Under the pieces are notes generated by a model. That model was not told where the DNA came from. It saw nothing but the letters and a program-made list of their open reading frames with translations, and did no database searches. The position numbers and the translations under genes were made by a program. Shown here one piece after another: positions 1 through 64,000 of a stretch of 64,000 bases of DNA (its first letter is position 1; each line of letters opens with the position of its first letter). This DNA comes from Mesodorylaimus sp. YZB2_4 (taxonomy: Eukaryota; Nematoda; Enoplea; Dorylaimida; Dorylaimidae): assembly GCA_030248295.1 (NCBI GenBank), contig JASANH010000339.1:372001-436000 (forward strand), in the 5' to 3' direction.

Positions 1-132
1 ATTCAATATTCTTTTTAGGTGCGTCCTGCTAATTGCATCGGCTCACGTATGTAGGTTACATGCAAACTGTAACATGACACGGCAGCACATAACCAGGAAC
101 TGGCGTAGTTTGCCGCCCCTACTTAACTATCT

Positions 133-2035
133 TCAGACCCTTATGTTTTTTGATCTCATATCTCTCATGATCCTGGACAAACCAGCGAATCTGTTTCGGG
201 TCTTGTGCGCTGTCGAATGTAGACCATAGAGAGCGTACATAAATGCTTGGAACATGCCAATCACGCTGAGGCCTGTCCACACGCCCAAAATGCCACCTAA
301 AGGAAAACAGCTGTCAGACATGATCTGACGTCTGCAGTGGGATCCTACCGATATTGCTGATCAGTTGATCCATCGATAATCGATCGACCCTCTCGATCAC
401 CTTGTATTCGTTTGTCTCGTAAAACATTTCCAACAAAATGAACTGCCTGACTTCCTCTTCCGACACATTGCTCCTGTAGGCTCTGTTTACATATCTTGTG
501 TAGGAGGCTAATTTTGAAGGAGCCGGAAATTGTGCAGTTGACACTCTGGTAACGATGAAATCGAACTCACACGGCGCCTTGCATTTTTCCACACACCTAG
601 TAATATTGAAGCCAGTGCGTGATGCTGTCACGGTGTTGTTTAGTCTAAAATGTTTTCGGTGCAAAGGCTTGGTAATTGAGCTAAAGTCAATGCTTACAAT
701 TTTTCCAAGCAAGCCAACAGCCTCCCTCCTCTGCAAGTTGGCACACCCGGTTTCAATCGCATGGGGAATACCTTAGCGTTGCAGTGGCACACTTCCATGG
801 ACAGTTGGACGAAGCAGTCCATTTGGCACAGGGACCGTGATGGTGTGCCTGAAGTACAAGCGTCACTTGCGGTCTAAGCTGAGTGCGACTCCTCATCGTT
901 CCTTACTTGCGCCTAGGAATTTGTACTTGACGTTCACAGCGCAGGGCAGCTGTTTGGTGTAGAAGTTTAGGAACCTCGCAGATCTGGCCTTAGTACGATG
1001 TCGCTCGGCGGTCATGGCTACAACAGCGTGTGTGCCAGGTGCCATGAATATGGATGGAATGGAAGGGTCGTCGTCCGTGTCACCAAAGTAGATCAACAGG
1101 TTCAGACCCGCAGTTGGTCGTTCGTGGTACAGGACATTAGGGTAATAATCGGTGAGTTGGGGGTTCAGGATGAATTGGACACCAGATTCGTAACCTAATC
1201 AAGTGCAGAGGGTCATGCCTGGTAAGCTTGTGTGATTAGGCCTCTGCTCACCTGGTCTTCTGAATTCTTGGAACTCATGTCCAATCTTCATGGGATTGAT
1301 CATGAAACACCCGGGTCGATCCGATTCGACACTGATTTCCTTGCATTTGCAAGATAGTTGAAAGTCGGCCCCAGCATTACGACCGCAGTGCACAATGATT
1401 TCATCACATTCTGGTGATAAGGACTGAAAGCAGAGACATCGATCATTTTTCTATTTCGTCATCTGTCACGGCCAGACCGGGATTTGCTCATCCGATCTAA
1501 CGGAGAGCTACAGCAAAAACGATTTTTGATCCACTCTGAAAATTATCTGACCAAATCCTATCTGGCCATGGCTTACCTCCACGATCGACGCCTTCCTTTC
1601 CATAGCATACCTCGACATATTACGTTTGGCTAGCTCGCTGTCCAAGCTCTCATAAAATGGTTGATCAGCCAATAATCGATCATGGAACCAAAGTCCTGTA
1701 TCTCCCGCTGCCAGATAAGCAATCTCGTATGGATCACTCAAACCGTATCGACGAAGTTTGGAGGCGGAGAAAATATTCGGAGTGCAGATGGTGACATTCG
1801 GCCAAGTCATGAGTCCATTGCTCGGGGTCTCGCTCGACACACTCGCTTGCCATTCGTCCTCCCAAACAAAGTCCAAAATGAATTCGACACTTTGATTAAC
1901 AGCCAGGAAACATCCGAGCACAACTGCTATGAACCAAATAAGCTTCAAGAAAATATTCTTAGCCATGTAGAAATCATAGACACCGTGATAACAAGTCGTT
2001 TGACACCAACGACCAAAAGTCGACTTCGTAGACAT
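133..2035 (-). CDS. DEG/ENaC-family amiloride-sensitive-type sodium channel subunit
   Basis: Seven-exon model on the minus strand: 2035-1577, 1535-1512, 1423-1252, 1194-907, 848-698, 644-349, 296-133. It sums to 1554 nt, 517 residues. The predicted product is a two-pass trimeric sodium channel subunit of the plasma membrane. Seen: the N-terminal HG gating motif (CYHGVYDF), TM1 (LKLIWFIAVVLGCFLAV), the post-TM1 motif WPNVTICTPN, a cysteine-rich ectodomain with CxxxC and KCKAPCEFDF patterns, then TM2 with the Gly-x-Ser selectivity filter (WTGLSVIGMF). Introns are 40-100 bp; intron 5 is about 53 bp. Exon 2 is a 24-nt microexon, chosen because it is the only reading that keeps phase between exons 1 and 3. 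The start is the first ATG in the first coding exon; an additional upstream exon cannot be excluded. Length is typical of the family. The subfamily and gating stimulus cannot be told by eye. Confidence 0.88.
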
Positions 2036-2050
2036 CTTTGCATTAAACAA

Positions 2051-3040
2051 AAAACAAGGTCACACCATGCGCACGTGAGGCAAAATGAGAAGATATATTT
2101 GTCAGAGGAGAAAATCCAAGACCTTGTCCCTTTTGACCAAACATAAACACAGGCTTATCAATCGGCTAGTGGCCAATTGCCAATCGTTGGCACGTGTTTT
2201 ACGGGCGCTCAAGGAGTATAAATCAAGAAAGCGAACGAAATCAAGTCATAAAATCCAATAGGCCACTTGATCAGAAACCATTGTGGAGAGAATAGTAGAG
2301 CCCCAGATTCCAGTGTGCTTTATCGTCGATGCTCAGGGGAGTATTATAAACAGGAACACCAATGAAATCCGAACACTTATCATCTTTTTTCTGGTTGCTT
2401 CGGCGACTTTAAAAATTGTGCTGCAAGGATGCTCCGAAATAGAACGCAATGCAATGCTGTGCTTTGAAGAAACATAGCGCAGGCAGCTTCTGCTTTTCCG
2501 ATCAAAGCGGGCTTGGGTTCAAATTGGTGAGGCTGAAAAGAATGCAACGCCGAAATCTTGTCCCAACTCACAGAGAGGCGACGTGTAATAGGTGTGTTCG
2601 GGTGCCTACTGGCCGCTCGATAGGTTCCTCCAGGCGAGGTAAAAATCCGTAGGCTTGACGTCTCTGGCTCTTACGACTAGGGGACCTGCCTGGAGGGTTT
2701 TGGGACTATCCGCTTCCTTCGGTTTCTTCTCCAATGTAGGCCTATTCAGGCTATTCCGGCTCCTCTCCAATGTAGGGCTGCAGTATACAGACGACTGGTC
2801 ACTGGTGGGTCGGACGCTCGTGATCAGACTCAATCAACTGATTGTGAGTGACAGACAGGGAACAACTCGGATTCAAGCACGCCCATCAGGGTAAGGCTGG
2901 AAGGCGACCTGTGTCTTGCCGTAGTCATTGCTACAGTGTGCCGTTGCGTTTTCTGTTTTGGCCTAGAATCTCCAAATGCCTCAATCTTGTAATCCCAATT
3001 TCTTGTCCTTTATTCTACCTGCAAATTCATTGACGAGTTT
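2051..3040. other. intergenic, mostly without recognisable content
   Basis: No supported gene. The right part carries a copy of dispersed repeat A (about 2640-2765). A TATAAA at about 2217 is on the plus strand and has no gene to serve. Confidence 0.5.
2640..2765. repeat. dispersed repeat A, copy 1
   Basis: Shares the block CTGGAGGGTTTT, followed by GGACTATCCGCT and a CAATGTAGGCCATTC-like stretch, with copies at about 10365-10460 and 41062-41130. It is non-coding, and its class is unknown. Confidence 0.6.
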
Positions 3041-3280
3041 TTAAAAGCGGGACTTTGGCAGGATGGCGGAGCCTGCCTTGCACGACTAAAGTAGATATCT
3101 GCGGGGTGTCCGCTCCGTCTCCATCCCCGGCACCCCGGGCGGGGGGGGGGGTGTCCCTGTTTGGTTCGCAGCCGCTGTCTCTCGTTGTTTTTCTCTTCTC
3201 TGGGCCGGGTTGCCCCCGGGGGGGGGGGGGTTTTTTCCCTTTCCCCCGGGGGGCCCCGGGGGGGCTTCTCCTTTAAGTGA
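3040..3280. other. aberrant G/C-homopolymer block
   Basis: About 240 bp dominated by G and C runs: G11 at 3141-3151, G13 at 3218-3230, then alternating C5 and G6-7 blocks. It looks unlike anything else in the window. It may be an assembly or base-calling artefact, or an unstable G-rich tract. The proline/glycine-rich reading frames through it are products of composition, not genes. Confidence 0.6.
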
Positions 3281-3289
3281 ATGATCCAT

Positions 3290-3760
3290 TGACAGCTCCT
3301 AGAGTTACAAGACTTGTTACGAGAGCGCTAGCACGACTACGAGCAATTTGGGTTTCATGAACTTACAAGCTCTCAGAAAAAGTGTGCGGAGACTCGTAAC
3401 TTGTAAAAAATTTTCTACGAGTCTGAACGAGACTCGTAGGACTTGAAGCCTTGCTGGTTTTCATCCATCCCGTCTATGTTTTGCGGTGGATTAGTTTCCT
3501 TTCGTCTTTTGGCAGGTCAATGATTATGGCAGGCAACCAGACTTTGTCTGCCCTGCGAAAGGGGCCTAACTTATCAAAGCACCTTGCCCCCTCACCTTCC
3601 GAAAAATATGCGTTGCTGCCTTCTGCATTTTGGGCTCGTTTACAAGTTCTGCCTCCATCTTTCACAAGTCACTCTATACAAGTCCGCTCTTTTACAAGGG
3701 CCAAAAAATTCGTGGTAATAAACACAATAATAAACACCACGAATTCTGAAGCCCACACGG
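3290..3760 (+). repeat. foldback-type repeat B, left inverted copy
   Basis: This block is found again as its reverse complement within 6537-7265. The shared core is about 3313-3716 against 6755-7115, with an internal deletion. Both are rich in TTACAAG/CTCGTA motifs. The two copies are inverted with respect to each other and flank the DEG/ENaC gene at 4725-6348. Confidence 0.75.
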
Positions 3761-3769
3761 TATGGGTAT

Positions 3770-4720
3770 GACATGCAAGAGAAATTGACGCGTTGAGTGA
3801 ATTTTATTCTGAGATCTGCGATGACGTACCTTGTTTGTCACTAACCCGACTTACCCACACGCTTTTTATTTTGATTCTGTGTATTGACGACATATTAAAT
3901 ACGTAGTTGTTGCTTGTTAGAGATATGAGGTCAGAGTGAGTATTGAATGTATGTTGAGAAATAGGGCTGGAATCTGGAATGAGTGAGTCGGGATAGTTAC
4001 TTTGGGAAGGGGGGGGGGGGTAGTTGCGATGAAGCTGTGCTGGAATGCTAGCGTGCGTGCTATGCTAGAAAGACCGTTGGTCGACTGTCACCAAGAGTAG
4101 TTGTGTGCGTGCGTTTCGTGAATATTTGAGTGTTTGGTCAATAATCGAGTTTGGCTTACCGTTTTCGGTGCACGTTCGGTGAGTTTGGTTCCGGGTTGCA
4201 AGTCCTCAAAATACGACCTGAAGCCCCTGAGAACCCGAGCCCGTAGACAAGTGGTTAGACGAGCGACATCGGGGTCGTCACTACACAGATATCGCGTCAT
4301 GGTTCGAAGAAGCTGACACTACCCACGCGGCGAAATTATAATAGCTCACGTGGCCAGGAATCAAATCGCCGCCGACTTCTGGCCAAATTTTTTATTTCTC
4401 ATGGAGTTAGCCCGGCGATTAATATCGAATAGGAAGCGAAGAGGTGTTGTAGCAAGCTCTCAGGAGGGTTTGTGAGCATGTAATCAAAATAAAGCAGGGG
4501 AGATCAGTGAGGTGTTATCTACATATATCATCAAATTGATTAGGTCTTGTTTGCCCAAACTCACCCACAGAGAACGAGGTTGCCAGTAGACACCTGTCTA
4601 GGACTTTAGAGAGCCGGCAGTAAAACAAGATCCAGTTACAGATCAGAGTTTTGCCTGGCGTGTGGACGCGGCTCCGTTTTGAGCTTTCTGGATATCGCCG
4701 TTACGAGGATCAACTAGTGA
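3770..4720. other. intergenic, no gene seen
   Basis: No supported coding region. Holds a G12 run at 4009-4020. Immediately upstream of the DEG/ENaC start I see no clear TATA element. Confidence 0.5.
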
Positions 4721-4724
4721 AGAG

Positions 4725-6348
4725 ATGCAAGGGGAACGGAAGAACTCGATGGAAACTGCTCGCGACGACTTTGTGGAGAAGATAAGTGTGGCTGGTTGGA
4801 AAGAAGCATTTGGTGAACGCGTCACATGGATCGCTCATGTGTTCAAGGTGGTGCTGGCCTTTTTGTCCGTCGCTTGCGTGTGTTATCTGTACAAAGGAAT
4901 GCTCGAATGGGTCCACAGTGGATACACAGACGAGATATCCGATGTGGCCCTCGTACAGTCCTAGCCCATGTCCAATGTCAGTGTGTGCGCCCAAGTCTAC
5001 TTTAATCAAACATTCGTCAAGCAAGCGGTTACAGTACCCCCGGCAGTCATTGATGAGCTCAAGAAGGAAGGAGGCGAATCTGCCTTGGAAGATTTCTACC
5101 GCCAACTGGCCCTATACTTAAGCGCAATAACTCGCACGCGCAGTTTCGATCAAAAAACGATGGTTTATTTTCGCAAAATAATTCAAACCAGCCCCCAGCT
5201 TCAAGATTATTCCGCTTTTGCAGCAGGAGCCGTAGCAACTTGCCGACGCATGTTTAAGCGGTGTTGGTTTGATGGGGACGAGTTCGACTGCTGCGCACGA
5301 GCAGTACACTCGCTGGACGATGATGGTGTCTGCTATGTGATTACAGTAAGTCAATACCGGGACTGGTCTCCCTCGGCGATAGCCCACTTCCTTTCAGCTC
5401 AACATGGACAGCGACAACGCCCAGCCATCACCGCTCACTTATCACCAAACCAGACCAGGTCCGATGGGAGGCTTGAGCATAGAGGCATCGTTGGAGCTGA
5501 AGGACTTCCCGTGGTTAGAGGACGATGCCCAGAATGGGTTCAGGGTGATCGTGGCCCCCACTCCGATCAGTGCTTTGGTGTCGCCCGTCACCGCGCCAGA
5601 CAGAGCCGAGACATTTGTTAAAGTCGTTCCGTCTAAGCAGCAGCTGGCAACTGATTGCTCCCCGCCTGGCCATCTGTCCATGAGGGGAGGTGATTTCATG
5701 TACTACGACCCCGAGGGCTTCAGCTGCATTGTTCGAGAATTCGTGCGTGTGGCCAGGCAATATGTGTCGTGCGACTTTGCTCCGTATTTGAACCGACCCA
5801 ACAGCACAGTCGGGTGTGGCCCGAAAGTCAATTACTTCCTCTCATCACTGTTCGCCGCCACTGATTTTGACGGCGCGATTGGGATTGTCGGCAAGGAAGT
5901 TCAAGCAGTCGGGATTTCCAGCCAGGAGGTACGTTTAGGAAAACTTTTTCACGGGTTCATGATATGATCGATTTTTCAGACCAAAAGGGTAGCCAAAGAG
6001 GGTGAAGAAGCGATAAAGGCGGCTCTGTCAGAGAAATCTCGCTGTCCGAGCCACTGCACCCACTGGACCTACAGCAGCACAGCCAGTTTTGTCGACTTGG
6101 ACAACGAGGAGCCAGAGCACGAACGCATGTACAGTAGGATACACGTCTATTACTCGGAACTGTCCTATCGTCAACACACGCAGGTCAAGGAGAAGACCAT
6201 CTACCTGGCCTTTTGTGAGATGGGCAACGTTGTGGGCTTGTACTGGGGAATGTCCATCGTCAGCTTCGTCCATGTTTTCTATTATGCTCCACGATATGTC
6301 TACGCTTTGAGGAAGAACCGTCGGATGGGAGTGCAGACTCAAAAGTAG
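4725..6348 (+). CDS. second DEG/ENaC-family channel, with an in-frame TAG (possible pseudogene)
   Basis: Three-exon model 4725-5345, 5398-5928, 5980-6348 (introns of 52 and 51 bp; 1521 nt in total). Seen: TM1 (AHVFKVVLAFLSVACVCYLY), then the post-TM1 region around NVSVCAQVYFN, a cysteine-bearing ectodomain (GVCYVIT, SRCPSHCTHW) and TM2 with Gly-Met-Ser at the filter position (LYWGMSIVSF). A TAG at 4962-4964 interrupts exon 1 in the same frame, between DVALVQS and PMSNVSV, exactly in the conserved post-TM1 block. Both sides are otherwise open and family-like, with no frameshift. It may be a recent pseudogene, an assembly error, a polymorphic stop or a readthrough site. The HG gating motif is AG here (ISVAGWKEAF). 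An AATAAA follows the stop codon. The gene is flanked by inverted copies of repeat B. Orientation is opposite to the first DEG/ENaC gene. Confidence 0.82.
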
Positions 6349-6402
6349 CCGCGTTATTTTAGATATACTGTGAAATGAAAACTGAATTCTTGGATGTGAG
6401 CG

Positions 6403-6408
6403 AATAAA
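6403..6408 (+). terminator. polyadenylation signal AATAAA for the second DEG/ENaC gene
   Basis: AATAAA about 55 bp after the stop codon, on the coding strand. Confidence 0.55.
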
Positions 6409-6459
6409 ATTGTTGTTGTGGTTCCTTGTGGTCCTCTTATCTTTGCGATATCAACCCGG

Positions 6460-6536
6460 CAAGTATGGGGCCGCTGTGGTGCAGTGGTTCGGCATTCGTC
6501 TCTCCGCATTGCTTGGGAGCGAAAGGGTCGGCTCGT
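6460..6536 (+). repeat. tRNA-like SINE fragment
   Basis: Contains a GTGGTGCAGTGGTT A-box-like stretch followed by a CGCATTGCTTGGGAGCGA segment. Related segments occur at about 35740-35870 (minus), 51190-51290 and 57825-57900. It lies directly against the end of the repeat B element. Confidence 0.5.
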
Positions 6537-7265
6537 CTAGGGCCCAGTTTCAGTTAGGCTCTTCCAAGTTACAAGCGCCACAAGTGTCTATTTTACAAGT
6601 ATCCGCGTTTCACCACAAACAAACTCTCAAGTTAGAAATGGAGCGTGAGAGATGCCTGGTTACAAGGAGCCTGTGGGCCGCCCAGTAAAAACACGTAGAA
6701 AGTATAGAGAACTACGGGCAGTAAGTCACAAGCCTGACGAATGAGCGTTTCACCACGAATTTTTGGCCCTTGTAAAAAAGCGGACTTGTAATGAGTGACT
6801 TGTGAAAGATGGAGGCAGAACTTGTGAACGAGCTCAAATTCAGAAGGTGAGGGGGCAAGGTGCTTTGATAAGTTAGGCCCCTGTCGCAGGGCAGACAAAG
6901 TCTGGTTGCCTGCCATAATCATTGACCTGCCAAAAGACGAAAGGAAACTAATCCACCGCAAAACATAGACGGGATGGATGAAAACCAGCAAGGCTTCGAG
7001 TCCTACGAGTCTCGTTCAGACTCGTAGAAAATTCTTTACAAGTTACGAGTCTCCGCCCACTTTTTCTGAGAGCTTGTAAGTTCATGAAACCAAATTGCTC
7101 GTAGTCGTCGTCCATGCTCTTGAAAAAGTCTTGGAGCTCTACGAGGTCTCAATGGATTATTCAAATTGGTGAAACTCGAGTCGCTTGTGGACTCGTAACT
7201 TGTGACCTTGTAGCTTGTGAACTTGTGACTTGTTTTGCTAGTAACTTGGTGAAACCTGGCCCAGG
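6537..7265 (-). mobile_element. non-autonomous foldback/TIR element (repeat B), right copy
   Basis: About 730 bp. The left end starts GGGCCCAGTTTCA and the right end finishes with the reverse-complement-like TGAAACCTGGCCC, giving short imperfect terminal inverted repeats with subterminal CAAGTTAC motifs. The interior has no transposase. The core matches 3313-3716 in inverted orientation. Confidence 0.65.
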
Positions 7266-7607
7266 CCACGATCCCTTGAGCCAGCTATTGAGCCTCTAGA
7301 ATTTTTGTGGTACTATATATCATCCGGACCAGACCCTGCCTATCATCAAGCCATTTGAACGCTGCCGAGCTCAGCCAATAAAGATGACTCAGGACATAGT
7401 TGAATGTTAGCCATGCGCAGCAGGGGCGTCGGCCCACCTCAGGGGCAAGTTTGCTCGGCCATCGCACATAGCAAGTTGTCGTACCGAACCCATGAACTAT
7501 TTCAGACTTTATAGCATCACGCTCGTTGAGCGAAAATACAGCTGCTAACACACAAACTCAAACTTTAAGAAATCCTCCAACTTGACACAGACTCTATCCG
7601 GTCACCT

Positions 7608-8553
7608 TCAACGATGTCTTCGCGTAGTAGTTGTCAATTTGTGAGAACGAGTTGTGCTCGGACGTCTTGTACTTTGCCCAGAAGACCTGGTAGACTCGCT
7701 CGGAGTCCTTGTAGTGTGGCCATGTGACCTGCTGCTGGTATGTTCGCTTCGATTGCTGCTCGGTCTCAAGCAAGTGTCAATTTCAGAACTCTTGTTATTC
7801 AATGTTTCCATGACTTCTTTTGGCAATGACGGCCAGATCTCATTGTGGAAACAGAGAACAGTCCTTAGTTCGCCATCGCCATCGATGTCGGCTGGAAGAC
7901 AAGTGGATGTGTGGGAAGATACTGGGGCGAAGTAAGGCCACCCACTTACCAAATAACAAGTATTCGACACCTTCGATAAAATGAGCCCCGCATTGTCCTG
8001 ACGTCGGGGGCGAATAGAATATAGAATCGAGGCTATTGTTTGTTATGTTCTGAAAGCAGTAGCACACAATGAAGCAGTCCTGACCATAAAAACCAGGTTG
8101 GAACGTACTCTGTACACAGTGATGTACTCCACACGGAATGCCTGCTTGGTTCTTCGAACATGGTAAGTCCTCAAGGATGGGTCATTTGGTTCTGATTTAA
8201 ACCCATCATTGGAATTGCTAGCGTCTCGTATGGGTTTTCCTTTCAAAAAATCCTTCCCAATGGCTAGCAAAGAACCGCCATGATCGGGGCTGGCCGAAGT
8301 GGGTGTAACAGTTTTAGTCGTTGTCGTAAGTTCTGGCAGCACTTCTAATATTTTTACCCTGGCAACTGAAAATGCAAGGGTGCAAAACTTTGCCACATCT
8401 CCACCATTTGATTACTGATTGCCTACCAACGTGACGACGGCAACATCGTTCCGAAATTGTGACGCGGTCTTCACGACAAGAGCAAGCCGATATAGGAGAA
8501 ACGCAAGTGGACAATATGAAAAATAGGAGACAATACACGGTCATGACAGACAT
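7608..8553 (-). CDS. TIMP/netrin-module-like secreted protein
   Basis: Four exons: 8553-8427, 8365-8109, 8049-7950, 7891-7608 (768 nt, 255 residues), with introns of about 58-61 bp. A signal peptide (MSVMTVYCLLFFILSTCVSP) is followed by ISACSCRED. If cleavage falls after Ala, the mature protein begins Cys-x-Cys, the arrangement by which TIMPs chelate the metalloproteinase zinc. NTR features follow: SERCC, VVARVKILEV, the YHVRRTKQAF strand, FYSPPTSGQCG with the conserved CG, EYLLF, and a CFHNEIWPSL motif like the TIMP C..W..L. Unlike standard TIMPs there is a Ser/Asn/Gly-rich insert of about 50 residues after the first strand, and a Ser/Thr/Arg/His-rich tail of about 70 residues. The TIMP assignment is by motif order; a more general NTR-domain protein is possible. 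Confidence 0.72.
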
Positions 8554-8559
8554 TAGAAC

Positions 8560-8988
8560 AAAAGTGTTCTACAAACTGTTCGGGTCGAGTGTGTATGAAG
8601 AACACAAATAGCGTATAACTTGTCTTCCGGCAAACAGTTTCACCTCCTCAAAACCAGTTTAGTGCGTCACTACGTTCCATTCGGGGCGTGCAAGATCCGT
8701 GACGCGTGCAGACGGGCCTCCAACAGGAGCTGACGCCCACGATCACTGGGCGCCACAGCACACTGTTCGCCAATGTTTGTAAATAATATTCGTCGCGGCA
8801 AAAGTACAGGCGTTTTTAAGGAGTGTGTGAATGATCATACAGTAGCTGAGCCGCATGGCAGTCGCATGCCTGCTAGTCTGGCCCAGCTAATAAGTATCGC
8901 GCGCAGCAGAATTGTAAAATGAGCTGTGCAGGCTTGGCACGAATCGACTACATTCTGCGCATGTCTGCTGGATTTTAGCAACGACTGC
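8560..8988. other. intergenic, nothing recognised
   Basis: Upstream flank of the TIMP-like gene. No coding or RNA feature supported. Confidence 0.4.
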
Positions 8989-9175
8989 TGTTTGTAACCC
9001 TCGTGCCTGGTAGGCCATGGCGAGTGGGAGAGAGTTCGATCTCCCCTGGCTGGGAAAAGTCAACCTCTCGGGTTGATGTTTCAGCCGCAGGTGCAGCCGC
9101 AAGATTTGCCTTGCTCCGGAGTATTTGTCACGTAGACACGGTCGGTCACATTCTCCCCTGTGCCTGCCAGTTTCG
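8989..9175 (-). mobile_element. TGTAACC terminal-repeat element (family C), solo copy, inverted
   Basis: Begins TGTAACCCTCGTGCCTGG on the plus strand and contains the block GGTTGATGTTTCAGCCG. This is the reverse complement of the terminal repeats at 44314-44497 and 44737-44933. The right part is diverged. Confidence 0.65.
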
Positions 9176-9516
9176 ACTAAACAGATAAAACATGTGATAA
9201 AACACGTCTCTGGGGTCGATAAGGGACAAAATAGCCTAGAAAATACAATGCATGCAAAAAACACAAAAATACTTCTGTTTTTACATAAATGTTATTTCTC
9301 ACTGTGGTGGTTGCTGTACGTAAACTACTGCCACTCAATTCTTACCGTCCAGGCAAGCAAGGATCCATTGTAATCCCATCATAATCGCATCCTAGTGCAG
9401 CAAGTTTAGCCACTTTCGACACAATGCAGAGACCTGTCTTGCTCGTTCTTTCTTCGAAACCAACCACAATTTTCACGCTCACACACACTCCACTTCGACT
9501 GGCGACCCTGTTGGCT

Positions 9517-11072
9517 ATGGCTCAATCAATGTTATTTGCATTTTTTCTCACTATCGTTCTATTCACATTTCCGAAAACGGCTGTCGCTGAGCCAAATCCA
9601 GAGTGCCAAGATCATCCGCGCTTAAGAGAAGCATGTCAACGACTGCCCAATTTAAAGTCGTGGTGCCAATCCAAGTCGAGAAACCCTGGTTTTAAGGCAA
9701 ATAATGTAGCCGAAGTGTGCAAAGCTTCTTGCGGATTGTGTTCCCGTGCCGTTTCAGATGAACGAGATGGGGTGTTTCAAGTAATTGAGTCGAGGTCACA
9801 GGTACGGTAGACATGTGGGATACCAATTCAAAGACACTGGGATCGAGGATTGTCAGCCCTTGGGGTTGTGTATCTACGAATCGATAGATGCCTTGACTGG
9901 CCGCTTTATTGAAATCCTTGGCTCGCCCTAGGTCTATTCTAAGGCTGACCAGAGGATGGCTCAAGCCAGGAACCAACCCACGCAGTCCACGACACCTCGT
10001 GATATAGTTTATTAGTCCCCACACCACAAGGGCCGTGTAGACTCACAATTCGGGGAGCAGCCGCACGTGCCAGCCGTCAAAGGGGTTCTGACGGACCTGA
10101 GCCCGAAGTGCTCACAGAGCAAGTTCAGATCAGGCACTCAAGGCTAGTTCTCAACCGATGTCTGCAATCAGACCAGTCACTCGACCTCGACCTCGCTCTC
10201 GGTCTCGTGCTGGCCCTGACTTAGGAGAGGCGGACCGGTTCCCTGAACCAGTGCACACATAGGCCAGAGGGCATAGCACATGCCTAGTCCATGCCTATTA
10301 CATTATGCAGGGAGCAGTGTATTGGATACGATACGCTCTGTCCAGGCGCGGAAGAAACTCGTCTGCTTGATGTCTCACGACTACGAGACCTGCCTGGAGG
10401 GTTTATGAGACCATCCGCTCCTTTGGCAGCACCTTCTGTAATGTACGGCCATTCAGCCTTTTGCGACTTTAGGAAAATGACCGATCGACGAAAGCTCCTA
10501 CTCGTAAACATTCTGGGACGACTAGAAGGCCCGGAAGACCAATCAGCAATGTAAGTCAGCTAGTGATATCCCACACACAAACCCAATGCTTGGTTTTTTT
10601 TCTCTTATTAGGCATGCGGTGTCGAGCCAGATTACAAGCCGTGTATTCCACTCAAGGTGGCCAATGCCCTGTTTCTTCGGTGTTGCCAGGATTACGACGT
10701 CCCTTCCAAATGCACTGGTCTGTGTAGGTACAACATTACTCTGGTCGAGGTATAAATTCATCTGATTTTTGAATATCTGGTATGCCATACGCGACATTTT
10801 AGGCCCAAACCATCGCACTTTCCAGTGCCTGCCCGATATCTGCGTTATCAACTCATCTATACTGCGCCTCGAGAAACCGTGATAACACGGCTTGTTGCAA
10901 TGCCAAGTCTGTAATGGAACAAGCTGGAGAACACTGCACTCCGTTCTGCGATCCAACAAAAGACATGGGCACAATTGGAGAAGAACACTTGTCATGCGCA
11001 ATGCAACTCGAAAATATCATGGATTGCCATTGGGCAGGAATACGAGAACTAAATGACAGAGATAAGGGATGA
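9517..11072 (+). CDS. secreted ShKT-domain plus DB-module protein
   Basis: Four exons: 9517-9780, 10473-10550, 10612-10749, 10803-11072 (750 nt, 249 residues). Signal peptide MLFAFFLTIVLFTFPKTAVA. Next is a ShKT-like domain with six cysteines from ECQDHPRL to VAEVCKASCGLC. A basic linker exon follows (TRKHSGTTRRPGRPISN). Two cysteine blocks then match the nematode DB module: RCCQDYDVPSKCTGLCRYN, and TACCNAK with HCTPFCDP and SCAMQLENIMDCHW. An ATG at 9424 would add 31 residues, but the start at 9517 gives the better signal peptide. The long first intron (9781-10472) holds repeats D and A, so the linker exon is the least certain part. Expected to be an extracellular protein of cuticle or secretory origin; its role is unknown. 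ShKT domains occur in many ordinary secreted proteins, so no toxin function is implied. Confidence 0.7.
9885..10170 (-). repeat. dispersed repeat D, copy in an intron
   Basis: Within the first intron of the ShKT-DB gene. The reverse complement resembles 14975-15230 and 48350-48600: shared CTGGTCTGA, GAACCCCTTTGA, GCTGCTCCCC and GGCGAGCCAAGGATTT blocks. Confidence 0.6.
10365..10460. repeat. dispersed repeat A, copy 2
   Basis: Carries CCTGCCTGGAGGGTTTATGA, then GACCATCCGCTCC and TGTACGGCCATTCA, shared with 2640-2765 and 41062-41130. It lies in the intron just before the linker exon. Confidence 0.6.
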
Positions 11073-11079
11073 TCTGTGT

Positions 11080-12350
11080 GATGTGTGTTCATATGGATGA
11101 TTGCCCCATGGTTATGACTCTAAAATAATACGCACCGCAGTTGATCAAAGTTTTGCTGTATGCCATGCCGAGAAGGATCAGGTGGTGGGTTCGATCTTAC
11201 CTCGCTTTGCAAGTGCAGTTTTGCTATGTCCTGCCCAGGTAGTACTGACAGACTAGCAAGAGAACGACCCAGAATACTCAAACAAGGGGACCGGGCTCTT
11301 TCATCCGGCTGCTTCCTACGACCAGGCTGTGAGGGCCATAAGAAAAGTCTTTATCAGGTAGGACAGACAATTCTGGGAAGAGTAAACCCGTGAGAGTCAA
11401 GAACAGCTACTGTACAAAGGTGACTTGGGCATGAAGTAAGGAATATGACGCGAAATTTCGTTAAGATGAGGCATATAGGTGCGAATGATCATGTTTTGAT
11501 TATCTTAACTAGTTAGCCAAGGTTAACCGTGAAAGAATGTTTGGCCCACTTTGACCTTTTTGGGGACATACATGTAGGATTTCAAAGTCATCCGACGTGG
11601 GGGATCGAAGGATAAGATTTTGATAGGTCCTGCATATATCTTCCTGAAAAAAGTATGTATACCTATTAATAGCTCCACTGAGGTATTAGGTACTTTTGTT
11701 ATGGATGACACTGGCGGGGTGGAGAAAAAGCAAATAGAAAAGCAAAAAGCACAAAAAGTGGGCTAAAAATGGATCTTGTGATTTAGGTACTGATCATTTA
11801 CTTAGGCAGCATCGCTAAAATGCACTCAAGGACGTAGCACAGTTGTTTCAAAATTTAAAAAAAAAGTTTTGGACCGAAGGCCGTTTTGCCTATAGCCGGC
11901 AGAGCGAGCAAAATCAATGTGGGTGTCATGAGCTCTTATACATAATTTGGATGCGGAAGACTTATGTTTCTGAAGCGTTGATTCGAGGAGTTTTGTAAAA
12001 ACTCGAAATCAACTCTGCATTGTTTATTTGGCCCAGACAGCACCTGTGCCCTGCGCAGAAGTAATCGTCAACAAGAATTTTTATCAGCGTCAGCATCCAA
12101 GCTACCTTGTTTAGTGCATTGATCATGTAGCTGCACTCTGCCCTTCTAGCCAGCTGTCGCTTGACCCTATGTGTATGGGATATGGCGCTGGAGATTTAGG
12201 GATAAACATTCTCGAATTTCGCCCCCCCCCAGCCTTGCTCCGCCTCACAAACTCTGCTAATATAAGAGCCATTTGCAACTGACAGTGAGAATAACCAAAG
12301 CGATAGTGTGGTTTGTACTTGCAGCGGAGAAGCCCTCGAGGTCATCGCAG
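11080..12350. other. gene-free stretch with repeat H
   Basis: No supported gene. About 11800-11845 (GCATCGCTAAAATGCACTCA and following) recurs at about 57685-57725. A C9 run lies at 12222-12230, just upstream of the next gene. Confidence 0.45.
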
Positions 12351-12352
12351 CA

Positions 12353-13325
12353 ATGAGAAAACTCCTGATAGCGATTGCATTCTTTTTGTGTGCTGGTAGA
12401 AGTTTCTGCACGGTCACTTTAGGGTGTAACTCCTTTTACTGTTGCAGGCGTTCAAGCCCTGAACGAAGAAGCAAGACTGCTGCATCAAATTCTTGAGGGG
12501 TACGACCCCAGAGTGCGTCCCGTTATTGACAGCCGCAACCCGGTAAATGTCGCGCTCAAAGTTTATCCTATCGACATGTTCGAAAAGGCAAGGCTTACTG
12601 AACATACAGCAGACGGTTGCAGCCTGCTTTGAAGCTTGTCACATTTTAGGTCCCTCACGATAACGTATACTCTATCAATGCTTACATCTCTTTGGTAAGG
12701 AAAAATCCCATTATCCCGACTACAGTAAGCTCAGACTCTTTCTTGCAGGAGTGGGCTGATCAGCACTTGGCTTGGAACCCAGCTGACTATTTTAACATAA
12801 GCCGCATTCGCGTGCAGCCGTACAAGGGTGATAAGTCGCCTGTGATATGGACTCCAGACCTGGTCATGTGGTCGGGGTATGTTCACTTTTTCTTTCGTAA
12901 AATGTGCTCTCTTGTACAAGGCATGTTGCAGAAAATTCGATGAGCTGGACGTGTTTCCAACACGAGCAGTCATCTATCACGATGGGACAGTCCGTTGGTT
13001 TCAGCACCGCTCCATGACTGTGCCTTGCGCAAAGAAAGTAGAGGGCGGTGTGACGCGTGTCAAGTGTATGCCTGCTATGGGATCGTGGGCGTACCCTGAA
13101 AAAGAAATGAATTTGCAAGCTGGACTCGCGGAAAAGGGAGTTGGTCGAAAATTACCAGGATCCAAGTGGAGATTGGCAAGTAGGCTGTGGTTAGGTGCGC
13201 GTCGATTCGATACCGACCTTAAGATTTCAGGCCAGAACATAAATAAGACCTCGTTGTTCTATCCGTACGAAACATCTCCCTACATCGAGATCACCTACGC
13301 ACTTGAATACGAGTCCGAACAATGA
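12353..13325 (+). CDS. secreted Cys-loop ligand-binding-domain protein (acetylcholine-binding-protein-like), copy A
   Basis: Six exons: 12353-12395, 12448-12587, 12650-12694, 12749-12876, 12932-13179, 13231-13325 (699 nt, 232 residues). Signal peptide MRKLLIAIAFFLCAGVQA, then only the extracellular domain of a nicotinic-type receptor: NEEARLLHQIL helix, WNPADYFNISRIRV, loop A WTPDLVMW, loop B GSWAYP. The Cys loop has 12 residues between cysteines, as in molluscan acetylcholine-binding protein; receptors have 13. The protein stops after the last strand (IEITYALEY) with no transmembrane segment, so it should be soluble. Loop C reads YPYETSPY; the vicinal Cys pair that defines acetylcholine-binding alpha subunits is absent. 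The Cys loop lacks the usual FPFD. Intron 2 (12588-12649) uses a GC donor. Likely binds a small ligand or modulates cholinergic signalling; the ligand is unknown. Confidence 0.85.
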
Positions 13326-13718
13326 GCCAATGCTGGGTGTCAAAACGGAAAGTATTGACCGAAAAAATGAGATCTTTTGAATGGGTTTGTTTGACAGATT
13401 TTTAAACTAGCTAAATGCTGAATGTACAATAGGGCTAAGAATAAATGCTCGTAAACATGACGACGCTTGTCCCTGGTACAACCGCCCTCACCGAGCAGCC
13501 CCTAAAAACCAGGGCATTTTTCGCACAAAGCACATTGATCGAACGAGACAGCTGGCCTTGATCATCTTGCTTTCATTCTTGTTCTTGTCAGATATGTATT
13601 ATGGGCAGCCAGTTATGCTGGCAAGCGAGTGGGTCAGGATACTTCTTGTCTGAAAATCAAGACTAGCTCAAGTCAGACTTCACAGCCTGCGTCTGGTGCT
13701 CGTTCGCCCTCTATCGGG

Positions 13719-14761
13719 ATGAATCCGGAGCTAGTTTTCCTTTATCTTTTAGCAATCATTGGTATGATTTTCATGAACCACTCGTAATTGAACTTGGCCA
13801 CTTGTCTGTCTGTTTAGGCGTGCACGGGTACAATCAGCAAACCAAAATCTTGCAAAAGGTTCTTAAAAATTCTGATCCTCGAGCGCGGCCTGTAGCCAAT
13901 GATCTCGACGCTATCAACGTCTCATTGGCCGTCTATGCGAGGGACTTGTACGAACCGGTGAGTATCGATTGGTGCATCTCGCAGTGTGGCGTGATTATTT
14001 AGGAAGTGCCTGAGGCCCCACTGATATCACTTAGTAAGGCACCTATTGCACATGGCATGGCATTCAAGCTACCATGAAATGTCATCTATTTTTAGACTGG
14101 ACATGACAACGTCTATCGTCTGCGTATCATTTTGAGTCAGGTAAGTGCTTCAAGTATACAATGCACCTATCCGACTTTAACCCGACCATCTGTTTAAGAG
14201 CTGGACTGATGAGTTTATCGCATGGGATCCAAGAATGTTTGGCAACGTGGAGAGAATTCGTGTGAATCCATCCGTCATATGGACACCGGACATCACTTCG
14301 TTCTCTGGGTAAGGGTTACAGTATGATTGTGTTTTTGCTAGTAGTATCGACACTTTCAGAAAACTCGAACCACTGGACACGTACACGGAGAAGGCCATAA
14401 TTAACTACGACGGCAAGGTGCGTTTGTATGTGCACCGTCTGGTGGCATTACCCTGCAAGGTCGAGGCACGAACTACTGGAGGACAGCGAGTCAGGTGTTC
14501 TGCAACGTTCGGATCTTGGGTTTACCCGCAACAGGAGTTGAACTTGCAAATTTTAGAAGAGGATATAGCCCTTACTCGCTCTGCTATCGGCTCCAAGTGG
14601 CAACTGACTGGTAATAAATGCGACTTTGACAAATCTTCTCGCACTATCTGCTTTGTCACTTAGGATACAACGCAACCAAACTGTTGTTCCAATATCCTCA
14701 CGAGACTTCGCCCTTCCCCAAGATCCGCGTTTCCGTCGAGTATACGGCAGATGGCAATTAG
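13719..14761 (+). CDS. secreted Cys-loop ligand-binding-domain protein, copy B
   Basis: Tandem paralogue of the preceding gene, 393 bp downstream on the same strand. Exons: 13719-13761, 13818-13957, 14096-14140, 14199-14308, 14360-14610, 14664-14761 (687 nt, 228 residues). The first three exons have exactly the lengths of copy A (43, 140, 45 nt) and all five intron positions and phases agree. Signal peptide MNPELVFLYLLAIIGVHG. Domain motifs: DNVYRLRIIL, WDPRMFGNVERIRV, loop A WTPDITSF, loop B GSWVYP, loop C YPHETSPF. The Cys loop holds 13 residues (CKVEARTTGGQRVRC). It ends after the last beta strand (IRVSVEYTADGN) with no membrane segment. Loop C again has no vicinal cysteines, and the loop A aromatic is Phe. 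Sequence divergence between copies is large although the exon plan is shared, suggesting an old duplication. Confidence 0.85.
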
Positions 14762-14974
14762 AAGATCTGCTGCATCGTATTAGCGTAGTGATCAGTCATT
14801 TTATCTTGTCTGTTCAGTAAACGAAGCATCATTGAGAGCAGTCACTTCGTGATCGCCCTTTTAGAAGAGTAGAGGCATGGAACAAGCAAGTGGTTCCAGG
14901 ACAAGGAAACTTCCCCCTTATTTGCCTCATCACAGCCCCGCTTTTCATCGTAACAGGGGGAATAGCTCAGTTTG

Positions 14975-15230
14975 GTTACGGGCATCTGTAGGGGACTGGT
15001 CTTGAGTTCCTGGTCTGACCCAGCAGCGGTCCGTCCGAACCCCTTTGACAGCCGACACTTGTGGCTGCTCCCCGAATTGAGAGTCTATACGGGCTTCTTG
15101 GTGTGGGACAGTAAAGCTCGTCGAAAATTTCCATGAAAACGTGGGATCGCTCCTACGGCTTGAGCCGTCCTCTGCTCATCCCGTCTGTCCTAGGGCGAGC
15201 CAAGGATTTTAATACCTGGTTCATTACACT
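14975..15230 (+). repeat. dispersed repeat D, copy
   Basis: Shares with 48350-48600 the blocks GACTGGTCT, GAACCCCTTTGA, GGCTGCTCCCCGAATT, TGGGACAGTAAAGC and GGCGAGCCAAGGATTT. No reading frame is preserved. A short related fragment lies near 22630. Confidence 0.65.
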
Positions 15231-15639
15231 AAGCGCGGCAACCTTACGGCCAAATCCGCGCCACGCGGCAATGTAAATGCCCCATGACCAAATCCATTGC
15301 ATGTCCGCCCTTTACTGCCGTCGGAGTGGGTTTCCGTTTACTAGGAGCTCGTCCATCAACGCCAACGCACCCAGCACCCTAAAGTCGCTCACGTAGAACC
15401 GCCTTGTCGCATCATTAATAGAAGCGCTAGCATCTCTATAGTGTGTGCGGCTGCAGGAGATAAACTTTTATAACAAGTTTGAAAAAGCTGAGCCGAAATG
15501 TGAAAGGGACTTGGGAGGGGCGAAAATCTAGGGCGGGGGGGGGGGGGCAAGTTTCCGTAAACCTTCTTCCTGCAGACTTTTACTATAGTTTTCTCATGGC
15601 TACAGCAGTTACGAGGTGTTCAGGAAACCCGCTTGAGAC

Positions 15640-17470
15640 GATGGATGAGGGCGCGAGGAATAAGTTCTCGTTCAAGTAGTATAGCTCCTTCCATACCCCG
15701 TTTTCACTCCGCCCTTTTCCTGATCGATCTGCCATCGATCCGTCCCAATCAGCTAATCACCGACCACCATTCCCACCCACCAACCGATCGACCGCCGACG
15801 GCGCCACGTAGCGAGAGAGTCGCCTTCTAAGGCGTCCTCCCATCCATCGAACACCGCAAAACCAGTCCACGATTGGTAGGCCAATTGCTGAACATTATCA
15901 TATTTTTCTGACAGGTAATACTGCATTCTCGCACTCCTCACTGGCCTCGCAGCCTACTAAGTATGGTACATTCTCGCCACTTTACACTGCCCTCGCTGGC
16001 CCACTGCGCTGTTGACACTTTACACTGCACTCGCAGCCGATACATGTAAGCGCGCTCCTGGCCATGTCTTGTCATTCCGATTGACTGCTCGTTTACTAAT
16101 GATGGTCTTGGCTGCACGAATGTGGGTCTCGTTGCCCTCGCCTGTCAGTCCGTTGCCATCGCCAGTGAGCCAGTTGCCAGCGAATGTGGGTCTTGTTGCC
16201 CACGCAGGCTGGTCTCGTTGCAGTCGCCCACGAATGTTGGTCTTGACCAACGCCAGATGGGTCTGCGTATCGGAATGGCTGCGATGTGACGACCTCCCCG
16301 TGGTGCAGCTGGAAACTGGTCTCCCGATCAGGCCAACGTCACACAAGAAAGAAGAACCGACGAAGCTGCAATCGGATCGAAAGTCGAATACAACGAGCGA
16401 CGGACTCGTTCACTCAGCAGACTGACTTCTGTAGTGCTTCCACTTTCAGGCCCGACTTCCGTTGCGAGGGGCACGTAGGTGATCAGCCCCTCGTCGCATC
16501 TCGAACGTGCTGGTCGACAATGAACGACTCGGCCAGGTGAGTTCGATCTCTTCTTGCACTTCCTTCGAGCTTCTAATCGAGCTTGCTTTGCAGGTATCAA
16601 AGCTGGCCCTGGTGTCCACGCTTGTTCGTGCGTCACTAGAACCCGAGCAGTCGAGCCGCGGACACGCGGAGCCGCGGATACGGATAAGACCGAATCTACA
16701 TGCATGGCCGAACCAAACGATGAATCGAGCTCCAACTCTGCCGTCGACCAATGGCGTCTTGGACGAAGTTGCGATTGTCGGTGTGACATCCACTGATCTC
16801 GATCGTGAAGACTTGTGTATGGCGTATCATTGCTTGTATGTAGCGTCTGTTGGGTTCCTAGGAGAAGGGTGGGTCATGGGAGCGACGAGAAACTAACCTC
16901 CCTGTCAGGGCCTTAGCGAGACCGAGAGGTCGAGCTCTACTGGTTTTCCTACTGTTCTAAGAGATTGGCACGATTAGTTCCTGGTCTGAGGAGCCTATAT
17001 AAAGACGCTCCTCCATGGGCTTGTCAGGTGATACTCCGACTGACGAGTACTGACGACATCTACTTGGCGTGAGTCCCATCCGTGTTGGCGTAGTGGCTCT
17101 ACGAATAAACTATCGTCGACACGTGGGCTGCGTGACTGTCATAGTTAGTTAGATACCCAGTAATAATACATCGAGTGAACTTGAGTTACTGTACCGTACA
17201 TTCTTACGCGCGTGGACATCACAAGCATGCATACCACACAAGGGCATATCACACAAGGATCTAGCCATGTATGTCCACTTGGCAGATGGGCGCGGTCAAC
17301 GCTCGATCGATGTGTGGGTGGGTGAAAATGGTGCTCATTTATTGGCTGATCGGGACGGATCAATGGAAAATCGATCATAAAAAGGGGCGGAGTGAATCCG
17401 GGGTATGGTGGGGCTATACCTGTTCGGCAATAAATTCTGCGTGTTCGAGAGCACTGAGAAATCAAGTTTC
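15640..17470. mobile_element. inverted-repeat-bounded element with LTR-like interior signals
   Basis: About 190 bp at 15640-15830 recurs in inverted orientation at 17280-17470 (shared CCATACCCCG, TTCACTCCGCCC, GATCCGTCCC and CCACCCA blocks). Between them, at about 16985-17110, are a TATATAAAGACG box and an AATAAA, the order expected of a promoter and poly(A) signal in an LTR. 16120-16260 contains imperfect short tandem repeats around GTTGCC. No transposase or polymerase is visible. A G13 run is at 15535-15547, just outside. Confidence 0.5.
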
Positions 17471-17641
17471 ACTCAATATTGCCTGTGTGCGCATAATTGG
17501 CTAATGAGATCAGTGGATAGATAATACACCCTACCTACAGTAAGAAAGCCTGTGCCTGCACCTCTGCTCCTGCTCCTGTCCACCATGCGGCATAGCTTCG
17601 ACAACTTTAAACTGTCATGAGTGAGTAACAAAGTGTCTGCT

Positions 17642-17880
17642 TTAGGGCGGCCAGCCGTCGAAGTATGCAGATAAGGAATTGTAGTTGCGCTTTCTCTGGT
17701 CATACTGGTGTGGCGAAGAGGCGGTGAGCTTGCGATAACCGTCGTCTGGGACACCTTTTTCTTTGCCAATTTGAAGGGAACGAAAGGTAAGAGACTGATC
17801 GCGAGTCATGCCCCCAGTTGAGGGAGGATCAGAGGAATAATCCACGGGGACTGAGTCTGATGGAGGTCGTTTTAAAAAGA
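17642..17880 (-). other. coding-like exon, gene unidentified
   Basis: Open minus-strand frame ending at 17642 that reads through DSVPVDYSSDPPSTGGMTRD and KEKGVPDDGYRKL with amino-acid usage like real exons here. Upstream pieces near 17890-18014 (LLSKEDSLTELEGRK) could belong to it in another frame. I could not assemble a phase-consistent gene and recognise no family. It may be a last exon or a gene remnant. Confidence 0.25.
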
Positions 17881-18073
17881 GCTGATGTGGGTAGAATGTG
17901 GAATAACAAAATTTCTGTCCTAACTTTCCTCCCTTCCAGCTCTGTCAAAGAGTCTTCCTTGCTTAGTAACCTGGCACTCACAAGAAAGTGGGCGCTTTTG
18001 CCGTTTGGTCCCAAGGCAAAGGCTAGTATAAGGCTGGCTGAAGCCTGATATTGAACCTGATAAGTTTTATACC

Positions 18074-18160
18074 AGACTAAGCCTAAGCTTAGTATCAGTC
18101 TAAGCCTAAGTCATATGTCAGCCTAAGCCTAAAGCCTAAGCCTAATACCAGCCTAAGCTA
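18074..18160. repeat. GCCTAA/TTAGGC-like interstitial telomere-type tract
   Basis: Roughly ten imperfect GCCTAA hexamers within about 90 bp, including several head-to-tail pairs around 18120-18145. TTAGGC is the telomere repeat of most nematodes. The tract is degenerate and lies about 170 bp upstream of the archaemetzincin gene. Confidence 0.6.
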
Positions 18161-18331
18161 ACCCATGTTGGGGACCAAACAGCAAAAGAGCCAGAAAGTG
18201 GCACTTCCAGTCTTGATGAAACAACGACGAAGGCATATCTGAATTGCCAGGGAGACCGGAAGTGACCAGACTCTTGCGCAGTGTGTAAAATATGCTGTCG
18301 ATTCTGCCATGGCTGCCTCACGGTCTAGACA

Positions 18332-18862
18332 ATGGTTTTGCAAACAGTGTTCACCATATATCGCGATCCCGATGTCCCTGTTTCGGCCATAGAAGACATA
18401 GTCAGCCACCTGGACACCACTTTCGATCACTTTGGAATATGCATACGAAGCGAAATCATCGAGCTGAAACCTGTTGATGGGGCTTACGACGAGGAGAGAG
18501 AGCAATACTCGGCCGACTCCTTGATCAATCAGTGCGCTCGTCAGATGCCTCCCAACGCGGCCAATGATCGAAGTTGGTTCCTGTATTTCGTCAGCGATGA
18601 CCTGTACCACGGAGACCTGAATTTTGTGTTTGGCGTGGGCTCGCATCGACGAGGAGCCGTCATTTCGTTGCACCGTTTGGAAGGGAAGAAGGATCTGTTG
18701 CGGAAATTGACTGTGCACGAAACTGGGCACGTCTTCAGTTTGAATCATTGTCGAGATAAGAAATGCGTTATGATTTTTTCAAATAGTCTCGAGGAATTGA
18801 AACAAAAGGGAAACGAATTTTGCAAGGAATGTCGAAAAAAGTTGTTGCGCAAAGTGTCTTGA
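18332..18862 (+). CDS. archaemetzincin-family zinc metallopeptidase, short intronless form
   Basis: Single uninterrupted frame of 176 residues. The active site is HETGHVFSLNHC, fitting the archaemetzincin signature HExxHxxxxxHC. After four residues follows CVMIFSNS and then FCKECRKKL, the second zinc-binding CxxC. Upstream, DLNFVFGVGSHRRGAVISLHR matches the conserved strand region of the archaeal and bacterial enzymes. At about 176 residues it has prokaryotic length; vertebrate AMZ1 and AMZ2 are roughly twice to three times as long. Every other confidently modelled gene of comparable size here has introns. The ATG at 18332 is the first in frame giving a family-like N terminus. Predicted to be a cytosolic aminopeptidase-like metalloprotease. 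All metal ligands are present, so it should be active. A candidate for horizontal acquisition. Confidence 0.88.
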   Translation: MVLQTVFTIYRDPDVPVSAIEDIVSHLDTTFDHFGICIRSEIIELKPVDGAYDEEREQYSADSLINQCARQMPPNAANDRSWFLYFVSDDLYHGDLNFVFGVGSHRRGAVISLHRLEGKKDLLRKLTVHETGHVFSLNHCRDKKCVMIFSNSLEELKQKGNEFCKECRKKLLRKVS

Positions 18863-18869
18863 AGATCGA

Positions 18870-20360
18870 AGAGTGCCGTTACCTCAGAGGTCTGTGTGGG
18901 CTTGTATATTGTCTGTGTTTACTCGTCATTTTTCATCCGTGCATTCAATCGCGTGCCAGTGTGTGGTTTTTGTAACGCACCATGTCGAACTGAAAAACAG
19001 GCACTGACTGTAGAGTAGCTACAGCATGGACTGACGTGCTCGAGTCTGTGAGTGGTCCCTCGATGTGGGTGTTTCAGGCAATGTCGCTGCGCATATGACA
19101 ACAGTAGGTGGGCCCATTTCGTGAGTCGAATAGGTGAAGCAGCGAGTCACTAAATTTTAGTTGCGCTAATTTGCAGCGAAAACTACTTGTTCGCGTTTTC
19201 TTGAGAGAATCTCATTATCGCAGAGCAGAGGCGCCGGTAGCCGACCTACAAGAAGAATAGTAATATTTTTTGAAAGCCATTCCCAGCGTGAGATTAGAAT
19301 TAACCACCGATCGTGAGCATATGCTGAGGTCGCGTGCGTGAGTGTACGTGCGTGAGCATGCCTTCATACCCAATGAATTTGTCTTACAGGCGTGAGAAAG
19401 GAAGTCCGTGCTTAGCGAAGCAGACATACTTGATTAAACCTGCCATTTTGGTAACTCGTTGATGTCTAAGTGACTAGTCCTTCTGTGGATTTGACACCAT
19501 ATACAGTATGTTCGGCCTGGTTTATCGATGCAGGCAGGCGGACCAGGCTGAAGGTCAATCATCTAGTGGATGCCATTTCAGTCAGCAATCATCCATCGAG
19601 TTCGATCAGTTATTTGTTATCATTCATGAGAGTTAGGTAGAATTTCTTTCGACCTAGACCGTCGAAATAGTAAAAAATTCATTATTTTTTCGCTGCACAG
19701 TGTTCGTAATGCATTAGGGACGGACGTCATGTTCACGGCACGAATTATTCACGCGTGGGACTCGGCACAAGACGTGCTGGTTGAGTGGGACAGTCATGAA
19801 CGTCCCATCCGTCGCAAAGCACTGGTGATAAGGCCATGATTATCAGCAGCGATGTGGATGCGTCTGTTTTGATCATTGGCTGTTCTCGATTTGAACTTGC
19901 CTCGCCTTACCTCATCCCATCTGCTTGAACACTTTATGAGCGCAGTTGGAAGTGGACACAATCGTTTGACTTCTTCTGCTGTTCAAAAAAACTCAATCGA
20001 CGGGTTTGATTGGGGTTTTTTGGTCTCATTTCCTCGCTTGCGGCCAGCCAGATTTAATATTCTCGGTCAGTGAACGTCTGGGTTTTTCTTCGTCTTTAAG
20101 CAATTTCAACTTGCACTACTCGCTTTAAACAAATAACCAAAGGTGAAAATGAGAATTTAATTTCCCGAATGTTCCACGAGCGTGACAATGTCAGTTCGAT
20201 TTGGTAGATATGGGGACTGGTGGTCATTATATTGTTGACTTTGGTCACAGCGAGACGACGGCATCGATTAAGGATCTCCCAGACTACGGCAGGCTCCTTA
20301 TTTGCGTACGTGCCAAGAGGCCATAGAAATTTTTGAAACCATTCGGAAAGGTAGCGCGAC
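18870..20360. other. intergenic, nothing recognised
   Basis: About 1.5 kb between the archaemetzincin and GPCR genes. Short frames exist on both strands, but none has family motifs or plausible splicing. Confidence 0.45.
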
Positions 20361-20365
20361 CTAAG

Positions 20366-21786
20366 ATGGACGTGGTCAGCATATCTCGAGCCGAGTTTCG
20401 AAGACATTTTAATGTTGATTTGCTGACAGTGCTCTCTGAACAAAGTGATCATAGCCTCGGACAAATGCAAGACCAGTTCAATCCGCATCATTCTTGGCTA
20501 GTGGCCGCCTATTGCGCATTACTTGTTGTGGGGGTAGTGGGCAATTTGTGGGTAGTACTGGTCATCGGCTGTGGTCTTCGTCATTCTTCTAAATATTCTG
20601 GACCATCCTCTACTGCCCCCAAGGCCATTCAAATTCTCATTTTATCGCTATGTTGCTGCGATTTGATCGTTTTGCCATTCCTCCTTTTTGTGATCACTGA
20701 TCTTCTATTTGGTCAATGGATTTTGCCTTTCCAAACCGATCTATGTCGCGTCTATTTGTGCAGCGAGAGCTTGAATAAGTTTTTCGGGCCATTCCTTCTT
20801 GTGGCATTGAGCGGGTACTGTTATGTCAGCGTGTGCTCAACTCCATCGAATTGCTGGAATTTTTTAAAAAATTCTAAAGTATTCTCTCAGCACGCTGGCT
20901 CTGGAGCAACGACCACAAAATGGTGTCTGGGAGTGATTGGAGTATGCTTCGCCTTAGTGCTACTATTGATGACCCCTGTGTACGTATATGGCGATGTCCG
21001 TTTCGTCATTGTGTTCAACGCGAGTTCACTCCATTCGATCACTCCCAAATGTTCATTCGAACCACCCGAGAATGTTCTCGGGGCATTCGTGGTGTACAGT
21101 TTTGTGTGCGGCTATGTTATACCTGCTTTTTTATTCACATTCTTCTACGCCTCCATTTTAAGTCGCGCTTGGCGTCAAACAAAAAGACGAGCTGAGAAAC
21201 TACCCTTACGTATGCGAAAGGTGGAAGAAAGCCTAGACGGGAATAAAACACTCAGGTCCGCAGCCACTCCCGATACCAGGCGGCGGAAATCGTACCTGAG
21301 TCGGGTAGTCAAGACCACGTTGGGTATGGTATTGTTCTATTGTTGTTCTTGGACACCCTATTATGTCATGTCGGTCTATCAGTATTTCACGCCTCAGCGT
21401 ACAGTAACTGATGATTCGAGTGCCGTGGCGGTGGTCCTGTCTTATTTGGTCCACATGCTGCCTTATATCAACTGCGCCGGGTATCCGATTCTGTACACGG
21501 TAAGAGGCCATATGACCGTCTCTAATCGCACACTATCCGCAAGTGTTGCAGGCACTGAACCATTCCATACGAGACGCATACCGAAGGTCGGTTAGGCTGA
21601 AGAAAAGTCGACAAAGGTGGCGTGGCGTGAACACGTAAGTGGGGCACCCCTTGTTCACGTACGAATACTGTAATGCCTTTTACTTTCAGCACTGATGGTA
21701 ACAGCAGGGCACTCATCCATCACAGAGAACTACGCTCAACATCGAGCGCCCCTTTGCCTCACCGCATACGGCTGGTTTGGTCGTGA
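20366..21786 (+). CDS. rhodopsin-like (class A) peptide-type GPCR with altered DRY and NPxxY motifs
   Basis: Three exons: 20366-21499, 21552-21634, 21690-21786, about 437 residues. Seven membrane segments are visible. TM1 carries GN (VVGVVGNLWVVLVIG), TM2 the conserved Asp (LSLCCCDLIVLPF), TM3 starts at DLCRVYLCSESLNKFF, TM6 has SWTPYY with the conserved Trp and Pro, and TM7 is YINCAGYPILYT. The DRY triplet at the end of TM3 reads YCY (ALSGYCYVSV), replacing Arg3.50 with Cys, and NPxxY reads YPILY, replacing Asn7.49 with Tyr. The tail (ALNHSIRDAYRRS, then a Ser/Arg-rich end) is supplied by exons 2 and 3. Overall layout resembles somatostatin/allatostatin-C or FMRFamide-type peptide receptors; the ligand is unknown. 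Confidence 0.85.
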
Positions 21787-22194
21787 TGTCGAAGAGCTCT
21801 GTTCCCGAAAGGTGGCATGTTGATAGTAACTGATGGGATGCTCTTGTCATGCGCGTCATGGCCTATATTGTGAAATTCATTTTTACGTAGCATGCGTTTT
21901 GGCCTGTGTGAAAAGAGTTTGGATGTCCTACAGTATTCCAGCATGTATAAAATATGAAACAAAAGCTTGAACGACTCAATAGCTTGTCATAGTGGTCCTA
22001 GTGTCGGCTTTGCTTCGCCCGCTTCATTCATGTGATCTGTTCGCAAGACTATTCGCTGTAAAGATGGAACAGAAAGAGATTGAATTTCGACAATTGAGGC
22101 ACGCAAAAACTTGCCTTATGCGCATGAAAACAGTGGGATCAAAGAAAAGCCAATACTTTTCGTACTTATTGTCAATGGGAATCAATATTCATGA

Positions 22195-22290
22195 CCACGT
22201 CCATGGTTTACCGCATCACCAAAAACTTACGCGCACTCCAGGGTGAAGGGACACATTACACGAAATGATATACCTGGTCGCCGTACTGCG
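22195..22290 (+). repeat. dispersed repeat E, copy 1
   Basis: Shares GCGCACTCCAGGGTGAAGGG and ACATTACACGAAATGAT with copies at about 39990-40070 and, more diverged, 35320-35400. Confidence 0.6.
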
Positions 22291-22321
22291 CACCTGGCAT
22301 GAAAGCCAGACGCCTAGAGCT

Positions 22322-22452
22322 GGAAGTATAGTTCGATGCGATGCGTCAAATAAGCTTGCGATGCGACGGTTTAGGCATCTTTTTACATTGTCAGGTCACC
22401 CCAAATTTCCGTATCGCACGCTTATTTGACGCATCGCATTGAACTATACTTC
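22322..22452. mobile_element. hairpin MITE, copy 1
   Basis: About 131 bp that is nearly one complete inverted repeat. The arms of about 45 bp begin GAAGTATAGTTCGATGCGAT and end with its reverse complement; between them is a short AT-rich centre. A second copy lies in opposite orientation at 58328-58461. No coding capacity. Confidence 0.8.
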
Positions 22453-23541
22453 GGGCCTAACTCACCAAGCGACGAGCCCGGCAATCTCGAGAAGTAGCTA
22501 CTTGAGGTCTTCAATCACGTCTTTTTCCGTTAGTATGCTTGATGCGAATGCACGCTTCCCTGCAGCTCTTTTGCCAAGAAAGCGTTCTGTAATAAGCGTG
22601 GATACCTGATCTCTTGTCCTTGTTCGCTCTACGACAGGCCAAGGATTTTAGTTCCCCGTACCATGGCATAGCTGACTGGGTGCAGTCATCAAGGGCGGAC
22701 AAGACTGTCCATCAAGCAAGGCAATCAGTTGTCCTGCTGGTACAGCGGCTGGTGCGCATGCAACGTAACCTATGCCCGATGTAGCGTGCTTATCCAGGAA
22801 AAATTCGAGTTCATGATCAGCTACTGCACGTCGCAGGCATGTCGGGTTCGTCCCCTGGCGGCCGCCAAACGCTCTGGTGCTTGTCGGCGATACTGACTTC
22901 ATGCGTAGCACCACTGCGGGAAGCACTAGCGATCGTCTTCTGTTTATGTTTCCCATCGTTGGTATATCACTTTCCTGCTGGAGGGTAGAAAAGTGATTAC
23001 ATTTACGGATAGCCCGAAGAAGGTGACAAATTGGCGCTGGTTCAATTTCTGTGGTATTTTAAGTGAGCAATTCCGTACTCACGAAAACAGTCCGGGGTAA
23101 AATTTGAGTTGCTTTTACTCGATCACTGCTGTCAGAACGGTTTTAGACTGAAACTTTGCGTTTTTAAGCGAGCCCGAGCAGTTCACTGACGCCGAAGCAA
23201 GGTAGCCAAAGACCATGAATGCAGCACAGTGCTGGCTTGCGTTTTAGGAATTTCAGGCAGATAATAGTCGAATCATGTCTTGGTCTAGCGTAAACACTGG
23301 CATGGCTTTCAACACTTTGAGTCAATGGGAGTGGTGTTCTGATAACTTTACTGCTCACGATTAGCTTTTATAACCTGCACAAGCTCAGTTATTGCTTGTC
23401 AGGCGGCACACACGATGGAAAGCAAGCAAGCCAGTGCAACCAGAAAGCAGCAGGGTCAGCGCAAAACTATTGTAGCATCGAATCACATACCGTACCTTGG
23501 AAGCAGAAAACAGAAGATACTGCAAAAAATCTAGAAAAGCA

Positions 23542-25065
23542 TCAAAAGTACAACACGCGTTCTTTGTCTTCGTCACTTGTCGACTCTTGTTTTCCTTTCT
23601 TTTTCTTGGCCGTCTGTTGCACAACGGCCATGCGCACAGGCGATGTGAGTGCGGCCGTTGGATCAAGTCTATCTTTACCTCCTCTGAAATCGCCGCCCTT
23701 CTCCATCAATTCGAACAAGCTGTGTCTTCTCACGGTCAAGTGGGTGTGTAAGCTGGGCGGGTGGTCATCGATTTCTGCCGACAGTTTGGTGTGTGGTAAC
23801 CAGACGTGCTTCGATTCGAAGAAGCGATCCACATAAAGGGGTGGGTCTTGTACGCATATGTAATCGGCCATGGCCATGGAGACTTGAGCGTGGCGGTCCA
23901 ACAAATAGTTCAGCTCCACGTCATCATCGTCTGCGCGTAAAAGAGATTAGATAAGACACGAACACGACAAGTCTTCTTACCTTCTCCGAATGGACGCAGA
24001 AGATCTTGCGCGGCTTTGAACCAACCTGGAAGAACCACAGAAGACATTAGAGAACAGACGTAGCCTCTAGAAGAGCCTTACCAATGTAAAAGATGAACTT
24101 GAGTATGATGAGGAATGGTATGTAAATGTCACGCTTTTCATCGATGTACTGACCGCCCAACAGACAAAGAGCAAAGTAGCCGTACAAGCCAACTCCTGAA
24201 ACGTAATTAAGACTTTGGTGAGTGCTGGCCAGATAAGAATTCTGCGATTCGTCAGGCTCACCTGTGGCTTGCGTATAAACCAACGGAATGCAAATCCAGT
24301 CATAACTAAAACCGTAGCACGTTATCAAAGAACAAAACACAGCATGGTTTACTTACGCGAAGAGAACTCTCAACTTTTCTCGAAATTTATTGAACTCGGT
24401 AAACAATGCCACTGCTTCTACGGGTGGCAGTTGACCTCTGTCATTGCCGATCATAGGAACGACTAGGTTTTGGGCCCACTGCAACGGCAATTGCCAACGT
24501 ACGCTCTCGCATGTGGTATTTTTGTAATATTCGTGTTCATCAGCAGTCATCATATCGGCTTGGAGTACGTGCTCGACTGTGGGGAATCGTCTACGCACTC
24601 GAGTCGAGACACCCCGCAGGGCCAGGATTTGGGTAAGGATTAGATATCTGGCTATCGAGTGACGCTTCAACTTCGACTCGCGGTCGTCGGCTGGAAATAT
24701 CGAATTGACCAATGCCATTGCTTCGTCGGGCCACGGCACGCTGAGCACTTGCGACCACCAACGTGAGATCACTTGCGATACGTAGAACCCGAGCATGAAT
24801 TCGATGGGAAGTTCTGTTGTGAATTGGGCAAATATGTTGACCAAGCTTCGCACAAAGATCAGCTGCTCCTTGGATACAGCGTAGGTGATACTGAAGCGCA
24901 AAGCGTAGTACATGAGTAACCAAATAAGCAGCTCGCGCCACACCTGAAGAAGTAAGTTACGTCAGAAATGGTCAATTTTTCTACAAAGTAACTTACAGCT
25001 TTCCATACACTCGCTTTCCATCGAAAAAGTAGACTCGAGAAACTACCAGAATAGGAAACAGTCAT
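23542..25065 (-). CDS. bestrophin-family calcium-activated chloride channel
   Basis: Six exons: 25065-24997, 24943-24357, 24305-24262, 24195-24082, 24025-23981, 23930-23542 (1248 nt, 415 residues). Predicted to form a pentameric anion channel in the plasma or internal membrane, opened by cytosolic calcium. Landmarks in order: MTVSYSGSF start, LLFRWKASVWK, FTTELPIEFMLGFYVSQVI (the neck, with both Phe of the filter and Leu for the usual Ile), RWWSQVLSVPWPDEA, LILTQILALRGVS, RRRFPTVEHV, YDWICIPLVYTQATG, GWFKAAQDLLRPFGEDDDD. The EDDDD acidic run is the calcium clasp. After QVSMAMADY comes a lysine-rich cytosolic tail (AKKKKGKQ) that is shorter than in vertebrate BEST1. Every junction fits GT..AG with introns of about 50-66 bp. 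Confidence 0.94.
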
Positions 25066-25069
25066 TTTT

Positions 25070-26148
25070 TGATAGGCTTTATGGTACGACTGGTCCGAAT
25101 GATTTTTGAATTCTGCCTAGCTGTCGTCTGAACCGTTTGGTTTTGCCCAGTGAGCTTCGCTCTGACACAAGTGCAGAGAAGTCGAACGAAACGGAGTGGG
25201 TGGGGCCGCAGAGGAAAAATTAGATAAGGTCCAAAATAGGCGGCCCATTGTAATTGAATTGACTTGACTTCTCTGCAGTTTGCTGGGTTTAGTTTTTGTT
25301 TGCTTCCTAATGAACCTAGTCGATATCGGTTTTCGGTGCTATGCCAAAGGAGGCTATACGACATAGTCGCACGTGTTTGCTAAACTGCAAGGCGGGAGTT
25401 GGAAGCGTCAGATGAGGTGTGTAAATTTGCGATGGAACGATGGCCAATGAAGTCAGGGATTCGTCATAACCACGGTTACGCGCATTAGGTATCAGGAGGC
25501 ATCAGGGCACAATCCTGCGCAGGATTTTACGTCAGCACCTGCTGTACAGTAGAGGCATGGCTCGTGATTGGCATATCACCCTTTAGGTGCCAAGATACGG
25601 ATACATACAGTACATGCGTAAAAGCTTGGGCTTTGAGGGGGAGTCGAACCCGCGCCCCTGAATACCAGTCCAGCACACCATCAAGAAACTCAGCACTGCG
25701 ACATATCGGCTGTCGATAAGTGCGAGCAGCCCCAGAGTTTGGTGCTACAAAGTTACAGAACAGAAAGAGGTTAGGCGACCCAGTGCTAGCTGTATGTAAA
25801 GTATAGCCAAAATTTAGAGAGCAGCTTTCCTAAGCAAGCAGGAGGCAACTGTTTGTGTGACTACGCATCTTCGCACATCGAATAGCACAGTCTGTTCTGA
25901 CATGATAAGAACAAATATTTCGCTTCACATTCCGCTGACCTAATTATTTTCGCGATTCTTTACTGCTGGTTGCGCCGAATGTACGAAATTGATGTCCAGT
26001 CAGTTGTAAAAGGTGACCGCGTGGACTGGCAGCACCGAAATGGCAGGTATAGCAAACACAACTGTATTATGCCCAGCACAGTACTGCAATATGCAATGAA
26101 CTGTACATTGTCTACATTGCACGCATGGCAGAACTCAAAGCGGGCTCA
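25070..26148. other. intergenic with a tRNA-like SINE fragment
   Basis: No gene. At about 25625-25720, minus strand, a GGTTCGACTCCCC B-box is preceded by a plausible A-box region. It does not fold into a full tRNA by eye, so I read it as a SINE remnant. Confidence 0.4.
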
Positions 26149-26150
26149 GG

Positions 26151-27085
26151 CTAGTCATCCAGGAGAGCATGGAATTCCTCGAAAGTGACAGCCCCATCGT
26201 TATTGCTGTCAGCTGCAGCCAGCATATTTTTTATCTTTTCGTCGGGATACTTTATGTGATTACTCGCTAAGGCAGCTTTCAGTTCGGCCAGATTGATCTT
26301 TCCGTCTTTGCTGGTATCTATGGCCTTGAACTGCTCCTTCAAATCGTCGCCAGCGCTCGCTGCAGATGGGCTAGTCTCTGCTTTCTTGCCTTTATCTTTT
26401 CCCTTGTCTTTGTCCTCCTTATCTTTGCTGGCTAGAGCGCGACCAGCTTTCGCTTCGGTCTTTGTGTCGTTTCCGTCGTCTCTCGAAACCTCCGCGAGTA
26501 TTTTGGGGATGCCGTCCCTAGTCTCAGATTGCTACAAAGAAGATGGCAGAGCCTTCTCAGACGACTGTATCTTTACAGTACGTGCAAGTATGGCATACCT
26601 TCAAATTTCCTGACGGCAAGTCAACGAAATCGGGATCCTCTATCTCGGGTCTGACAGGTTCCGCTGGTGGGAAGGTAATGACAACAGGAGGAACATCAGT
26701 AGACTCTTCTGGCAATGCTGCAATCACGCTGCTACTTGGCACGCAAACTCGTCCTGGTCTCTTCTTCTTGTCGGGTGACCGATCGACGAGGCCAGCCTTG
26801 CACACGCACATGTATTCGTAGGCTAGATCATAGCAGTCCGAGGTCTCAACGGGACAGTCGTTCAGGCTCGGGTCTTTGCATTCATTGCGGAAGACTGAAA
26901 CAGAGGCACTGGATTCACTTCGAAGCCTACCTACGAGCTCCTTAGCTTACTTGGTGGCGATTGAGCTGGAGCACCTGAAAATGAAAAGAATCATCTTTTC
27001 AAGACTAGCCAAGCCTTATTATCCACTGCCTACCCAGCGTCATCTTGCAGACGACCAAAGCGGCAATGCAAATCGAAAAAATCAT
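26151..27085 (-). CDS. secreted EGF-like and EF-hand protein
   Basis: Four exons: 27085-27034, 26974-26951, 26894-26599, 26531-26151 (753 nt, 250 residues). A signal peptide (MIFSICIAALVVCKMTLGAP) leads into a six-cysteine EGF-like domain (NECKDPSLNDCPVETSDC, YEYMCVCKAG, then RPGRVC). A Pro/Val/Glu-rich linker follows, then a Lys/Asp/Glu-rich low-complexity stretch (KDKEDKDKGKDKGKK). Two C-terminal EF-hands have canonical calcium loops: DTSKDGKINLAE and DSNNDGAVTFEE. A classical EF-hand pair after a signal peptide suggests a calcium-binding protein of the secretory pathway or matrix. I do not know a named family with this order. Exon 2 is only 24 nt. An acceptor at 26532 was chosen because it keeps phase with the EF-hand frame. 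Confidence 0.78.
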
Positions 27086-27089
27086 GTTA

Positions 27090-28130
27090 GAATAACGTCT
27101 TGGACAGGGGCTAATCCTTTAGGAGACTCAGGAGGCCTAATGTTTGAAGCTTGGCACCCACTTGCTTATATACTACACAACTCCCGCAACTGGTTCCAAA
27201 ATTAGACTAACTCCTAAACTAGCTCTAGTCCTATTAGGCCTACTTTCTTCCGAGTCACCTAACAAGTCAGACACGCCCGCTATCGTTTCATCGCTCTTGA
27301 CACAGTCATTACTTTTCGAAAACACACATCGCCCTCTTTCCAAGCAAGAACTGGAAGCTTGCAGCCGATCGTTTCCGCTCGACTGCATCAGTATGCGCAC
27401 CGTCAAGTACTGTTGACCATTTATGGACATGCCCGACTTTTACACCCGCCCTTTTGTGTTCTAGAAATTTCCACTGGAAACGTTTTTGCGCATCCTTATT
27501 TTAGGAGAAAACGAATGGCCACATTCCAAACACGAGATCCGTACAAGGTGCACATCCAGTTCTCGAGTGTGCGTCGGTGGCCGCGGCCCCATTTTCTTTT
27601 TCTACCGCCCGTTTAACTCTTCTTAAAATAACTTCGAACCCTAAATGTCCGCCCTTGTGCTTGGTTATTATTGAAAGGACCGAAAGAATCAAAAGAATCT
27701 TCCTCATCGCTGGAAGGCAGGGAGCACGAAGGGCCAGTTGTCAACAGAAGCATGCAGTCTGAGGGGGGGGGGGTGACGCCCAAGTCCGCTTTGGTCACGC
27801 CAGCAAGCAGTCAGCAAACTTACGACCTGATGCTAGCAGCTTCCTTACACATTGCTAGTTTCTACTCGTGTCAGACTGCGTCGATGGCACTGGGTGACCA
27901 CGCAGGGCCACATCTAGGCCAGAGAAGATTTCGGTTTGTGCAAACCTACTCCACCGCTGGGGATCGAACTCGGCTGGTTTACGTAATTACAGTAGACGCG
28001 CTGATCCACAGTCAAAGTCAAAGTCATGTACAATGTAAAGATGGACCCCTCTGAGTACAGATAGACAAAAGCATGGACAAAAGTTAGTGGCTATCATTCG
28101 TTGTCGGTTGTCGTGGTGCGGAGTGGTCTG
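27090..28130. other. intergenic, nothing recognised
   Basis: Contains a G11 run at 27763-27773 and a tRNA-like GGGGATCGAACTC near 27960. No supported gene. Confidence 0.4.
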
Positions 28131-28133
28131 GCG

Positions 28134-29678
28134 ATGGGTACAGGTAGTTCAAAAACCGATCGGCGCATCCCGAGTGTGCCACACTTTGCTGGGGAAAATG
28201 ACCCGTTCGCGTGTTGTTGCAAAGACCGGCGAATCATGTTAATCGAAGAGAAGCGACGAATACCAACAGACGAGAGCGCAAAAGCGGAAGAAGATCTTTG
28301 TTTTCTTCTAGCGTACAAGCAAACGAAACCGAGGACTTGCTGCGCCAAAATCCGATTTGGCTTGAGCTATTTCTTCAGCGAACTTCTTCCCATGGTCTGC
28401 TGTCCACCATGCCCGGCTGCCATCATTCACAAAGTGGCGTTTCGGTGAGCCTAGCTTCTGTGCAGTATTTACATGGTCTAGAAATAAGTTGCCACAGATG
28501 AACCTGAAGATGCGGTGTCGTTTTAGTCCTCCAGAAAGAGCTACGTACGACCTGATCCAATTTGGTTCCGATGACGAATATCGCATGCACCTTCGATCAG
28601 CTGCCAGCGAATTCCTTCGCCTCAGATACCGTCGATCCCAAGCGTACACGTCGCAGATGCGTTGTTTCTACATCCAACGTAAGAATACGCCCCGGATCGC
28701 CTGTCTCTTCGCTCGCTCTTTCACGCCCAACAGAGAAGCGGAGCCATTAACGCTGCTCTAGTAAGCAACCCTTGATTATCGATCGATCGATTTCATTCTA
28801 ATCGATCGATTTTTCTTCTAGTTCGCATAATAACGGCATCGATTTGGGCTTGTCCGTTGGCTACATCGTACTGATGGCCAGACGATTTCGAGTCAACATA
28901 TTCGCCTACGATTACACTGGCTATGGTCGAAGCGGTGGCCAGTGCTCCGAAACTGATTTTTATCGAAGCGCCGAAGCAGCGTACGATTTCGTGACCAACG
29001 AGTTGGGTATATCTCCGCAGCAGGTAGCTGTGTCAGTCACTTGGTTCCTTTCAAATAAGCGTTTACTATCGACCGATTTTAGCTGGTGCTCGTAGGAACA
29101 AGCCTCGGAACGGCGGCCGCGATTCACCTGGCATCAACGAAGCATCTCGTACGAGGCGTGATACTGCAGGGGTCGTTTCTGTCTGCGCTACGAGTCCGGT
29201 GTCCACGGCGAACCTGCTCGAGCAGATACGATCAATTCCTCAATATCGATAAAATCAAACAGGTAGAATATCCGACGTTGGTGATCCATGGACAAAAGGA
29301 TACCTTGTTCAGTGTCACTCATGCCGAAGTGTTACGCGAGCGGTGCCCTGGGGCCAAGGCGATCGAGCCGTATTCTTTTATAATTTTTTCTATTGCGCTG
29401 CAAGTTTTAGTTTTACTTATATTCATAGGTTACTACTTAAAGACTGTGGCCACATCGACTTTGACGAGTTTCCCCTGTACTGGCAGCGAATCCACCAATT
29501 TCTGCATACCGAAGTGGTAAGTCACCAATGCGGCGTCTGTTTTTTCACAACCTCAGCCTTGATCTTTTATTGTTAGACTCAAGCTGGCTTGGAAGGCGTC
29601 TGTTGCACCTACCATCCAGTGGAAGTGATTCGGCGACAAGCCGCGCGAGCGAAACTACGTGCAGCAACACAGAATTAA
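28134..29678 (+). CDS. ABHD17-like alpha/beta hydrolase (candidate protein depalmitoylase)
   Basis: Six exons: 28134-28444, 28527-28760, 28822-29023, 29083-29369, 29429-29516, 29577-29678 (1224 nt, 407 residues). ABHD17 enzymes remove palmitate from membrane proteins such as Ras. Seen: the ELLPMVCCPPCPAAIIHKVAF block that marks the ABHD17 N terminus (normally palmitoylated), LLYSHNNGIDLG, IFAYDYTGYGRSGG, the nucleophile elbow GTSLG, the acid residue in HGQKDT and the catalytic His in DCGHIDFDEF. Triad Ser, Asp and His are all present. About 90 residues precede the usual start. They begin MGTGSSK, a possible N-myristoylation signal, and include a CCC cluster; a start at the later Met before VCCPPCP is possible. 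The C-terminal exon adds a basic tail. Introns are 59-82 bp. Confidence 0.88.
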
Positions 29679-29689
29679 ACACTCGAATC

Positions 29690-30620
29690 TGCCCTGGTCT
29701 CTGTGAAACAAGTTGTTTCAAGAATTCCTTCCGTGCATGCTTGACTTTTGTGACTGCGGCATGAGATGACTTTGGTTTGGCGCGCGGGTCTGTGCGTTTG
29801 GTGTGTCTGGCAGATACGTAGCGTGCAGGTTATGCTCGACAGGTGCATCGGGCTGATAGACCAGGTTCCACGGATCGGAAAAGGCTCTGCCAAAGTTGGA
29901 TCTGGACACGCTCCTGTCACGCAGTGACTTGGTTTTCCTCACTCAACTCCATTTTCTGAGTCAAGTGCTATATCGTCCTCGGCGTGTGTATTCTACGGTG
30001 GGTTGATACCTACAGTAGAAGTGTCATAGACGTGGATGCAGCCATCTGCCCCTGTGCAGGCTCTGGTTCGGGGAATTGACTCGTCTCTAGTCGAGGTCAA
30101 GTATGGAGAGTTTACAAGATCGAGGTCGACTAATTCTGTAGCGAGGATTGGTCGCAACGGGATTTAGGGGTCCTGGTCAGAGTTACCCTTGACCGCACCC
30201 ACTCTTCCACAAACCCGTCAGAAGCTCTCTCACTGCCGACAAGTGGCTGCTCATCGGAATGAAGGTGAGTGGGCCTGTATGAGGCGTGCTGGCCTTTGCA
30301 GATCACTATAGTTGGGTAAGCTGTTGCCATGGCTCTGGCTCTTCTATGGCCAATCTAGGGTCGTTTATGGGCAAGTTAATAATTAAAAGTGCCCAGTTTG
30401 TACGCAGTCATGATGCCCTGTTGGCATGCTCGCCGACTTGCGACTTTTCCGAGGAAGGCAGCTTGGCCAGGAACTACAGCAAAATTCATAAAAATTTGTG
30501 CACGATCAGAATAGGTGGCGGCAGGTAACGAAAACTGATATTTAATTTAAAGTATAGATCTAAAAAATAGTATGCAGTGACCAAAAAGACATACGAGTAC
30601 GAATGCCCTCGGGCATGCAA
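29690..30620. other. intergenic, nothing certain
   Basis: 30120-30265 has weak similarity to repeat D (GGTCCTGGTCAGAG, GACAAGTGGCTGCTC). No supported gene. Confidence 0.35.
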
Positions 30621-30629
30621 ACCCCTTGA

Positions 30630-31349
30630 TCAAGTGATAGCGTGGTGTCGAGGCTTTGAACAGAAGAAATACATGGACTGATCGCAATACCTGTTCTTCC
30701 AGCTGCAAAATAAGCGTGTAACAAAGGATAACTGAGGACTCGGGAATATTAGGTTAGGCTGCCTGGATTACTTCTGCTTACCAGTAGTTGTCGCTCCCGA
30801 CCGAACTGCACACAGCACAGTTTCTCGACGTCGCGGTTGGGTAGTTATCGCACCAGTCAGTATACCCGACCCTTCTTCCATCCTTCCACTTCCATGCTTC
30901 GCGTGATGCATTTCGTGATAGACCGATCCATATTTCTGTGGTTTGTATTCTGTTCTTCCTGAAAGCCAAGCCAACGTGCGACTATGATCAGCTTGGTAGA
31001 TGTGGAATCTTTGCCCACTACGGAAGACGAAGGCTGGCCAGAGGTGCCAAAGGGGTCCCAGTAGCAACCCCTACCCTAACACCACCACGACTACTGTATG
31101 TGGAGTCAGGGTCCAGATCCCGGAACTAGAACCAGTATAAATGCACAGAGATATCCACGCCCACTAGATAACATGAACGTACCAAAATGTTGACAATGCC
31201 AAGAAATCATATATGGACAGAAACGACGGTAAGTGGCCACCAAGGCGAGCGCACTCGTCTTCGGCTTCCCCGTGCGGTAATAACATGTGTGGAAAATAGT
31301 AGCAATCGCTAAGAACGATGTTCGCAGACCACCAGCCGGGGTCGCACAT
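30630..31349 (-). CDS. C-type lectin-like domain protein, 5' end unresolved
   Basis: Three exons recovered: 31349-31183, 30958-30782, 30702-30630 (417 nt, 138 residues). The C-type lectin fold is shown by CDPGWW, CYYFPHM, the EDECARLGGHLPSF helix, the WIGLSR core, WKWKDGR, YTDWCDNY and the closing NYCWKNRYCD and FFCSKP cysteines. The calcium-site EPN/QPD and WND triplets are not evident, so carbohydrate binding is doubtful. No signal peptide is attached. ATG at 31349 would start at the domain boundary, and a TTTCAG acceptor just upstream suggests a missing first exon. A signal-like frame at about 31426 (MHFSLLCLTPVSAHAG) does not join in phase. The first intron (31182-30959) is long for this genome. 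Confidence 0.7.
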
Positions 31350-31849
31350 GTCTGAAATCGTGAAAATTTTATCCTAGAGCCAGCATGAGCAGACACTGGA
31401 GTGAGGCAGAGAAGAGAGAAATGCATCAGGCGATCACAATGGAGAGACTGAAAAGACTAATGCAAGCTGGAAAGGCGGATAGAACAGAGAGTCCAGCCGG
31501 TTGGTTTTGTCATAATGCGAGGGTGTGCACTAGCGCCCTTACTCAAGTTGGTGAGAGCCTTAGCAAGCCTTATGCAACGCCTAGTTAGGGTCTACTACAG
31601 TAGCTCTTGAGTCCAATAACACGGGAAACTTTGGGTGTCGAAGTACCTTAAAAGTTACAGCTCTTTTGCAACTGCCTTCTGATTTTCTTTGTGCTTGTCT
31701 AACTAAGCCTACCAAGAAACTTCTGACAGAGATTTCCAACTGCTACTGCAGGCTGGCATCCCAGTGTGCTTACAGGGAAAAAAATTGGCTGCTCTCTGTC
31801 CGGTTGGCGAAGCGGAGTTTAGTTGGCCAAACCAAGCAGTGCAAAATGG

Positions 31850-33472
31850 CTAGTGGCCAAATAGCCAAATGGCTAAGCCTAAGCTCTGGTTCCACGTACC
31901 TATGACCTTTGTAATTTCTGTCCCATTTCTGTCTGCAGTAGAACCGTCGAAACTTTGCTCAGTCGTTTCATTCTGCCCAGCGATGAGCAGCTCATTGTCA
32001 GCGGCTTTATCTGGGTCGACAATTGTCCTCCCTTCTCCATATTCTGGTTCAGGTAGAGACGGCGCCGCCCCACTACCCGTTTCGGGGCTGCTGCTCCAGT
32101 TGGACGGGCTTGTATTGTTTCTCCATTCGGTGCTCGCATCGACTATTGCGGCGTCCGAGTTGTGTTGGGGCCATGCAGGCATAGCTTTTGGGCCTGTTCC
32201 ATTCATTCGCTGCTTGTCGATAGCTGATAGTGCCAAAACACCAGCTGGCTCCATCTGGGTGCTGGACGCGTTTAGTGTTGCCGCTGTTTCATTTGTTACT
32301 ATGGACACTGAACTCTCGGACGCACTGGTGGACGAGGTTGTCGTATTGAGCGATGTGTTGGCCCCAGAAAAGGGGATCGCTTGCTTTCTTTCTTCATCTA
32401 GAGAAGGACCATTCCGGCTCCCCCGAGCAGCATATTCGATCATGGTTCTGGGCGGAGACAATTTTGGTCCAGCGCCTTCTCGTAGTATGCTACTGGGACT
32501 GGATACGATACTCAAGTAGATTGGTGATGCGTCCAAGCGATTTATAAAATTCTTCCCGTACAAGACTGATCCCAAGACAAGTGGCTCAGAGGTGAGCAAC
32601 TGGTTTGCACGCGCTCTTAACCACACGTGCAGCGAGGCAGTGTTGTCGCCAACTGAGGCCAGCATGCCTGGCGTTATGAGCACGTACAAATCCAAAGTAT
32701 TGGCTATCTGATTGCGGACCTGCATGACGGCCTTATCCGTTTCATTTAGAGCAGAACCTAGGCCGTACTCCGACTGATCGACCGCCAAATATCCAGGTAC
32801 GGTCATCTTGAGCACAACGTTGCCTGCCGCAGGGTCGATCTTCGCAACTAGGAGGATTTGGATAGGATTTGTCGAAGTTAGTCGATACTTCATGCCGTCT
32901 TTGTCCATGCCTTGATCATTGATCACTCGTGTGCTGATGTCGATCGAGTACAAAAGAAAATACTTTCCTGATGAGCGTTGGGATTCTACCCCTGATGAAC
33001 TTTGCCAATATCTGAATAGAGAAATAGCGAATTGAGGATTCTCGATCACGCTTGTCGTCGACACGTTTTCCAAAGTGAGCACGCATCGAAAAACTAGTCC
33101 GGCTTTCCAAACACTTTGGCTGCCAGACACGATCGAGAAGCTTCTCGTATTCTTGATGACGCGATCCCCCAGAATAAATCTTCCCATCAGTTGCCCGTCG
33201 TCGACCTTGAAGGCCAGAAATTCGACGTGGCACTGGCTCGGTAACGATTCGCAAATTGAGGAACTGACGGTGGCTTTAGAAAACCATAGTTTCGGTGGTA
33301 AGAGGATTTCCAAAGCGGGTTTCTCCACGGTGTCGTTCCTGATTGCCACTGATACGTTGATGGTCAGCGATCGGCCGGTCAAGAGGTCATCATCGCTCAG
33401 CCGTATGCCCATATCGATACATCGGGCTGTTCCCGCGAAGAATAAGGCCAGGATGATCGACCAGATCAGCAT
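31850..33472 (-). CDS. orphan secreted Ser/Thr/Asn-rich glycoprotein-like protein
   Basis: Single long frame of about 540 residues. ATG at 33472 gives a clean signal peptide (MLIWSIILALFFAGTARC). The N-terminal ~330 residues look folded and beta-rich (LEILLPPKLWFSKA, CRHV-free; LYVLITPGM, SLHVWLRAR), with a few cysteines. From about residue 350 the sequence turns into a Ser/Thr/Asn/Glu-rich region with many N-glycosylation sequons (NTT, NET, NAS, NGT, NNT, NWS). I recognise no family. The ORF stop at 31850 may not be the true end, because a GTACG donor lies at 31899 and the last 15 residues are uncharacteristic. There is no membrane anchor in what is visible. One of the longest uninterrupted coding exons in the window. 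Confidence 0.62.
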   Translation of the reverse strand: MLIWSIILALFFAGTARCIDMGIRLSDDDLLTGRSLTINVSVAIRNDTVEKPALEILLPPKLWFSKATVSSSICESLPSQCHVEFLAFKVDDGQLMGRFILGDRVIKNTRSFSIVSGSQSVWKAGLVFRCVLTLENVSTTSVIENPQFAISLFRYWQSSSGVESQRSSGKYFLLYSIDISTRVINDQGMDKDGMKYRLTSTNPIQILLVAKIDPAAGNVVLKMTVPGYLAVDQSEYGLGSALNETDKAVMQVRNQIANTLDLYVLITPGMLASVGDNTASLHVWLRARANQLLTSEPLVLGSVLYGKNFINRLDASPIYLSIVSSPSSILREGAGPKLSPPRTMIEYAARGSRNGPSLDEERKQAIPFSGANTSLNTTTSSTSASESSVSIVTNETAATLNASSTQMEPAGVLALSAIDKQRMNGTGPKAMPAWPQHNSDAAIVDASTEWRNNTSPSNWSSSPETGSGAAPSLPEPEYGEGRTIVDPDKAADNELLIAGQNETTEQSFDGSTADRNGTEITKVIGTWNQSLGLAIWLFGH

Positions 33473-33479
33473 TCTTGGA

Positions 33480-34760
33480 AATGTCCGCGGGACGCAGAGG
33501 AGGCACAGGCTCACTCTTTCTCGTTCAACCTTTAGAATGAGGGATCACAATACGTGGATCGTGAGACAGCGAGAAGTTGTCAGGGCTTAAACTACGAGCA
33601 TTCATTAATTGGCGCGGTGCGTGGGACTGTTCTTGTAAATTCTCATCATGTTGCTTAGGCAACTCCGGCAAAGAAATTGAATAATTAGGCCAGGTCTAGG
33701 AGTGCCTACGATTTCCAGACTCATTATCTCAGCTAATGAGCCTCGCTTCAAGCTTCTTTCTGAATTAGCAAATGAAATTGTGTTGGCGGCCCTAAAAACG
33801 GGGGGGGGGAGACGACTGAAAGACGTGCGTCTTTCATCTGCTCCATCTAATCATCCGCTCCAGCTTATCATCTGCTTTCGAAAGCAGATGACATTTTCAG
33901 GATGAAAAGGTGATAAGAAAGCTTGTTTTCGATGCCTCCATGTGCAGCTTGTTTAAGACTTCATTTACGGAATATACTGTATATTGTTTGCAACTGCATA
34001 TATACTGTACGTTACGGTGAGCCGGGCAGTTTGTAGAACTGGCTCATCTGCAGTCGCAAAAATAGGACCAAGAATATCGCAAGACTTTGTCAAGTATTCG
34101 AATCTTTGATAAAAGTGAAACGGGACTTCAAGCCAAATTGTACCTTCTACCAAGGGTGATCTATACCATCATGCTGGTCATACTTAGTGTACACTTGCGT
34201 TTACTCTTTTTGACGACCCCTCCCCGAATTTTTTTCAACTTTTTATCCTGGTTTGATTTGACTACATTTTAGCACAATGATGGCACCAAGATGTCTAGTT
34301 TCTATGAAATGTCGAAGTTAATTTCACAGCTGGCAGCTGTATTGTTAAATTTATTTCCCTCACTACAGTGTGTAAAGAATAACTGTAATCGATTGGGGGT
34401 GGAATCAAACATAATTTATGGCGACTGCGTTTATTTTTGTGCACTTGGAGCAACTAAAAAACGTCTCGTAATATCGAGGAGTTCTCACTGTCAGTCTAGT
34501 TACTATTCGGGGTGTAAGGTGTGAGATGTAGGTGTCTCTAGTTGGATACTCGTGCCAGCTGCGTTACCATCACGTTTGCCCTTTGGCCTTCGTCCGTCAG
34601 ACGATTAGGTGCGTCGACTAGTTTATTTCTGCTCCTTTTTTGTGCAGTTGACTGTCCAAAAGCCAAACTATGTATTCCCGTGAATCGAACTCCCATTACG
34701 TAGTGTCTAGTGCCCTGAGGTAAACGATCTTCAGTATTTCAGAAGGTCCCAGAACGAAAC
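33480..34760. other. intergenic, nothing recognised
   Basis: AT-richer than its surroundings, with a G10 run at 33800-33809. No supported gene. Confidence 0.4.
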
Positions 34761-34763
34761 TTG

Positions 34764-39711
<4,948 letters not shown>

Positions 39712-40079
39712 TACAATAAATTATTCTGGAAACTAGTGGTGCAGGGGTGGCGGTAGTTTTAAGTGAGGCATGCATGCATAGTCTCGTTTGCACGATTTAG
39801 GGAATAATGTTTTACTCATAAATTTTCGTGTGCCTGCACTTTATCTGACTGTCTTTATTTTATGATGCCTATATCTTATCGTGTGTTCTATTCCCACGCA
39901 CGTTCACTGGAAATGGTAAGAACTGTCCGCTTAATCCTATTTGAAAAAGGTATATAATGAGCGTTCTTGTCGAGTCTCTTCTCTGCTGTTCATGCTTTAC
40001 CACATCACCAAACGATGATGCGCACTCGAGAGTGAAGGGGAACATTACACAAAATGATTAACCGAACTCGAACTCTCGC

Positions 40080-40930
40080 CTGGCGCTGCCCCCGCCTTGG
40101 TTGGAGGTGGTCGGTCTGACAATGAGTAAATCGGGTCAATCCCGCCTGGCTGCCTGTATCCGATCAGCGCCTGATTCACATGGCCGCCTAATGTTAAGGT
40201 GAGCAGATGGATGAGTAGGTGCCTCAATTGGCCGCCTAATGATGAAAGTAATGAGGGCGCCTTGCATGCTTACAATTAGTGCCAGCCAGACGCATAGACA
40301 CTTCAGCTCCGTTCAATAAAATTGCTGTGAATGAAATTTGTTGGACAATGGCGAATCAAATCGATTTTGCAGAAGCGAATTTTTGCTACGGGAAACCACG
40401 GGAATTTATCTTTGCTTATGCGCGAAGGCGGGGCAGTAGCAAATCACTCTTTTTTACAAGCGGAAAAAGACGAAAAGGCGAGCTGATGGAACTGAAGTGC
40501 TACTGTACCTACTTTGAATGCGTAAGTTGTCCATTATTACCCTTCTCTCATCAATCAACCTGGTCTCCGCACTAACAGTCATGCTGAAGGTTGGCATAAC
40601 AGACTGAACATGATTTCAAAAAACCTTATCCAGCGTTGAATTTATTCTTACATTGGCTGCAAGAATCCAATTACGCTACTCGAATCTATCAATCAGAAGC
40701 GGTTATATACTCCTACCTTTGTCACTTATCCCACTGTACTGTATGTGGTACTGTAAAATTTTAGTTGTCACCCATAACAAAGACGAGCAGGTGGGACGGG
40801 CGGCCGCATTCTGTAGGTCGCCTTACAACTAGGCGGCCATGTGAGACAGGCGGCCAGGTGAGTCAGGTTGTGATCAGTAACAGGCGGCTAGGTGTGTCGC
40901 AATCAGTAAATCATCATCATGACAAGCGCT
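40080..40930. repeat. inverted GGCGGCC-rich repeat pair, possible foldback element
   Basis: The left arm (about 40110-40245) has CATGGCCGCCTAATGTT. The right arm (about 40790-40920) has the reverse complement ACTAGGCGGCCATGTG and several GGCGGCC units spaced about 20 bp apart. A 0.5 kb interior shows no coding capacity. Confidence 0.5.
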
Positions 40931-41061
40931 GAAGCACACTGTGGGTCTAAAAAACGTTTATATATAAGCGTATAAAACAAGCTTAATTATAGAGAAGAGT
41001 GAAAAGCAAAAAACATGCAATAGGCTTGTTTGGCTTGTGAGCAAGGGTGTGTATTTGGTTG

Positions 41062-41130
41062 CCCTAACCGGCTCCTGGAGGGTTTTTATAAGACCGTCCG
41101 CTCGCCTTCTACAATGTACGGCCATTCACA
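41062..41130. repeat. dispersed repeat A, copy 3
   Basis: CTCCTGGAGGGTTTTTATAA, then GACCGTCCGCT and TGTACGGCCATTCA, as in copies 1 and 2. Confidence 0.6.
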
Positions 41131-42009
41131 ATTTCGAAGAACATGAAAACGTTGTTTCCCGAAACAATTGATATGAATAAATTTAAATCCGTACATTGTA
41201 CGCTTGTGGTACTCGTGCTAGGAAAGTCAAGTAAGATCCCGTAACCTGTCCATTGATGTCGAGGTTGACACATGTCAATCTTTCTGTCGTTAAGAAAAAC
41301 TTGCCGACGTCTTTTGTCAAACTCGGACTTCAAATTAGGTCTGTAAAACTACGCGCGCATACACACTTATTAACTGCAGTTATCTGCTGCCATATATTTT
41401 CTGCTGGCACGAAGTGTCACCACTCAAAAGGGATACTTGACGGCAGGAAACATGTTCCTGTCGTTCTGTCAAGACTCGGTACAGCCGGCTAAAAGTCCTG
41501 TCGGGTCCTTTCTGACACTACAGTATAATCCGTAAGTCACACAGGACTTTGCCGTCGCCTACTCACGATCTGCCATGTCCGGACGGACGGCACGGTATTG
41601 CTATTTTTAGGCATGCCGCTCACAATCAGAAGAGCATCCTTTTTCGGATCCGTCTAAAATGTCCCTCAAAAATTTTAAGAGGACTAGTTTCTGAGGTATT
41701 CTCCTAAGCAATTACAAATTCCGTTAAAGTTAGTGACGATTTCTACGACGCCATACACGGATACTTGTTGCAGTATATGTGCTGCTAAAAATCCGTTTCT
41801 GGGCATGTACTCTTGCATCCGGATGGAGTGAAACACTGACATACTAGAGCAATAATTCACTCGCCCTATGTGTGCTGGTTTCTGTGTCAGGATTAAACAA
41901 TTCTTTGCTAGCAAACAGTGTTTCTTACTGAATCGACAGTGTATCTTCTGATCGTGATACCCACAGAGAGCCCGCCGATCTACTACTGTGGAAGGAGAGC
42001 CAGTGGAAA

Positions 42010-47310
<5,301 letters not shown>

Positions 47311-47788
47311 CCAAGGTAGGCTTATTGTTGTTCTGCGTTTTGTCCCATTTGATCTTGTGGCCGTGAAATATAATTTATTGCCGAGCACGTTTTTCACAGC
47401 CATTGCGTGTTGCTTTTCTCATAGCCCGGGACACCCCATGGTGCGATTTAAGAAACCTGCTATGGAACTGTAAATTTTTATAGTTGTCTCAGAATGAAGC
47501 GAACGCAGTAGCACACTTCACCAAAATGTCCGTACAGCTAGGTGAACTAAATTTTGGTGCGGGCACTTGCACTTTCCTAGTGGGATCGAAAAAGCAGATT
47601 CCGCGAAAATGATGCTCAGTTAGTCTTGCTCCTCTGGGAAGGCAAACGGTAGATTAGCCGTGTTCTACAGTTTTTGACCGGCTACGTGACAAATTTTGCC
47701 TCCCTGTGTTCTTTGTCGAGCCCTATCCATCTCCTCCAATCCAGTTTGACAACTGTACTCCATTGCCACGCGAGCTCTGATGGCCCTC

Positions 47789-48203
47789 CTAGGATGGACA
47801 GGTCCGCTTTTTATTTCTCTCCATAAAAAATTTGTCGCCTGCACTTGCTCGATTGCAATCATAGATACTTGCATGGTCCAGTATTTCTCGGCTCTGATCT
47901 TCGTTTTGGAACGTATCTTTGAGCAAGAAACATTCTAATCCTCTGCCAATAATTATATTGACGCGAAAGTAATGGCATTTGATGAATATGCTACACCTAC
48001 TTGTTATAGTTCTCGCTACGGAGGCATGAACCGCGCATGATCTGACGACATTGAGATATGATATAAGCTTCCTGGGGCTCTCCCACTGGGCAGTTGGAGG
48101 GGGGATCGACTCGAAGAACTTTTTCACCGTTTAAAAAATCCAGAACTGCTTCCAACGCGCTTCGGACTTGAACCACGGCGGTATCCCTCCAGCTGCGTCT
48201 CAC
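47789..48203 (-). CDS. possible small cysteine-containing gene, 5' end missing
   Basis: Two exon-like pieces join in phase over a GTAGG..GGCAG intron: up to 48001, then 47942-47789. They read through DTAVVQVRSALEAVLDFLNG, NCPVGEP, SQCRQIMRGSC, then GLECFLLKDTF and YDCNRAS to a stop. Six cysteines suggest a secreted protein. No start codon or signal peptide could be attached; repeat D occupies the upstream side. No family recognised. It could be a gene fragment. Confidence 0.3.
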
Positions 48204-48229
48204 TTGTCAAGGTCAACATTGTTTATATC

Positions 48230-48600
48230 AAAGGCATGGACTAGTCTCCCCAGCGTACATATGAGCGCACTGGTTCAGGTCCCGGTCTGCCTCTCCAAAG
48301 TCAGTGCCAGGCACGAGACCCTGAGCGAATGCGAGGTCGAATGCCCAGTTTGGTTTGCAGGCACCGGTAGAGGACTGGTCTGAACTGCTTAGTGAGCACT
48401 TTGGGCTCAGGTTAGTCAGAACCCCTTCGATGACTGATGCGTGCGGTTGCTCCCCAAATTAAGAGGCTCTTCGGCCTTCTGGGTGTGGAACAGTAAAGCA
48501 TATCGAGAAGTGTCTGTGGACTACGCGGGATCGTTCCTGTGGCTTGAGCCATCCTCTGGTCACCCCTACTTTGGCCTAAGTCGAGCACAGGATTTCACTT
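48230..48600 (+). repeat. dispersed repeat D, copy
   Basis: The longest copy. GAGGACTGGTCTGA, AGAACCCCTTCGATGA, GTTGCTCCCCAAATTAAGAG and TGTGGAACAGTAAAGC parallel 14975-15230. Confidence 0.65.
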
Positions 48601-49290
48601 ACAGAAAGTTACTAGCGCAATAATCGCTCAGTAGCCCTTGTCTTTGTGTATTTGAGGCTACCGAGTAGGTCAGTCCTGTGTCTCTTTGTCGGCCTCAGTG
48701 TCCCGCTACACTCACGATCAGTCTCTGCAGTGGCACTATCCGTAAGAAAAACGTAAGATGAAAGAGTTTCAGTTCGTTTTTCTTCTCGAAACTTCGAAGT
48801 GACAAGCTCAATGAAAAAGACACATTAAACCTGGTAACCGAGTGTTCGTAACTTGACGCATATGTGCGCCTTCCCAAGTAGGCCATTCAAAGTCACCGAC
48901 TAGTATACATAGTTGATCTTTCTCTAATTCGACGCCATCTACTTCTGATGAGTGGCGGTCGTCGCAAGGGCGCGTTTTAAGTTCTCGTCCATATACGAGC
49001 GAGAATGACAAAAATGTAAGACAAGAGCGAAGAAAATCGCGCCCATCGATTGCACTCTCACTAACTCGAAGACGCGCTGGGAGAAGTCGTATCCGTTAAA
49101 CTATGTGAAACAGTGAAACTATACAGTACTGACAAGGTAAAACGTCGACTAAAGACTGATTCCGGAACCACGTATCCGGCTGCCCATCCTATTTCTTATT
49201 GGATATAAATTGGTACCTGGACAAGTAGCGTGCTAGCATTGACACATGCCACTGGTGCAAGAAGTACATGCCCAGTGACCCGATCCGACG

Positions 49291-54145
<4,855 letters not shown>

Positions 54146-54468
54146 CATCCGTCCACCGGCAGTGCATGAGAAACCCTCGTTCGATTCTCAGGGAGGATAT
54201 TGCTGTCATAGGGTGAATGTCAGCATCCCCATAGCAGCTGAGGGAACCCGTCTGAAACCATATTTTACATACCGGTTTAAGCATGTGGAGGATGTGTAAA
54301 AGTCAGCTTCAGATGGCGGGCCTGTACTCGGTCATTGTTGTGCCATGTTACTGATTGCCTTATCTTGTGCCAAATTTTACTTGTGTCTACGCAACTATAC
54401 AGTATACTATCAACAGGGTTCACAAGAACTCAAACAATTCCATGAGCTATAACGGCAAAAAGTCAAGT

Positions 54469-56247
54469 TTAAAATAGATTTTCATCGACCAAATTTAGCA
54501 AAAAATGTAATTCCTTTTCGGTAAAAACCATGTTGTTTTGTTTTGAGAATAGAAAATTAGACTTATCCATGTTATCATCCACAAATTCTGACTCCTCGTC
54601 TATCCGAATCGATTCCTTAGCCTTATAAACACGTCCATCCTGTGTCAGCGATTCGCTTTCCGAAAGTGATCCGTTCGACCCTTCCCTTTCATTTGCAGCA
54701 TTTGCGTCCGCAATGCATTCATTGATTTCGTGATATTTTAACATAATTTCCGCCTGATATGTCGATTTATCCTCTCTGTGGTTTGATATGACAGCTGCAA
54801 ACAATGTCAAAGTCGATGTCGTGCCTTGATTTGTATCCAGGCGTAACAGCGCGCCTTGATGATCTGCCATCGATGTCTTTATTGGAGAGAATCGGCGATC
54901 AGGAACAATAGTGGACGCCGAGGGTGCATCGTGACACGGACCCAGATGTCGGCACGCTAAAGCATCTTGAGGTTGCGTACTCGAAGCATTGCCAGCATCT
55001 TCTTCGACATCCTTAACCCACGTTTTATCGATTGCCGTCTCAAATCGATGTCGTATTTCCATCGCGGAATCCTCGTCTAGTCGTCCACCGAGAAAATGCA
55101 ATCGTCTTATTGTCAATTTTTTCAAAAAATTTTCCAGTTCTTTAGTTGTCGAATGATCAGTGTACGAAATAAAATGAATGCACTGTTTCAAGTAAAAATT
55201 CTTGCTGTCAGCCCTCGTTCGAAGATTTTCCCAATTGGATATGTCGACAGGTGACACAAATACAATTACTGTCGCTGTTTTCCCACTTTCTATTTCATCT
55301 TTGAACATTCGAATAATCTGACCTTTTGTGCCGTTAATTAGCCGAAATCGCGTCATTTCTGGATCTTCTGTAAACCCATCACAAGCCTGAAAAACGATTC
55401 GATTAGGTTCGACGTTTCATATTTGATGTTTCAATTGTACGCTCTACTTGGACTAATCGCAGTTGTAAGTTCGGAACTTAAATCAAAAGAGAAACGACAA
55501 TATTTACCGAAATTTCGGCTTATAAAATCTAAAATAAAAAGAAACCACAATACTTACTTCGATTTCTTTCAAAATCTTCAATCGATAACCCGAAACAGCG
55601 ATCAATTTGTTGAAATTACGGGAAATGGAGGCTAGAATCTTTTCTTGTCCGAGTGTTCCATCAGGAGTAACTAAAAATATGGTTTCCGGACTCGGTCGTT
55701 TTGCAATAACATCGAGTCCATTTACTGTTGACCATTGACGGGTCCGAAATGGGAAATCTGTCTTTTCTTTCCCCCAATTCGTCACATCCAAATAAACGTG
55801 ATCGATAGGTTTTTCCACGAGAATCTGCATGTCGAATAGGCTTTCCTCCTCGAATCGAAATGCACCCGTCACCAAAATACGACCGAACCAGCCATCAAAA
55901 AGGAACATGGTCGATCCCGGACAATAATTCGCTTCCAGTGCAGTCACATGGAAAACTTTTCCTTCGAATTCCGTGTTTATCTTACAACTGATCGTTCGAG
56001 TTTGTCCGATTTCGATGGTTGTGAAGGAGTCGGGTTCCAAATCTTGCAATATCGCCACTACACGAGCCGTGATTGGTGAGCAGTAAATTGGATGGCGCCA
56101 CGACGGTGTTAGGCCGAACAAGGAATGACTATGGGCGTGTGTTAGGAAATGGAATCGGTCAGATGCTCGCTCGCCATGGCTTGCATTCCAATAATCGACG
56201 CAAATAGGAGTACCATTGATTTTGAAGCCGAATGAGGAAATGCTCAT
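54469..56247 (-). CDS. SNM1/Apollo-family metallo-beta-lactamase-fold protein with missing metal ligands
   Basis: Two exons, 56247-55558 and 55386-54469 (1608 nt, 535 residues), close to the size of human Apollo (DCLRE1B). Active relatives are 5' exonucleases in telomere and crosslink repair. Fold markers are clear: GTPICVDYW, FHFLTHAHSHSLFGL, HPIYCSPITARVV, VTALEANYCPGSTMFLFDGW, GRILVTGAFRFE, and an SGYRLKIL region of the second domain. The catalytic signature is largely gone: HxHxDH reads HAHSHS, the His of NHCPGS is Tyr, and the Asp of TGDFR is Ala. The Asp of VDYW remains. Both reading frames are open throughout. The C-terminal ~200 residues are acidic and low-complexity (ESGSNG-like, Ser/Glu-rich) with no recognised motif. 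I infer a catalytically dead scaffold. The start at 56247 is the first ATG giving a proper fold start; exon junction phases agree. Confidence 0.85.
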
Positions 56248-56249
56248 TG

Positions 56250-56758
56250 TCTTTATGACGACGGAATGAACGCAGATTGTTGGAAATGGAGGGGCTTCAG
56301 AAGATGCTAAACTGCAGCCTGTAAAATTCAGGGCACCAAATAAAAACAAGGCAAACTAAACAAACGAAAGTCAAAATTTTAGCGCCTATTAGCAGACAAT
56401 TTTAGCTGCCTATTCCAATTTAAGCGGGCTTTTAAAAATGTGGGCTACTGGTTTTCAAATGACGGCACTAACAATCCAGGAAGATTTCGCTCTGTTCAAG
56501 CTCCTCAAAAATGACATCCCGACCGTGCATTACCATTTTTTAAAGTGAACTGGGACTAGTTTTCGCTAGGACTGGTTATTATCACCAATTCGATATATAA
56601 TTTGGGATTTACTAACTAATTATGTCAGGCGCGGCCGGATTTTAATAGTGTTCATGATGGATATTGGTGTTTTTATAGGCTACTAATCGAGACTGTATAA
56701 AAGCAGCGAAATCCATGGTAGGCACCTCAAGCGGCAGCTCATACCATTCGGGTCCATA
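56250..56758. other. intergenic between divergently transcribed genes
   Basis: Upstream of the SNM1-like gene and of the small secreted gene. I see no clear promoter element. Confidence 0.4.
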
Positions 56759-57145
56759 ATGCTGGGCAAGGCAGTGATTGCAGTTATCTTTGGTGAGTAC
56801 CCCCCTCCCCCCCCAACCATTCGTCACGACTGACCTTGTTGATCTTCAGCCCTGTTCGTCTTCGATGTGTCAGGAAGGCATGACCACGATCATGAAGACC
56901 ACAGCAGGTCTAATTCGAGTGCAAGCAAGGAGCACAGTGGACGTGCTGAAAGGCAGACTTCTCTGTTCCTTGTGGCACCAGAAGGCGAGACTGGGGACGG
57001 CGAGGTGATCGTTGTGGCAGTAGATGAGACTGAGGCAATAGTCGAAGATAATGCCTATGGGGAGGCATCTGAAGAAGGCAATGATGGCAAAGGGACAGCG
57101 TCGCCAAATGAAGCACCTGAGGACATACTCGTGAGAGTGCAGTAG
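56759..57145 (+). CDS. small secreted acidic protein, unknown family
   Basis: Two exons, 56759-56792 and 56850-57145 (330 nt, 109 residues), split by a 57 bp GT..AG intron with a C8 run. A signal peptide (MLGKAVIAVIFALFVFDVSG) is followed by a His/Asp-rich patch (RHDHDHEDHSRS) that could bind metal, then a strongly acidic region (GEGETGDGEVIV-like, EAIVEDNAYGEASEE). No cysteines in the mature part. It ends ILVRVQ and stop. I recognise no family. Reading phase across the intron is consistent. Confidence 0.6.
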
Positions 57146-57684
57146 CGGAAAAGGACCAGGCTGCGGTTGGCTCGTGCGTGTTGGCTCGTGCGTGTTAAGC
57201 AAAGCGATAATAGATTATAGGATTGGCACATCGCAAGGAATTTGTAATTTATGTTGGCCTACGTTCTGAACAAATACTTGTAGAGCCTGGACTGGCAATC
57301 AATCCTTTGCAGAGAGCCGGCAGCTGGGGCTTCACCCATCAGGGTCCATGGATTGGGTTGGGAGACTTGGTTGGCTACCCTGGGGTTTTGGCGAGGTGAA
57401 AGCTCCACCGGTCACTCCCTCCAGTGATGGGGAGCCAGACTTATTACACTATCATGCCACTAACTACTGTAACCCGCATCTAATGATGAGGGTTCATCTC
57501 TACCGGTTTGAACCGCCCGGCACGAGTCGCCTTGGTGCAACTAGTAAAGGTAAAGGCCTAGTTAAGGTCTATCCTTACTATTTGTCCGTTTCGGTAGGGA
57601 TCACGTTTCGGTAGGGTGATTCGAACCACGTACGCGTGTATACATCCAACCATAGACGGGAGGAGTATCACACTACCGTCAAGC

Positions 57685-57725
57685 ATCGCTGAAATGCACT
57701 CAAGGGCGTAGCAAACAACTGCATG
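57685..57725 (+). repeat. dispersed repeat H, copy 2
   Basis: GCATCGCTGAAATGCACTCA, then AGGGCGTAGCA, matches about 11800-11845. Confidence 0.55.
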
Positions 57726-57824
57726 AGCAAAGTGCAAGCACCCATGCGTTTTGCGGATGTACAGTACCTCGCTAGCAGGAGCCGGTATGTCGGCATACTA
57801 AGGTTCAGCTTTCTGCATTGCATC

Positions 57825-57900
57825 AGATGGTGCAGTGGTTCAGCGTCCGCATTGACTGGCTGACATGAACTCCACCTGGACTCGGCGACAGAGATCGTTT
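57825..57900 (+). repeat. tRNA-like SINE fragment
   Basis: GATGGTGCAGTGGTTCAGCG, then CCGCATTGACTGG, resembles 6460-6536. Confidence 0.5.
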
Positions 57901-58327
57901 CGAAAAAGCTAAGCTCTCAAGCGAGAATACCCATGCAGAAGGCTACCATAAACCGCGCCTGACTTGTGAGACTCCACGTCACAGAAATACTCTGCACGAC
58001 CCGATCCTCATGTGAGATCCTTTCATTCTTCCAAGTCTGTCTCTGAACCATCGAGTGCGCATACGCGCGCTGGGTGAACATGAAAATAGCAGCCCAAAAC
58101 GGTCCAGTCAATTGTCGCCGCGTGATTGTTTGACTGCACAGTACTGTAGAAATTGCAGGATGTGCACCTGGTCAGGTGGATAGCCGCAGATAGATGTACT
58201 GTAAGTTCAGGGAAATCGAGGCTGTTATTGCCGGCGGTTGAACATGGCAAATCACAGCAAGAAGTTGGCAAACACACAACAGAAAACAGGCTAGCATCTG
58301 TCATTTGTGTAGATCGAATAAAGCCCG

Positions 58328-58461
58328 CAGTATAGCTCGATGCGATGCGTCAAATATGTAAGCGTGCGATGCGACATTTTGGGGTGACCTGACCATGTAA
58401 AAAGATGCCTAAACCGCCGCATCGCAAGCTTATTTTACGCATCGCATCGAGCTATGCTTCC
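58328..58461. mobile_element. hairpin MITE, copy 2
   Basis: Same element as 22322-22452 in opposite orientation. The arms carry TATAGCTCGATGCGATGCGT and its reverse complement; the centre includes GGGGTGACCTGACCATGT. Confidence 0.8.
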
Positions 58462-59172
58462 AGCTTTAGTCATGTCATGTAGATAGGTCGGTCAACATCA
58501 CAAAATTATGACTTCAACCACTGAATTCTCCTATTCTTTTGTGGAAGCACACGTTGTGCCACCCTTTCGGATTCAAATTTGGAGTCTCCCATAATGTGAG
58601 CAAGATTTTCTCTAATGTAAAGCAATTTTCATGACTGACTGAGGACGGAATGACACAGGCTCTGGCAACCAGCTCCGATGCCACTTGATGCATCAGGCAG
58701 CCATGTGGGGCGCAATGTCTCTGGATCAGATGTGCACATAGCCGCACCCACACCCCTTCTTTCTCTCCACTTTTAGCAACATCTTCCCAAACGCGCCTGT
58801 TAGCAATAAGCAATGAGGACTTATCATATCAGTAATGTCTACAAGCAAACAACACGGTGGTGTCGAGCAGCCTCGCTATCTTTGAGAATGTGCTTGCGTC
58901 AGAGCTTGAGGTCATGAGGCAATTAGACGGAGGCATTTGATTATTGTTTTATAATATGTAAGTTATTGCATCAGAAATGTGCACCTGGTGCATCGCCCTT
59001 GTTTGTCATCCATCTAGCGATAGCAAACTCCTGTTTCTGACCCTGCTTCAATACAATGCTTCTGATAAGGATACGTATAAGCCGATGGTACACGGGACAG
59101 GCGACTGCAAAACTATAATTTAGGTACTGACACCGCCCCAGTTGGACACGAGAAAGGCGTAGGAACGACGAG

Positions 59173-61880
59173 ATGACGAGCAGGTATGAAGTTTGGCTCA
59201 ATTATTCTTTATCACAAACCCATTTTTTATTTCTAGCAGTACCAAAATATGTCTTTTGGCCACATTTCTCGCCATCGCCGTCACAGCGGCCATTGCATTC
59301 ATGGTGGCCCTAATAGTTATTTTGGTCGATCAGAATAAGCAATCGAGCACAACGAAGATGCCCACGTGGCCTCCACCAACATTCTCCCAGCTAGGTATCT
59401 ATTCTTCGGCTGCAGTGGCTGCTGACAATGGAGTGTGTGCCGAGATCGGGCGCAACATTATGATCAAGGGCGGCAATGCAGTCGATGCTGTTGTGGCAGC
59501 CACCTTCTGCATCGGAGTCATGGACGCGCAAAGTGCTGGGATCGGCGGTGGTCATTTCTTGACCATTTATAACAAGTAAGACTTGATTCGATGCAGAGAA
59601 CGATGATGAGACAGTAATTTCCAAAAATGTGTTTTATGTCTGCAGCAACGGGCAATGGTTTGGCCACAGTGATAGGACAGCCTTGAGTGCCACAATACTA
59701 TGTACAGTCCTGCGACAGTGCGAATACATTCTGTAGCTTTGCGATTACAGTACCTCCCCCCGAAGGAGTGTATTTTTCTAAACGGTGGCGCAGGCAGCCA
59801 TGAGGGCTTTTGATCGTTTGACATCGTCGCCTGTTTCAGGACCTCCAAAACGTGCTTTATCATTGACGGTCGCGAACGAGCCCCTGCATCAGCTTACAGG
59901 GACATGTACGTCAACGAGACCGACAAGGTGGCCGAGCGAGGTTACAGCTCGATAGCTATACCAGGCGAGTTGTACGGACTGCGAAAAGCATACGAGTTAT
60001 ATGGGAGCGGGCGTGTGGAATGGCGCGACCTGCTGCAACCAACCATCGATCTGTGCAGATATGGTTACGTCGTCTCGGGCTCGCTAGGCGAGGCTATCGA
60101 TGAAAAAACAAACGATCTCTTGAATGAGCCCACCATGAGAGAGTAAGTCAGAGTTACAAGTCACTGTACTGTTTGCGGGAGCAGTGCGCCCTTTTCAGTG
60201 TGTTCTTCAACGAGAAAGAGAACCGGACATACCGAACGGGTGAAGTGGCCACCCGACCCAAGTTAGCCGAGACATTAGAGCTACTGGCCAATAGTTCCGA
60301 TCCGATCAAACTGTTTTACGAAGGCGATTTGGCGAAGAAGTTTATCCAAGATTTTGAGAATGATGGTAAGCCTGTGTGTCAGCTGCAGACTTCACGTCCC
60401 CACGGGCACATGGATTTCAGGATTCAAGAACATCACTTTGGATGACTTTGCCAATTATACAGCGCGCTTTGGCTCGGAGAGGCCAGCAATCACGGCCAAG
60501 ATCAATGGCAAGAACTTGATCGTATGTGGTCCTCCGCCTCCATCCTCAGCTGCTATCACCATCGCTATGCTGAATATATTCTCACGTATGTGGCCTTCAC
60601 GAACCAGCTCTGACTGGCAGGTGTGTATGGCTCTCATTGCTCGCATAGCTCACCCTGCACTTTTCAGAATACAACGTGACTCCAGAATTTCTGAACAACA
60701 GCATCGACAACAACGTGGAGGCTTATCACTGGTTCATCGAAGCCATGAAATATGCGTACGCTGCCAGGGAGAGTCTGGGAGATATGGACTATGTTCCGGA
60801 TGCACTCGACTTGGCTAAGCAGTTCGTATCAGAAGAGTTCGCTAAATTAGCCGTGTCCAAAATAAGTGAGACTGCTCACCAAAACCAAAGCGAATACTAC
60901 TTGATAAACCAGCCGAGCGGAGTGCCAGTCAATGACCACGGCACAGCGCACATATCAGCATTGGACAGCGAAGGCAATGCGGCTTCGATTACGAGTACTA
61001 TCAATTTATTGTAAGGCCAGTTTCTATCTCTTGTCTGACATCACCTCCTGAATCTCCCCTTTAATCATAATCTCCTCCTGAATTTCCTGAATCTGAAATC
61101 ATCTCCTCTTTAGCTTTGGATCAATGAAACGGTCAGTGAGCACAGATGTTATCTGGAACGACGACATGCAAGATTTCTCTACGCCTGGTATCCCCAACTC
61201 GTACGGTTATGCCCCGACGCCGTCCAATTACATCGAGCCTGGAAAACGACCCCTCTCGTCCATGACCCCACTCATATTCTACGACGAGACAACCGGCGAT
61301 GTCAAGTTGGTGACAGGTGCGGCTGGAGGGTCGAGAATAATAAGTGCTGCAGCCAACGTGGCCATCAGGCTGTTATGGTTCGGACAGAATGTGAAAGAAG
61401 CCACCGACTCGCCACGATTACACAATCAATTACACCCCTTCCAAACCGAGTATGAGAGCGGGTTTCCTCAGGTAAGAACTCATTCCGAACGATTTGAGAT
61501 GGTCGAGCGGGTCTCGCATTTAAACTAATGGCCTGTGCGAGGAACTATGTATCTCACTTTTTAGATGGACTGTATCTCACTTTTTAGATGGACCCTTACG
61601 TTAGCCATTGGGCTGGTAATTGAGATGGTTCCTCAGGGGCTACTGAGATAGACCCCTGATGTGAGGGACTATCTGAATAGAAGGTACTGGGTTTTTCAGG
61701 ATTTTAATCGAATTATCTCATTTACTTCAGATCTATCTTGATCGTCTCACAGCGAAGGGACAAAATTTTACGCCCTATTCCGAGGATTCAGCGTCAAGTT
61801 GCTCAATCGCCAGGGACAGCGGCCGTATTTACGCCAATAGCGACTATAGGAAACCTGGCGGCTATCCAGCGGGATACTAG
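59173..61880 (+). CDS. gamma-glutamyltransferase (GGT), type II membrane ectoenzyme
   Basis: Eight exons: 59173-59183, 59237-59575, 59840-60142, 60199-60365, 60421-60585, 60668-61010, 61114-61471, 61731-61880 (1836 nt, 611 residues). The enzyme cleaves or transfers the gamma-glutamyl group of extracellular glutathione. A short cytosolic start leads into one membrane anchor (TAAIAFMVALIVILV). Then come GGNAVDAVVAATFCIGVM, GIGGGHFLTIYN, IDGRERAPASA (substrate-carboxylate Arg), PGELYGLRKAY and PPPPSSAAIT. DHGTAHISALDSEGNAAS holds the autoprocessing and catalytic Thr. Later are NDDMQDFS, PLSSMTPLI (oxyanion Ser pair) and TGAAGGSRII. All key residues are present and length is normal, so an active enzyme is expected. 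The first exon is only 11 coding nt. An AATAAA at about 61923 follows. Confidence 0.94.
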
Positions 61881-61922
61881 AATGCTCATGTGCGCAAGTC
61901 TGAGTTATAAACCATAACTGTA

Positions 61923-61928
61923 ATAAAG
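61923..61928 (+). terminator. polyadenylation signal AATAAA for the GGT gene
   Basis: AATAAA about 43 bp after the GGT stop codon on the coding strand. Confidence 0.5.
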
Positions 61929-61929
61929 A

Positions 61930-63130
61930 GCTCTTCTGTCGTGCATCTGCAGGCGTATGTAAAGTACAGAACATCTAGCACATTCAATGAGTAACAGAGA
62001 CTTCTCTCGTGAGTTCTCGTGAATTTGCAGCTACATTTGCGCTGAAACCAATAGTTTTAGACTAGTCGTGTATTTCTGCTCAATATACAGGGGTTCAAGC
62101 GTTACGCCTCCCCCACCCGCACTGGTGGGTCACCCTAGTAACATCAAGTAGCAATATACGATGCTCGTGCTAGAAGATGCTCTTGCGGTTCTACAAAAAT
62201 GCAGTGCTATACGTTTCGAACGAAGTCTAGGTACTTCCGGTTGGGTTTTTTCGGCGCTATTCGAGCAACGATGGCGATAATTTTTTACAACAGTAGGCGG
62301 GAAATGGTACCGGAGAACCATACGATGGAATTTCGCGAAACCTTGATAGGTTCGATAGTATCGATCGAAAACATCTTCTATGTGGACCCAGTGCTGAAGA
62401 TGAGTCCACAAATTTGACCAGGGGGAAATCGAAAGTAGCCTATTGCATGGTTGCACAGCAGACTTTGCAGTATTTTGCACGGCACCTCCGAGAAGAGTGT
62501 ATCATGTGGGTTGTGCGCGGGTCAGTACCGTTGGAATGATGGACCAGCAAAGCGGCACGCGCTAAATCTTCAGCGGCGCATAATGGCCTGCGACAGATGG
62601 CAGTTTTGACCTACAGCATTTCTATACCCTGTCTGTGGAAAGATGAAATTTCCACTGTTGTACAGGGACACAATCGAAGGAGCTGGAAAAGCTTGTTCTT
62701 CACCCTGAAAGCGTAATCGCGAGTGATTTACTTTTAGAAAACTCTTAAAGAAATCCCTCGGCCAGAATCGACTTCCAAAAAGTAATACTGACAGTTTTCG
62801 TTTACTACTTTATCTCAAATAAATAAAACACCGTGGTGACGCCCTCAGACTAATTTTACCATGAGTAATGCTACACACCACATCGGAGAGTGCTAGCATT
62901 CAAAAGCATTATTATTTATCGTGGACCCCAACGCGATATTCAAGTATTGATTGAACGAGTTGCATGCACATTTCAACTCATTAATTATCCCCTAGCTAAT
63001 GTATCGGGTGCGCCGTAAAGAATGACCCTCACAGAGATGGTTAGTTTTCTTCGGAAGCAGTCGCGTTGTAAACTTAACACTAACACAGGCAGATAGAGCA
63101 TTCAATTCTGCATTGGACGAATTGGATGGA
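61930..63130. other. intergenic, nothing recognised
   Basis: Short frames on both strands at 62130-62480 lack motifs. Part of it may be 5' sequence of the mariner element that follows. Confidence 0.4.
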
Positions 63131-63139
63131 GCCGTAAGT

Positions 63140-64000
63140 CTGAAAACAATAAAGCGATGATGCAAAATGATCGCCGAAACTGGCACTATCGAGCTGCGTA
63201 AATCACCTGGTCGTCCGCGCAGTGTTCGCACGAATGAAATGATTCAAAAAGTGAAGGGTCGTCTGCAGAGGAAAAAAGGAGTGACCACAGCAAAATTGGC
63301 TGGCGAGCTCAAATCATCGAAAACAACGATTCGCCGGATATTAAAAAATGATCTCGGATTGACCCCCCCCCCCCCCATCGAAAAATTGTGCATCCATTTC
63401 TTCCTGACCACCATAAGGTGAACAGAAAGAAGGTCTTAAGGTGGGTCCGGAGTCGGTACAGAAAATCAGATTCCATGCTAGTCCTGTTTTCTGATGAGAA
63501 GATGTTTGATCTGGACGGAATTTACAGACTCCCAAAATGATCGCATACGGGCTCCAGACCGTGCAGCAGCCAATAAGAAGGGTGGAATCAAGCCTAAGCA
63601 GAAGTTTCCTCAAAAACTCATGGTCTTGTTGGGAGCATGCACTGAGGGTGTTACTCCGCTGGTCATTTTGGATAAAGGTACAGTCAATCATTCCGTTTAT
63701 ATGGACATGGTATTGCTAGTAGCCGGGAAATATGGAAGAAAGGTATTTGGGAACAAGTGGATCTTCCAGCAAGATGGTGCGAAGGCTCATACCCAAGAAG
63801 ATTCACAGATATGGTGCAAGGATCATTTTCCAGATTTTATCGAAGCTTAGCGTTGGCCTTCGAATAGCCCCGATTTGAACCCATTAGACTACTCAGTTTA
63901 GGAAGAATTTGCTAACGCAACGAGCAGGGGTCGAGTAAAGTCAAAGGCAACTCTAAAAACTGAATTAAAGGTGGTCGTGAAACGATTTCGTTTGGATATT
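63140..64000 (+). pseudogene. decayed Tc1/mariner-superfamily transposase, running off the window
   Basis: The N-terminal helix-turn-helix region is recognisable (SPGRPRSVRTNEMI, KTTIRRILKNDLGL). A C14 run at 63363-63376 breaks the frame. The catalytic core then appears in other frames: FSDEKMFDLDG (first Asp), FQQDGAKAHTQ (second Asp), and WPSNSPDLNPLDYSV (third acidic residue, Asp). Stops interrupt it near 63846 and 63898, the latter a TAG where Trp is usual. The first, second and third blocks lie in different frames, so no functional protein is possible. The element continues beyond position 64000, so its right terminal repeat is not visible. Confidence 0.85.

Follow-up and report, generated by a model that had tools for sequence, protein, structure and literature searches.

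Tandem genes for channel-less nicotinic-type ligand-binding domains without vicinal cysteines in the nematode Mesodorylaimus sp. YZB2_4

Acetylcholine-binding proteins (AChBPs) serve as the standard soluble models of nicotinic receptor ectodomains, and both their physiological role and their distribution are unsettled. They are known in molluscs and an annelid, and one has been proposed in a spider (PMC4569296). A 64,000-nt stretch of DNA from the nematode Mesodorylaimus sp. YZB2_4 (hereafter the window; contig C62, positions 372001–436000, of a 145-Mb assembly in which genes are split) contains two neighbouring genes, A and B, each of which encodes a nicotinic-type ligand-binding domain (LBD) and then stops. 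This raises the question of whether A and B are receptor genes whose channel portion has been lost or overlooked, or genes for AChBP-like proteins of a nematode.

Both genes lie on the + strand, 393 bases apart, and each is spliced in our models from six exons into an uninterrupted ORF. Gene A (12353–13325) encodes 232 aa in exons of 43, 140, 45, 128, 248 and 95 nt, and gene B (13719–14761) encodes 228 aa in exons of 43, 140, 45, 110, 251 and 98 nt; intron phases are 1, 0, 0, 2, 1 in both. The spliced models agree with the common exon plan (first exons of 43, 140 and 45 nt, equal phases) proposed in an earlier sequence-only reading of this DNA. Nine of the ten introns are GT-AG, the exception being A intron 2 (12588–12649), which is GC-AG. 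In each gene, exon 1 (A, 12353–12395; B, 13719–13761) encodes a hydrophobic N-terminus that resembles a signal peptide by inspection (MRKLLIAIAFFLCAGVQA in A). The models place exon 2 at 12448–12587 and 13818–13957, exon 3 at 12650–12694 and 14096–14140, and exon 4, with loop A and the IWTPD motif, at 12749–12876 and 14199–14308. Exon 5 (12932–13179; 14360–14610) holds the Cys-loop and the GSW of loop B, and exon 6 (13231–13325; 14664–14761) holds loop C, strand β10 and the stop codon. By consensus match only, a possible TATA box (TATAAG, 12261–12266, + strand) lies ~90 bases 5′ of the A start codon, and a possible poly-A signal of A (AATAAA, 13440–13445, + strand) lies 115 bases past its stop; no consensus poly-A signal was found after B up to position 15600. 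Two copies of one dispersed element, recognised by eye and in opposite orientation, flank the pair at 10001–10120 and 14966–15110.

Neur_chan_LBD was the sole Pfam domain found at E≤0.001 in either protein (A, 1.7e-27; B, 3.8e-30). The exon models were compared with a spliced-alignment profile (custom script) made without A and B from gene C (see below), the Aplysia and Lymnaea AChBPs, human α7 and a host receptor subunit on contig C130. This profile recovered exons 2–6 of A and exons 2–5 of B with scores of 153.9 and 155.7, respectively, the outer ends of the first and last exons being trimmed; B exon 5 was recovered in part and B exon 6 was missed. As a control, 20 shuffled versions of the A/B region scored 20.0–28.6 with the same profile. 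When human α7 was the sole query, the spliced aligner put A exons 2–3 elsewhere. The A and B proteins are 41 % identical, and identity at the three codon positions is 0.51, 0.66 and 0.38 over 224 aligned codons. Different codons are used at 51 of the 91 residues identical between A and B, suggesting that the protein sequence was preserved as the DNA diverged.

Neither gene continues from the LBD into M1–M4 as a nicotinic receptor does; at the gene level, A and B each consist, like an AChBP, of a nicotinic LBD without transmembrane segments. No match to PF02932 was found near the pair, and the sole match on contig C62 among those listed lies ~57.5 kb away. A profile of M1–M3 scored 18.0–25.3 within the A/B pair and in the sequence downstream of it, no higher than the shuffle range of 20.5–27.0 (n=20), and 22.5 downstream of gene C (20 shuffles, 20.5–27.0), compared with 46.9–93.3 for six host receptor loci that were not part of the profile. 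Across the whole window, the best scores were 26.2 on the + strand and 29.4 on the − strand, where receptors reach at least 46.9; the higher of the two is slightly above the shuffle maximum of 27.0 and lies on the opposite strand to A and B. With no M1–M3 exon detected by profile and no PF02932 nearby, we rejected the idea that A and B are receptor genes whose membrane part is hidden or mis-assembled. Together with the Neur_chan_LBD hits, the absence of an M1–M3 exon bears out the initial claim that two neighbouring LBD-only genes end here before any membrane segment. A, B and C all stop at the same structural place, after strand β10. In a genome survey, 30 of the LBD matches listed reach at least model position 205, and by our reading all 30 continue into M1 (for 20 of them PF02932 matches ≤1 kb downstream; the other 10 were judged by eye). 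This survey could miss similar genes, since A and C are absent among the matches listed and B is present to model position 193 only; a better test is to search with the A, B and C proteins themselves, which gave further candidates on contigs C166 and C49.

The Cys-loop and the binding site indicate how far the likeness to AChBPs extends. The [FYW]PxD motif of the receptor Cys-loop contacts the membrane domain. Of 34 host receptor predictions, 33 carry it and the other one ends before the Cys-loop; FPxD is missing from the Cys-loops of A, B and C, as it is from those of the Lymnaea and Aplysia AChBPs. The cysteines of the loop enclose 12 residues in A and 13 in B, just as first counted, and 14 in C. 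We number the site by what we take to be α7 positions 55/93/149/188/195 for the aromatic cage and 190–191 for the Cys pair. The cage reads Y/W/W/Y/Y in A (aromatic at all five positions, with swaps), I/F/W/Y/F in B (aromatic at four of five) and W/Y/W/Y/Y in C, the residues of C matching those of α7 and Lymnaea AChBP. Positions 190–191 are CC in C, YE in A (loop C, FYPYETSPY) and HE in B (QYPHETSPF), so the alignment agrees with the sequence-only reading, in which GSW and IWTPD were said to be kept while YE and HE replaced the Cys pair. As the vicinal Cys pair that marks loop C of an AChBP is replaced in this way, we term A and B AChBP-like rather than AChBPs. Neither protein has the vicinal cysteines and B has no aromatic residue in loop D, which makes binding of acetylcholine by A and B doubtful, and from these residues it is plausible that the two have a ligand other than acetylcholine. 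Gene C, having the vicinal cysteines and the full aromatic box, should by the same reasoning bind acetylcholine. A membrane receptor of the host without vicinal cysteines was also noted (locus L014, contig C1053), in which HPYYPD replaces the YxCC of loop C and is followed by M1.

Gene C is a third soluble LBD gene, unlinked to the window, on contig C166 of the host assembly (G000; L053:2958–5296, − strand). Its model has six exons (58, 134, 42, 128, 263 and 101 nt) encoding 241 aa, with the same intron phases as A and B (1, 0, 0, 2, 1), and the product matches Neur_chan_LBD at 5e-34. Loop C is YPCCPEAY and the terminus is YPCCPEAYVHYNFNLTLAENKKA, where the stop codon follows directly after β10. 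The gene therefore combines the features by which an AChBP is recognised: an LBD only, the Cys pair, a full aromatic box and no FPxD. In a search with A, the best match outside the pair was C166 (1.8e-8), and in a search with B, C166 was not among the matches listed. With C as query, the top match outside its own contig was a remnant on contig C49 (4.7e-12), followed by A (2.2e-7), B (3.6e-5) and, close to B, the receptor on C130 (5.2e-5). The C49 copy (L054, ~2750–3160, − strand) is a decayed relative of gene C in which pieces of exons 2–4 carry stops and no later exons were found; this fourth copy looks like a dead remnant. Since gene C keeps the vicinal cysteines, the A/B pair looks, from its sequence, like a derived branch within a larger soluble family.

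Searches of the PDB gave results that differ among the three proteins. For C, an AChBP chimera (9e-34) came out best together with chains named soluble acetylcholine receptor, and the best rows for B were likewise an AChBP chimera and chains of that name, while the best row for A was a membrane receptor, 8bx5 (1.5e-21), which we take to be the Alvinella receptor Alpo4. Like A, Alpo4 retains aromatic residues at the binding site although it lacks the vicinal disulfide; it is, however, a membrane channel rather than a soluble protein, and the reported screening yielded no ligand (PMC10338036).

That the window belongs to the nematode genome is supported by its repeats. Of 46 loci compared, it matches nine, with best pieces 68–92 % identical. 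One of the nine is on C62; others are on C166, on C49 and on two contigs that carry cuticle collagens, C6 (72 % identity across 182 bases) and C82 (87 % across 105 bases). Contamination was rejected because the window shares dispersed repeats with the collagen-bearing contigs C6 and C82. Col_cuticle_N (PF01484), which we take to be a nematode-specific family, has 133 matches in the assembly, on the strength of which a tardigrade or arthropod host was discarded. The 22-mer that we took to be the canonical SL1 sequence has no exact match in the assembly, which fits a lineage lacking canonical SL1 and proves nothing. A dispersed repeat at 44734–44936 is up to 91 % identical on C166 and C49, and a second copy on C62 is 84 % identical. 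Elsewhere in the window, ORFs 1511–2059 (−) and 4965–5618 (+) match the amiloride-sensitive sodium channel family (ASC), ORF 20327–21592 (+, 422 aa) matches the rhodopsin-like GPCRs (7tm_1, 2.2e-21) and ORF 24356–24961 (−) is bestrophin-like (1.2e-48); ORFs 31853–33544, 54472–55416 and 55507–56355 (all −; 564, 315 and 283 aa, respectively) have no Pfam match at 0.001. The window returned no Rfam match at the gathering score and no tRNA in a bacterial-code run, and the viral and prokaryotic collections, where nematodes are not expected, gave 21 and 35 pattern matches, respectively, none of which was confirmed as a relative. Among the receptor loci of the host, L028 (C273) and L029 (C635) have equal LBD scores and an identical spliced prediction and are probably haplotype or assembly duplicates.

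The relationship of A, B and C to host receptors and to molluscan AChBPs was assessed in two trees: tree 1 had 23 rows and all columns, and tree 2 had 24 rows (three dropped and four receptors added), the Cys-loop and Cys-pair columns removed and another MAFFT setting. A and B formed a clade with support of 100/99 in both, and A, B and C formed a clade with 99/95 in tree 1 and 96/96 in tree 2. Identity of gene C is 35 % to the host C130 subunit, 34 % to A, 31 % to Aplysia AChBP and 29 % to B. The C130 subunit, which pairs with human α7 in the trees and which we read as an α7/ACR-16-like subunit, has the same domain, and its exons 3 and 4 (45 and 110 nt) equal those of B in length; FPxD and an M1 segment, which A, B and C lack, are present in it. 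Four of the five nicotinic loci first spliced (L051, L052, L056 and L066; not L055) combine a 45-nt with a 110-nt exon, the 45-nt exon occurs alone in receptor loci L014 and L030, and neither occurs in L021, L022 and L027. We therefore set aside the exon plan as special evidence: it is largely the ordinary plan of nicotinic receptor genes and, as such, weak evidence.

The molluscan AChBPs compared here, those of Lymnaea and Aplysia, resemble all three proteins in having an LBD that ends after β10, a hydrophilic Cys-loop without FPxD and the loop B Trp, and they share with gene C the Cys pair and the full aromatic box as well. Identity to them is 18–23 % for A and B and 23–31 % for C, and A and B differ in lacking the Cys pair and in their nematode host. 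Two further AChBPs can be compared by description: that of the annelid Capitella teleta, a soluble AChBP from a phylum outside the molluscs (PMC4569296, PMC3423370), and the putative one of the spider Cupiennius salei, an ecdysozoan, which is described as a 246-aa nicotinic LBD without membrane regions and with a Cys-loop of 16 residues (PMC4569296), compared with 12, 13 and 14 in A, B and C. The starting assumption placed such proteins in molluscs and annelids, but the proposed spider protein indicates that they are not confined there. The description also extends to the amorphous calcium carbonate-binding proteins of pearl oyster and abalone, AChBP variants acting outside synapses (PMC3423370); their function is shell-related, and no such link was seen for A, B and C.

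These comparisons leave several ways of reading the family. We consider it reasonably probable that this nematode has a small family of secreted nicotinic-type LBDs without a channel, to which the tandem pair of A and B belongs and in which C keeps the acetylcholine site, A and B have a changed ligand preference, and the proteins form AChBP-like rings that buffer ligand. It is possible, though we think it doubtful, that A, B and C are instead true orthologues of the molluscan, annelid and spider AChBPs, the soluble family being ancient in protostomes. The tree with all columns unites A, B and C with the Lymnaea and Aplysia AChBPs (96/96), and the PDB rows of B and C point the same way. Against this, support for the grouping drops to 67/0 in tree 2, a fall whose cause is not isolated because columns, rows and MAFFT setting changed together; on the tree 2 data, grouping of A, B and C with the host C130 subunit (AU p 0.075) or with human α7 (0.063) is not rejected, and the best PDB row of A is a receptor. 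Gene structure leans towards a separate origin, since several introns of the receptor type persist in A, B and C, whereas in the Biomphalaria AChBP genes only intron 1 is said to resemble those of receptors (PMC3423370). The sequence-only reading had called the pair an independent or unreported case and had asked for such a phylogeny, which delivers the A+B+C clade in both trees and an unstable kinship with AChBPs. As to the two adjectives, no nematode AChBP was recognised by title or abstract among the literature matches listed (subscription journals being mostly outside the coverage), in agreement with the second; the first is unproven.

The remaining readings concern what A and B make. That they arose from nicotinic receptor genes by recent truncation, or are pseudogenes of such genes, and make nothing functional seems quite improbable to us: the related copy on C49 is visibly decayed, but the 12 exons of A and B are in frame with usable splice sites, their proteins are conserved despite silent divergence, the stop falls at an equal structural place in all three genes, and the Cys-loops of A, B and C have lost the FPxD that a recent truncation should still have. 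Alternatively, A and B could be accessory subunits that join C, or membrane receptors, in mixed assemblies as modulators and bind no ligand of their own. Their lack of vicinal cysteines, as in non-alpha subunits, and the loss of the loop D aromatic in B would suit such a role; we nevertheless regard it as unlikely, given that Trp149 of loop B and Tyr188 are kept in both proteins and that A is aromatic at all five cage positions.

On the reading that we favour, a small family of secreted ligand-binding domains, an intron-bearing nicotinic receptor gene would have given rise to a soluble form ending after β10. Released from coupling to the pore, the Cys-loop would then have lost FPxD, as its pattern of absence suggests. 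One line, that of gene C on C166, would have retained the acetylcholine site in full, with its vicinal cysteines, and in the other the cysteines would have been lost, the gene duplicated in tandem and the site altered to give A and B, probably in that order. The products are most likely secreted and may form five-subunit rings as AChBPs do, which would capture a small cationic ligand extracellularly, at the interfaces between subunits: acetylcholine in the case of C, and perhaps a different or more loosely held amine in that of A and B. Their role would be to buffer or scavenge ligand outside cells. The snail AChBP is secreted by glia and has been proposed as a suppressor of cholinergic transmission, while others propose that it acts away from synapses, and a molluscan variant binds calcium carbonate (PMC3423370); by analogy with that variant, a role for A and B without a neurotransmitter ligand is possible. 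More tentatively, this nematode lineage could have made its own soluble ligand-trap family independently of molluscs, in which A and B, freed from the vicinal cysteines, bind another cation, such as betaine, choline, a biogenic amine or a food-borne alkaloid, so that the members of the family would act as secreted sponges for different ligands.

AChBPs as a kind of protein are already known, and we rate as new the nematode AChBP-like family with its tandem branch lacking vicinal cysteines. One canonical copy beside two without the Cys pair in the same nematode would amount to a natural experiment on the roles of the disulfide and of the pore-coupling loop, and the family could bring to light a sink outside nematode cells that takes up acetylcholine or cholinergic drugs.
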